Of a DNA stretch of 49,290 nucleotides, positions 1 through 49,290 are shown in pieces. Below the pieces are notes generated by a model, which did not search any database, was not told where the DNA came from, and saw only the letters and a program-made list of their open reading frames with translations. This DNA comes from Lactobacillaceae bacterium (GTDB lineage Bacteria > Bacillota > Bacilli > Lactobacillales > Lactobacillaceae), in the NCBI GenBank assembly GCA_031289015.1, contig JAITQG010000025.1, positions 1-49,290 of the forward strand, read 5' to 3'. The position numbers and the translations under genes were made by a program. How positions within the stretch are numbered: the stretch's first letter is position 1; each line of letters begins with the position of its first letter.

Positions 1-230
1 GGGGAACCGGCGCCCGATATTCAGACCCACAACGGGCATGGCGCAGGGCCGCTCGCGGACCTTTCCCCATATTTGCGCCACCCGTTTCCCACAAATTTAT
101 CTTTGCCGGAGAGCCCCAGTCGGCCCAAATTTTACAACAATGTTGACCCTGAAAGGGGCAACCAGCAGAACACCGCAAACTACCCAAAAAGAAAAAATAA
201 GAACAAATTTTGAAGATTGTAGTTTGCATG
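1..230. other. GC-rich stretch without a recognised gene
   Basis: No convincing coding frame with a ribosome binding site is visible. The first 100 bases are clearly more GC-rich than the genes around them. They contain nested inverted repeats: a GGGCCGC/GCGGACC-type hairpin near 46-62 inside a GGCGC/GCGCC pair near 40-80. It could be the tail of a structured RNA or of a palindromic element that begins outside the window. I could not match it to the three palindromic elements further in, so its identity is open. Confidence 0.3.
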
Positions 231-242
231 TTAAATAATCGG

Positions 243-248
243 TATAAT
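243..248 (+). promoter_or_regulatory. -10 box for the cyclophilin gene
   Basis: A perfect TATAAT lies 31 bases before the start codon at 280. The matching -35 is weak: nothing close to TTGACA stands at 16-18 bases, so only the -10 is claimed. Confidence 0.45.
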
Positions 249-279
249 AACGTTATTACAAGAAAAATGGAGATATCTA

Positions 280-1128
280 ATGAAGAAATTAAAGTCTGAT
301 ACAGGATTAGTAATTGGGATCGTTGCCCTAGCATTCGTGGTTGTGATTATCGCAATCGCCGTGACGGTGACACCAGATGATAGTGGTTCGACCACTTCAT
401 CATCAGCTGAAACTTCTTCAAAGAAAGTTGAAAGCAAAGCTAAGTTGAATAAAGAAAAATTGCCACAATTGTCTGATACAGTGGCCGCAGACGAATCTGA
501 AATCGTTATGCACACAACTGATGGTGATATCACGATTAAGTTGTTTAACAAATATGCGCCTTTGGCCGTTAAGAACTTTATCGTTCACGCGAAGGCTGGC
601 TATTATAAGAACACAACGTTCCACCGCGTAATCAAAGACTTTATGATTCAAGGTGGGGATCCTAACTCAGCCACTGATCCAACTTCTGATACCCTTGGTC
701 AAGGTGGTGAGTCAATCTACGCACCAGGTGCAGCTGATGCCGACAAGAAAATTGACTCAGGTTCTGGGTTTAAGAATGAAACTAACTACAACCTGTACAA
801 TATTCGCGGCGCACTTGCTATGGCCAATGCCGGAGCTGACACTAATGGTTCACAATTCTACATTGTGCAAAATAATGAAGATGTAACGAGCCAAATTGAT
901 AAAAACAACTATCCAACTAAGATTTACGATGCTTATAAAAAGGGTGGTTATCCTGCTGGTGATGGTGGCTATACTGTCTTTGGCCAAGTTATCAAGGGTA
1001 TGGACGTCGTTGATAAAATTGCCAATGCCGAAACTAAGGCAAGCAGCACTGGGGAAAGTTCAGTCGCTGTTAATCCTGTAAAAATTACGTCAATTGATGT
1101 AACCAAGGAAGCTAAAACTAAGAAGTAA
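280..1128 (+). CDS. membrane-anchored cyclophilin-type peptidyl-prolyl cis-trans isomerase
   Basis: This 282-residue protein has an N-terminal membrane segment (about residues 9-30), a Ser-rich linker (35-48) and a cyclophilin domain from about residue 72. Cyclophilin signatures are the FHRVIKDFMIQGGDPN block at 114-129, with the catalytic Arg at 116, and a TNGSQFYIVQ block at 188-197. The family isomerises peptidyl-prolyl bonds. The anchor predicts action on the outer face of the membrane, helping exported proteins fold. There is no lipobox cysteine, so it is an uncleaved anchor rather than a lipoprotein. The start is supported by GGAG at 269-272 and a TATAAT box at 243-248. A rho-independent terminator follows at once, so it is a single-gene unit. 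Confidence 0.93.
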   Translation: MKKLKSDTGLVIGIVALAFVVVIIAIAVTVTPDDSGSTTSSSAETSSKKVESKAKLNKEKLPQLSDTVAADESEIVMHTTDGDITIKLFNKYAPLAVKNFIVHAKAGYYKNTTFHRVIKDFMIQGGDPNSATDPTSDTLGQGGESIYAPGAADADKKIDSGSGFKNETNYNLYNIRGALAMANAGADTNGSQFYIVQNNEDVTSQIDKNNYPTKIYDAYKKGGYPAGDGGYTVFGQVIKGMDVVDKIANAETKASSTGESSVAVNPVKITSIDVTKEAKTKK

Positions 1129-1145
1129 GCATAAATTAATATATT

Positions 1146-1181
1146 GCTCCATCACAAACACTTGTGAAGGGGCTTTTTATT
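1146..1181 (+). terminator. rho-independent terminator of the cyclophilin gene
   Basis: The hairpin has a TCACAA/TTGTGA core and an outer GCTCC/GGGGC part, followed by CTTTTTATT. It closes the single-gene unit upstream. Confidence 0.85.
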
Positions 1182-1202
1182 AGGCTTGCCAAGGGGTTTG
1201 CG

Positions 1203-1231
1203 TTGACAAATAAAACTTACCATAATATCAT
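1203..1231 (+). promoter_or_regulatory. promoter of the SAM hydrolase/ECF operon
   Basis: A perfect -35 TTGACA (1203-1208) is followed after 17 bases by TATCAT (1226-1231). Transcription would start near 1238, leaving an untranslated leader of about 215 nt before the GTG start at 1453. Confidence 0.65.
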
Positions 1232-1237
1232 TATTCT

Positions 1238-1417
1238 AATAATATATTCATATTTTTTGTTGCGATAAATATTGATAAAAAGTGTCAATTTTCAATGCTG
1301 GTGCCGGTTAAGTATAAAAATAACAGTTGTCTGTTGATAGATGTTGTGAAACTTAGCTGTGCACGCATAACAACGTCCTGGACAGTTTGCTTAACTGACC
1401 AGGACGTTTTCTGTTTT
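1238..1417 (+). promoter_or_regulatory. structured 5' leader ending in an intrinsic terminator (unassigned riboswitch-like element)
   Basis: The leader lies between a good promoter and a strong terminator hairpin at 1372-1417. The terminator stem pairs AACGTCCTGGACAGTT with its complement around a short loop and is followed by a T-rich tract. Upstream are candidate helices: TTGA/TCAA near 1270-1290, AACAG/CTGTT near 1321-1335, and GTTGT (about 1343) with ACAAC (about 1370). The last would overlap the 5' side of the terminator and could act as an antiterminator. It lacks the AGGGTGGNACCGCG-type box of T-box leaders, and I could not fit it to the S-box, SMK, purine, lysine or preQ1 patterns. 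The downstream genes suggest a ligand linked to methionine, SAM or a vitamin; that is inference. Confidence 0.5.
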
Positions 1418-1452
1418 TACATATCGTTGATTTTAGAAAGGAAGTAAAATTT

Positions 1453-2298
1453 GTGGAAAATCAATTAGTATTGCAAACTGACTTTGGCCTTCAAGACGGC
1501 GCCGTTTCAACCATGTATGGGGTGGCCTATTCCGTCAGTGATAATTTGACGATTGCCGATTTAACGCATGGCATAACCCCGTTTAATATCTTTGAAGGGT
1601 CGTTTAGATTAGCCCAAACAATCAAATATTGGGCACCGGGAACGATTTTTGTATCGGTGGTTGATCCTGGGGTTGGCTCGGCGCGGTTATCATTGGTGGC
1701 GCAATTAACAACTGGGCAATTTGTGGTGACGCCAGATAACGGCACTTTGACGCATTTGGCGCAAGAATATGGCATTGTGGCGGTGCGCATAATTGATGAA
1801 AGCACTAATCGTTTGCCAGGCTCTGAAAAATCAGCGACGTTTCATGGGCGTGACATTTATGCGTATACAGGTGCGCGCTTAGCAGCTGGGATTATTTCTT
1901 TTGAAGAAGTCGGGCCGGCCTATGATGTTGCTAAAATTATTACTTTGCCACTTAATTTGCCGCAAGTTACCGCTAGTGGGGCATTGACGGGCAATATTGA
2001 TATTACGGATGTTAATTTTGGTTCATTGTGGACCAATATTCATCAAGCCACGTGGGATGAACAGTTTGGCGCGCAGTTAGGTGAGTGGTTTAATATCAAG
2101 ATTTACCATAAGGACGTGTTGCAATATCAACAAGCTTTGCCGTATGTGAAGACGTTTGCCGATGTCAATCCAGGTGAAGCATTAATCTATATCAATTCGG
2201 TGTACACGGTCGGGTTTGCAATTCAAACTGGTAATTTTGCGGCTCAAAACAATGTTACGGCTGGCCCAAATTGGTCAGTTGAAATCACCAAAAATTAA
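1453..2298 (+). CDS. SAM hydroxide adenosyltransferase (DUF62 family)
   Basis: This 281-residue protein matches the SAM hydroxide adenosyltransferase family, relatives of fluorinase and chlorinase, which convert S-adenosylmethionine and hydroxide to adenosine and methionine. Seen in the sequence are LQTDFG at 7-12, VVDPGVGSAR at 69-78, PDNG at 94-97 and TFHGRD at 129-134. Asp71, Arg78 and His131 correspond to the conserved Asp-Arg-His set of the family. The start is GTG, preceded by AAAGGAAG about 8-9 bases away. It is the first gene after the long leader and precedes the ECF genes by 28 bases, so it is probably co-transcribed. The link hints that the transporter carries a methionine- or adenosine-related compound or another vitamin-like ligand, which is inference. 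Confidence 0.9.
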   Translation: MENQLVLQTDFGLQDGAVSTMYGVAYSVSDNLTIADLTHGITPFNIFEGSFRLAQTIKYWAPGTIFVSVVDPGVGSARLSLVAQLTTGQFVVTPDNGTLTHLAQEYGIVAVRIIDESTNRLPGSEKSATFHGRDIYAYTGARLAAGIISFEEVGPAYDVAKIITLPLNLPQVTASGALTGNIDITDVNFGSLWTNIHQATWDEQFGAQLGEWFNIKIYHKDVLQYQQALPYVKTFADVNPGEALIYINSVYTVGFAIQTGNFAAQNNVTAGPNWSVEITKN

Positions 2299-2326
2299 TT
2301 GCTAAAGACGAAGGGGAATTTAAATT

Positions 2327-2875
2327 ATGAAATTATCAACTCGTTCAGTTGTCGCGACTGGGATTGGCGCGGCCGTTTTCTTTATTTTGTTTAAATTTGT
2401 CGCGATTCCAACCGGGATTCCAAATACCCAAATTAATGTGGCTGAACCATGGCTAACGTTGATTACGGCGATTTTTGGCCCGATCGTTGGTGGCTTGGTG
2501 GCCTTTATTGGGCACACCTTAAATGATGCGGTTTCGTATGGCTCAGTTTGGTGGTCATGGGTGATTGCCGATACAGCCTTTGGAATTATCTTTGGGCTAG
2601 GAACCTATAAGTTAAAACTGACCAATGGTGATTTGACGACCATCAAGTTGGTTTTGTTTAACGTCTGGCAGCTCATTGCCAATATCTTAGCTTGGTCAAT
2701 CATTGCGCCACTGGGGGATATTTTGATTTATAAAGAACCAGCTAATAAGGTGTTTTTACAAGGCTTTGTGGCGACCGGTACTAACTTTGTGTCGATTTTA
2801 ATTCTGGGGACGCTGTTATTGCTTGCCTACAATAAAACAATTGTGAAACGCGGATCTTTAAAGCAAGAAGATTAA
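2327..2875 (+). CDS. ECF transporter substrate-binding S component (UPF0397-like)
   Basis: This 182-residue, very hydrophobic protein has about five or six membrane helices and resembles the UPF0397/ECF-ribofla_trS group of S components. S components bind the vitamin or related small molecule and dock on the ECF energising module. The module follows directly as a fused ATPase and a T protein, so this is a self-contained (group I-like) ECF system. The polar loop with INVAEPWL near residues 36-43 and the segment [18 protein letters not shown] near 62-79 are typical of this group. The ligand cannot be read from sequence. Mts/Hts-type transporters proposed for methionine-related compounds share this layout, so that is one candidate. 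Confidence 0.85.
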
Positions 2876-2916
2876 CTTGCATTACCCCGCAATAATGTTG
2901 CATGAGGAGCACGAGT

Positions 2917-4623
2917 ATGGAAGATACGTTCTTGGAATTTAACCAGGTGACCGTCCAATATGATGTCCAAGCAGAACCTACACTCTACGATATTAATTTA
3001 AGCATTAAGCGTGGGGAAACCGTTTTGTTGGCGGGGGCGTCTGGGTCGGGTAAAACCACTTTGGCCCGCTTATTAAATGGCTTGATTCCACATGAATTCC
3101 CTGGTCAAATCAGTGGGTCAATTAAACTGGCCGGCAAAGAGCTTTTGCCCCAGGGGATTTTTGAGCGCTCTTTAAAAATTGGGACCGTACTCCAAGACAC
3201 CAATGCCCAGTTTGTGGGGTTAACCACGGTTGAAGATGTAGCGTTTGCGTTGGAAAATGATGCCCTGCCGCATGCTGAAATGGTTGCCAAGGTCATGACT
3301 TGGGCTGAAGAATTAAATTTATTGGACTTATTAGACTTAGCACCCCAGGTCTTATCTGGTGGGCAAAAACAACGTGTCGCCATTGCTGGGGTATTGATTG
3401 ATGATGCGCCAATTTTATTGTTTGACGAACCATTAGCGAGTTTAGATCCAGCTAGCGGTCAACGGATGATGGAATTATTACAGCGCCTGCAAACCATCCG
3501 CGATTTAACCGTCATCATTGTTGAACACCGGATTGAAGATGTTTTACAAGCCGCAGTTGATCGCGTCGTTATTTTGGCGGATGGGCGAATTGTCGCCGAT
3601 GATGCCGTGCAAAATGTGTTGCGTCAAAACATCTTATCAAAACATGGGTTAGCAACACCGGCTTACATTCGGTTGTTGAGCCAAGCGGGGGTTGATTTAA
3701 CGACGGTTGACCAGTTGGCTGATCCCCGTCAATTAACCGGGCCAGCAATCGCCACTAAATTACAGGCAATTAACCCATCAATTGCAACGGCGAGCGACCA
3801 TAATCTGGAGCAAGCGCAGTTAGAGATTGAGCATTTGAACTTTAAATATGGCAACAAACCTTTGTTTAACGATTTATCAGTGACCATTAATAAAGGTGAA
3901 ATTGTCGCCTTAGTGGGTAAAAATGGCTCGGGCAAATCAACGTTGAGTCAGCTGATTGTGGGCTTTTTGACACCGCAAGCAGGCCAGCTAACCTTTGGCG
4001 ACAACCTTGATTTGTTGGCCTTATCAATTAAGGAACGGGCCGATTATGTAGGTTATGTCACGCAAAACCCGCATCAAATGTTAACGCAGAGTATTGTCTT
4101 TGATGAAGTGGCCATTGGCTTGCGTTTGCGTGGTGAAGATGAAGAAACGATTCGTCCCAAAGTTGAACAATTGTTAAAAATGGCGGGCTTATATGGCATG
4201 CGCAATTGGCCGATTTCAGTTTTGAGTTATGGGCAAAAAAAGCGGTTAACGATGTTGGCGGTGTTGATTTTAGAACCGCAAATTTTAATTTTAGATGAAC
4301 CAACCGCCGGGCAAGATTTAGCCCATGCCCAAGAAATTATGCATTTTGTGACTGATCTAAATGCGCGCTTAGGAACAACGATTTTGTTAGTGACCCACGA
4401 TATGGCGTTGATGCAAACCATCGCGCAACGCGTTTTGGTCCTAACTGATGGCGAGTTAATTGCCGATACCACACCAAACCAATTATTAACAGATGACGAC
4501 ATCGTTTCACGCGCGGATTTGAAAACGACCAGTATCGCTATTTTAGCAGCGCGGTATGGAATTGCAGATGCGGCGGGCTTATTAAGTTGGTTAGCTATTC
4601 AGGAGGGCCTAACAAATGAATAA
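2917..4623 (+). CDS. ECF transporter ATPase, fused A-A' (two ABC domains)
   Basis: This protein of about 568 residues carries two complete ABC ATPase domains in tandem. Domain 1 has Walker A GASGSGKT near 40-47, signature LSGGQ at 146-150 and Walker B ILLFDEP at 166-172. Domain 2 has Walker A GKNGSGKS near 334-341, signature LSYGQ at 436-440 and Walker B ILILDEP at 456-462. It hydrolyses ATP to power the neighbouring S and T components at the inner membrane face. An ATG at 2902 is in frame, but the GAGGAG at 2904-2909 points to the ATG at 2917, which I use. The last 8 bases overlap the T gene, indicating translational coupling. Confidence 0.92.
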   Translation: MEDTFLEFNQVTVQYDVQAEPTLYDINLSIKRGETVLLAGASGSGKTTLARLLNGLIPHEFPGQISGSIKLAGKELLPQGIFERSLKIGTVLQDTNAQFVGLTTVEDVAFALENDALPHAEMVAKVMTWAEELNLLDLLDLAPQVLSGGQKQRVAIAGVLIDDAPILLFDEPLASLDPASGQRMMELLQRLQTIRDLTVIIVEHRIEDVLQAAVDRVVILADGRIVADDAVQNVLRQNILSKHGLATPAYIRLLSQAGVDLTTVDQLADPRQLTGPAIATKLQAINPSIATASDHNLEQAQLEIEHLNFKYGNKPLFNDLSVTINKGEIVALVGKNGSGKSTLSQLIVGFLTPQAGQLTFGDNLDLLALSIKERADYVGYVTQNPHQMLTQSIVFDEVAIGLRLRGEDEETIRPKVEQLLKMAGLYGMRNWPISVLSYGQKKRLTMLAVLILEPQILILDEPTAGQDLAHAQEIMHFVTDLNARLGTTILLVTHDMALMQTIAQRVLVLTDGELIADTTPNQLLTDDDIVSRADLKTTSIAILAARYGIADAAGLLSWLAIQEGLTNE

Positions 4624-5440
4624 CAATTTATTTGGTTATCAACCAGGCACCTCCTTTATTCATCAACTCACAGGGAGTACCAAATTAATTGGCTTTTTAG
4701 CCTTGACCTTATCAGGGATGTTGAGTTTTGATTTACGCTATTTAGTAATTTTAGCGCTTTTATCAATTGGGTTACTTTGGCAGTCTGGGATTAAGTGGGC
4801 GCGAATTTCGTTCTTGGTAAAAGCCGTGGCCGTGTTTGCGGCGTTGAATATCGTATTAATTTATCTGTTTGCCCCGCAATATGGCACCCAATTATTTGGA
4901 GCTAAACACGTGATATTAGGTAGTGGTGGCTATGCATTGACGCTGGAGCAATTAGTTTATGAAAGCATTGTCTTAATTAAATACTTAGTTTCATTGCCCT
5001 TAGCTTTGTTATTTTTGCTCACCACCAACCCGAGTGAATTTGCGGCGGGCATGAATAAAATTGGGATTTCATACCGGTTTGGCTATGCTTTTGCCCTGAC
5101 TTTACGCTATATTCCAGATATTCAAGCAGAATATAAAATTGTGTCCAATGCTCAACAAGCGCGTGGCTTTGAAATGTCTAGCAAAGCCAAACTTTCACAG
5201 CGCCTCAAAGGGGTGATGGGTATTATGTTACCCATGGTATTCTCGTCATTGAGCCGGATTGACGAAATTAGTCGGGCGATGGAATTACGCCGGTTTGGCC
5301 GGTTGAAGCACCGCACTTGGTATTACCAACAAATTTTGACTTGGCGTGATGGGACGGCCATTTTGGTCATCGTGAGTGTGGTGTGTCTGAGTTTTGTCTT
5401 GATATTTTTTAATCACGGCCGGTATTGGTATCCACTATAG
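4616..5440 (+). CDS. ECF transporter transmembrane T component (EcfT/CbiQ family)
   Basis: This 274-residue membrane protein of the CbiQ/EcfT family has about five to six helices plus the cytoplasmic coupling helices that contact the ATPases. The first coupling motif is Ala-Arg-Gly at 182-184 (in QQARGFEM). The second reads AMELRRFG at 221-228, where Ala-Arg-Gly is usual, so this motif is degenerate. The start ATG lies inside the end of the ATPase gene, with GGAGG just upstream. With its two neighbours it forms a complete ECF transporter of group I layout. Confidence 0.9.
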   Translation: MNNNLFGYQPGTSFIHQLTGSTKLIGFLALTLSGMLSFDLRYLVILALLSIGLLWQSGIKWARISFLVKAVAVFAALNIVLIYLFAPQYGTQLFGAKHVILGSGGYALTLEQLVYESIVLIKYLVSLPLALLFLLTTNPSEFAAGMNKIGISYRFGYAFALTLRYIPDIQAEYKIVSNAQQARGFEMSSKAKLSQRLKGVMGIMLPMVFSSLSRIDEISRAMELRRFGRLKHRTWYYQQILTWRDGTAILVIVSVVCLSFVLIFFNHGRYWYPL

Positions 5441-5454
5441 AAAAGAGTTAGTTA

Positions 5455-5808
5455 ATGATGGATGAAAATAACCTGACCAAAATAGCTCAAGAGTTAAGTG
5501 TGGCAAGAATCCCTGTCGCGTGGCAAAATTACTTTAAATGGGTTAGTGATAATATTCACGCCTATGCCCTGGCTTTAACTGCCCATGTGGCCAAGTTGAG
5601 TCTAGTGCTGAGGTATCCCTTAAATATTACTGAAACCACGGTGCTGGCCATTTTAGCAGGCCAATTACCGATACATAGTCAATTAATTGTCGACAGTCGG
5701 TTGCCGAGTGTGTGATTTGATCAACCCCGCATTGAGGTGGCCCAATTGTCAAAAGTTTATGCCAAAGTCACTGGTTTACAAAGGGACAGACAAAAAGAAA
5801 TACGCTAA
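5455..5808 (+). pseudogene. unrecognised ORF interrupted by an in-frame TGA
   Basis: An ATG at 5455, 14 bases after the ECF T gene, opens a frame of 86 residues that stops at TGA 5713-5715. The same frame continues without another stop for 30 more codons to TAA at 5806-5808. The continuation (FDQPRIEVAQLSKVYAKVTG) reads like ordinary protein. The simplest view is a 117-residue protein in which a TGG (Trp) codon became TGA, leaving a truncated or dead gene. I do not recognise the family and see no clear membrane segment. Real translation of the 86-residue form is possible, because a weak GAGTTAG precedes the start. A sequencing error at 5715 is another explanation. Confidence 0.5.
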
Positions 5809-5845
5809 ATTAGTGTATTGATTTTATTCAAAAAGGAGGCAGTAT

Positions 5846-6811
5846 ATGTGGGGAATAATTGCAACTTGGCGCATGGCGTATGAAGGTATTCAAGCCAGCG
5901 AAGAAATATTGGCTAATGGTGGTCACATCGGGGATGCCATTGAACAAGTCATCAAAACAGTTGAAGACTTTCCATACTATAAATCCGTGGGGTATGGGGG
6001 GCTACCGAATGAAGAATTACAGGTGGAACTAGATGCCGCGTTTATGGATGGTGATACGTTAGATATTGGCGCGGTGGCTGCCCTGCATAATTTTGCAAAT
6101 CCGGTTTCGATTGCCAGACAACTCAGTCAAGAAAAGCTCAATAACATTTTGGTCGGGGCGGGGGCTGAAAAATATGCTCGGCAGCAGGGGTTTGAACCCA
6201 AACAAATGTTGACCGAACGTGCCATTGAGTATTATTTCAAACGGGTGAACGAACTAGCCTTAGCAGACCGCCAAAGTGAGGTGCAACCCTATCGTGGACA
6301 CGACACGGTTGGCGCAGTGGGCGTGGACCAGCAGCATACGATGGCGGCTGCAACGTCGACCAGTGGGTTGTTTATGAAAAAAAGTGGCCGGGTTGGTGAT
6401 TCACCAATCGTTGGCGCGGGCTTTTATGCTGATAGTAAGATTGGTGCCGCCACTGCAACGGGGTTGGGCGAAGATCTGATGAAAGGTTGTGTTTCATTTG
6501 AGATTGTGCAAATGATGAAGCGGGGGGCGACACCGCAAGCGGCTTGTGAAACCGTCGTGAATGAACTTGAACAAGAGCTGCTTGAACGTAAAGGCAGTGC
6601 CGGCGATTTATCGGTCGTTGCGATGAATCAAGCGGGTGAATGGGGTTGTGCATCAACGATTAATGATTTTTCATTTGTGGTTGTCACTGAAAATACACCG
6701 TTAACCGTGCTGCTGGCAAATCGGCAGGCTAATAAAATGATTTTTAAAGCAGCAAGTGCCGAGTGGCTGGATACATACTTAGCCACACGCATGGCGCCAA
6801 TTACGCAATAA
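5846..6811 (+). CDS. N-terminal nucleophile asparaginase / glycosylasparaginase family hydrolase
   Basis: This 321-residue protein belongs to the asparaginase type 2/isoaspartyl peptidase family, which self-cleaves before a threonine to make the active alpha and beta subunits. The predicted nucleophile is Thr154 in GHDTVGAVGVD. Downstream are the family blocks GRVGDSPIVGAGFYAD and ATGLGEDLMKG. Members hydrolyse N4-(GlcNAc)-Asn, L-Asn or beta-aspartyl dipeptides; the substrate here cannot be fixed. A strong AAGGAGG sits 8 bases before the ATG. No signal peptide is seen, so it is cytoplasmic. The oligopeptide-binding protein follows after 16 bases, which suggests use of imported peptides. Confidence 0.88.
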   Translation: MWGIIATWRMAYEGIQASEEILANGGHIGDAIEQVIKTVEDFPYYKSVGYGGLPNEELQVELDAAFMDGDTLDIGAVAALHNFANPVSIARQLSQEKLNNILVGAGAEKYARQQGFEPKQMLTERAIEYYFKRVNELALADRQSEVQPYRGHDTVGAVGVDQQHTMAAATSTSGLFMKKSGRVGDSPIVGAGFYADSKIGAATATGLGEDLMKGCVSFEIVQMMKRGATPQAACETVVNELEQELLERKGSAGDLSVVAMNQAGEWGCASTINDFSFVVVTENTPLTVLLANRQANKMIFKAASAEWLDTYLATRMAPITQ

Positions 6812-6827
6812 CCATGAAGGAAGAAGG

Positions 6828-8453
6828 ATGAATATGCATAAATTTAACAAGCTAGGGTGTCTGGTGTTAGCTGGAATTTTGGTTGGTGGAGGCTTTACAC
6901 CCAACGCATCGGCTGCCAAACCTAAACCGATCAATTGGACTATCGCAGGGGATTTAGTGACCCAAGATCAGGCCGTCTCAAACGATGTAATTTCTAATCA
7001 AATCATTTCTCAAGCCGGACAAGCGCTGTATCGTTACGGCAAAGACGGCAAGCTTCATTTGGCCGACGCAAAATCCGTCAAGGTCGCAAAAGATGGGCTG
7101 ACTTGGACGTTTACATTGAAAAAGCATTTGAAATGGGCAGATGGCTCAGCGTTAACGGCCAGTGATTATGTGTTTGCGTGGCGCCGGGCGTTGGATCCTA
7201 AAAATGCCCCATCAATTGACAGTAATGCTTACAACATTGTGAATGCTGAAAAAATCCATAGTGGTGAAATCACGGATTTGACGCAATTAGGCGTTGAAGC
7301 GCCCAATGCGACAACTTTAATTGTCCATTTGGCGAGTCCAGTGCCAATGTTAGACGGTGTGTTGACGGGGAGTTGTTTTTATCCAGAGAACGCGGACTTT
7401 GTAAATAAGGTCGGGACTAAATACGGCACAGCAGCGCAATATACCAGTTCGAATGGACCGTATATTTTGAAAGGCTGGAACGGGTCAAGCACGAGTTTTA
7501 AGTTGGTTAAAAATCCGTACTATGTCGATGCAAAAAAGGTAAAAACTAAAGTAGTTAATTTCCAAGTCGTGGTGGAGTCAAATGCCGCGTATAATTTATA
7601 CAAATCTGGCAAGGTTGATTTTGTAAAGTTGGATGCTGACCAAGTAAAAAAAGAAAAGAAAGATAAGGCCTACCAACAGATTAAAACGGCCGCGACGAAG
7701 TTTTTGACGATTTCTCAACGTAATAAGACGTTGAAGAATGTCCATTTGCATCAAGCCTTTCAATATTCCATTAACAAAAAAGTTTTGGCTAATAAAATTT
7801 TGTCAGGGTCGGCCATTCCAGGGAATACCTTTACGCCAAGTGGGTTAAATACTGATCCTAAGACGGGTAAGGATTTGAGTGTTGCGGCCAAAACTAAATA
7901 TACGCAATATTCACCAACCAAAGCCAAGGCCGCGTGGAAACTAGCGCAAAAAGAACTTGGCGTGAAAAAGGTGACCTTGCAATTATTGGTTGATACTGAC
8001 GATATTAATAAAAAAATTGGGCAATATATTCAATCACAGATTCAAGACACTTTGCCAGGCGTGACGATTGAGATGAAAACGCAACCCAAAGCAGCGCGGA
8101 TTAAGAAAATGTTGGCGCATGATTATGATTTGATTGTTGGTGGTTGGGCCGGATCGACAACTGATCCATCAAACTTCCTCTCAATCTTAACCACTGGTGA
8201 TCCGATGAATTTGGCAAATTGGTCAAATAAGCAATATGATGCTTATCTTCAAGCCGCCAAAACCACCGATATGTTGAAACCAGAGCAACGGATGCAAGAT
8301 TTCATTAAAGCGGAAAAGTTGTTGCAAAAAGAGGCACCAATGATTACCTTGTATTATGATTCAACACCAGCGTTGATTCGCACGAACATTAAGGGGCTTC
8401 AAATTAATCAAGTCGGGGCCACCTTTGACTTCACCAAGGCTGTTAAGAAATAA
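6828..8453 (+). CDS. oligopeptide ABC transporter substrate-binding protein (SBP family 5, OppA-like)
   Basis: This 541-residue protein is of the family 5 extracellular solute-binding type, with typical blocks such as LKWADGSALTASDYVFAWRR, YTSSNGPYILKGW and SINKKVLANKI. It would capture peptides outside the cell for an Opp-type importer, but no permease or ATPase gene is beside it. The N-terminus has a hydrophobic stretch (about residues 9-24) and a likely cleavage after NASA near residue 29. The only early cysteine (residue 11) lies before the hydrophobic core, so there is no proper lipobox. That is unusual for a Gram-positive OppA. Two ATGs (6828 and 6834) both have usable Shine-Dalgarno spacing. 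A terminator follows. Confidence 0.9.
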   Translation: MNMHKFNKLGCLVLAGILVGGGFTPNASAAKPKPINWTIAGDLVTQDQAVSNDVISNQIISQAGQALYRYGKDGKLHLADAKSVKVAKDGLTWTFTLKKHLKWADGSALTASDYVFAWRRALDPKNAPSIDSNAYNIVNAEKIHSGEITDLTQLGVEAPNATTLIVHLASPVPMLDGVLTGSCFYPENADFVNKVGTKYGTAAQYTSSNGPYILKGWNGSSTSFKLVKNPYYVDAKKVKTKVVNFQVVVESNAAYNLYKSGKVDFVKLDADQVKKEKKDKAYQQIKTAATKFLTISQRNKTLKNVHLHQAFQYSINKKVLANKILSGSAIPGNTFTPSGLNTDPKTGKDLSVAAKTKYTQYSPTKAKAAWKLAQKELGVKKVTLQLLVDTDDINKKIGQYIQSQIQDTLPGVTIEMKTQPKAARIKKMLAHDYDLIVGGWAGSTTDPSNFLSILTTGDPMNLANWSNKQYDAYLQAAKTTDMLKPEQRMQDFIKAEKLLQKEAPMITLYYDSTPALIRTNIKGLQINQVGATFDFTKAVKK

Positions 8454-8462
8454 TCACGACGT

Positions 8463-8492
8463 AAAAAAAGAGGCGGGTTTCGCCTCTTTTTT
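8463..8492. terminator. bidirectional terminator between oppA-like and corC-like genes
   Basis: An AGAGGCG/CGCCTCT hairpin is flanked by A-runs and T-runs on both sides. It serves the plus-strand operon ending at 8453 and the minus-strand gene ending at 8501. Confidence 0.88.
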
Positions 8493-8500
8493 GCTGTCGA

Positions 8501-9838
8501 TTAATCACTTGCATGGGGAGTTTCTAAAAATGAAACTTCCACACTTTCAATAAAGGAATCAGTCATTTTTAATGGGGTAAAGGTGAATTGATTAATGGTC
8601 ACAGGGGTAGCTACTGTCAAAGGTGGCACGTGGTTTAAGAGCAATTCTGACATTGATAACTCAGTGCAATTAATAAAACTTGTATTAAAAGCTAGTTCAA
8701 ACTTATGCACGGGCATCTCACCGTGGATGGTGTAATGCATATGGCCAGCTTCATCCATGCCAAGCTTAGTAACTTGCTGGGCATAATTCACATCAGGTTC
8801 AGTGGCAATCCAACTAAACAGTTGTTCATAAATTTGATTGTTGGTAATTAACCCAGCCGTACCACCAAATTCATCCGTGACCACCAATAATGGTGAATTA
8901 GTGGATTGCATCTTTTGATAAACCGTTAACAAAGTTTGATCGGCGGCAATTGATGAAATATGGCGCATGAATTTATAAACGGGTAAGTTTGGATCAATTT
9001 GGGCATGGCGCACCACATCAAAATGATAAACGTAGCCAATGATGTGATCTTTATTGTGATCAGCCACTACTGGAAAGCGCGTAAAGTGGGTAGCTAAATA
9101 TTTGGCGAGGGCGTCTTGGGCGGTCGTATTTTGATCAAACACAGTCAATGAGTTTCTAGGAATCATAATTGACGTTGCTGTTTTTTTACTAAAGGCAAAG
9201 GCCCGTTTCACAAAGAGGTGATTTTCAACCGGCATATTCCCGCGTGCTGAGACTTGGTCGGTTAAGTTCAAAATTTCTAACTCATCAAAATCTTGTGCAT
9301 TAGTGGTGATTGGGGTATTGTGGAAAATTTTAAAAATTGGTTCAGCCAGCTTTTCAAGCGTCCAAACAATCGGCTTGATTAAACGATTCAAGAGATAAAT
9401 CAAAGAAGCAATAATGATTAGGGCCGAAACCGGATGTTCTAAAACGGCATTCTTGGGTAAAATTTCAGTGATGATGACCTCAATGACAATTAATGTAAAT
9501 AATGAGAAAGTCGACATCAAAGTAACGGTGTGAATCGGGGTAAAACTGTCGAGGTATTCAAAGTACACTAGAAATGATTCGACGAGGCGTTCCCCAACCC
9601 AACCGATGGACACACTACCAATGGTGATTCCAATCTGGGTCGTAGATAAATAATTAGAGACATTTTTGGTAATTTCTAAGGCATATTGTGTCGAACGACT
9701 TTTTTTATGATTCTTTTCAATATAAGTCGCAAGCGCCGTTGGTCGAGTCACAGCAATCGCATAGTCGGCCGCAACGAAAAAAGCGGTAAAGACAAATAAA
9801 CCAAATAAAATAGCAGCGAAAATTATAATATCATACAT
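8501..9838 (-). CDS. CNNM/CorC-HlyC family membrane protein with CBS domains
   Basis: This 445-residue protein has the layout of the so-called hemolysin family: a CNNM (DUF21) membrane domain with about four helices (1-190), a pair of CBS domains (about 205-330) and a C-terminal CorC_HlyC domain (about 345-435). Family members are linked to magnesium or cobalt extrusion and resistance; direct hemolysis is not implied. Visible marks include the helix FFVAADYAIAVTRPT near 21-35 and TDEFGGTAGLIT near the end of the CBS pair. A strong AAAGGGGGG precedes the ATG on the minus strand. It is transcribed alone and shares a terminator with the convergent oligopeptide-binding gene. Confidence 0.9.
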   Translation of the reverse strand: MYDIIIFAAILFGLFVFTAFFVAADYAIAVTRPTALATYIEKNHKKSRSTQYALEITKNVSNYLSTTQIGITIGSVSIGWVGERLVESFLVYFEYLDSFTPIHTVTLMSTFSLFTLIVIEVIITEILPKNAVLEHPVSALIIIASLIYLLNRLIKPIVWTLEKLAEPIFKIFHNTPITTNAQDFDELEILNLTDQVSARGNMPVENHLFVKRAFAFSKKTATSIMIPRNSLTVFDQNTTAQDALAKYLATHFTRFPVVADHNKDHIIGYVYHFDVVRHAQIDPNLPVYKFMRHISSIAADQTLLTVYQKMQSTNSPLLVVTDEFGGTAGLITNNQIYEQLFSWIATEPDVNYAQQVTKLGMDEAGHMHYTIHGEMPVHKFELAFNTSFINCTELSMSELLLNHVPPLTVATPVTINQFTFTPLKMTDSFIESVEVSFLETPHASD

Positions 9839-9956
9839 GCTAACACCCCCCTTTTTTACGGGATAATAGAAAATGTTAATTTAACGTAATTGTACTAAAA
9901 AAAGGAGACTAGTGCGGAATTTCACAAATTAATCCGCTTTTAGGGATGGAATGGCA

Positions 9957-10197
9957 ATAAAAAAAACACAGAAGATTAATCTTCTGTGTTTTAGTTTGGC
10001 GTTGCTATTGAGTGACCGGCAATAGCTCCGGTGATAGATTTCTCTATCAGTCAACGTACACGCAAATCTATTGCTAGAAAAGTTAGTCATGTGTAGCGGG
10101 GCGGTTCCACAACCGCTTACCGCACCTACCACCAATGCGGGTGTATATGTAGGCCGTTTATAAAGATCAAATCATGATCTTCTCGACTCATCGCATA
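9957..10197 (-). ncRNA. candidate structured small RNA, about 240 nt, class not recognised
   Basis: The 379-base gap between two minus-strand genes holds a self-contained transcription unit. A promoter lies at 10204-10232. The end is a 30-base perfect palindrome (9963-9992) followed on the minus strand by a run of about nine T. In between are several strong helices read on the minus strand: GATAGA/TCTATC with a GAAA loop, CCGG/CCGG, GCGGTT/AACCGC, CCGCAT/GTGCGG, and a closing pairing of TGAGT near the 5' end with ACTCA near the 3' end. There is no coding frame of note. A 6S-like or Lactobacillales-specific RNA is possible. It lacks SRP RNA, tmRNA and RNase P signatures that I would recognise. 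Confidence 0.5.
9963..9992. terminator. 30-base perfect palindrome acting as terminator
   Basis: The palindrome is centred on GATTAATC with ACACAGAA/TTCTGTGT arms. On the minus strand a run of T residues follows (9955-9962), so it ends the RNA candidate upstream. Confidence 0.8.
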
Positions 10198-10203
10198 ACA
10201 AGT

Positions 10204-10232
10204 AGTATACGCCCAATTTATTTATTGTGCAA
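10204..10232 (-). promoter_or_regulatory. promoter of the small RNA candidate
   Basis: On the minus strand TTGCAC (10232-10227) and TATACT (10209-10204) are 17 bases apart. The -35 lies just inside the end of the MFS coding sequence. The -10 matches consensus in five of six positions; the -35 is weaker. Confidence 0.45.
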
Positions 10233-11651
10233 CCTAATTAACACTCGATAGCCAGTTAATAGCCAAGCTAAGACAACTAATAAAGCCCCAAATAGCATGG
10301 CAAAGTGCATTCCTTCAACGAAAATGGTGGGATGCCCGACTGGGAAAGTAGTAATGTGATGCCCGATTTTGGCCGACATGCCAGCATATAAAGCAGTTGT
10401 GACGGCGGTAGTTCCAGTAATCATCCCCAAATTACGAGCCAGCGCATTGAGTGAACCGGCCACGCCTAGTTGTTGGCGCGGTGCATTGGACATCGTTAAC
10501 GCATTGTTTGGTGAATTGAAGAAGGCCGTTGAGAACCCTGACAAAGCATTTAAGCCGGCGACCCAAATTAATGGGGTGGTTTGGCCAACTAAGAACCACA
10601 TAAACAACGCTAGTGCCATGACGGTTAAAGCGCTCAAAGTTACTAACTCGCGATCAAAACGATCAGCGACAAAACCAGAAATTGGTGAACCAATTAACAT
10701 AGCTAAGGGGTAGGCCATCATGTACAAACCGGCTTCACCTGGCGACACGAGGCGCAAATTTTGTAAGTAAAAGGGCATCAAGACAGAAATGAAAAAGCCT
10801 GATGCAAAAACTAAGAATGACGCAATAATTGAAATGGTGAACAATTGGATTTTAAAAATTGATAAGTCTAACAGTGGATTGAGCGCACGTTTTTCCCACC
10901 AGATAAAGCCCACTAACAACGCAATGGTTGCAATGTAGGAAACCACTGGAAAGAAAGTTAAGAAGCCTTGTTCTTGGGCAATGTTGATTCCAACAAAGAA
11001 AATCGTAATTAAGGCAAAGAGCGTGAAGACACCTGGGTAATCAATCCGTAATGTTTGTTTAGACCGCGGCTGTGACTTAGGGAAAATGAAGAGGCCAGCA
11101 ATGATGGTCAAAATGCCAAGCGGCACGTTAATCCAAAAGATATATGACCAAGGCAAGACCTGCAAGATCATGCCACCGACTGCTGGGCCAGCAATCGCCC
11201 CTAAGGAAACGAACATGGCAATGGTGGCCATCGCTCGTGCGCGCATTTGAGGAGGTGCGATAGTTGTTGAGATGCCAAATGAGTTACTCATGGTCATCGC
11301 CGCACCGATTGCTTGGATGATTCGTGCAAACAATAAAAAGCCAAGTCCAAGATTAATCCCCGCTAATAAAGAACCAAGCGTAAAGACATATGTTCCATAG
11401 CGAAAAATCTTGATTTTGCCCAGTTGATCGCCGAGATTGCCAAAAAAAGTTAGCAAGCCAGAAATGCCAATCAAATAAATTGAAATTGCCCAAGTGGCTT
11501 GATTCATTGGAATATGTAGGGTATTGGCAATCACTGGTAGGGCAATGTTGACGATTGAAGAATCCAACGTTGACATGAACGTGAACATCCCGACCGCAAT
11601 TAAAATCAACCAAACACGCCGCATGGGCAGTTCGGGACTAGGGTTAGTCAT
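10218..11651 (-). CDS. MFS efflux transporter, DHA2 (EmrB/QacA) family
   Basis: This 477-residue membrane protein has about 14 predicted helices. The N-terminal block MSTLDSSIVNIALPVIANTL carries the acidic residue in helix 1 that marks the DHA2 family of proton-driven drug exporters, and RIIQAIGAAMTMSNSFGI resembles a later conserved motif. It most likely exports lipophilic cations or other toxic compounds; the substrate is unknown. The ribosome site CGGAGG stands 7 bases before the ATG, and a TATAAT box lies about 40 bases upstream on the minus strand. It is divergent from the universal stress protein gene. Confidence 0.88.
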   Translation of the reverse strand: MTNPSPELPMRRVWLILIAVGMFTFMSTLDSSIVNIALPVIANTLHIPMNQATWAISIYLIGISGLLTFFGNLGDQLGKIKIFRYGTYVFTLGSLLAGINLGLGFLLFARIIQAIGAAMTMSNSFGISTTIAPPQMRARAMATIAMFVSLGAIAGPAVGGMILQVLPWSYIFWINVPLGILTIIAGLFIFPKSQPRSKQTLRIDYPGVFTLFALITIFFVGINIAQEQGFLTFFPVVSYIATIALLVGFIWWEKRALNPLLDLSIFKIQLFTISIIASFLVFASGFFISVLMPFYLQNLRLVSPGEAGLYMMAYPLAMLIGSPISGFVADRFDRELVTLSALTVMALALFMWFLVGQTTPLIWVAGLNALSGFSTAFFNSPNNALTMSNAPRQQLGVAGSLNALARNLGMITGTTAVTTALYAGMSAKIGHHITTFPVGHPTIFVEGMHFAMLFGALLVVLAWLLTGYRVLIRLHNK

Positions 11652-11747
11652 GAAAAAACCTCCGATATAATTATTTATTTATATTATACGCTAGGTTTTA
11701 GCTGCGTATTCAAAGAAAGTTCGCAAACTCTTCATTCTGAAAACCCT

Positions 11748-11775
11748 TTCACAGAAAGTCGATAAAGTCTATAAT
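11748..11775 (+). promoter_or_regulatory. promoter of the universal stress protein gene
   Basis: TTCACA (11748-11753) and a perfect TATAAT (11770-11775) are 16 bases apart. The start codon follows at 11809 after GAGGGTAATGAG. Confidence 0.6.
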
Positions 11776-11808
11776 GAATGATAATAAGAAGAAATTGAGG
11801 GTAATGAG

Positions 11809-12258
11809 ATGGCAGACGTTCTTGAATATAAAAATGTATTGGCTCCAGTAGATGGGTCAGCGGTTTCAGAAAAAGTAGCATTGAAGGCGGCAGCAGTTGC
11901 TTCACGTAACGAAACCCGCTTGGATTTGTTGTATGTGATTGACACTAACGCACTCTCAGGGGTCGCTGGTATGTCAATTACTGGTGATGTAATTTATCAC
12001 TTGGTCCAAGACTCAGAAGAAAAGTTGAATACACTTAAAAATACGGTGTTAGTCGAATTCCCTGAATTAGAAGTTGACATTCACATGCGGTTTGGTTCAC
12101 CTAAGAAAGTCATTGCTAGTGAATTCCCAGCTGATCATGAAACTGGCCTAATTTTGATTGGTAAGTCAGGCCTTAATGCATTAGAACGCTTGATTGTTGG
12201 TTCAGTGACTACGTTCGTCGTGCAAAATGCTAAAACAGACGTCTTGATTGTGCAATAA
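11809..12258 (+). CDS. universal stress protein, UspA family
   Basis: This 149-residue single Usp domain has the ATP-binding pattern G-2x-G-9x-G-S at GKSGLNALERLIVGSVT near the C-terminus and the strand-1 start NVLAPVDGS near residues 9-17. ATP-binding Usp proteins respond to stress and bind adenine nucleotides; the precise role is unknown. It has its own promoter and is followed after 34 bases by an unrecognised small protein in the same direction, with a terminator after that. The two are therefore likely co-transcribed. Confidence 0.92.
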   Translation: MADVLEYKNVLAPVDGSAVSEKVALKAAAVASRNETRLDLLYVIDTNALSGVAGMSITGDVIYHLVQDSEEKLNTLKNTVLVEFPELEVDIHMRFGSPKKVIASEFPADHETGLILIGKSGLNALERLIVGSVTTFVVQNAKTDVLIVQ

Positions 12259-12292
12259 AACATTAGCAAAACAAGGAACCGAGGTATGGGTT

Positions 12293-12649
12293 ATGAAAAT
12301 TATTGGGAATAACCTGGAAACAATTCACAAATTCCGACACGAAAATATCAGTGAACGGTTAATGAACGATCCGCTGTTGGCATCGGTTGTTGGCTTGACC
12401 ACTGCTAATAATCCGCATCGCTTGCAGTTGTTGTTTTTAGACACCAATGAAACATTTTATCTAGTTGACAACACGTCTTCAATGGCGCACTCATTGATTT
12501 ATCAAGATGGGGCGATTGTGGTACGTGAATGGAGTCCCGCTGATATCATGGCGTTATTGCGTAGTTTTGAAGGCCATGGCTTTGATAACTACTTCCAGAT
12601 TTTGATTATTAACACCGCTGAAGCTCACGAAGCTGTGGCAAATGCATAA
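12293..12649 (+). CDS. unrecognised 118-residue protein, second gene of the usp unit
   Basis: I do not recognise this protein. It is soluble-looking, without signal peptide or membrane helix, and mixes hydrophobic strand-like stretches (LQLLFLDTNETFYLV, YFQILIINT) with acidic helices, so it is probably a small alpha/beta fold. The frame is open upstream, but CGAGG at 12280-12284 supports the ATG at 12293. It sits between the usp gene and a terminator, so a stress-linked role is plausible by association only. Confidence 0.75.
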   Translation: MKIIGNNLETIHKFRHENISERLMNDPLLASVVGLTTANNPHRLQLLFLDTNETFYLVDNTSSMAHSLIYQDGAIVVREWSPADIMALLRSFEGHGFDNYFQILIINTAEAHEAVANA

Positions 12650-12657
12650 ATATAATG

Positions 12658-12688
12658 AACATGAAGCAGACTGCTCCATGTTTTTTTA
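12658..12688 (+). terminator. terminator of the usp unit
   Basis: The hairpin pairs ACATG with CATGT and AGCA with TGCT, and is followed by seven T residues. Confidence 0.75.
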
Positions 12689-12750
12689 TTTGGCCGCAAT
12701 ATGCAACCGCTAACATATTTTTGAGAAAGCATACTAAACTAAAAGATTTA

Positions 12751-12759
12751 TTGGTATAA
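12751..12759 (+). promoter_or_regulatory. extended -10 promoter before the PF04020-type gene and hprK
   Basis: The extended -10 TGGTATAAT (TG-n-TATAAT) stands about 35 bases before the start at 12794. No good -35 is needed for this class and none is seen. It probably drives the membrane protein and hprK together. Confidence 0.5.
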
Positions 12760-12793
12760 TAAATTGGTTACTACATGGTTAAGGTGAATTTAG

Positions 12794-13174
12794 ATGAAGA
12801 TTGAAAAACAAATTGATTTTAAAAGCTTCTCCTTCGTGCAGCGCTGGGTGATTAATACAATTATGCTATTAGCATTGGCTGGTTTTTTTCATACGGGGAT
12901 GCATATTGCAAGTGTCTGGACGGGGATTTTAGCCGCCTTCGTCTTAGGAATTTTAAATGCAATTCTGCGGCCGGTGTTGCAATTGATTAGCTTGCCCCTA
13001 ACTTTATTAACATTTGGGTTGTTTGGCTTTGTTGTGAATGCGTTTGTTTTATGGCTAACTAGTTTTGTCATCGGGGCGGGCTTTCACTTCACGAGTTTTG
13101 GGTGGGCCTTGATGATTTCGATCATCATGACGGCAGTTAACCTAGTCTTGTCAAACTACTTCACAAAAAAATAA
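12794..13174 (+). CDS. four-helix membrane protein (PF04020, phage-holin-family-like)
   Basis: This 126-residue hydrophobic protein has about four helices. It resembles the PF04020 group, which databases call phage holin family but which is chromosomal in most Firmicutes. The stretch LGILNAILRPVLQLISLPLTLLTFG is typical: the NaxlRPvl pattern is its hallmark. Function is unknown. In lactic acid bacteria it commonly precedes hprK, as here (15-base gap), so the placement argues against a prophage origin. AAGGTG precedes the ATG. Confidence 0.85.
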   Translation: MKIEKQIDFKSFSFVQRWVINTIMLLALAGFFHTGMHIASVWTGILAAFVLGILNAILRPVLQLISLPLTLLTFGLFGFVVNAFVLWLTSFVIGAGFHFTSFGWALMISIIMTAVNLVLSNYFTKK

Positions 13175-13189
13175 TTACCGAGGATTATA

Positions 13190-14125
13190 ATGGCAAAAAA
13201 AATTACAGTTAAAGATTTGCTAGACAATACCCGGCTCACGGTTGTTCAAGGTGAACAATATATGGAGCGCGAAATTACGACTGAAAACATTTCGCGGCCG
13301 GGCCTAGAAATGACTGGTTATTTTAATTTCTATGCACCCGAGCGAATTCAGCTCATGGGCATTACGGAAACATCATTTGCTGAACGCATGAGTCACGATG
13401 AATTATTAATCGTGGCGCGTAAAATGATGACAGAAACCACACCAGTCTTTGTCGTTTCGACAAATCGTAAATTACCAGCAGAATTCTTGGCGGTGGCTGA
13501 GGAATCTAAAATTCCGGTGTTGGCCACTGAATTGACGTCGTCGCGAATTTTATCAAACATGACGTATTATTTGTCGGGTCAATTAGCTGAACGGCAATCA
13601 GTCCATGGGGTGTTAGTTGACATCTTTGGCTTGGGGGTCTTGATCACTGGTGATTCAGGGGTTGGTAAATCAGAAACGGCCTTGGAACTTGTGCAACGTG
13701 GACACCGGCTAATTGCTGATGATCGAGTTGATATTTATCAACAAGATGAAGAACGCCTCGTTGGGGAAGCCCCAGCTATTTTAGAAAACTTGATGGAATT
13801 GCGTGGCGTGGGCATTATTGACGTCTTGAATTTGTTTGGTGCCGGAGCGGTCCGCCACCATGCGACAATCAGTTTCAATTTACATTTAGCTAAATGGGAA
13901 GATGGCCAACAAGTTGATCGGTTGGGCAATGGCGAAGATTCAATTAAGATTTTAGGGGTTGATTTACCACGCCTAGTCTTGCCCGTTCAAACTGGACGTA
14001 ACATGACGATCTTGGTTGAAACCGCCGCTAAAAACTTCCGCGCGAAGATGATGGGCTTTGATGCGACTGAAACGTTCAATAATAATTTGAACAAATTGAT
14101 TGCAGAAAACTCTGAAAATAATTAG
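13190..14125 (+). CDS. hprK: HPr kinase/phosphorylase
   Basis: This 311-residue bifunctional enzyme phosphorylates HPr on Ser46 with ATP or pyrophosphate and removes it by phosphorolysis, setting CcpA-dependent catabolite repression. The P-loop GDSGVGKS is at 154-161, the catalytic His is in SVHG at 139, and the family signature MELRGVGIIDVLNLFGAGAVR follows near residues 202-222. The target serine is present in the HPr encoded at 20925. Length is normal. In related bacteria lgt often follows hprK; here gpsA comes next. Confidence 0.97.
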   Translation: MAKKITVKDLLDNTRLTVVQGEQYMEREITTENISRPGLEMTGYFNFYAPERIQLMGITETSFAERMSHDELLIVARKMMTETTPVFVVSTNRKLPAEFLAVAEESKIPVLATELTSSRILSNMTYYLSGQLAERQSVHGVLVDIFGLGVLITGDSGVGKSETALELVQRGHRLIADDRVDIYQQDEERLVGEAPAILENLMELRGVGIIDVLNLFGAGAVRHHATISFNLHLAKWEDGQQVDRLGNGEDSIKILGVDLPRLVLPVQTGRNMTILVETAAKNFRAKMMGFDATETFNNNLNKLIAENSENN

Positions 14126-14162
14126 CCCAATTCAACAAATTAGGTGTAATGTAAATAATATT

Positions 14163-14184
14163 ATAACTTAGCAAATTAAGTTAT
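14163..14184. repeat. inverted repeat in the hprK-gpsA gap
   Basis: ATAACTTA (14163-14170) and TAAGTTAT (14177-14184) form perfect 8-base arms around a 6-base spacer. The repeat ends two bases before the AGGAGG of gpsA. It could be an operator or a small hairpin affecting translation. Confidence 0.45.
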
Positions 14185-14198
14185 CTAGGAGGCTTATT

Positions 14199-15218
14199 GT
14201 GAGCAAGACAATTGTTGCCGTCTTGGGAGCTGGTTCATGGGGGACGGCCCTAGCAAATGTGGTGGCTGAAAATGGTCACGACGTGCGCTTGTGGACTCAT
14301 CGAGCAGAGCAAGCAGACGAAATAAACAACCAACACACAAATTCGAAATACATGGGTGATAACCCGCTAAATGTAAAGTTAGTCGCAACGGCTGATATGC
14401 AAGCAGCCGTTTTGGATGCAGAAATCGTTTTGAGCGTCGTGCCCACCCAAGCAACCCGACAAGTGGCTTCCCAATTAAATTTGGTTTTGCAAGAATTGCA
14501 ACAAGAAGTTACAATTGTAGGGGCGACTAAGGGCATTGAACCTGAAACTTACAAGTTGGCGGTTGAGATGATTACTGAAGAAGTTGATCCGGCTTTGGTC
14601 GATGGTGTCGCCGTTATCGCCGGGCCATCACATGCTGAAGGGGTTATCAAACACGACCCCACGTTAGTGACGGCTGTCAGTGAAGACTTAGCCATCGCTG
14701 AACGGGTGCAAGAAGTTTTTTCCAACGCGACTTTTCGGGTTTACACCAATGATGATGTCATTGGTTCGGAATTAGCCGGCGCCCTAAAAAATGTGGTCGC
14801 CATTGGGGCTGGTGCCTTGGATAGTCTAGGCTATGATGCTAATGCTAAGGCTGCCTTGTTCACTCGTGGCTTGGCTGAGATTGCCCGGTTAGGTCAAGCG
14901 TTTGGTGCTGATCCAATTACCTTTATGGGCTTGGCCGGCGTTGGTGATTTGTTTGCCACGGCAACTTCAGTGCATTCGCGCAACTTCCGCGCTGGTTATC
15001 AGCTAGGCGAAGGGAAGAGTTTGGCTGAAGTGGTTGCTAATATGGGGATGGTAATTGAGGGTATTTCCACGACAAAGGTTGCCTATGAATTAGCGCAACA
15101 AAAGCATGTTGATATGCCAATTACCGAAGCTATTTATCAAGTATTATATGAAGATGTGTCACCAGACGATGCCATTGCTAAGTTGATGGGTCGTGCGGTA
15201 CAAAAAGAAGGGAAATAA
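14199..15218 (+). CDS. gpsA: glycerol-3-phosphate dehydrogenase [NAD(P)+]
   Basis: This 339-residue enzyme reduces dihydroxyacetone phosphate to sn-glycerol 3-phosphate for phospholipids and lipoteichoic acid. The dinucleotide-binding motif [10 protein letters not shown] is at residues 10-19, and [16 protein letters not shown] carries the conserved catalytic lysine. The start is GTG, six bases after a perfect AGGAGG. galU follows after 7 bases, so the two are co-transcribed. Confidence 0.96.
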
Positions 15219-15225
15219 ATTTATC

Positions 15226-16098
15226 ATGAAAAAAGTTCGTAAAGCCGTAATTCCTGCTGCAGGATTGGGTACTCGTTTTTTGCCAGCCACTAAGGCCTTG
15301 GCTAAGGAAATGTTGCCAATTGTTGATACACCAACAATTCAATATATCATCGAAGAGGCTTTGGCTTCAGGGATTGAAGATATTGTGATCGTTGATGGTA
15401 AGTCAAAGCGTTCAATTGAAGATCACTTTGATTCAAATCCTGAATTGGAAAACAATTTGAAGGAAAAGGGCAAGCTTGAATTGTTGAAGATGGTTGAAGA
15501 AACTACTTCAATCAACTTGTACTTCATTCGTCAATCACACCCACGTGGCTTGGGTGATGCGGTTTTGACTGCCAAGGGCTTCATTGGTGACGAACCATTC
15601 GTCGTTATGCTTGGGGATGATTTGATGACTGACGAAGTACCATTGACTAAGCAATTGATGGATCGTTATGAAGAAACTGGTGATTCAACGTTGGCCGTTA
15701 TGCGTGTACCACATGATCAAGTTTCTGAATATGGTGTGATTGCACCAGATGGTGAAGTTAGTGAAGGTTTGTTCAAGGTTGATACTTTCGTTGAAAAGCC
15801 AAAGCCAGATGATGCACCATCTGACTTGGCAATTATCGGTCGTTACTTGTTGACGCCTGAAATCTTTGAAGAATTGGAAAAGACTGAACCTGGTAAGGGA
15901 AATGAAATCCAATTGACTGATGCCATTGATTCATTGAATAAGCGTCAACACGTTTATGCTCATGAATTTAAGGGTAAGCGATATGATATCGGTTCAAAGA
16001 TTGGTTTCTTGACTACTAATATTGAATTTGGTTTGCAACATCCACAAACTAAGGATGCTTTGAAGGCTTATATCCAAGATTTGGCTAAGACTTTGTAA
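15226..16098 (+). CDS. galU: UTP-glucose-1-phosphate uridylyltransferase
   Basis: This enzyme of about 290 residues makes UDP-glucose from UTP and glucose-1-phosphate for polysaccharide and glycolipid synthesis. The nucleotidyltransferase signature [19 protein letters not shown] spans residues 11-29, and VVMLGDDLM lies in the middle. The frame is open upstream, but homology begins at the ATG at 15226, with AAGGGA about 12 bases before it. Codon use is strongly biased to TTG leucine and AAG lysine, as in the glycolytic genes, suggesting high expression. A terminator follows. Confidence 0.96.
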
Positions 16099-16112
16099 TA
16101 GATACAGTTTAT

Positions 16113-16140
16113 AAACTAGGACTTTGGTTCTAGTTTTTTT
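16113..16140 (+). terminator. terminator of gpsA-galU
   Basis: The hairpin AAACTAG/CTAGTTT is followed by a T-run. The palindromic element begins right after it. Confidence 0.8.
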
Positions 16141-16143
16141 GTT

Positions 16144-16311
16144 GGGGTTTTTAGCCGTTTCACGGCTAGGTGTTTGGGTTTGGTGGCAAAATGGGCTCCG
16201 CATTGGTGCTGTTGAAGGGGGCGACAGAGTCCCACTAATCTAAGGTCCCAGGCCCTGATAAAGCAGAACCTGCAACCTAAGACCGCGTTGGTGCTCCTAC
16301 CTCGCTTAACC
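16144..16311 (+). repeat. palindromic element copy A, left part (split by an IS)
   Basis: This is the 5' part of a long hairpin element. It starts with the small stem-loop TAGCCGTTTCACGGCTA (near 16152-16168). The left arm at 16170-16196 pairs perfectly over 27 bases with 18070-18096, and GCATTGGTGCTGTTG (16200-16214) pairs with 18052-18066. A TCC internal loop lies on each strand. The conserved core GCGACAGAGTCCCACTA and CTAAGACCGCGTTGGTG follow. The insertion sequence enters directly after CGCTTAACC (16303-16311). Two more copies lie between tpiA and eno. Confidence 0.88.
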
Positions 16312-16403
16312 GAGGCCGCTGAAAAAGTAACGAAATTATGAAATTAGTGAAAATCAGCGAAAATGAGTCCTTTGATTTATAAAAAAATGGAAAAATGTCA
16401 AAA

Positions 16404-16424
16404 AAAGAGAGGGTTTCACCCTCT
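16404..16424 (-). terminator. terminator of the transposase gene
   Basis: On the minus strand an AGAGGGTGAAACCCTCT hairpin directly follows the stop codon and is itself followed by CTTTTTTTG. Confidence 0.8.
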
Positions 16425-17893
16425 TACTTTTGATTCTTTATCCCTTTTTCGTTGATTAAGGTCACAATTCTTTTCAGATTCACCGTGAATATGGCCATCG
16501 ACGCTTGAATATCCATGCTTAATAGACCACCACTTTGCGCTCGATTAAAGCCGTGATAGTTCTTAAGTTCTGAATATTTAGCTTCGATTTTATATCTAGT
16601 TTTGTAGCTGATCTTAAAATCGTCCGACTCCTGATATTCTAGCTGATAACCATGAGTGGGGGTGAGTGTTGGTATTCGATACGTCTTTTGCTTTTGTTCT
16701 TTGGTTATGCAGCCTTCTTGTAATGGGCATTTATGGCATTTCTTGATGTCCATCCAATATTGAATAGCTGTTTTTTCATTGGTTTGAGCTCCTAGATGTT
16801 TTATAGAAGCGGGTAATTCTCCAGCAGGGCAGACTGGCATGTTAGCATCTTTATTGAATTCCCAATTATTTTTGGGATTTCTTGTTGAACCTGAAATTGT
16901 CGGATGTAATTTTGCAACTAATGCAATGCCGTTATTGAGGGTATATTTTATATTGGGTGAACCTGAATATGCTGTGTCTCCAATTACTTTGTTAACGTCT
17001 ACACCGTTTCGTTTTGAAACTTCAATTAATTCTTGCAAGAATTGTCCATCAAATTTTTCGCCACCAGTTACTAGTGCTGCAGTAATAATTCTTTCATCTG
17101 ACATTGCTGTATGTGTTTTGTAACCATAAAATGAAGTTGTTGAAGATTTGTGACCTAGCTTCGCATCTGCATCAAGTGTTTCTCGACTACGTTCTGTGAT
17201 GTCTTCGACTTTTTCCTTTACCACGTTTAGCTTTTCCGAAATGTTTGGAATGTTTGAAACATTACTTTGTTCTATAACTTCAATTAATTTCTGTGTGTAT
17301 TCTTTTTCAAGATCTAATTCACTAGTTATGTTTTTGGTCGGAAATTTAGTCTTAATTGATTCGTCAACTGCATAAACAGCTTTACGCAATTCTTTAGATG
17401 AATTACGCAAAATTTCAACTGGATTGTTTACACCAAAACGCGCCGTAGTGTGCGTAGAATCGATAATAAGATTTTTGCTTTTTAAAACACCGTTTTCAAT
17501 CGCGATAGTAACGGTTTTATTGATTAATAGGTCTAATAGGTTACCATCTTTTAATCTTAATTTTCTGAATTTTGTGAGCGAGGTTGGATGTATTACGTCA
17601 TCTTCGGGAGCTAAGTCCAAGAAGAATTTTAAAGCCATGTCTGTGTGAACTCGCATAACTAAATCACGATCAGATAAATTGAAAACTGATTTTAGATATA
17701 GATATTTGAACATAAGGACGGGATCAAGGGCGGTACGCCCTTGAAATATCGAATAATTATTAATTAGTTCATCGTAAACAAATGAAAAATCAACTAATTC
17801 CTTTACTTGACGCAAAAAATGGTCTTTTGGAATGATAATGTCATAGAGTTTCATATATGGACTTAAATTTAATTCATTTTGTTCGCTTAGCAT
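16424..17893 (-). CDS. IS1182-family transposase
   Basis: This 489-residue transposase has the IS1182/DUF772 layout. The N-terminal domain includes FQGRTALDPVLMFKYLYLKS and the DDE catalytic core includes NLIIDSTHTTARF (first Asp near 144) and VIGDTAYSGSPN (second Asp near 300). A cysteine cluster CHKCPLQEGC follows near 388-397 and YKTRYKIEAKYSELK near the C-terminus carries the likely final Glu. No frameshift is seen, so the element may be active. The start is supported by GGGGATAATTTG upstream. Confidence 0.93.
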   Translation of the reverse strand: MLSEQNELNLSPYMKLYDIIIPKDHFLRQVKELVDFSFVYDELINNYSIFQGRTALDPVLMFKYLYLKSVFNLSDRDLVMRVHTDMALKFFLDLAPEDDVIHPTSLTKFRKLRLKDGNLLDLLINKTVTIAIENGVLKSKNLIIDSTHTTARFGVNNPVEILRNSSKELRKAVYAVDESIKTKFPTKNITSELDLEKEYTQKLIEVIEQSNVSNIPNISEKLNVVKEKVEDITERSRETLDADAKLGHKSSTTSFYGYKTHTAMSDERIITAALVTGGEKFDGQFLQELIEVSKRNGVDVNKVIGDTAYSGSPNIKYTLNNGIALVAKLHPTISGSTRNPKNNWEFNKDANMPVCPAGELPASIKHLGAQTNEKTAIQYWMDIKKCHKCPLQEGCITKEQKQKTYRIPTLTPTHGYQLEYQESDDFKISYKTRYKIEAKYSELKNYHGFNRAQSGGLLSMDIQASMAIFTVNLKRIVTLINEKGIKNQK

Positions 17894-17941
17894 ACAAATT
17901 ATCCCCGTCTATTCTGGCAAATTCACTATCTTAATTATACC

Positions 17942-17967
17942 AAAAAACGCCTATATAAAGGCGTTTG
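17942..17967 (-). terminator. hairpin at the upstream edge of the IS transposase gene
   Basis: An AAACGCC/GGCGTTT stem-loop is followed on the minus strand by T residues. It lies between the IS end and the transposase gene, upstream of a TATAAT-like box (near 17936-17941). It may stop outside transcription from entering the transposase gene, a common IS safeguard. Confidence 0.55.
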
Positions 17968-18037
17968 TCGACTTAAAAACCGCTCCAATATGGACATTAA
18001 TTACTGGACTCAAACGGCCGACTTTTTCAGCAGCCTC

Positions 18038-18136
18038 CGCTTAACCCCCTACAACAGCACCAATGCTCCGCCCATTTTGCCACCAAACCCAAACACCGGC
18101 TTCCAGTCGCTTTAGCTCCTTACAGCCCTAAAGCTT
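18038..18136 (+). repeat. palindromic element copy A, right part
   Basis: It resumes with the duplicated CGCTTAACC, then the right arms that pair with the left part (18052-18066 and 18070-18096). The 3' stem-loop GCTTTAG (18109-18115) / CTAAAGC (18128-18134) follows. This closing hairpin is present in all three copies. Removing the IS and one target copy restores a continuous element of about 260 bases. Confidence 0.88.
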
Positions 18137-18179
18137 CAATTACACATTTTCTTATTTTTTTGGTTTGTTCTGATGTTTA

Positions 18180-18340
18180 GTTCCAAAGGAGTTCAAAAGA
18201 CGGAACAACTCGTAAAAAGATTTTGATTGATTCTGGATCAAGTGAAAGCATTATGCAGTTGGGTAATTCAAATGCACCTATTTTGTCGTCATCCATCACG
18301 TTAGAGGTTGTTAATCGCAGGATTAGAGAGACTAAATAGT
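18180..18340 (+). pseudogene. possible gene remnant
   Basis: The frame from 18180 to the TAG at 18338-18340 is open for 53 codons and reads protein-like (KKILIDSGSSESIMQLGN, then SSSITLEVVNRRIRETK). It has no usable start: a TAG lies directly before it and there is no Shine-Dalgarno site at the internal ATG. It could be the C-terminal scrap of a decayed gene. I do not recognise the family, and chance is possible at this length. Confidence 0.25.
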
Positions 18341-18358
18341 ACAACGTAATAGGTTGTA
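18340..18358. repeat. short inverted repeat upstream of trxB
   Basis: TACAAC and GTTGTA arms flank a 7-base spacer. It lies about 120 bases before trxB and could be an operator or weak hairpin. A plausible trxB promoter (TGGAAA, 17 bases, TACAAT) lies downstream of it near 18383-18411. Confidence 0.3.
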
Positions 18359-18482
18359 CATAGTTCAGTCATAAATCAACAATGGAAAAAAACTCGTAGA
18401 CAAGGTACAATAAATCTCATACAACTAACAGAAAGTTAGCTAGATTAATTGAAAATAAGTTTCCCACTGAGGAGGAATGTCC

Positions 18483-19436
18483 ATGACACAACATTACGAT
18501 ACAATTATTATCGGTGCTGGTCCGGCTGGAATGACTGCAGCTACCTATACCGCTCGTGCTAATATGGCAGTTTTGATGATTGACCGCGGGATTTATGGTG
18601 GTCAAATGAATAACACGGCTGAAATCGAGAATTATCCTGGGTTTGAATCCATCCAAGGGCCAGAATTGGCTGAAAAAATGTATGGTTCAACAACTAAGTT
18701 TGGCGCCGAATATGCGTTTGGCGCTGTTGAACACATTGTGGCTGAAGACGAACAGACTTGGCGTGTGATTACTGATATGGATGAATACACGACCAATTCA
18801 GTGATTTTGGCGACTGGAGCAGCGTATAAGAAACTCGGTACGCCAGGCGAAGACGATTATACCGGCCGTGGGGTATCTTACTGTGCTATCTGTGACGGTG
18901 CCTTTTTCCGTGGCGAACACGTGGTTGTTGTGGGTGGCGGTGATTCAGCAATTGAAGAAGCCACTTATTTGGCTGGGTTAGCTGATAAGGTGACCATTGT
19001 GCATCGGCGCGACAAATTGCGCGCACAACAAATCATCCAAGATCGGGCTTTTTCAAATGAAAAAATCGATTTTGTTTGGAACTCAGAAGTCCAAGAAATC
19101 CTTGGTGATGGCAATAAAGTTACCGGTGTTAAAATCGTAAATAATCAAACGGGTGCAGAAAGCCAAATTGATGCGGCTGGTATCTTTATTTATGTCGGAT
19201 TGTTGCCAGTTTCTGAACCATTTGCTGATTTGCACGTGACCAACGAACAAGGCTGGGTGATTACCAATGAACGGATGGAAACCGCTCAACCAGGTATCTT
19301 TGCCGTGGGTGATTTGCGCGAAAAAGAATTACGCCAAATTACGACGGCAGTTGGCGACGCCGCGATTGCCGGGCAAAATGCCTTTTCGTACTCTGAAAAT
19401 GTGAAGATGGCCAAGCAAAATATTACGGCTAAATAA
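18483..19436 (+). CDS. trxB: thioredoxin reductase
   Basis: This 317-residue flavoenzyme passes electrons from NADPH to thioredoxin. The FAD motif GAGPAGMTAATYTAR is at 11-25, the redox pair Cys134-Ala-Ile-Cys137 is in SYCAICDGA, the NADPH site GGGDSAIEEA is in the middle, and GIFAVGDLRE lies near the C-terminus. The ATG at 18477 is one base from the GGAGG, so the ATG at 18483, seven bases away, is preferred. In related genomes trxB follows galU; here the palindromic element and IS lie between them. A weak hairpin (about 19447-19477) may end transcription. Confidence 0.95.
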   Translation: MTQHYDTIIIGAGPAGMTAATYTARANMAVLMIDRGIYGGQMNNTAEIENYPGFESIQGPELAEKMYGSTTKFGAEYAFGAVEHIVAEDEQTWRVITDMDEYTTNSVILATGAAYKKLGTPGEDDYTGRGVSYCAICDGAFFRGEHVVVVGGGDSAIEEATYLAGLADKVTIVHRRDKLRAQQIIQDRAFSNEKIDFVWNSEVQEILGDGNKVTGVKIVNNQTGAESQIDAAGIFIYVGLLPVSEPFADLHVTNEQGWVITNERMETAQPGIFAVGDLREKELRQITTAVGDAAIAGQNAFSYSENVKMAKQNITAK

Positions 19437-19567
19437 TTTTTAATTTAAAAGGAATCGATTAAGTTACGGTTCCTTTTATGGTTATTAATGATGCATCTTT
19501 CATTAATGTAGAAAGAAGCGTAAAATATTCTTTGAGTGTTTTTAAAAATTGCGAAAGGAGTCCACAA

Positions 19568-20545
19568 ATGACGCAAGGGACAAAAATAATTGCTTCTGCA
19601 CACTATGTGCCATCAGATATCATAACCAATGATGATCTAGCAGCAATCATGGATACCAACGACGAGTGGATTCAAGCACATACAGGTATTAAAGAACGCC
19701 GGATGTCACTGCAAGGTGAAAATACGTCTGATTTGGCGACGCAAGCTGCGCGCTTGGCCTTAGCACAAACGGATTTAACCGCCGCCGACATTGATTTAAT
19801 TATTGTGACGACCTTTACTCCAGACGGTTTGGCACCATCAACGGCGGCCTTGGTACAACGGAATTTACAGGCCGAAAATGCTTGGGCGTATGATATTTCA
19901 ACCGCTTGCTCTGGCTTTGTATTTGGCATGAGTACGGCAGATAAATTTATCAAATCTGGGCAATATAAAAACGCCTTGGTTATTTCAGCTGAAGTTAATT
20001 CGAAAATGATGGATTTTAAAGATCGCACATCCGCCGTCTTTTTCGGAGATGGCGCTGGGGCCGTTATTTTAACGGCTGTTGAGGCCACGGCAGGTGAAGT
20101 GGTTGGTGAAAAAATGCGCACGATTGGTGATGCGGATGTAGTCCATTCTGGCCGCGTTGCTCCAATGCGCAAACTTGATGCTGATAACTATCCAGTCATT
20201 GATGCGTTTCAACAAGAAGGCCGTAAAGTCTTTAGTGAAGTGACGGACATTATTCCAGCACACATTGCCGGTTTTTTGGCGGATCAAAACTTGACCCCAG
20301 CAGATGTCGATTATTATATTACCCACCAAGCTAATTTGCGGATTATTGAAAATATTGCCCGAGCGTTAGAGCAACCGATGAGTAAATTTTCAGCAAACGT
20401 GGTTTATTATGGGAACACTTCATCGGCCGGGATTGCTATGGCTTTTGATGAATTGAATCATCAAGTCGATTTGACTGGTAAAAAGGTGTTGTTAACCGGC
20501 TTTGGGGCTGGGTTCACATATGGTAGTTTGTTACTACAATTTTAA
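19568..20545 (+). CDS. fabH: beta-ketoacyl-ACP synthase III
   Basis: This 325-residue thiolase-fold enzyme condenses acetyl-CoA with malonyl-ACP to start fatty acid synthesis. The catalytic triad is visible: Cys114 in DISTACSGF, His253 in THQANLRI and Asn283 in YYGNTSSA. GAAAGGAG stands 7 bases before the ATG at 19568. It is not beside other fab genes here, so it may be a stand-alone or second FabH. It is followed 12 bases later by a small gene of unknown function. Confidence 0.92.
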   Translation: MTQGTKIIASAHYVPSDIITNDDLAAIMDTNDEWIQAHTGIKERRMSLQGENTSDLATQAARLALAQTDLTAADIDLIIVTTFTPDGLAPSTAALVQRNLQAENAWAYDISTACSGFVFGMSTADKFIKSGQYKNALVISAEVNSKMMDFKDRTSAVFFGDGAGAVILTAVEATAGEVVGEKMRTIGDADVVHSGRVAPMRKLDADNYPVIDAFQQEGRKVFSEVTDIIPAHIAGFLADQNLTPADVDYYITHQANLRIIENIARALEQPMSKFSANVVYYGNTSSAGIAMAFDELNHQVDLTGKKVLLTGFGAGFTYGSLLLQF

Positions 20546-20557
20546 TGAGGAGGCACA

Positions 20558-20743
20558 ATGACTGATTACTATGAAATGCTGGAACAATTGCGAACTGGGC
20601 AACTAGATCAATTTGTTTTGGAAGCCACCGAATTTCCGGAATTTTATGAAATATGGCGTAATTATTCATATCAAAATGTAATTCGTGGCATTGCTAGCCA
20701 AGGCGGTAAAGTGACGTATACCAAGGCGCCAGAAGCTGACTAA
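20558..20743 (+). CDS. unrecognised 61-residue protein
   Basis: It has a strong ribosome site (GAGGAGG, 6 bases before ATG) and lies 12 bases after fabH, so it is very likely translated. It is acidic, rich in Tyr and Glu in its first half (MTDYYEMLEQLRTGQLDQF), and has no membrane segment or cysteine. I do not recognise a family. Co-transcription with fabH suggests some link with lipid synthesis, which is only an association. Confidence 0.7.
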   Translation: MTDYYEMLEQLRTGQLDQFVLEATEFPEFYEIWRNYSYQNVIRGIASQGGKVTYTKAPEAD

Positions 20744-20795
20744 ACGGATGGATTACAAATTTTTGATAAACTGGTAAACCACTTCGAAAATGAAT

Positions 20796-20809
20796 TGAAA
20801 ACGCTTGCA
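20796..20809 (+). promoter_or_regulatory. cre site (CcpA operator) of ptsHI
   Basis: TGAAAACGCTTGCA fits the cre consensus TGWAARCGYTWNCA at every position. It overlaps the -35 of the ptsH promoter, so bound CcpA would compete with RNA polymerase. Confidence 0.75.
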
Positions 20810-20833
20810 ATACGTTTTAGATACTGCTAATAT
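20805..20833 (+). promoter_or_regulatory. ptsHI promoter
   Basis: TTGCAA (20805-20810) is followed after 17 bases by TAATAT (20828-20833), preceded by TGC (extended -10). The leader before the ptsH start at 20925 is about 85 nt. Confidence 0.65.
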
Positions 20834-20924
20834 AATAATTAGGATTAAGGCAGGAATGCTTTTATCAGGATAAATATATAATTAAATTGGATTTAATTTA
20901 ATTGACACAGAGGAGATTTTTAAC

Positions 20925-21191
20925 ATGGAATCACGTGATTTTAACATCGTAGCAGAAACAGGTATCCACGCACGTCCAGCGACTTTGTTGGTACAAACTG
21001 CTTCAAAGTTCTCATCAAACATCACATTGTCATACCAAGGTAAAGACGTTAATTTGAAGTCAATCATGGGTGTTATGTCATTGGGTGTTGGTCAAAATGC
21101 TGACGTTTCAATCTCTGCTGAAGGTGAAGATGAAGCTGATGCAATCGCAGCTATCGAAGAAACTTTGAAGGCTGAAGGATTGACTGCTTAA
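20925..21191 (+). CDS. ptsH: phosphocarrier protein HPr
   Basis: This 88-residue PTS protein relays phosphate from Enzyme I to sugar-specific EIIA. His15 in GIHARPA is the catalytic phosphate carrier, and Ser46 in [12 protein letters not shown] is the regulatory site of HPr kinase, whose gene is at 13190. P-Ser-HPr is the CcpA co-repressor, and a cre site lies in its own promoter, closing a feedback loop. Codon use is highly biased. ptsI follows after 44 bases. Confidence 0.98.
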
Positions 21192-21235
21192 TTTGTAACA
21201 AAATACTTGAATAGAATTAATCTGAGGAAAACAAA

Positions 21236-22963
21236 ATGGCAACAGTGATTAATGGAATTGCTGCATCAAACGGTGTAGCCATTGCAAAAGCATATAAGCT
21301 AGTGGACCCAGATTTGTCTTTTGAACAAGTTACGATTGAAGATGTTCAAGCAGAAACGGACCGCGTAAAGGCGGCCTTTTCTATTTCTAAGACAGATTTG
21401 GAAACCATTCGCGATAAAGCAAAAGAAAATATGGGCGCGGCTGAAGCGGAAGTTTTCACAGCCCACATCATGGTTTTAGAAGATCCTGAATTGATTGGTG
21501 GGATTAGTAACGCGATTGCATCAGATAAGATCAACGCTGAAGCTGCCTTGAAGCAAGTGACAGACATGTATATCGGGATGTTTGAAGGCATGGCGGATGA
21601 CAATCCATATATGGCGGAACGTGCAGCTGATATTCGTGATGTGACTAAGCGCGTACTTTCACATTTGTTAGGTAAAGAATTACCAAATCCAGCTTTGATT
21701 AAAGAAGAAGTGATCATCGTCGCTACCGACATGGCGCCTTCTGATACGGCGCAACTGGATCGAAATTTCGTCAAGGGATTCATCACTGATTTAGGTGGTC
21801 GAACGGCGCACGCTGCTATCATGGCACGGACGTTAGAAATCCCAGCGATTGTTGGTTCACAAGTGGCAACCAGTGATATCAATGATGGTGATGTCATGAT
21901 TTTGGACGGCATTGACGGGGTAGCGATCGTTAACCCAACCGATGACCAAATTACCCAATATCAAGCTAAGGGTGACCAATATTTGCAACAAAAAGCTGAA
22001 TGGGCTGCCTTAAAGCATGAAAAATCAGTTTCGGCTGATGGTATCGAATTCATGACTGGGGCCAATATCGGTACACCTAAGGATTTGAAGGGTGTTAAGG
22101 AAAATGGTTCAGAAGGAATTGGCCTGTATCGGACCGAGTTTTTGTACATGGACTCACAAGAATTGCCAACTGAAGACGATCAATTTGAAGCCTATAAAAC
22201 GGTGCTTGAAGGGATGGACGGCAAAGTTGTTACAGTTCGAACGATGGACATTGGTGGCGATAAGAATTTGCCATATCTACCATTGCCTAAGGAAGAAAAT
22301 CCATTCATGGGTTATCGGGCTATCCGAATTTCATTGGATAAGCAAGACATTTTCCGCACGCAATTACGCGCCTTGCTACGGGCTTCAGTCTATGGTAATT
22401 TGTGGATTATGTTCCCAATGGTGGCGACATTAAATGAATTCCGCCAAGCGCGTGATATATTTAATGAAGAAAAGACGGCTTTGTTGGCTAAGGGCGTGAC
22501 AATTGCTGATGACATTAAATTGGGCATCATGATTGAAATCCCAGCGGCAGCGATGTTGGCTGATAAATTTGCCCAAGAAGTTGATTTCTTCTCAATTGGA
22601 ACCAATGATTTGATTGCGTATACAATGGCGGCTGATCGTGGCAACGAACATGTTTCTTACCTATATCAACCATATAACCCATCAATTTTGCGCATGATTA
22701 AGATGGTTATCGACGCTGCACATAAGTACGGTAAGTTTGCTGCGATGTGTGGTGAAATGGCTGGTGATCAAATTGCTGTGCCAATTTTGATGGGACTTGG
22801 CTTGGATGAATTTTCAATGTCAGCAACATCAGTTTTGCAAACGCGGGCTTTGATGAAACGTTTGGATACTAAGGAAATGGCTATTTTAGCTGAAAAAGCT
22901 TTAGATTTGGACACTAATGAAGCAGTTGAAGCTTTGGTTAAAGCCGAAATTTATGCAAATTAA
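21236..22963 (+). CDS. ptsI: PTS Enzyme I (phosphoenolpyruvate-protein phosphotransferase)
   Basis: This 575-residue enzyme autophosphorylates with PEP and passes phosphate to HPr. The active His192 is in [13 protein letters not shown]. The PEP-binding barrel has [12 protein letters not shown] and [11 protein letters not shown], and the late catalytic Cys is in [21 protein letters not shown] precedes the ATG. A strong terminator follows, so ptsHI is a two-gene operon. Confidence 0.98.
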
Positions 22964-22975
22964 GCGGATTGACTG

Positions 22976-23022
22976 AAAAAAGCAGGCAAGACAAACCAGT
23001 TTTGTCAGTCTGCTTTTTTGTT
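22976..23022 (+). terminator. terminator of ptsHI
   Basis: The long stem AAAAGCAG...AGACAAA pairs with TTTTGTC...CTGCTTTT and is followed by TTGTT. Confidence 0.85.
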
Positions 23023-23047
23023 AAAAGGCAGAAAGGTGGGCAGGTGT

Positions 23048-23830
23048 ATGACCAAACGAAATCCAATCGTCGTGGCTAATTGGAAAATGAATAAGTTACC
23101 GAGCGAAACAATTGAATATATTGTGCAAATTCAAGAGCAAGTCAAAGCGTATCCCGAAGTCGATATGGTTTTGGCGGGCCAAGATGTCTTATTGACGGCC
23201 ATGGTTGCTGCTGCTGGTGGAACGACATTATCAGTTGGCGCTGAAAATGTGTATTGGCAAGATCGGGGCGCATACACTGGTGAAACATCGCCGGCTGCCT
23301 TACAAGATTTAGGCGTGAAATACGTCATTATTGGCCATTCTGAGCGCCGTAATTATTTTCGAGAAACTGATGAAATGGTGAATCTAAAAGCCGTTGCTGC
23401 GCTCAAACATGACTTGATTCCAATTATTGCGATTGACGAACCAATTTCAGCTGAGTCAGAAAGTGACAATGTGCAATGGGTGGTTAATCAGGTGATTGAA
23501 TCGCTGGAGGGGATCAGTGAGGTTGATGCAACTAAATTAATTTTGGCGTATGAACCGACTGCTGCCATTGGTAGTGGCCAGGCGATGACACCAGAATTGG
23601 CGCAATTCTCATTACGCCGGATTCGGTTAACTTTGGCGGATATGTATGGCTGGGAGATTGCTAATCGGATTCGGATTACTTATGGTGGGTCTGTTAAGCC
23701 GGCTAACGTTTATGAATTGATGGTGCAACCAGATATTGATGGCGTTTTGGTTGGTGATGCGGCGCTTGATCCGCATACGTTTGTGGAGTTAGTTAAGCTT
23801 TCGGCGCAGGCTATGCGGGGTAGTGAATAA
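23048..23830 (+). CDS. tpiA: triosephosphate isomerase (divergent)
   Basis: This 260-residue TIM barrel interconverts DHAP and glyceraldehyde 3-phosphate. The catalytic Lys13 (NWKMN), His97 (GHSERR) and Glu169 (AYEPTAAIG) are all present. Several normally invariant stretches differ: the loop is EPTAAIGSGQA instead of EPIWAIGTG, and the CxGE segment reads AIDEPISAE. Its codon use is ordinary, with mixed leucine codons, unlike the strongly biased eno, gap and pgk. It may be a low-expressed TIM that mainly supplies DHAP for GpsA, or a paralogue of another tpiA elsewhere. AAAGGTGG stands 8 bases before the ATG chosen. Confidence 0.88.
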   Translation: MTKRNPIVVANWKMNKLPSETIEYIVQIQEQVKAYPEVDMVLAGQDVLLTAMVAAAGGTTLSVGAENVYWQDRGAYTGETSPAALQDLGVKYVIIGHSERRNYFRETDEMVNLKAVAALKHDLIPIIAIDEPISAESESDNVQWVVNQVIESLEGISEVDATKLILAYEPTAAIGSGQAMTPELAQFSLRRIRLTLADMYGWEIANRIRITYGGSVKPANVYELMVQPDIDGVLVGDAALDPHTFVELVKLSAQAMRGSE

Positions 23831-23836
23831 GCACAT

Positions 23837-23870
23837 TAAGGAGTTGATTTTGATCAGCTTCTTTTTTTGT
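23837..23870 (+). terminator. terminator of tpiA
   Basis: The hairpin pairs AGGAGTTGAT with ATCAGCTTCT (with wobble) around TTTG and is followed by seven T residues. Confidence 0.65.
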
Positions 23871-23890
23871 TGGAGGTCTTATTTTGCTTT

Positions 23891-24152
23891 TGGGGTTGTT
23901 TAGCCGTTTCACGGCTAGGAATTTTGGTTGGTGGGGAAAGGGGCTCCACATTGCTAGCGTAGAGGTGGGCGACAGAGTCCCACTAGTCTAAGGGACTCGG
24001 CTCCGCGCAGGCGCGAAACCAATTCCCTAAGACCGCGTTGGTGCTCCTACCTCGCTTTTTCCACCACTACGCCAGCAATGCTCCGCCCCTTTCCCCACCA
24101 ACCAAAATCCCAACCTTCAGTCGCTCTAGCTCCTTTCGGTTACTAAAGCTTC
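23891..24152 (+). repeat. palindromic element copy B
   Basis: This is a complete element of about 260 bases. The stem-loop TAGCCGTTTCACGGCTA (23901-23917) comes first. The arm at 23921-23944 pairs perfectly over 24 bases with 24085-24108, and 23949-23962 pairs with 24067-24080 with one mismatch. A TCC internal loop is conserved on each strand. The core GCGACAGAGTCCCACTA, GTCTAAGGGA and TCCCTAAGAC follow, with an A-A mismatch in the pairing of the last two. A 3' hairpin (GCTCTAG/CTAAAGC) lies near 24123-24150. The arms differ in sequence from copies A and C. Confidence 0.9.
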
Positions 24153-24339
24153 AGCCAACTACTTCTCTCGTAATAATCTACTCCACCAATCATGATGGAT
24201 AATCTTGTTTGTGTTTCTTAATTTTGATTTGATTCAAGAACAGTTTCTGTCAAAGCCCCCCCGAAAAAGATGATAATTAAAAAATCAGGCGTGTTGGAAG
24301 TTTGCCTCTTAGCCAAATTTGCTTTGATGGAATAAAAGT
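24153..24339. other. gap between two palindromic elements
   Basis: No coding frame with a ribosome site and no clear hairpin gene is visible. It is AT-rich with a run of seven C near 24259. It simply separates elements B and C. Confidence 0.4.
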
Positions 24340-24600
24340 GAAGCTCTAGGGTTGGAAGGAGCTAAAGCGACTGGAGACCGGAATTTATGTTTGGTCTGGG
24401 GAACGGCGGAGTATTGCTACTGTTGTAGGGGAATCCGCGAGGTAGCGGCACCAACGCGGTCTTAGGGAGTTGATTTTGCGCTTGCGCAAGGCCAAATCCC
24501 TTAGACTAGTGGGACCGTGTCGCCCCCTTCAACAGTAGCAATACGTAGCCGTTCCCCAGACCAAGCATAAATTCCTAGCCGTGCAACGGCTAAGCAACCC
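24340..24600 (-). repeat. palindromic element copy C (inverted)
   Basis: This is the same element on the minus strand. The arms 24382-24407 and 24548-24573 pair over 26 bases with one G-T pair, and 24411-24425 pairs perfectly over 15 bases with 24530-24544. The 5' stem-loop (24576-24592) and 3' hairpin (24343-24368) are present. In its core the helix GAG/CTC of copies A and B is replaced by CGG/CCG, a compensatory triple change, while the neighbouring loop sequences are unchanged. Confidence 0.9.
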
Positions 24601-24646
24601 CACAAATAAAAAAAGTCCTCGGTAAGTATAATCTAAGGCGAATTTG

Positions 24647-24655
24647 TGCTATAAT
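24647..24655 (+). promoter_or_regulatory. extended -10 promoter of eno
   Basis: TGCTATAAT is a perfect extended -10. No clear -35 is seen. Transcription would begin near 24662. Confidence 0.6.
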
Positions 24656-24665
24656 TTTTGAGTAC

Positions 24666-24682
24666 GGAATTAATTTAATTCC
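24666..24682. repeat. palindrome in the eno leader
   Basis: GGAATTAATTTAATTCC is a near-perfect palindrome (7-base arms) just after the predicted transcription start. It would form a hairpin at the 5' end of the mRNA, possibly stabilising it. Confidence 0.4.
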
Positions 24683-24710
24683 ATAACTATTATACTTTTC
24701 AATGCGCTAA

Positions 24711-26051
<1,341 letters not shown>

Positions 26052-26072
26052 TCAGTAATTCTTAATTCTTGA

Positions 26073-26102
26073 AAAGGACGTCGTTTTGACGTTCTTTTTT
26101 TA
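26073..26102 (+). terminator. terminator of eno
   Basis: The hairpin AGGACGTC/GACGTTCT is followed by seven T residues. Confidence 0.8.
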
Positions 26103-26178
26103 GTGTAATTTTGCAGGTAAACCGTCAAACATGTTACACTTATAGTAATATTTCTAGTAAAGTGAAGGTCGCCGCACC

Positions 26179-26550
26179 ATGGCTACAAAGAAAAAAATCA
26201 AATACCTTGTCGCCGTGGAAGTCGGTGATAAGACGATGGTCTATGATTCATTTGAAACACAGGATGAAGCTAAAGCCGCTGTGGATGAATTAGTGGGCAG
26301 AAATGAATTTGATCATGTGTTAATCATTAATTCCAAGGACAAGCGGTTTGACAAATTAATGTCGGATACTAAAGTGATTCGAAAGTTCTTCACGCAAATG
26401 CTGGTTAGTTTGTTCATTATTATGTTTTTTGGCGTAACAGTGCTTTTAAAAGCGCCTGAAACTACGATGGCGTTGATGACTGGGGCGGTCATTTTAGATT
26501 TTGTGTGGGTTTGGTGGTCAATCAAATCAATGAAAAATGCCCGCGATTAA
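26179..26550 (+). CDS. small membrane protein of unknown function
   Basis: This 123-residue protein has a soluble N-terminal part of about 65 residues (MATKKKIKYLVAVEVGDKT and onward, alpha/beta-like) and two membrane helices near 73-93 and 98-115, ending in a basic tail. I do not recognise the family. GAAGGT precedes the ATG. The nuclease gene begins 15 bases after its stop, so the two are probably one transcript; a role with the nuclease at the membrane is possible by association. Confidence 0.75.
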   Translation: MATKKKIKYLVAVEVGDKTMVYDSFETQDEAKAAVDELVGRNEFDHVLIINSKDKRFDKLMSDTKVIRKFFTQMLVSLFIIMFFGVTVLLKAPETTMALMTGAVILDFVWVWWSIKSMKNARD

Positions 26551-26565
26551 TAATGTGAGGAAAAC

Positions 26566-27432
26566 ATGGCTAGACGAAAAAATAACAAATTAACTTTAAC
26601 CGGTGCGGTCATCGTTATTGCCGTGGGATTAGTTTTTAAATTAGTCGATCAACAATATAATTTATCGGGCACCCAGTCATCTAACACCAATTATGCAACG
26701 ACAACTCAGGTCGTTAAACAAACCGGGATTGATTACGGTAGTGTCGAGGATACGCACCCAACTGAGACCTTAGCATCGTCAGTCCTGACCGCTAATGTGA
26801 AAAAGCAACTCAAAACAGACAGTATAAAATTTAATGGTGCTGGGGCATTTGTACTTGCTAATGATAAAAATAATTTAAATGCTAAAGTTACCTCCGCTCC
26901 ATATGTACAACTTAGCCAACAAGATCAATTGCGGCGCCCAGGTGTGGCTAATGCTTGGCTTACAAAAGCTGCACGCCAATATCAAAATCGCACAGAAACT
27001 GGTAATGATGCAAAAATCTATCCAGTTGGGTGGGAACAGCTAACCATTGGTGGCCGGTATTCGCAATTATATAACCGGGGGCATTCGATTGGGTATGCCA
27101 TTGCTGGTAACATCAAGAGTTTTGATGCCAGTGAGGCTAACTACCAAAATATCACTACGCAAACGGCATGGGCCAATCAAGCTTCAAACGGTGATGCAAA
27201 CAATACTGGGCAAAATTATTATGAAAACTTAGTCCGTAAGGCTTTAGATAATAATCAAAAAGTTCGGTATCGCGTTACGCCGCTTTATGATGGGAATAAT
27301 TTAGTACCATCTGGTAGCAAAATGGAAGCAAAATCCGCCGACGGATCATTACAATTTAGCGTCTTTGTGCCAAATGTCGAACCGGGGGTGGTTATCAATT
27401 ATGCCACTGGTTCAGCAAAATTGAGTAATTAA
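26566..27432 (+). CDS. membrane-anchored DNA/RNA non-specific endonuclease (EndA-like)
   Basis: This 288-residue protein has an N-terminal hydrophobic anchor (about 10-27) and a beta-beta-alpha-metal nuclease domain like streptococcal EndA. The catalytic block is Asn170-Arg-Gly-His173 followed by SIGYAIAG, where streptococcal EndA has DRGHLLGYAL. The His expected to activate water is kept, and Asn in place of Asp occurs in relatives. A later NITTQTAWANQASN block supplies the usual metal-binding Asn. Expected roles are degrading external DNA or entry of transforming DNA. It ends at a strong bidirectional hairpin. Confidence 0.9.
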   Translation: MARRKNNKLTLTGAVIVIAVGLVFKLVDQQYNLSGTQSSNTNYATTTQVVKQTGIDYGSVEDTHPTETLASSVLTANVKKQLKTDSIKFNGAGAFVLANDKNNLNAKVTSAPYVQLSQQDQLRRPGVANAWLTKAARQYQNRTETGNDAKIYPVGWEQLTIGGRYSQLYNRGHSIGYAIAGNIKSFDASEANYQNITTQTAWANQASNGDANNTGQNYYENLVRKALDNNQKVRYRVTPLYDGNNLVPSGSKMEAKSADGSLQFSVFVPNVEPGVVINYATGSAKLSN

Positions 27433-27470
27433 AAAAGAGGATTCGCAGTGAATATGCGAATTCTCTTTTA
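27431..27470. terminator. bidirectional terminator after the nuclease gene
   Basis: AAAAAGAG, ATTCGCA, then TGCGAAT and CTCTTTT form a strong stem. It serves the nuclease gene (plus) and the small membrane protein gene (minus). Confidence 0.85.
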
Positions 27471-27494
27471 AATTTTAAATTAATGCCTTTTAAA

Positions 27495-27698
27495 TTAATG
27501 TCTCAAAGTAACACGCAAGGCATCTGATTGGTTGTAGCCGCGTGTCCGTAAAATGAAATAACGCATTAGGCGATAAGCGGCAGTCCAGAACTTACGCGTG
27601 GCGCGCACAAACAAGTTAGTTAACGTAAGTGTGCCCGTCAATAGGATGAGAATAGTTGCGATTGAAACGAAAAGAATAAATGATTCTGAATTAAACAT
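27495..27698 (-). CDS. small single-helix membrane protein, divergent from the XRE regulator
   Basis: This 67-residue protein has one strong membrane helix (about residues 8-30) followed by a basic tail rich in Arg (RATRKFWTAAYRLMRYFILR). AAGGAG stands 8 bases before the ATG, and a textbook promoter (TTGCAA, 17, TATAAT) drives it. I do not recognise the family. Small size, one helix and a cationic tail resemble membrane-acting peptides or small regulators. Its promoter shares an operator region with the XRE/ImmA-like pair, so it may be their target. Confidence 0.7.
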   Translation of the reverse strand: MFNSESFILFVSIATILILLTGTLTLTNLFVRATRKFWTAAYRLMRYFILRTRGYNQSDALRVTLRH

Positions 27699-27779
27699 AA
27701 TAATTACTCCTTAATAATGTTGGTCTAGTTAAACCTAATAATGTGTTCAGTTAATGTTGAATATCTCTCAACAAAATCT

Positions 27780-27808
27780 ATTATATATTAGGTAAAACCG
27801 AATTGCAA
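27780..27808 (-). promoter_or_regulatory. promoter of the small membrane protein gene
   Basis: On the minus strand TTGCAA (27808-27803) and TATAAT (27785-27780) are 17 bases apart. One operator repeat lies just upstream of the -35. Confidence 0.7.
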
Positions 27809-27810
27809 GT

Positions 27811-27845
27811 AAAAGTTAAGTTTAACCTTGCCAAAAGTTAAGTTT
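27811..27845 (+). promoter_or_regulatory. operator repeats of the XRE regulator
   Basis: AAAAGTTAAGTTT occurs twice, exactly, at 27811-27823 and 27833-27845, 22 bases apart (about two helical turns). The first lies between the two divergent promoters. The second sits in the spacer of the XRE promoter. A degenerate AGTTAAACC lies further out near 27728. This is a typical autoregulated divergent control region. Confidence 0.7.
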
Positions 27846-27856
27846 TCTTTTACAAT
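27828..27856 (+). promoter_or_regulatory. promoter of the XRE/ImmA-like pair
   Basis: TTGCCA (27828-27833) and TACAAT (27851-27856) are 17 bases apart. The second operator repeat lies in the spacer, so a bound repressor would block it. Confidence 0.7.
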
Positions 27857-27903
27857 TAAATTATTAAAGCACATAGACGTTAAGCATAGGGATGGTGATA
27901 AAC

Positions 27904-28287
27904 ATGGAAGCTTCAGAAGGCAAGTTGATTATGGGGGCCAATATTAAGCGGCTCTTGAAGAAAAACAGAATGACAGCGGCTAAGTTGGCAGAAGTAGTTA
28001 ATGTTTCAACTGCGACGATTTCAGATTGGTCAAACGGTAAGACGTACCCACGTGTAGATAAAGTTGAAGTTATGGCTGAATTTTTTGGTGTTTCTCGCTC
28101 AGAGTTAGTAGAAGACCCTGATACTTTGCTAGCCAACGCTGAAACTTCTGAAGAACCAACGCTCATGGCGGCACACTGGGGAATTGATATTACAGGTTTG
28201 CCAGAAGCTGATCGACAACGCGTGGTTGATCGGGCAAAGGCATATATTGAAGGCTTGATTGCTGATTTCGAGGATCACGATGCATAG
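27904..28287 (+). CDS. XRE-family helix-turn-helix regulator
   Basis: This 127-residue protein has an N-terminal HTH_3 domain (about 10-66), with the recognition region VSTATISDWSNGKTYPRVDK, followed by an acidic linker and a C-terminal helix. An in-frame ATG at 27892 exists, but GGTGAT supports 27904. It overlaps the next gene by 8 bases. The pairing with an ImmA-like protein matches ImmR/ImmA-type and IrrE/DdrO-type systems, in which the protease relieves repression. No integrase or phage genes are near, so it is probably a host stress switch or a lone relic. Confidence 0.85.
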   Translation: MEASEGKLIMGANIKRLLKKNRMTAAKLAEVVNVSTATISDWSNGKTYPRVDKVEVMAEFFGVSRSELVEDPDTLLANAETSEEPTLMAAHWGIDITGLPEADRQRVVDRAKAYIEGLIADFEDHDA

Positions 28288-28735
28288 TAACGATTACGAC
28301 GAACTGTTGATGCGAGTGGAGGATAATTTAAGCGAACAAGGCTTAAACCCAGTCATCTCGGATACAGTTCCATTAAGAGAAAATTCGCAATTAGATGGGG
28401 TGACTTTCATTAAAGGAAAGAATGCCTTTATTTTCATCGATAAAAATCTTTCCCGCTTTGATAAGGCCAAAACATTAGTGGAAGAATACTTCCATGCAAT
28501 TTCAGATTTAGGCAATCATTTGGATTATGATGCTGTCCGGGCCCACAATGATGAGGTCGATGCACGTGAATCGGTGATTGGTTATTTAACTGACGAGGAC
28601 CAAATTCTACGGTTAGCTAGAAAGTATGAAGATCAAGTTTTTGGTGCTTGGGTGTTAGTTGAAGATTTAGGTTACCCTGATGATTTTGCTGAAGAAACCA
28701 TAGATTATTATCGAAGTAAGGGCATTATTCGATAA
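28280..28735 (+). CDS. ImmA/IrrE-like metallopeptidase-family protein
   Basis: This 151-residue protein has the ImmA/IrrE layout. The usual HExxH helix appears as VEEYFHAISD near residues 74-83, that is, E-E-x-x-H. The variant E-E-x-x-H is common in ImmA-like proteins of lactic acid bacteria and phages, but loss of the first His makes zinc protease activity uncertain. GAGG stands 6 bases before the ATG at 28280, inside the end of the XRE gene, so translation is coupled. Its likely role is to inactivate or cleave the XRE repressor on a signal. Confidence 0.8.
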   Translation: MHSNDYDELLMRVEDNLSEQGLNPVISDTVPLRENSQLDGVTFIKGKNAFIFIDKNLSRFDKAKTLVEEYFHAISDLGNHLDYDAVRAHNDEVDARESVIGYLTDEDQILRLARKYEDQVFGAWVLVEDLGYPDDFAEETIDYYRSKGIIR

Positions 28736-28815
28736 ATTACACAGGTTGTTGTAAAATAATGAAAATAGCGTGTAACATATTGTTGAAAATATGCTATACT
28801 ATTTCTTGTTGTTAA

Positions 28816-28887
28816 GCGCGCCTAGTGTAATGGATATCACGTGAGATTCCGGTTCTTGAGATGAGGGTTCGATTCCCCCGGTGCGCA
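28816..28887 (+). tRNA. tRNA-Arg (anticodon CCG)
   Basis: A 72-base cloverleaf: acceptor GCGCGCC pairs with GGTGCGC, D-arm GTG/CAC, anticodon loop TTCCGGT (anticodon CCG, reads CGG), T-loop TTCGATT, discriminator A. CCA is not encoded. An extended -10 (TGCTATACT) lies just upstream, and a hairpin with a T-run follows. The T-stem has one A-C mismatch and the anticodon stem two wobble pairs. Confidence 0.9.
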
Positions 28888-28901
28888 TTAATTAATTTAT
28901 C

Positions 28902-28932
28902 CTAAACGTCTGTTTCAGGGCGTTTTTCTTTT
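28902..28932 (+). terminator. terminator after tRNA-Arg
   Basis: The hairpin AACGTC/GGGCGTT is followed by TTTCTTTTT. Confidence 0.75.
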
Positions 28933-29045
28933 TCGTTAAAAGCCGATTGTTATGCTGATACTTACCCATGATTAGTAAACTGTGATTGATAAAAAGATAT
29001 TGTATATTACATAATTGCCTTGAGTGATTAATGTCTGTAAAAGGT

Positions 29046-29074
29046 TTGCGAAATTAACGATAAAAGAGTAAAAT
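29046..29074 (+). promoter_or_regulatory. gap promoter
   Basis: TTGCGA (29046-29051) and TAAAAT (29069-29074) are 17 bases apart. The start codon is at 29124. Confidence 0.6.
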
Positions 29075-29083
29075 TAGTAGTTG

Positions 29084-29097
29084 TAAAAACGTTTACA
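29084..29097 (+). promoter_or_regulatory. cre-like site in the gap leader
   Basis: TAAAAACGTTTACA matches the cre consensus TGWAARCGYTWNCA except at the second base. It lies just downstream of the predicted start of transcription, a position that fits repression by road-block. A wider TGTAAA/TTTACA inverted repeat covers the same site. Confidence 0.5.
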
Positions 29098-29123
29098 GAA
29101 GAAAAATTGGAGGCATCTTAATA

Positions 29124-30134
29124 ATGACTGTTAAGATTGGTATCAACGGTTTCGGCCGTATTGGTCGTTTGGCATTTCGCCGTATCTTGGAATTAAAGGG
29201 TACTGCAGACGATATTGAAGTTGTTGCAATCAACGACTTGACTAACCCTGCTATGTTGGCATACTTGTTGAAGTATGATTCAACTCATGGCACTTTACCA
29301 TATGATGTTTCAGCTGATGAAACAGGAATCATTGTTGACGGTAAGCACTACACTGTTTATGCAGAACGTAATGCTGCTGACTTGAAGTGGGTTGCTAATG
29401 ACGATGTTGAAATCGTATTGGAATCAACAGGATTCTATACTTCAGCTGAAAAGTCACAAGCTCACTTGGATGCTGGTGCTAAGAAGGTCTTGGTTTCTGC
29501 TCCTGCAGGTGCCGTACCTACTGTTGTTTACGGTGTTAATCAAGACACTTTGACTGCAGACGATCACATCGTTTCTGCTGGTTCATGTACTACACAATCA
29601 TTGGCTCCTTTGGCTAATGCATTGGAATTGGAATTTGGAATTGAAATTGGTTTGATGACGACGGTTCACGCCTTCACTTCAACTCAAATGATTCTTGACG
29701 GTCCTAAGGGATCAAAGTTCCGTTCAAACCGTACTGCTTCAGCAAACACGATTCCTCATTCAACTGGTGCTGCTAAGGCTATCGGTTTGGTTGTTCCTGC
29801 TGTTGCTGGTAAGTTGGACGGTCACGCCCAACGTGTTGGCGTTGTTGACGGTTCAGTTACTGAATTGACTACAGTATTGGGTAAGACTGTTACTGCAGAA
29901 GAAGTTAACGCAGCTGTTAAGAAGTACACTAATGATTCATTTGGTTGGAACGAAGATGAAATCGTTTCATCAGATATCATTGGTGACACTCACGGTGCTG
30001 TTTTCGATCCAACATTGACTAAGGTTATCACTGTTGGTGACAAGCAATTGGTTCAAACTGCTGCTTGGTATGACAACGAATACGGTTTCACTTCAAACAT
30101 GATCCGTACTTTGTTGCACTTGGCAACTTTGTAA
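29124..30134 (+). CDS. gap: glyceraldehyde-3-phosphate dehydrogenase
   Basis: This 336-residue enzyme oxidises and phosphorylates glyceraldehyde 3-phosphate with NAD+ to 1,3-bisphosphoglycerate. The NAD motif [14 protein letters not shown] is at 7-20. Catalytic Cys155 is in [13 protein letters not shown] and His182 in [10 protein letters not shown]. The usual SCTTN reads SCTTQ. Codon bias is extreme. A hairpin lies between it and pgk, so part of the transcripts may end there. Confidence 0.97.
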
Positions 30135-30155
30135 TCAAAAGCAAATAACCTATAT

Positions 30156-30200
30156 TGATTGAACAGGTGGTTGGGTGGAAATTCAATCGCCTGTTTTTTT
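30156..30200 (+). terminator. hairpin between gap and pgk
   Basis: ACAGGTG and CGCCTGT arms, with an inner GATTGAA/TTCAATC option, are followed by seven T residues. It may be a full or partial terminator setting the gap to pgk ratio. Confidence 0.65.
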
Positions 30201-30229
30201 ATTAAAAAAGAAAAAAGAGGATTTAAACA

Positions 30230-31453
30230 ATGGCTAAGTTGACTGTTGAAGACTTGGAATTGCAAGGTAAGAAGGTATTGATGCGTGTTGATTTCAACGT
30301 GCCTTTGAAAGAAGAAAACGGTGAAGTGGTTGTGGCTAATGACAACCGGATCACAGCTGCATTGCCTACTATCAAGTACGTTTTGGAAAAGGGTGGCCGT
30401 GCTATCTTGTTCTCACACTTGGGTCGTATCAAGAGTGAAGATGACAAGGCTGGCTTGTCAATGCGTCCAGTTGCCCAAAAGTTGGCTGATTTGCTTGGTC
30501 AACAAGTGGTTTTCGTACCTGCAACTGAAGGTAAAGAATTAGAAGACGCCATCAATGCTTTGCAAGATGGTCAAGTTTTGATTTTTGAAAACACGCGTTT
30601 CGAAGATGTGGTTAACGGTGAAGAAGTTAAGCGCGAGTCAAAGAACGACCCTGAATTGGGTAAGTACTGGGCTTCATTGGGTGACGTATTTGTCAACGAT
30701 GCCTTTGGAACTGCGCACCGTGCGCACGCTTCAAACGTTGGGATTGCTTCAAACATCGCCCAAACTGCTTCAGGCTTCTTGATGGCCAAGGAAATTAAGT
30801 TCTTGGGTGGTGCCGTTGAAAACCCAGAACGTCCATTCGTAGCTATTATCGGTGGAGCCAAGGTTTCTGACAAGATTACAATCATTGAAAACTTGTTGAA
30901 GAAAGCTGACAAAGTTATCGTTGGTGGTGGAATGGCTTATACCTTTGACGCTGCTAATGGTAAGGCCATTGGTAACTCATTGTTTGAAGAAGACAAGGTG
31001 GCTTTGGCTAAGCAATTGATTGAAGAATCAGGTGATAAGCTTGTTTTGCCAGTTGATGCACTCGCTGCTGATGCGTTCAAGAACGATGCTGACACGTATG
31101 TTGCCGAAGATGGTATCAAGGACGGTTACATGGGACTTGATATCGGACCTAAGTCAATCGACGCCTTCAAGGCTGTTTTGGCTGATGCAAAGACTGTTGT
31201 TTGGAACGGCCCAATGGGTGTGTTTGAAATGGAAAACTTTGCTAAGGGAACTTTGGCTATCGGTGAAGAATTAGTTAAGGTTACTGAAGAAAACGGCGCA
31301 ACGACAATTGTTGGTGGTGGAGATTCTACTGCAGCCGTTCAACAATTGGGTGTGGCTGATCGTTTGAGCCATATCTCAACTGGTGGTGGTGCTTCATTGG
31401 AGTACCTCGAAGGTAAGACTTTGCCTGGAATTGCTTCAATTTCAGATAAATAA
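30230..31453 (+). CDS. pgk: phosphoglycerate kinase
   Basis: This 407-residue enzyme makes ATP from 1,3-bisphosphoglycerate. Signatures are the N-terminal substrate site [14 protein letters not shown] (15-28), SHLGR, the hinge [11 protein letters not shown], and the nucleotide loop GGGDSTAAV near the C-terminus. AGAGGA precedes the ATG. Codon bias is strong. tpi and eno are not in this cluster, unlike the gap-pgk-tpi-eno order of many Firmicutes. Confidence 0.98.
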
Positions 31454-31462
31454 TTACCACAA

Positions 31463-31501
31463 AAAAGCACGTCAATCAGAAATGATTGACGTGCTTTTTG
31501 A
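31463..31501. terminator. bidirectional terminator of pgk and the LysM gene
   Basis: A long perfect stem, AAAAAGCACGTCAATCA with its complement around a GAAA loop, has T-runs on both sides. Confidence 0.9.
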
Positions 31502-31516
31502 TTTTGTTGATTGGCC

Positions 31517-32101
31517 TTATTTAATATTCAGGGTTTGACCAGCTTGCAATGTGTCAGCTGTTACGCCTGGATTGAGGGCTTCGAGTTGGGCTTGTGTTAA
31601 GCCGTTTGCATTTGCGATGCTGTAGAGAGTTTGGCCTTGAGCGACGACAATCGTGCTGGCAGCGGTATCTTCAGTTGTTGTATCAGCATCAGTATCTGTT
31701 GAGCTAGCCTCTGTTGAAGAACTTGCCTTGGCTGCTGTCCCACTGACCTTGATTGTTTCACCAGCAATCAAACCATCGACATCTAAACCGGGATTTAAGG
31801 CCTTCAACTTTTCAAGTGAAATACCAAATGTGGCGGCAACCGCAGTCGCAGTATCCCCGGATTGAATGGTGTAGTCTTGGGTGCTGGCCTTCTTAGCTGA
31901 ACTGCTCTTCTTGCTGGTTGACTTAGCACTTGAGCTCGTCTTTGAAGAGGATGTCTTGCTAGAAGGCGTTGTGTCATCAGTGAAGTGATAGTAGGCACTT
32001 GTTAGTCCAAAGGCCACCCCAGCGACAACGATGAAGCCGACGAGACCCACAAGGATAGTGAGTAAAGTTGATTTAATTTTATTTCCAGTATTATTAGCCA
32101 T
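31517..32101 (-). CDS. membrane-anchored protein with two LysM domains
   Basis: This 194-residue protein has a short basic start, a membrane helix (about 12-32), a Ser/Lys-rich linker and two LysM repeats. The first runs from YTIQSGDTATAVAATFGIS to GETIKV; the second, from VVAQGQTLYSIANANGLT to GQTLNIK, forms the C-terminus. LysM binds GlcNAc in peptidoglycan. No enzyme domain is present, so it is a cell wall-bound or scaffolding protein. It is convergent with pgk and shares its terminator. Confidence 0.88.
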   Translation of the reverse strand: MANNTGNKIKSTLLTILVGLVGFIVVAGVAFGLTSAYYHFTDDTTPSSKTSSSKTSSSAKSTSKKSSSAKKASTQDYTIQSGDTATAVAATFGISLEKLKALNPGLDVDGLIAGETIKVSGTAAKASSSTEASSTDTDADTTTEDTAASTIVVAQGQTLYSIANANGLTQAQLEALNPGVTADTLQAGQTLNIK

Positions 32102-32249
32102 AGTATTTTTTTAACTTTCTTTTAGTTTTGCTATCAGTTTAGCATAAGTTAAGGGGTGATAAGGCAATTGTTTATATTTTTTTAACCGCATATTAACATT
32201 TTCAATGATGTCGTTTGGGACAATGCTTTATTGGAAGCCAATTCTAGCG

Positions 32250-32255
32250 TATAAT
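32250..32255 (+). promoter_or_regulatory. -10 box before the yqeG cluster
   Basis: A perfect TATAAT stands 35 bases before the yqeG start. The -35 region is weak. Confidence 0.45.
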
Positions 32256-32289
32256 TAAACGGATAAGAGAAAATAGAGAGGGGCGTAAT

Positions 32290-32820
32290 ATGACTGAATC
32301 ATATACCCCAACTTGGATGGTCGAAGCAATTTATCAGCTGACTCCAGCCCAATTGAAAGCAAACAACATTAAAGCCGTTTTAACTGATTTGGACAACACG
32401 CTGCTGGCTTGGAATAATCCAGATGGCACTACTGAATTACATGATTGGTTAGAAGCCATGCATGAAGCGGGAATCCCAGTGATGATCGTATCGAATAATT
32501 CGGCCGTGCGGATTGCCCGGGTTGCCGATCCGTTGGACTTGCCATTTGTATCCCGTGCTTTTAAGCCATTAACGCGCGGGTTGCATGAAGCGACGCAAAA
32601 ATTGCAGCTGAGCAAAGCAGATGTTGTCATGGTTGGTGATCAATTATTGACTGACGTGTGGTCATCCAACAATTATGGCATTCGCAGTATTTTAGTTAAA
32701 CCTTTGATTGAAACTGATCAATGGAATACCAAAATTAACCGTTTCATTGAAAAAGGGGTTAAAAAACAAATGTTGGCTAACCATCCTGAATTAACTTGGA
32801 GGAATTCCCTTGATAACTGA
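32290..32820 (+). CDS. yqeG: YqeG-family HAD-IIIA phosphatase
   Basis: This 176-residue HAD-type protein has the nucleophile motif DLDNTLL near residues 36-42, SNN (motif 2) near 69-71, and MVGDQLLTDVWSSNN for motif 4. The YqeG family is predicted to be a phosphatase; substrate unknown. It is the first gene of the conserved yqeG-yqeH-yhbY-nadD-yqeK order and overlaps yqeH by 11 bases. Confidence 0.92.
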   Translation: MTESYTPTWMVEAIYQLTPAQLKANNIKAVLTDLDNTLLAWNNPDGTTELHDWLEAMHEAGIPVMIVSNNSAVRIARVADPLDLPFVSRAFKPLTRGLHEATQKLQLSKADVVMVGDQLLTDVWSSNNYGIRSILVKPLIETDQWNTKINRFIEKGVKKQMLANHPELTWRNSLDN

Positions 32821-33952
32821 AATTGAAGTACAAGCTGAATTAGCTGATGGACTACGCTGTATTGGCTGTGGTGCCTTGATTCAAACCACCGATAAGGTTG
32901 CGGTAGGTTATACGCCGATGTCAGCTTTGATTAAAGGTTTTGATAACAATGAAGTGTTGTGCCAACGGTGTTTCCGTTTGCGGCACTATAATGAGATTCA
33001 ACCCGTCGATTTGACGGATGACGATTTCCGCCGCTTGCTTGACCAAATTTCAGCGACTAATTCATTGGTCGTATATGTGATGGACGTCTTTGATTTTAGT
33101 GGTTCATTGATTCCTGGTTTGCACCGCTTTGTCGGCAGCAATCCAGTCTTATTGGTCGGCAATAAAGTTGACGTCTTGCCACACTCATTAAAGCGCAGCA
33201 AGATTCGTGACTGGATGCGCCAACAAGCTAACATGGCTGGGTTGCGGCCGATTGAAGTGGCCTTGACGTCTGGTAAAAACGGCGATGATGTGCCAGCTTT
33301 GCTTGATTTGATTGAAAAATACAGGGATGGACGCTCAGTGTATGTGGTCGGGGTTACCAATGTTGGTAAGTCAACCTTGATTAACCAAATTATTAAGTTT
33401 GTGACGGGTGAAAAGCATGATGTGATTACCACTTCACGCTTCCCAGGGACGACTTTGGATCGAATTGAAATCCCATTGGACGATGATTCAAATATCATTG
33501 ACACCCCAGGGATTATTCATCCTGATCAAATGGCGCATTATTTGGCACCACAAGACTTGAAGTATGTTTCACCGCAAAAGGAGCTCAAGCCACGGACGTA
33601 TCAACTCAATCCCGAACAAACGTTGTTCTTGGGGGCGTTGGCGCGGTTTGACTATGTACAAGGGCCTAAAGCGGGGATGACGGCGTATTTTGAAAACAAC
33701 TTGCCTTTGCATCGGACTAAGTTGGCCAATGCTGATGAGTTTTACGCCAAGCATGCAGGTGAGTTATTGTTGCCACCATCAGCAGAATTTTTGGCGGCTT
33801 TACCACCATTACAACGACACGAATTTAAAACGACAGAAAAAACTGATTTAGTTATTGATGGCTTGGGCTGGATTACTGTGCCCGCAGACGTCGTAATTGC
33901 TGGATGGGCGCCTCAAGGGGTTTCTGTGTTGACACGAAAGGCGATGATTTAA
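32810..33952 (+). CDS. yqeH: ribosome biogenesis GTPase YqeH
   Basis: This 380-residue, circularly permuted GTPase is needed for 30S subunit assembly. The zinc finger is CIGCGALIQT with VLCQRCFRLRHY (residues about 17-62). GTPase motifs appear in permuted order: NKVD (G4) first, then GVTNVGKSTLINQ (G1) and DTPG (G3). The start is TTG, eight bases after GGAGG. The gene overlaps yqeG, and its stop shares a base with the yhbY start. Confidence 0.95.
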   Translation: MITEIEVQAELADGLRCIGCGALIQTTDKVAVGYTPMSALIKGFDNNEVLCQRCFRLRHYNEIQPVDLTDDDFRRLLDQISATNSLVVYVMDVFDFSGSLIPGLHRFVGSNPVLLVGNKVDVLPHSLKRSKIRDWMRQQANMAGLRPIEVALTSGKNGDDVPALLDLIEKYRDGRSVYVVGVTNVGKSTLINQIIKFVTGEKHDVITTSRFPGTTLDRIEIPLDDDSNIIDTPGIIHPDQMAHYLAPQDLKYVSPQKELKPRTYQLNPEQTLFLGALARFDYVQGPKAGMTAYFENNLPLHRTKLANADEFYAKHAGELLLPPSAEFLAALPPLQRHEFKTTEKTDLVIDGLGWITVPADVVIAGWAPQGVSVLTRKAMI

Positions 33953-34266
33953 TGATTGAATTACGCGGAAAACAAAAGCGCTGGTTACGCGCACAAGCTC
34001 ATGATATGAAGCCCTTGTTTAGCATTGGTAAGCAAGGCTTGAGTGAAGAATGGTTAGATCAACTTGGTGATGCTTTAGAAAAGCGTGAACTATTCAAGGT
34101 TAGCATCTTGTCTAACTCTGATGTTGAAGTGGCTGAATTAAAACAAGCGATTGAAGCCAACTCAGAGTTACAAGTTGTCCAAACCATTGGGCATACCTTG
34201 GTTTTGTTTGGTGAATCGAGTGACCGTGAAAATCGGAAGTACTCAGCAACGGTTCAAAAAATCTAA
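33952..34266 (+). CDS. yhbY: YhbY-type RNA-binding protein (CRM domain)
   Basis: This 104-residue protein is a single CRM domain; LRGKQKRWLRAQAHDMKP at the start and IGKQGLSEEW near 28-37 are characteristic. It associates with pre-50S ribosomal particles. The ATG overlaps the yqeH stop (TAATG), so translation is coupled. Confidence 0.94.
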   Translation: MIELRGKQKRWLRAQAHDMKPLFSIGKQGLSEEWLDQLGDALEKRELFKVSILSNSDVEVAELKQAIEANSELQVVQTIGHTLVLFGESSDRENRKYSATVQKI

Positions 34267-34297
34267 TTTGATAGCATCCTCATGAGGAGTGGTGGAA

Positions 34298-34975
34298 ATG
34301 AACGAGTCTTTCAGCACAACAATTGAAAAAACGAGAACGCAGCCTTTTGCCGAGCGTTCTTTTGTTGCGGAAAAAAAGAAAATCGGGATTTTAGGGGGCA
34401 CCTTTAATCCACCGCACATCGGCCATTTGATGATTGGTGAGCGCGTGGCTGATCAATTGGGCTTGGATAAGGTTTATTTCATGCCTAACGCAAAGCCACC
34501 TCACGTTGATCATAAGAGTGCCATTGACCCATGGCATCGCGCTAAGATGGTTAAGGCGGCGATTCAAGGCAATAGTCGGTTTGGGCTAGAATTGTTAGAG
34601 GTGCAACGTGGTGGTAAAAGTTATTCGTATACCACGATGCTGCAATTAAAAGTTGAACACCCTGATTATGAATTTTATTTCATTATCGGCGGGGATGAAG
34701 TCGCCTATTTGCCAACTTGGTATCGAATTGAAGATTTGTTGAAATTAGTGACGTTTGTCGGGGTCAATCGGCCAGGCCAACCACGCCATAGTCAATATCC
34801 AATCGAATGGGTGGATGTGCCTGAATTAGACATTAGTTCAACGGATATTCGCCGACGAATTGCTCAGCAAAAGAGTATTCGTTACATGGTGCCTGATTTG
34901 GTGGCTGCCTATATTTTAGAAAACGGGTTGTATCGTAATGACAAACACGATTACTTACACGGGCCGGTATTATAA
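34298..34975 (+). CDS. nadD: nicotinate-nucleotide adenylyltransferase
   Basis: This protein of about 225 residues makes deamido-NAD from nicotinate mononucleotide and ATP. The nucleotidyltransferase motif GGTFNPPHIGH lies near residues 34-44, after an extra N-terminal tail of about 25 residues that is unusual for NadD. ISSTDIRRRI lies near the C-terminus. GAGGAG stands 8 bases before the ATG at 34298. It overlaps yqeK by 38 bases. Confidence 0.94.
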   Translation: MNESFSTTIEKTRTQPFAERSFVAEKKKIGILGGTFNPPHIGHLMIGERVADQLGLDKVYFMPNAKPPHVDHKSAIDPWHRAKMVKAAIQGNSRFGLELLEVQRGGKSYSYTTMLQLKVEHPDYEFYFIIGGDEVAYLPTWYRIEDLLKLVTFVGVNRPGQPRHSQYPIEWVDVPELDISSTDIRRRIAQQKSIRYMVPDLVAAYILENGLYRNDKHDYLHGPVL

Positions 34976-35549
34976 CGGAACCCGAGATGCATTATTACCA
35001 AAAATCCAAGCGGCGATGTCTGACTATCGCTTTACGCATGTTTTGCGTGTGGAGCAGATGGCGCTAGTTTTGGCTGGGCAATGGGGCGCTGATTTAGAAG
35101 CAGCTTCTATCGCGGCTTTGACGCATGATTATGCAAAAGAACGCTCGGATGCTGATTTTATTGCCACGATTAAGGCGCAAAATCTTGATCCTGAGTTGTT
35201 AAAGTGGGGCAACAATGTCTGGCATGGTATCGTTGGTGCCGAGTTGGTGCGTAGTGAATTAGGAATTACAGATCCACAAATTTTATCTGCTATTCAAAAA
35301 CACACCACTGGAGCTGCGGTGATGACACTATTAGATAAAATCATTTATATGGCTGATTATGTTGAAGCTGGCCGTGATTTTGATGGAATCGATGAAGTGC
35401 GTGCATTAGCACAAACTGATTTAGATGCCAGTGTCGGTTGGCAAGCCGGGCATACCCTCGCTTACTTAGCAGCTAAACGGGTACCCATTTATCCATTAGC
35501 ACTGGAAACTTATAACGCTTGGGCAATTAAAACACAAAAAAACGGCTAA
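34938..35549 (+). CDS. yqeK: HD-domain hydrolase YqeK (Ap4A hydrolase-like)
   Basis: This 203-residue HD-superfamily protein has metal ligands in THVLRVEQ (His34), ALTHDYAKE (His-Asp), the later HGIVGAE and MADYVEAGRDF. YqeK proteins hydrolyse diadenosine tetraphosphate symmetrically. There is no clear Shine-Dalgarno site at the ATG, which lies inside nadD, so it probably relies on coupled translation. A terminator follows. Confidence 0.9.
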   Translation: MTNTITYTGRYYNGTRDALLPKIQAAMSDYRFTHVLRVEQMALVLAGQWGADLEAASIAALTHDYAKERSDADFIATIKAQNLDPELLKWGNNVWHGIVGAELVRSELGITDPQILSAIQKHTTGAAVMTLLDKIIYMADYVEAGRDFDGIDEVRALAQTDLDASVGWQAGHTLAYLAAKRVPIYPLALETYNAWAIKTQKNG

Positions 35550-35565
35550 TCACAGCCGTTTTTGT
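35536..35565. terminator. bidirectional terminator between yqeK and menA-like
   Basis: The AACGGCT/AGCCGTT stem is flanked by A-runs and T-runs, serving both convergent genes. Confidence 0.85.
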
Positions 35566-35572
35566 TTGCCGA

Positions 35573-36511
35573 TTAATGCCAGATTGCTTGGATGAGCGTG
35601 CCCAATGCAAAAGTGATGGGATAAATCATCAAGGGCAAAGAGATGGCCTTGAATAACTTTCTAAAAGTTGTGCGTTTATCTTGCATGGCAAAGAATGGTG
35701 TTGCGGCCCGCCAAACTTTTGGTAAGACGGCCACGGTTAGTAATGTTAACCAAGGTGCGACATGTAAAATAACCAACGGAATAGTTGAAATTGGGCCCAG
35801 AATCAATAACCCTTTAATTAAGTTGATCGTCGCTGGCTTGCCCATGTAGAAGACCAAAGTTTTACGGCCGTTGGCGAGGTCTTCTTCTAAGTCTGATGCG
35901 TTGTTCCCAAATGAACCAATCAACATGACACTATACAGGGGCAAAGCGGCGAGCAATAAACTGCTAATTACGCTGAATTGTGCAAAATTAATGCTGACTT
36001 GGCCAAAGCTGTGGGTATTGATATAAACCACGGTAGCGGGGATGATGAAGCCAATTGACATCCCGGTAGCAAATTCACCAAACGGGGTGCCATTTAAGCG
36101 CAACCCAACGGAATATTGCACCGCCACAAAGTAACCGATTAAGCCAAAAATCATCACTGGCCAACGCGTAGTGAAAATCACGATCAAACCAAGTAGCCCA
36201 GCAATTGTATATAAGGCAATGGCTAAGTTTTTAACGCCGTTTGCGGGTAAGTTCAGCGTTCCAATGGTACTAGTTTTTTGTTGATAACCGGTGATGTCTT
36301 TGGCTTTGATATAGTCCATGTAATTGTTAAAAGTATTCGTGGCGCCATCAAATAAAATCATGAAAATTAAGCCGATGATGGTCCCTAGCACGTTAATTTG
36401 ATGGAAATTATACCATGCATATGCGGTACCAAAAATAAACCAAAAGGCGTTGAGTGGGGCGTGTGAAATTTCAGTCACCGCAGCATATGTTTTCCAGTTA
36501 AGCCAATTCAT
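35573..36511 (-). CDS. UbiA-family prenyltransferase, MenA-like
   Basis: This membrane prenyltransferase of about 312 residues has eight to nine helices. The two aspartate-rich sites are visible: NTFNNYMDYIKAKD near 49-62 (in place of NDxxDxxxD) and NASDLEEDLANGRKTL near 200-215. It resembles 1,4-dihydroxy-2-naphthoate polyprenyltransferase of menaquinone synthesis. No other men genes are in the window. In-frame codons extend upstream to 36568, but GGGAGAG supports the ATG at 36511. It is inverted inside a cluster that otherwise runs on the plus strand. Confidence 0.87.
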   Translation of the reverse strand: MNWLNWKTYAAVTEISHAPLNAFWFIFGTAYAWYNFHQINVLGTIIGLIFMILFDGATNTFNNYMDYIKAKDITGYQQKTSTIGTLNLPANGVKNLAIALYTIAGLLGLIVIFTTRWPVMIFGLIGYFVAVQYSVGLRLNGTPFGEFATGMSIGFIIPATVVYINTHSFGQVSINFAQFSVISSLLLAALPLYSVMLIGSFGNNASDLEEDLANGRKTLVFYMGKPATINLIKGLLILGPISTIPLVILHVAPWLTLLTVAVLPKVWRAATPFFAMQDKRTTFRKLFKAISLPLMIYPITFALGTLIQAIWH

Positions 36512-36664
36512 TAAAATGTTCTCTCCCATAAAAGTAATTATTTTAAATATACCACAATAAACCGCCATGTAAATGCAAGCTACTTATGGTAAAATTGATT
36601 AGTTAGAGAATGGATTTAATAGGGATTTTAAGATAAATTTGAACGCAGAAAATTGGAGAAAATA

Positions 36665-37033
36665 ATGGCAGTAAATGACATGCTCGAAGTTGCAGTAAAG
36701 GCCGCTGATGCAAAGCGCGCCGAAGATATTGAAGCGATTGATATTCACGAAGTTTCACTAGTGGCAGACGCCTTTTTGATTTTGGATGCACCAACAACTC
36801 GGCAAGTAGTCGCAATTGTAGATGAAATTGAAGACAAAATGGCCGAAGCAGGTTATTTGTTGGTTAAACACGAGGGTCGTCATGAAGGTGAATGGGTCTT
36901 GATGAACTTTGGTGATTTGATTGTCCACGTCTTCAAAAAGGAAACGCGTGGTTTTTATAATCTTGAAAAGCTCTGGGGCTCAACAGGCACTGAAATTAAC
37001 TTGGATCAATGGTTGGTTACTGAAGAAATCTAA
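36665..37033 (+). CDS. rsfS: ribosomal silencing factor RsfS
   Basis: This protein of about 122 residues binds ribosomal protein L14 and blocks joining of the subunits when nutrients are scarce. Typical blocks are ADAFLILDAPTTRQVVAI and GEWVLMNFGDLIVHVF. TTGGAGAA supports the ATG at 36665. It would normally follow yqeK directly; here a menA-like gene on the other strand separates them. Confidence 0.95.
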   Translation: MAVNDMLEVAVKAADAKRAEDIEAIDIHEVSLVADAFLILDAPTTRQVVAIVDEIEDKMAEAGYLLVKHEGRHEGEWVLMNFGDLIVHVFKKETRGFYNLEKLWGSTGTEINLDQWLVTEEI

Positions 37034-37056
37034 ATCAGAAGCAAAAGAGGGTCGAG

Positions 37057-37806
37057 ATGGCAAATTATTCAACATTCGCAAAATTATATGATGATTTATT
37101 TGATGAATCGGCCTATGAAGATTGGTTTCAATATGCCACTAAGCACATTGCTAATCAGCAAGGCAAGGTCCTTGAATTAGCGGGTGGGGCTGGTCGGTTA
37201 GCAATCATGTTGATTAAAGCCGGTTATGATGTCGCGGTGCTTGATTTATCAACGGAAATGCTCGGTTTAGCAATGCAACACGCTAAACAAGCTGGCGTGG
37301 ACCTGCCATTGTATGAAGGTGATATGCGGGAATGGTCGGGCTTGACGACGAAATTTGCCACAATCACCTCATTTGCTGATTCGTTTAATTATTTAGCTAA
37401 TGAACAAGAAACTTTGCAAGCGTTTGAACAGGTGGCACTCCACCTCGAAGCCGGCGGACAATTCATTTTTGATGTGATTAGTCCGTATCAAACGGATGTG
37501 TATTATCCAGGCTATATGTATAACTGGCATGATGACGAAACGGCCTTTATGTGGGCGTCATATGGGGTTGAAGAACAAGCCCATACAGCTGAACATGAGT
37601 TGACCTTCTTTGTGTATGATGAAGCTATTGATGGGTATAAACAAATTCAAGAAATTCATACTGAACGGACTTATGAATTGGCCACGTACATTAAATTATT
37701 GGAGCAAGCAGGGTTCAAAGATATCAATGTGACAGGTGATTTCGGTCGCCAAGCAAAGGTTGATGAACAGACCCCACGTTGGTTCTTTACTGCGACCAAA
37801 GCATAA
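37057..37806 (+). CDS. class I SAM-dependent methyltransferase
   Basis: This 249-residue protein has methyltransferase motif I VLELAGGAGRLA near 38-49 and the acidic motif II loop AVLDLSTEML near 60-69. It belongs to the methyltransferase that regularly follows rsfS in Firmicutes (YqeM-like); target unknown. It lies 23 bases after rsfS and 16 before the tmcAL gene, in one transcript. Confidence 0.88.
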   Translation: MANYSTFAKLYDDLFDESAYEDWFQYATKHIANQQGKVLELAGGAGRLAIMLIKAGYDVAVLDLSTEMLGLAMQHAKQAGVDLPLYEGDMREWSGLTTKFATITSFADSFNYLANEQETLQAFEQVALHLEAGGQFIFDVISPYQTDVYYPGYMYNWHDDETAFMWASYGVEEQAHTAEHELTFFVYDEAIDGYKQIQEIHTERTYELATYIKLLEQAGFKDINVTGDFGRQAKVDEQTPRWFFTATKA

Positions 37807-37822
37807 ATAATGGGGATTAAAG

Positions 37823-39025
37823 ATGACGGCTGTTGGTTTAATAACTGAATATAATCCCTTTCACAATGGGCATGCTTATCATTTAAAACAAGCTAAATTA
37901 GTGAGCGGGGCTGATACTGTCGTGGCAGTGATGAGCGGGAACTTTGTGCAACGTGGAGTGCCCGCTATTTTTGACAAATGGCGCCGGACTGAATTTGCCC
38001 TGGCTGGTGGCGTTGATGTTGTTTATGAATTACCCTTTGCCTTCGCCGTGCAACCTGCGCATATTTTTGCTAATGGGGCCGTGCAAATTCTAGCGGCCGC
38101 TGGTGTGGATGCAATTGCCTTTGGGGCGGAACATGCTGATTGGGATTTTATGGCCTTAGCACTGGCCGCCAAGGAGGCAGTTGCTGATGCCGATGAATTC
38201 CACAATTACAATCAAACCTTTGCGACTAGTTTTAACACAGTCTTAAAAGCCAAGGTCGGCGTAGAATTGACGGAGCCTAATGATTTGTTGGGCTTTAGTT
38301 ATGCCACGGCCATCATTGAATTAGGCTTAGCTGACCAGCTGCAACTTTACGCCATCCAACGCGAAGCAGCACAATATCATGATGAGACGGCCACGGATGC
38401 TACTATTGCGAGTGCAACAGCGGTACGGGCGATGATTGACACGGCCGATCCAAAACTAGCTGATTACGTCGGTGCTAACGCTGCCAAATTAATGGCTGTA
38501 GGAGCACAAACCAAAGCGTGGGCAACAACGTGGTTTCCGTTGTTACGTTACAAAGTCCTCACCACGCCAAATGCGCAATTAGAACAGCTCTATCAGCTAA
38601 ATGATGGCTTGGCGTATCGCTTGTATGAGGTGCTTGATCGCCTAGAAGATACACAGGATGCCGAGCAAGCTTGGGCTGATTTTATGACTGCCTACAAATC
38701 AAAACGCTACACGTATGCCAGGATACAACGCTCTTTGTTATATACAATATTGAATGTAACTGACCAAGAAATGCAAGTAGGATTGGCAAATCCGTATTTG
38801 CGGGTGTTGGGTAGTTCGCCGCGCGGCCGTCATTTTATTAATGCGCATCGTGATTCGGGTACATTGCCGATTGTGCATAAAGTTACCAGTGCTGACATTA
38901 ATGGTTTAATCAAGTTGGATTATCGTGCGGGCCGACTATATCAATTATTAGCCAAACCAACTTGGCAAAATGTGCGACAGGATACGGGCCGGATTCCCGT
39001 GATGAAAGAGGAGACAAAAGAATGA
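37823..39025 (+). CDS. tmcAL: tRNA(Met) cytidine acetate ligase (TmcAL/YlbM)
   Basis: This 400-residue nucleotidyltransferase-fold protein has GLITEYNPFHNGHAYHL at 5-21 (HxGH site), SGNFVQRGVPAIFDKW near 39-54 and SSPRGR near 331-336. The family makes N4-acetylcytidine at the wobble base of elongator tRNA-Met using acetate and ATP. Its stop overlaps the yceD start (ATGA). Confidence 0.92.
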   Translation: MTAVGLITEYNPFHNGHAYHLKQAKLVSGADTVVAVMSGNFVQRGVPAIFDKWRRTEFALAGGVDVVYELPFAFAVQPAHIFANGAVQILAAAGVDAIAFGAEHADWDFMALALAAKEAVADADEFHNYNQTFATSFNTVLKAKVGVELTEPNDLLGFSYATAIIELGLADQLQLYAIQREAAQYHDETATDATIASATAVRAMIDTADPKLADYVGANAAKLMAVGAQTKAWATTWFPLLRYKVLTTPNAQLEQLYQLNDGLAYRLYEVLDRLEDTQDAEQAWADFMTAYKSKRYTYARIQRSLLYTILNVTDQEMQVGLANPYLRVLGSSPRGRHFINAHRDSGTLPIVHKVTSADINGLIKLDYRAGRLYQLLAKPTWQNVRQDTGRIPVMKEETKE

Positions 39026-39564
39026 AGTGGCAATTTGTTGAATTACAAAAATATAAGCAAGCAGCAATGCAATTTGAAGAAGTGGTGGATTTGACTGACC
39101 CGTTGACGACCACTTTTGGCAATGAAATTTTAGCGGTTGAACCTTTAAAAGTTAAAGGTTATGCCCAGGCTGAACAAGATGACATCATCGTGCATGCCCA
39201 TGTTTTGACGACCATTCAAACGCCATCAACGCGTTCTGGAAAAACCGTGACGTTGGATTTGGATTTTGAAATTGATGAAATTTATATCAATGATGAAGCC
39301 CATGCGAACCGTTATGAAATTACCGATTCCGTGATTTTGATTGAGGATGCGGTGATTGATTTTGATCGAGCCTTGATTGAATACGTGGTTTTGCAAGTGC
39401 CCCTGCAAGTCTTGGCACCTGGCGAAGAAGCCCAACCGATGCCAGCTGGTGAAGGTTGGGAAGTGATTGCAGAAGAAGATTACGTTGAAAAAGATGCTGA
39501 GGCGCCAGTGGATACCAATACACCACTGGCTGGCTTAGCAGATTTATTTAAGGACGAAGACTAG
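39022..39564 (+). CDS. yceD: YceD-family (DUF177) protein
   Basis: This acidic protein of about 180 residues matches the DUF177/YceD family, implicated in 23S rRNA accumulation. GAGGAG precedes the ATG, which overlaps the tmcAL stop. In many bacteria rpmF (ribosomal protein L32) follows; here mutS follows instead and no L32 frame is present. Confidence 0.88.
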
Positions 39565-39584
39565 ACTTAACAAAGGAGTCGATA

Positions 39585-42152
39585 ATGGCGATTGCAAAAG
39601 AAACCCCCATGATGCAACAATACAACAAAATTAAGGCGCAATACCCAGACGCTTTTTTGTTTTATCGGTTGGGTGATTTTTATGAGCTGTTTAACGACGA
39701 CGCTATTAAAGGTTCCCAACTCCTTGAGTTAACGCTCACGCAACGTAATAAAAATGCGGTCAATCCGATTCCGATGGCCGGCGTACCGCATCATGCGGCG
39801 CAAAATTATATTGATATTTTGGTCGATAAAGGCTACAAGGTCGCCATTGTTGAACAAATGGAAGATCCGGCGACGGCTGAGGGGATGGTTAAGCGCGAAG
39901 TTGTGCAATTAATCACGCCTGGCACCCGCATGAAATTAAGTGCGGACAATGCTAAAGAAAATAATTATTTGGTGAGTTTGACGGCCACGGATGAAACTGC
40001 ATTCGGGCTGGCTTATGCTGATTTATCAACTGGTGAAATCAAAGCCACAGCACTTGCGTCTAGTAATGCTGTGCTCAATGAAATTACGCGGTTAGAGACC
40101 AAGGAAGTTGTTACGGACGGTCAATTGCCCGAGAATTTATTGGCTAATTTGACGAGTTTAGGGATTTTAATCTCGCATCAAGGCGAAATTGTAAAAAATG
40201 CTGAGATTTCATATTTAGCGCAAAATTTAGCTGACAAGCCGCAACGCGCGACTGAAATTTTGTTGACGTATTTATTTACCACGCAAAAACGCGCCTTGGA
40301 TCATTTGCAGATTGCTAATAGCTATGAAATTGCCCAATATTTAAAGTTGGATCGCAATTCCCGCGCTAATCTTGAATTAACGACCAATATGCGTACACAA
40401 CAACGGGCGGGGACGCTCTTGTGGTTACTAGATGATACTAAAACCGCGATGGGTGGGCGGATGTTGAAGCAATGGATCGAACAACCATTGCTGGATCAAA
40501 GCCAACTAGAAGCGCGCTACGACAAAGTCGGTGAGTTGATTCAAGCTTATTTTGGGCGCGCTGCTTTACAAGATACCCTCAAGCAAGTTTATGATTTAGA
40601 ACGGCTAGCTGGCCGGGTCGCCTATGGAACTGCAAATGGCCGTGATCTATTGCAATTACGGAATTCACTACGGCAAATCCCAGAGTTGGTTATCACGCTT
40701 GAAGATATGGATGCGGCGATTTTTGGTGGTTTGTTAACGCGTCTTGATCCAGTGGCGGATATTGAAGACTTAATCAGCCATGCCATTGCCGAAGAACCAC
40801 CGCTTTCAGTGACTGAGGGTGGCGTGATTAAACCAGGGTATCATGAGCAACTCGACGCCTATAGAGACATTATGAAAAATGGTAAGCAGTGGTTGGCCAA
40901 CATGGAAAGCACTGAGCGGGAAGCCACAGGGATTAATTCTTTGAAAATTGGGTTTAATAAGGTTTTTGGTTACTATATCGAGGTTACTAAGGCCAATATT
41001 CCAAAACTTGATCCCAACCGGTACACGCGCAAACAAACATTGGTGAATGCTGAGCGCTTTGTCACACCTGAATTAAAAGAACGCGAGCAACAAATTCTAG
41101 AAGCGCAAGAAAAATCAAGCCAACTCGAATATGAGTTATTTTCACAAGTTCGCGATGAAGTTAAGCAAAATATCGACCGGCTGCAAAAGTTAGCCGCGAC
41201 CATTGCTGAGTTGGACGTCTTGCAGGCCTTTGCGACGGTTGCCGAAAATTATCAATTTGTGCGCCCCACGCTAAATCATGATCATGAATTAGCGATCGAG
41301 GCAGGGCGGCACCCAGTTGTTGAAAAAGTCTTAGGTCATCAAGCCTATGTAGCTAACGATGTGAAGATGCAACCAGCCGATATTGTGATGTTAATTACTG
41401 GACCAAATATGTCTGGTAAGTCGACGTACATGCGCCAGTTAGCCTTGACGGTCGTGATGGCCCAAATTGGGTCATTCGTACCAGCCAAAGCGGCCAAACT
41501 CCCCATTTTTGATCAAATTTTCACGCGGATTGGGGCGGCCGATGATTTGATTTCCGGTAATTCGACGTTCATGGTGGAAATGGCTGAAGCAAATACGGCG
41601 TTGCAAAATGCGACCAATGATTCATTGATTTTATTTGATGAATTAGGCCGGGGAACCGCTACGTATGATGGGATGGCGTTGGCACAAGCAATCATTGAAC
41701 ACGTGCATAATCATGTGCATGCCAAGACCATGTTTTCAACGCATTATCATGAATTGACGGATTTGGATCAAAGCTTACCGCACCTCTTTAATGTGCATGT
41801 GGGTGCAACTGAAGAACATGGCGATTTGGTCTTTTCACACAAGGTGTTGCCGGGACCAGCTGATCAATCCTATGGAATTAACGTGGCTAAATTAGCCGGG
41901 TTACCTGCGTCTTTGATTACCCGGGCCGCCACAATTTTGACGAGTTTGGAAGAGGGACAAGCTGCTTTGCCACCTCGTCAAATTACGGAACCTGCGATGT
42001 TAGCAGAAAACCAACAAATTGATTTATTTAATATGGGGCTTGACCCAGCCACGCAAAACGTGGTTGATGCACTTAAGCAGGCAGATGTTTCCAACATGAC
42101 ACCGCTTGATAGTATGTTGTTATTAAATGATTTACAAAACCAATTAAAATAA
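39585..42152 (+). CDS. mutS: DNA mismatch repair protein MutS
   Basis: This 855-residue protein detects mismatches. The mismatch-wedge Phe-x-Glu motif (F32-Y-E34 in GDFYELF), the Walker [10 protein letters not shown] at 606-614 and Walker [17 protein letters not shown] near 679-694 are intact. A C-terminal tail suited to tetramer and beta-clamp contacts follows. AAAGGAG precedes the ATG. mutL follows after 35 bases. Confidence 0.97.
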
Positions 42153-42187
42153 TGCACAACTGATTTTGTTAGAAGGGAGTGGATAGA

Positions 42188-44173
42188 ATGGCTGAAATTC
42201 ATGAGTTACCAGATGTCTTAGCAAATCAAATTGCGGCCGGTGAAGTGGTGGAACGCCCGGCTTCAGTCGTCAAAGAATTAGTCGAAAACGCCATTGACGG
42301 CAATGCTAAACAAATTGATGTGTTAGTTGAAGAGGCCGGCGTGCAATCGATTCGCGTGATTGATGATGGCGATGGCATCGATGCTGATCAAGTCGCCCGG
42401 GCTTTTTTGCGCCACGCAACCTCAAAAATTGCCAATCGCAATGATTTGTTTCGCGTCCATTCGCTAGGCTTTCGTGGTGAAGCTTTGCCATCAATCGCCT
42501 CAATTGCTGATGTGGTCTTAGAGACCGCGACAATTGACGACGATCAAGGCTCGCTAATTCATTTTAAGGGTGGCCAACTGTTAGAAGAAAAAGGCACTGG
42601 GGCGCGTAAAGGGACTGATATCACGGTGCGCGATTTGTTTTATAACACCCCCGCGCGCTTGAAGTATTTAAAGAGTCAAGCCACCGAGTTAGCCCAAATT
42701 GTCGACATTTTAAATCGGCTGTCGTTTAGCTACCCCAATATTGCGTTTCGGTTGAGTCACAATGGCAAAGAACTGTTGCGCACGACGGGTAATGGTAATT
42801 TGCAACAGGTTATCGCTTCAGTCTATGGCTTGGATCAAGCCCGCCAAATGGTTGAAATCAATGCTGAAGATAATGACTTTGCCATGCATGGCTTTGTCTC
42901 ACTCCCTGAATTAACGCGCTCAAACCGCTCGTATATCTCAATTTTGATTAATGGGCGCTACATAAAAAACTATAATTTAGCCAAAGCGTTGGTTAAAGGC
43001 TATGGTACGCGTTTGATGGTGGGCCGCTTCCCAATGGCCGTGCTGTCAATTACCATGGATCCGTTATTGGTGGATGTCAATGTGCACCCTCAAAAACACG
43101 AAGTTCGCCTCAGTAAAGAAACCCAACTGATGGATTTGATTGAACAAGCCGTGCGGAAACAATTTGCGCAGACGAATCTAATTCCGGATGCTTATGAAAA
43201 TTACCTCGGTAAAAAAATCGAACCAGCGACTGATAACACGACGTTTATTGGCCAATTAAACGAAGCATCAAAACCGTATATCGCAGGTCAACCAGGCGAG
43301 CATTCAGCACCAATCACGGATGCTGATTATCAAAAATTGGCCGCTGCTTTCTCACCTGCTGAGCTTAATCCAGTTGTCGTCCATGACGCCGATGAATTAA
43401 CGACTGAAGCGGTCCAAGCCTTTACCAAAAAATATGCTAACGAAGCCGCCGTTTCGCCATTTGGTGAGACCGGGACCGCCATGCCGGGTGCCCAAATTGA
43501 TTTGAACATGGCCGATCAAGCAATTTCGGCGGTGAATGCCCAAGGGGAAAGTTTTCCAACCTTGGATTACATTGGCCAAATGCATGGGACGTTTTTGTTT
43601 GCCCAGTCAGCGGATGGTTTGTATTTGATTGATCAACACGCCGCCCAAGAACGGGTTAAATATGAGTATTATCGCGACGAGATTGGTAAAGTCGGCTTGG
43701 AAGCGCAAAAGTTATTAATTCCAATCGTGTTGGAGTATTCAACGAGTGAAATGCTCCAAATTGCTGGGCATCAAGCTGAACTAAGCGAGTTAGGCTTACA
43801 GCTTGAAGCCTTTGGAACCAATTCGATTATTGTTCGCGAACATCCAGGTTGGTTTGAAAAAGGCCAAGAGGAAGCGACCATCAAAGAAATGGTTGATTGG
43901 TTATTGCGGTACGGTAATCTAACGGTGGCAGCTTTTCGGGAACGCACCGCTATTATGATGAGTTGTAAGCGTTCGATTAAAGCCAATTGGGCCTTAAATG
44001 ATAGCGAAGCACGGAGCTTGATTACGCAATTGAGTCACGCTGAAAATCCGTATAATTGTCCCCATGGTCGCCCAGTTGTGGTTAATTTCACCTTGTTAGA
44101 TATGGAAAAAATGTTTAAGCGGATTCAAGATTCGCATGAAGCTTGGATTGAATATGATAATCATCCATTCTAG
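42188..44173 (+). CDS. mutL: DNA mismatch repair protein MutL
   Basis: This protein of about 661 residues has a GHKL ATPase N-terminus (ELVENAIDG, DDGDGI, GFRGEALPSI, DLFYNTPAR). The C-terminus keeps the endonuclease motif DQHA-x2-E-x4-E (DQHAAQERVKYE) and the metal-site motif CPHGRP. It is therefore the nicking type found in bacteria without MutH. GGGAG supports the ATG at 42188; a GTG at 42179 is in frame but less likely. Confidence 0.97.
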   Translation: MAEIHELPDVLANQIAAGEVVERPASVVKELVENAIDGNAKQIDVLVEEAGVQSIRVIDDGDGIDADQVARAFLRHATSKIANRNDLFRVHSLGFRGEALPSIASIADVVLETATIDDDQGSLIHFKGGQLLEEKGTGARKGTDITVRDLFYNTPARLKYLKSQATELAQIVDILNRLSFSYPNIAFRLSHNGKELLRTTGNGNLQQVIASVYGLDQARQMVEINAEDNDFAMHGFVSLPELTRSNRSYISILINGRYIKNYNLAKALVKGYGTRLMVGRFPMAVLSITMDPLLVDVNVHPQKHEVRLSKETQLMDLIEQAVRKQFAQTNLIPDAYENYLGKKIEPATDNTTFIGQLNEASKPYIAGQPGEHSAPITDADYQKLAAAFSPAELNPVVVHDADELTTEAVQAFTKKYANEAAVSPFGETGTAMPGAQIDLNMADQAISAVNAQGESFPTLDYIGQMHGTFLFAQSADGLYLIDQHAAQERVKYEYYRDEIGKVGLEAQKLLIPIVLEYSTSEMLQIAGHQAELSELGLQLEAFGTNSIIVREHPGWFEKGQEEATIKEMVDWLLRYGNLTVAAFRERTAIMMSCKRSIKANWALNDSEARSLITQLSHAENPYNCPHGRPVVVNFTLLDMEKMFKRIQDSHEAWIEYDNHPF

Positions 44174-44254
44174 CACCAGCCCTTTTTTAGTTGAACATTA
44201 GCTGGGACGGAACTACACTAGTCAACGAATAATAAGAAGACGAGGCACATAAAA

Positions 44255-44704
44255 ATGAAAGCACGCGTATTTTTTGCAACAATTACTGGAAATAATGAAG
44301 ATGTCGCTGACGTGATTGTGGATGAATTCCAACAAGCCGGCGTAGAAGTTACCAAAGAAGATTTTATGGATGCTGATGCGGCAGATATTGATCCGAGCGA
44401 CACTGATATCGTGGTTGCCGTAGCGTATACCTTTGACAAGGGCACGTTAGCAGATGAAGCGCTCGATTTTTATGATGACATGGAAACCATGGATTGGTCG
44501 GGCTTGATTTATGGGGCGGCTGGTTCAGGGGATGTCTTTTATGGCAATGATTTTGCCGTTGCCGTTGATTTGATGGAAGCCCGCTTTGCTGAGACTGGCG
44601 CCATCAAGGGGGCTGAGGGGGTCAAAGTTAATTTGAGCCCTGATGATGAAGCAGAAGCCGTTTTACGTGCATTTACGAAACAATTAATTGCCACTGCAAA
44701 ATAA
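44255..44704 (+). CDS. flavodoxin
   Basis: This 149-residue flavodoxin-fold protein has the phosphate loop ATITGNNEDVA at 8-18 and the flavin-contact segments VAVAYTF and YGAAGSGDVFYGNDF. It carries one or two electrons on FMN. Its partner is unknown; the neighbouring flavoprotein at 44832 is separated by a terminator. It is rich in Asp, as usual. Confidence 0.92.
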   Translation: MKARVFFATITGNNEDVADVIVDEFQQAGVEVTKEDFMDADAADIDPSDTDIVVAVAYTFDKGTLADEALDFYDDMETMDWSGLIYGAAGSGDVFYGNDFAVAVDLMEARFAETGAIKGAEGVKVNLSPDDEAEAVLRAFTKQLIATAK

Positions 44705-44716
44705 TGCTTAAAAGCC

Positions 44717-44747
44717 AAACGACCATCAAAATGACGGTCGTTTTTTG
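44717..44747 (+). terminator. terminator of the flavodoxin gene
   Basis: ACGACCATCA pairs with TGACGGTCGT around a short loop and is followed by six T residues. Confidence 0.82.
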
Positions 44748-44831
44748 TTGCCGATAAAATAATTTGTTGCGACAGGCAGGCTAATCCGGCTATACTTAAG
44801 GGGTAAACGGACGATAAATGGAGGGCTTAAA

Positions 44832-46169
44832 ATGACTGAAAAATTTGATGTACTATACATTGGGAGTGGGCAAGCCACGTGGAATGGTGCCGTGCCGGTG
44901 GCCAACTCAGGCTTAACAGTGGCCGTGGTTGAAGAGGATTTGTTTGGTGGGGTGTGTTCAAACCGGGGATGTAACGCCAAAATTATTTTAGACAAGCCAA
45001 TCGAAATTGCGCGAACAGTTGAAGCTTTGCAAGGTAGGGGCTTTGATGAAACACTCACCATCAATTGGCGTGATTTAATGGCGCACAAGCATGAATTAAT
45101 TGATGCCCAATCTGAGCATAATGAACATCGCTTGACGAGTGCGGGAATTACCGTAATTAAGGGACATGCCAAGTTTGTCGATGCGCATACAATCACAGTC
45201 AATGATACGCAATATCAAGCTGACAAGATTGTCATTGCGACTGGGTTACGGCCACACGTGTTGGACGTGCCGGGCAATGAATTGTTTCATGATTCAACGG
45301 ACTTTTTGGCGTTAGCAGATATGCCAGAGCACGTGACGATCTTGGGTGGTGGCTTTATCGCCCTTGAATTTGCGACGATTGCCAATGCAGTAGGGGCTAA
45401 AGTCGACGTAATCACTTACAACAATCGCTACCTCAAAGCATTTCATCAACCATATGTGACACGTGTTGTGGCTGATTTAAAGCGACGGGGTGTGCGCTTT
45501 TTGCCAAATATCACGTTGACTAATGTGGCTGAAAATAGATTTAGGGAAATCGAACTGACCGGTGAACATAACTTCGCGTTGACTACCGATTATGTAATCG
45601 ATGCGACTGGCCGGATACCCAATCACGATACGCTGGATTTGGAGAAGGTTGGCGTAACAACTACACGAACTGGCATCCCAGTTGATGAGCATTTGCAAAC
45701 AAATATTCCTGGTATCTATGCAGCCGGCGACATCATCGATAAGATTCAACCCAAGATTACGCCCACTGCGGCCTTTGAATCACGCTATTTGGCCGCACTG
45801 TTTACTAACCAAACAACTGAGCCCATTAATTACCCAGCAATTTCAACGGTGGTCTTCACTTCGCCGCGGATTGCCCAAGTTGGGGTGACGGTTGCGGAGG
45901 CTCAGCAACAACCAGATGTCTACACAATTGAAGAAGTCGACTATCTATCAGATTGGTTCCGCCAAGTCAGCAATGAAACTGAATCGTATTTGACCTTAAT
46001 ATTCAATCAAGAGCACGTCTTAGTTGGCGCAACTGAAATGAGTAATGAAGCGACAAATTCAATCAACACGTTTGTGCCATACATTGAAATGGGCCTGACA
46101 CGCCAACAATTGCAACGCTTTGTATATCTGTTCCCATCAATTGAATATACCGGGCAAAGGCGCTTGTAA
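44832..46169 (+). CDS. disulfide reductase-like FAD/NAD(P) flavoprotein
   Basis: This 445-residue class I pyridine nucleotide-disulfide oxidoreductase has an FAD motif YIGSGQATWNGA (9-20) and a redox pair Cys42-x4-Cys47 in GGVCSNRGCNAK. A second dinucleotide site ILGGGFIALEFA, GIYAAGDI and a C-terminal dimerisation domain follow. It looks like glutathione or mercuric reductase, but the C-terminal His-Pro...Glu pair that serves as acid-base catalyst reads FPSIEY, so the His is absent. It may act on a different substrate or low molecular weight thiol. GGAGGG precedes the ATG. Confidence 0.85.
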   Translation: MTEKFDVLYIGSGQATWNGAVPVANSGLTVAVVEEDLFGGVCSNRGCNAKIILDKPIEIARTVEALQGRGFDETLTINWRDLMAHKHELIDAQSEHNEHRLTSAGITVIKGHAKFVDAHTITVNDTQYQADKIVIATGLRPHVLDVPGNELFHDSTDFLALADMPEHVTILGGGFIALEFATIANAVGAKVDVITYNNRYLKAFHQPYVTRVVADLKRRGVRFLPNITLTNVAENRFREIELTGEHNFALTTDYVIDATGRIPNHDTLDLEKVGVTTTRTGIPVDEHLQTNIPGIYAAGDIIDKIQPKITPTAAFESRYLAALFTNQTTEPINYPAISTVVFTSPRIAQVGVTVAEAQQQPDVYTIEEVDYLSDWFRQVSNETESYLTLIFNQEHVLVGATEMSNEATNSINTFVPYIEMGLTRQQLQRFVYLFPSIEYTGQRRL

Positions 46170-46206
46170 ACCCAAATGTTAGTGTTTCAAAGAAAGGAGC
46201 ATGAAC

Positions 46207-46809
46207 ATGGGATCAAGGATCATGCATTATGCGATTGCGGCTGAATTAGCCAAAAAACATCCGGTCAATGGCGCTTTCTTTTTAGGCAATGAAGCACCAG
46301 ATACCAATAAAGAGTCAAACACGCCAAAAGAATTAACCCATTTCATGACCCTAGATGCAAATCAAGAGCATGTCATGCACATTGAAAATTTCACCCAGAA
46401 ATATCATGCAGCTAGTAATGATGATTTTGTGATTGGTTATTATGCGCATTTGGTGGCTGATGATATTTGGTTAAAAACGATGTTTCACAAATATATTCCT
46501 AGCGCTGGTGAGCCAGACCGCAACCGGTTATTAGCATTATATTATGCTGATTTTGCCCGGTTAAATCAGCTCATCATTGAACATTACCAATTAACGTTTA
46601 ATAGTAATTTGGTTGCAAAACCCAAACACATTATTGATGAAATTCAATATCAGGATTTACCAATGGTTTGGCGAGAAGTGCAAATGGATTTTGAAGAAAT
46701 ACCCGAGGCAGGGGACTTGCAACTATTTAAACTAGCGGATGTATTTGAGTATATCGATGCAACCGTCAAGATACTTAGTGTGGCAATGCAACATGATTAT
46801 GCATTTTGA
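46207..46809 (+). CDS. zinc-dependent phospholipase C-like protein
   Basis: This protein of about 200 residues resembles the zinc-dependent phospholipase C family (PF00882-like), with likely metal ligands in SRIMHYAIA (His7), LGNEAPDTNK (Asp), ELTHFM and GYYAHLVADDIW (His, Asp). It has no signal peptide, so it is probably a cytoplasmic hydrolase of unknown substrate rather than a toxin. GGAG is 1 base from the ATG at 46201 and 7 from 46207, so the latter is used. Confidence 0.75.
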   Translation: MGSRIMHYAIAAELAKKHPVNGAFFLGNEAPDTNKESNTPKELTHFMTLDANQEHVMHIENFTQKYHAASNDDFVIGYYAHLVADDIWLKTMFHKYIPSAGEPDRNRLLALYYADFARLNQLIIEHYQLTFNSNLVAKPKHIIDEIQYQDLPMVWREVQMDFEEIPEAGDLQLFKLADVFEYIDATVKILSVAMQHDYAF

Positions 46810-46812
46810 GCC

Positions 46813-46840
46813 TTGAAACCTCACTCTACCCGTGTATAAT
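46813..46840 (+). promoter_or_regulatory. thrS promoter
   Basis: TTGAAA (46813-46818) and a perfect TATAAT (46835-46840) are 16 bases apart. Confidence 0.65.
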
Positions 46841-46849
46841 AGTATTTAT

Positions 46850-47097
46850 ATTAAAACGTTGACGAAGATACGTCGTGGAACACACTTGTTGTTAGAGACA
46901 TTACGGTTGGTGCAAGTAATGAGCAAGCGTCCTGCTGATACTACTTTTGAGTGACTGGGCTAACCAGTTTCGTGAATCTCGCGTTAAGAGATACATGAGG
47001 ATAGGGGCAACTCTATCAAACTCAGGTGGTACCACGTGCAAACGTCCTGTTCAAACCTTTATAATTAGGTTTGTACAGGGCGTTTTTGGTTTCAAGA
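46850..47097 (+). promoter_or_regulatory. T-box leader of thrS
   Basis: The T-box sequence AGGTGGTACCACG is at 47024-47036, followed by a strong terminator (47041-47097) whose 5' side can instead pair with the T-box region. Upstream is the Stem I region, with an AGAGACATT stretch near 46895. ACT codons near 46939-46945 are candidate specifier positions for threonine, but I cannot fix which base triplet is in the loop. Uncharged tRNA-Thr would stabilise the antiterminator and switch thrS on. Confidence 0.92.
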
Positions 47098-47151
47098 CAC
47101 CTCACGTTAACAAAAAATGATACTCGCGATAAAAAAGGAGAGCTACGTAAT

Positions 47152-49092
47152 ATGGCAGATATTAAACTTACATTCCCTGATGGTGCAGTCAAAGAATATG
47201 CAGCCGGAACCACGCCATTGCAAGTTGCAGATGGCATCTCAAAGTCATTGGCCAAAAAGTCTGTGTCTGGACGTTTGAATGGCGAATATGTTGGCATGCA
47301 TGACGCCATCAATGTCGATGGTAGCTTTGAATTGATTACCAAGGACTCAGATGAAGCCTTAAAGTTGTTGCGGCACTCAGCTTCACACTTGTTGGCACAA
47401 GCTTTAAAGCGTGTCTATCCAGACATGCATTTTGGGGTAGGTCCAGCCATTGATAACGGCTTCTACTACGATACTGACAATGCTGAAGGCCAAGTTTCCG
47501 TCGAGGATTTCCCTGAGATTGAAAAGGTCATGAAAAAGATTGTCGCTGAAAACTTGCCAATCGTCTCACGTGAAATTACGCGTGATGAAGCGCTAGAAAT
47601 GTTTAAAGACGATCCATATAAGATTGAGTTAATCAATGATTTGCCAGCCGATGAAAAGATTACCATCGCTGTGCAAGGTGAGCATATCGAATTGGATAAG
47701 GGTGGGCTGGTACCATCAACCAACTGGATTAAGTTCTTCAAATTGACGTCTGTGGCTGGCGCTTATTGGCGTGGTAAGTCTGACAATCCAATGTTGCAAC
47801 GTATTTATGGAACCGCCTTTTGGTCAGCTGAAGATTTGGAGGCTGAAATGCAACGGCGTGAAGAAGCCAAGGAACGCGATCACCGTAAGATTGGAAATGA
47901 TCAAGACTTGTTTTTCACGTCCCAAGAAGTTGGGTCAGGGCTGCCAGTTTGGATGCCAAACGGGGCTGCGATTCGCCGTACGTTGGAACGCTACATCATC
48001 GACCGCGAATTAGAAAAGGGTTACGAGCACGTTTATACACCAGTGCTGTCAAACTTGAATTTGTACAAGACGTCAGGCCACTGGGATCACTATCATGATG
48101 ATATGTTCCCACCAATGGACATGGGGGATGGCGAATTCCTCGAATTGCGGCCAATGAACTGCCCATCTCACATTCAAGTCTTTAAGCATCACCCACGTTC
48201 ATACCGCGAATTGCCTTTGCGGATTGCTGAATTGGGTATGATGCACCGTTATGAAAAGTCTGGAGCCTTGACTGGTTTGTCGCGAGTGCGTGAAATGACG
48301 TTGAATGACGGCCACACCTTTGTGATGCTTGATCAAATCGAGGATGAATTCAAAAACATCTTGAAGTTGATGGTTGACGTGTATGCTGATTTCAATATCA
48401 CTGACTACCGGTTCCGTTTGTCATATCGTGATCCCCAAAATACTGAAAAGTACTTTGATGATGACGTAATGTGGGAACGTGCCCAAAAGATGTTGAAGTC
48501 AGCCATGGACGACATGGGACTAGAATACTTTGAAGCCGAGGGTGAAGCTGCCTTTTACGGACCAAAGTTGGATGTGCAAATCAAGACGGCCTTGGGTGGC
48601 GAAGAAACTTTGTCAACTATCCAATTGGACTTCTTGTTGCCAGAACGCTTTGACTTGCACTATGTCGGCGCAGATGGTGAGCAACACCGTCCAGTCATGA
48701 TTCACCGTGGTGTGATTTCAACGATGGAACGGTTCACGGCGTACTTGATTGAAATGTATAAGGGCGCTTTCCCAACCTGGTTAGCACCACATCAAGTCCG
48801 GATTTTACCAGTCAATCGTGAAGCGCATGGAGCGTACGCACAAGAATTGGCAGATAAGTTGTTGCACCAAGGCATCCGAGCTGAATATGATGGTCGCAAT
48901 GAAAAGTTGGGTTATTTGATTCGAGACGCCCAATCATTGAAGATTCCATATACATTGGTAATCGGGGATGAAGAGACAACGAATAATTCAGTAACAATTC
49001 GCCGCTTTGGATCAATGGAAACTGAGACCAAGAGCTATGAACAATTCGAAACAGACTTGTTAGCAGACATCGCTAATCATTCAAAAAAATAG
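47152..49092 (+). CDS. thrS: threonine-tRNA ligase
   Basis: This 647-residue class II synthetase charges tRNA-Thr. It has an N-terminal TGS domain (about 1-62) and an editing domain, in which [17 protein letters not shown] holds the metal site. The catalytic core has [16 protein letters not shown] (zinc ligands Cys and His), motif 2 [19 protein letters not shown] and motif 3 [15 protein letters not shown]-terminal anticodon-binding domain follows. The frame is open upstream into the T-box terminator, but AAAGGAG supports the ATG at 47152. Confidence 0.97.
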
Positions 49093-49210
49093 AGTGAGAA
49101 ACATGGTGTTTTGCGTTCCGTCCTAACGTTGTTTTGACGGTTTACGCTGAAAGCGTGAATTGGCAAAAGGGCGTTAGGTAAGGAATGCAGCCAGGTTGAA
49201 CACGTTTAAG
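49093..49210. repeat. imperfect palindromic element downstream of thrS
   Basis: The arms AAACATGGTGTT and TGCGTTCCGTCCTAACG (49099-49128) pair with CGTTAGGTAAGGAATGC (about 49172-49188) and AACACGTTT (49199-49207). An inner ACGCT/AGCGT hairpin sits near 49144-49155. AGAGTGAGAAACATG at 49091 and AGAGTGCGAAATATG near 49211 form an imperfect direct repeat around it. There is no clear T-run. It is unrelated in sequence to elements A-C. Confidence 0.5.
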
Positions 49211-49235
49211 AGAGTGCGAAATATGCGTTTAATTG

Positions 49236-49265
49236 TTGACAATTCCTAATACTAGTCTGTAAAAT
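49236..49265 (+). promoter_or_regulatory. promoter for the gene beyond the window end
   Basis: A perfect TTGACA (49236-49241) and TAAAAT (49260-49265) are 18 bases apart, pointing out of the window. In related bacteria infC-rpmI-rplT often follows thrS, so that operon is a guess for what comes next. Confidence 0.55.
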
Positions 49266-49290
49266 TATATCTTGTGGTAGGTAACTGCCC

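Follow-up and report, generated by a model that had tools for sequence, protein, structure and literature searches.

Double-hairpin elements occur in fungal mitochondria, and group IIC introns insert directly behind intrinsic terminators. Repetitive hairpin-forming elements that invade intergenic regions, and whose structure is divergent between lineages, have been described in sponge mitochondria (PMC2800124). Among bacterial repeats, REPINs are described as non-autonomous, inverted and intergenic doublets of REP sequences that form a hairpin with compensatory changes (PMC3116915), and the pneumococcal BOX, RUP and SPRITE elements as interspersed repeats with tight RNA folds near gene 3' ends, BOX being modular, that are thought to be parasitic (PMC3049150). 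The family considered here is a previously undescribed, non-coding repeat of Weissella with up to roughly 100 copies per genome; a literature search, within the portions of text it covered, returned no description of it. The window, that is, the whole stretch of DNA analysed, comprises 49,290 nucleotides (contig JAITQG010000025.1) of a genome designated G000.

Two opposed arms

The initial annotation described three large hairpins in the window, here copies A, B and C, and these are real and lie at the positions it gave. The folds of copies B and C have z scores of -9.7 and -11.0, respectively, equalled by 0 of 200 shuffles. Copy B is a complete arm (23891..24156, predicted RNA on the minus strand). 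Its RNA 5' end is an H-type pseudoknot (24110..24156), followed by a rod (23918..24111) made up of an outer stem, a symmetric TCC/TCC loop (GGA/GGA on the RNA strand; 23945-23947 and 24082-24084), a second stem and a core (23969..24055) in which fixed motifs, GCGACA (23969-23974) and CTACCTCGC (24047-24055), surround covarying pairs; on the RNA strand the core reads GCGAGGUAG ... UGUCGC. The terminal hairpin TAGCCGT/ACGGCTA, of which variants exist, forms the RNA 3' end (23901..23917). Copy C, also complete (24335..24602), has the opposite orientation, with its RNA on the plus strand, its pseudoknot at 24335..24381 and its 3'-terminal hairpin at 24576..24592. The centre between the two is a spacer at 24157..24334. 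Copy A is one hairpin, likewise with its RNA on the minus strand, interrupted by an insertion sequence of the DUF772/DDE_Tnp_1_6 type (16312..18037, minus strand, transposase ORF 16424-17893). The first piece (16144..16311) holds the terminal hairpin, an outer stem arm and the core up to the CGCTTAACC bulge, and the second (18038..18136) a second stem arm, an outer stem arm and the pseudoknot region; CGCTTAACC is present on both sides of the insertion as a perfect 9-bp duplication. The insertion sequence sits in the bulge of copy A as a hitch-hiker and does not belong to the element.

The complete unit is thus a terminal hairpin, a rod, a centre, an inverted rod and a second terminal hairpin. 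The hairpins that had been taken as single units stand, but the full element is a pair of inverted arms, and many more copies exist. As the arms have opposite orientations, their RNA strands point outward. Read on the outward strand, an arm consists of a 5' pseudoknot, a rod of ~80 base pairs with near-perfect stems and fixed purine-rich internal loops, and a 3' hairpin; the H-type pseudoknot is the better reading of the GCTTTAG/CTAAAGC element, originally taken for a 3' hairpin. The TCC/TCC loop, the bulge and a CA/CTACC loop are kept in nearly all aligned arms. A second rod lies on the inner side of 17 of 44 and 19 of 28 arms, and on the outer side of 1 of 53 and 0 of 28.

No coding gene common to the elements was found in the loci retrieved, which comprised the arms and ~1.5 kb of further sequence. 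Some arms contain open frames, but these differ between lineages and there are apical indels, so a protein-coding role was rejected. The idea of an autonomous copy, carrying a transposase gene next to the arms, was likewise discarded: the only recurrent frames were paralogues resembling ABC transporters and surface proteins, at no more than five other loci in the sister species G022 and two in G000 among the fetched loci, together with frames in the type-IV rods.

Covariation and the strand of the RNA

The covariations first quoted are correct in the sequence: copies A and B have GAG/CTC where C has CGG/CCG, and AGGGA/TCCCT contrasts with AGGT/ACCT. Alignment A5 comprises 33 of the 53 G000 arms (the first 39 listed, of type I, less one without flank, L192 and four excluded by hand, L030, L036, L193 and L194). 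Over its 78 pairs, 97.9% of positions are paired compared with 83.9% in shuffled alignments, 50 pairs carry a double change (29.0 when shuffled) and the covariation score is 0.393 (0.139 when shuffled), each unequalled in 500 shuffles, although kinship among the copies inflates these tests. Controls in which the structure was slid along the alignment scored 0.050-0.105. When the hand-excluded arms and L192 were kept (38 arms, none removed by hand), 51 of 77 pairs showed a double change. These tests strongly support the original proposal that stems change around fixed loops under selection for structure. Forcing the full set of 52 G000 arms, with those of type II, into one alignment gives a much weaker consensus, in which the complement of the strand first annotated is still favoured (-48.8 versus -32.3). 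For the pseudoknot the outcome is mixed: in alignment A6 (35 of 53 arms, 16 lacking the motif and 2 not being long enough), the score and the cells with double change were both unequalled in 500 shuffles, and the pairs with double change and the further pair types were equalled in 88 and 361 of 500. At a site shared by L232 and L240 the stems have changed faster than the flanks, whole stems being replaced on both sides. The change is compatible both with conversion between copies and with compensation in place, though the new stems were absent from the other copies fetched.

The mismatches in the stems differ between the strands. Read on the complement of the originally annotated strand, they are 207 G.U and 13 A.C cells (G.U making up 207 of 2549 pair cells), and on the annotated strand the reverse; the 38-arm check gives 239 and 22. 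Counted as distinct events, the G.U:A.C ratios on the complement are 23:7, 8:3 and 21:4 in three lineages, or 52:14 pooled (binomial P = 3e-6). This count used 45 of 53 G000, 27 of 33 G022 and 27 of 28 W. confusa arms; 7, 6 and 1 arms, respectively, were skipped at <75% matches, as was one G000 arm without flank. The complement also folds more stably in 49 of 52, 33 of 33 and 26 of 28 arms, a total of 108 of 113 against 83 of 150 controls, so that the outward strand is not favoured in five. Copy B reaches -160.9 kcal/mol on the RNA strand versus -129.9 on that annotated, and copy C -149.6 versus -136.3 on its other strand. Among type-IV rods, the right-hand ones prefer their own outward strand in 7 of 7 cases, with mismatches of 5:1 in the opposite direction. 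The orientation first given is therefore reversed. The initial annotation left a choice between a structured RNA and a DNA hairpin; since the G.U bias is confined to one strand, we lean towards RNA. From sequence, then, the arms are probably transcribed outward, and selection appears to act on the arm RNA. Transcription-coupled mutation is another possible source of a one-strand bias.

Range, insertion sites and candidate mobilisers

With the best 132 candidates scored per genome, the model gave 86 matches in G000 and 106 in G022, of which 33 were fetched and studied; two Weissella species thus have a density of ~100 matches per 2-Mb genome. The five genomes of the W. confusa group have 3 to 17 matches each. 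Several matches are pieces cut by contig ends, and 5 of the 75 in one set are the opposite strand of a stronger match; the counts are therefore not exact numbers of arms. Carriers number 7 of 28 Weissella genomes (G000, G022, G005, G006, G007, G008 and G011). Scanning 84,980 species for the pattern gave no true match outside Weissella among the matches listed (80 of 90 found); the 11 non-Weissella stretches among them have no rod fold by eye and were rejected. In an even sample of Lactobacillaceae, into which G022 was evidently not drawn, 1 of 301 genomes matched under stricter filters. As far as tested, the element is not a Lactobacillales-wide RNA. Named genomes scanned for the exact G000-type pattern, a set that may leave out the window's own genome, gave no match, nor did plasmids and phages with either the G000 or the W. 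confusa type; two pattern matches in IMG/VR, considered as horizontal carriers, have no rod fold and were rejected. On the elements of the window and of two sets of 3 and 8 further loci, no Rfam family attains its gathering score, the sub-threshold matches on the window pair being MIR1858 (36 of 137 bits), RRE (15 of 104) and MIR869 (11.7 of 330).

Comparison of occupied and empty sites, suggested at the outset, gave one clean empty site of two sites tested: a 606-bp element of W. confusa, directly behind an intrinsic terminator, is missing from three related genomes. By eye, this one site shows no clear target duplication and no shared terminal repeat. The second site is occupied in G006, carries a deletion scar in G005 and holds a remnant in G007. 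The outer ends adjoin a gene 3' end in 37 of 53 G000 cases, at a median of 42 nt, and in 14 of 27 W. confusa cases, at a median of 40 nt, a modest overall preference (51/80, P = 0.02). Runs of five or more T occur outside the element in 22 and inside it in 11 of 46 cases, and in 12 and 1 of 28 in the second set (P = 0.03 and 0.001; full windows only, an earlier count having included some shortened inside control windows). No sigma-70 consensus promoter was found in the two centres scanned, that of the window pair over 24110-24390. The W. confusa centre has, by eye, a conserved GTGGATG...TAGAAT arrangement, and in G000 the sequence upstream of the RNA 5' end is variable. Like MITEs, the elements lack coding capacity and are highly base-paired. 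The MITE alternative raised initially is half right: copies do insert, but insertion alone leaves fixed loops with changing stems unexplained.

Among the carriers, RAYT/Y1_Tnp (PF01797) is found once in G005 and in none of the other six, and reverse transcriptase (PF00078) in none of the seven, being present in three other genomes of the 28. Neither IS110 recombinase (PF02371; in G000, G006 and G007, absent from G022, G011, G005 and G008) nor TnpB-like protein (PF07282; in G005, G006 and G008, absent from G000, G022, G007 and G011) tracks the element. G022, which has the most matches, has none of the four.

Interpretation and comparison with known systems

The reading we prefer, and hold to be somewhat probable, is of a non-autonomous, insertion-competent interspersed family whose arms are transcribed outward and selected as structured RNA. 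Most likely, the arms would be transcribed as two RNAs, and a trans-acting machinery would recognise their fixed loops and place new copies behind terminators; arms losing the fold could not be copied, and stem sequence could drift freely through G.U intermediates. A more speculative proposal, improbable on present evidence, is that the element represents a new copying route independent of reverse transcriptase, RAYT, IS110 and TnpB. Insertion behind intrinsic terminators would then use the two divergent rod RNAs as recognised substrate or as guide, and selection for copying would preserve their fold as the stems turn over.

A REPIN-style DNA hairpin is conceivable, if rather doubtful. Here a transposase recognises single-stranded folded ends and the outward 3'-ended, transferred strand must fold; G.T is tolerated in DNA too, so no RNA is needed. 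The inverted pair with hairpins at both ends, the lack of a shared coding gene and the insertion seen all agree with this, as do the compensatory changes reported for REPIN hairpins (PMC3116915), and the outward strand at both ends would be that which a transposase joins. On the other hand, the Y1/RAYT transposase is absent from G000, G022 and G011, the share of G.U among the pair cells speaks against it, and both the purine-rich loops and the 5' pseudoknot, whose second stem covaries, would be more natural as RNA. A parvovirus-like hairpin transfer was weighed as well; the asymmetric loops were not noticed in a flipped orientation.

The closeness of the outer ends to gene 3' ends would suit a host role in cis, copies behind terminators being kept because they insulate neighbouring genes, provide processing sites or yield antisense RNA between them. 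This is unlikely given the modest 3'-end preference, the restriction to a quarter of the Weissella genomes at very unequal copy number and the scarred and truncated copies; pneumococcal repeats presumed parasitic are also reported as enriched downstream of genes (PMC3049150). It is very unlikely that there is no selection at all, and that template switching or mismatch repair within the palindrome keeps the arms alike and mimics covariation. Near-perfect stems and the two-sided replacement at L232/L240 would follow from such copying, but it would erase the TCC/TCC and CA/CTACC loops and the bulge, which survive in nearly all aligned arms, and it predicts neither the one-strand G.U bias nor a covarying pseudoknot stem.

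The family, a bacterial repeat without an Rfam match, provides a natural covariation signal that is very strong, and the G.U bias of its opposed arms suggests from genome sequence alone that two divergent RNAs are made. The spread of bacterial repeats without a recognisable transposase, and the role of RNA structure in it, become testable.

The element resembles group IIC introns in that the 606-bp copy likewise lies directly behind an intrinsic terminator, but differs in the lack of reverse transcriptase in all carriers and of a group II intron Rfam match at the loci tested. Unlike the mitochondrial hairpins of sponges and fungi, the Weissella family is bacterial, with two opposed arms and covariation around fixed loops. 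It shares with BOX, RUP and SPRITE the character of interspersed Gram-positive repeats with tight RNA folds near gene 3' ends; passages describing those repeats mention no outward double-rod layout. With REPINs it shares a hairpin-forming inverted doublet that shows compensatory changes, but the Weissella arms are much longer and contain fixed internal loops and a pseudoknot, second arms are modular, and the carriers G000, G022 and G011 lack the RAYT/Y1 protein.

Hairpin copies in the window and the extent of the family

The three hairpin copies (A, B and C) reported in the initial annotation are present within 16144–24602, with the architecture described there. Copies B and C are far more stable than shuffled sequences (z = −9.7 and −11.0, respectively) and form an inverted arm pair, in a layout of arm plus inner second rod. 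Copy A is one hairpin, interrupted in its bulge by an insertion sequence with a DUF772/DDE_Tnp_1_6 transposase (16312–18037) and a 9-bp duplication; insertion sequences of this kind may prefer hairpins. The window also holds an Rfam match to Ref68 (Enterococcus sRNA, Lacto-3) at 10102–10195 on the minus strand (61.9 bits).

With copy B as BLASTN query, the window's own genome (G000) gave 58 matching pieces, 41 of them at >180 bits. The core was also turned into a covariance model (R1, built from 32 sequences) and run on the 28 genomes of the Weissella set as had been proposed. R1 matched 86 times in G000, 106 times in the sister species (G022), 9 times in G011, twice in G007 and once apiece in G005 and in G006; the remaining 22 genomes gave no match. 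Scoring covered the best 132 candidates of a genome, and some of the matches represent pieces or opposite-strand hits to one place. Among seven genomes searched for the W. confusa-type core, G011 had 17 matches, G008 6, G007 and G006 5 each and G005 3, with none in G017 and G019. From the two types of match, the family is therefore carried, as far as tested, by 7 of the 28 genomes. With stricter filters, R1 matched in 1 of 301 Lactobacillaceae genomes. A loose pattern matched 90 stretches in named genomes (84,980 species); among the 80 listed, 56 were in the MAG Lactobacillaceae Po218_bin95, 13 in W. confusa and 11 in other genomes, these last being rejected as members for want of a rod fold by eye. 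Searches of plasmids, phages and Rfam gave no match on the elements, so that the known Rfam family envisaged as an alternative was not found. Neither Y1/RAYT, reverse transcriptase, IS110 nor TnpB tracked the presence of the element, and no transposase-like gene was found to recur beside the fetched arms.

Many G000 contigs (loci L006, L007, L010, L013, L014 and others) end no more than a few hundred bases from an arm, and the assembly therefore breaks at the elements. Two records labelled Weissella confusa DSM 20196, JAAOED (G011, locus L089) and JQAY (G005, locus L167), are apparently different genomes and carry unequal numbers of the element; one of the two may be mislabelled.

Covariation and the favoured strand

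In an alignment of 33 type-I arms with 78 pairs, 97.9% of cells are paired. Double-sided changes occur at 50 of the 78 pairs (29.0 in shuffles), and the covariation score is 0.393 (0.139 in shuffles), falling to 0.050–0.105 when partners are slid by 1–3 columns. None of 500 shuffles matched any of five measures, but kinship among sequences can beat such shuffles without structure, and the effect size and slid controls therefore carry more weight. The result holds for 38 arms with none removed by hand (double changes at 51 of 77 pairs). Selection for structure, as originally proposed, is thus strongly supported, the homologous arms being found to covary. The stems of G022 differ from those of G000, yet GCGACA, GTCCCA, GGTGC and CTACCTCGC recur; the TCC/TCC loop and GGCGAC core are likewise found in W. 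confusa amid other stems.

Each 5' arm was compared with the reverse complement of its own 3' arm. On the strand first described the mismatches are mostly A.C, equivalent to G.U on the complement. Distinct position-type events favour G.U on the complement by 23:7 in G000, 8:3 in G022 and 21:4 in W. confusa, and mismatch cells by 52:11, 56:3 and 74:30, respectively. When the 33-arm alignment is read as its complement, G.U cells number 207 and A.C cells 13, and the consensus folds at −133.6 kcal/mol, compared with −99.6 kcal/mol for the strand first described; for the 38 arms the values are 239, 22, −125.7 and −93.6 kcal/mol. Of the two strands, it is the complement that folds more stably in 49/52, 33/33 and 26/28 arms of G000, G022 and W. 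confusa, respectively, against 83/150 control segments. Arms of either orientation show the G.U bias in their own frame, and for the type-IV rods on the right side of W. confusa elements it is again the outward strand of the rod itself that is favoured (7/7 cases), with mismatches 5:1 that way. Neither one transcript nor one DNA strand fits both halves, and two divergent single strands are therefore implied.

Anatomy of the arm and its second rod

Read on the complement, which points outward in both arms and which we call the RNA strand, the order is a 5' pseudoknot, the outer stem with the GGA/GGA loop above it, the second stem, a bulge that is mostly A-rich, GCGA/UCGC with a GGUAG/UG loop, a covarying block, an apical stem and, at the 3' end, the terminal hairpin with its highly variable stem. 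In the pseudoknot, the stem GCUUUAG/CUAAAGC is crossed by AACC/GGUU, which has double changes at 4/4 pairs (variants GGCU/AGCC, ACCC/GGGU, GACC/GGUC and AGCU/AGCU), the overall pseudoknot test being mixed. A second rod was scored wherever a 220-nt window folded below −90 kcal/mol. By this definition one is present inward of 17/44 G000 arms, where many loci are cut by contig ends, and of 19/28 W. confusa arms; on the outer side the numbers are 1/53 and 0/28. Second rods are of several kinds. At loci L061, L063, L230, L232, L062, L231 and L240, type-I arms are adjoined by rods of the TGCTTGGCCCC and GCAAATGCC kinds; the stems of the latter are compensated too, and both may be structured RNA families in their own right.

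Insertion sites, turnover and place among known repeats

Occupied and empty sites were compared, as also suggested initially. In G011 an element of ~606 bp, which includes one type-II arm and one type-I arm, lies directly 3' of the T-tract of an intrinsic terminator; it is absent from G005, G006 and G008, and G007 has other sequence behind the same terminator. At another site, G006 has the full element, G005 a deletion scar and G007 a remnant. At L265 (G005) and L248 (G011) a deletion scar is seen between the terminal hairpins, as expected from long-palindrome loss. Outer ends adjoin a gene 3' end, taken from a simple ORF call, in 37/53 G000 cases (median 42 nt) and 14/27 W. confusa cases (median 40 nt), pooled 51/80 (P = 0.02). 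Runs of T5+ were seen outside versus inside the element in 22 versus 11 of 46 and 12 versus 1 of 28, counting full windows only.

At a site common to G011 and G007 (L232 and L240) the upstream flanks are nearly alike, with few base differences. Yet in both rods the outer stem has another sequence in G011 than in G007, the two arms matching within each species. Conversion from an unsampled copy could also have changed the stems; none of the other fetched W. confusa copies was seen to contain the new ones.

Judged by listings, the open-access literature on Weissella repeats, MITEs, hairpin elements and structured interspersed repeats yielded no description of the family. Its double-arm architecture is not met in the literature found, while the interspersed structured repeat itself is a known kind.
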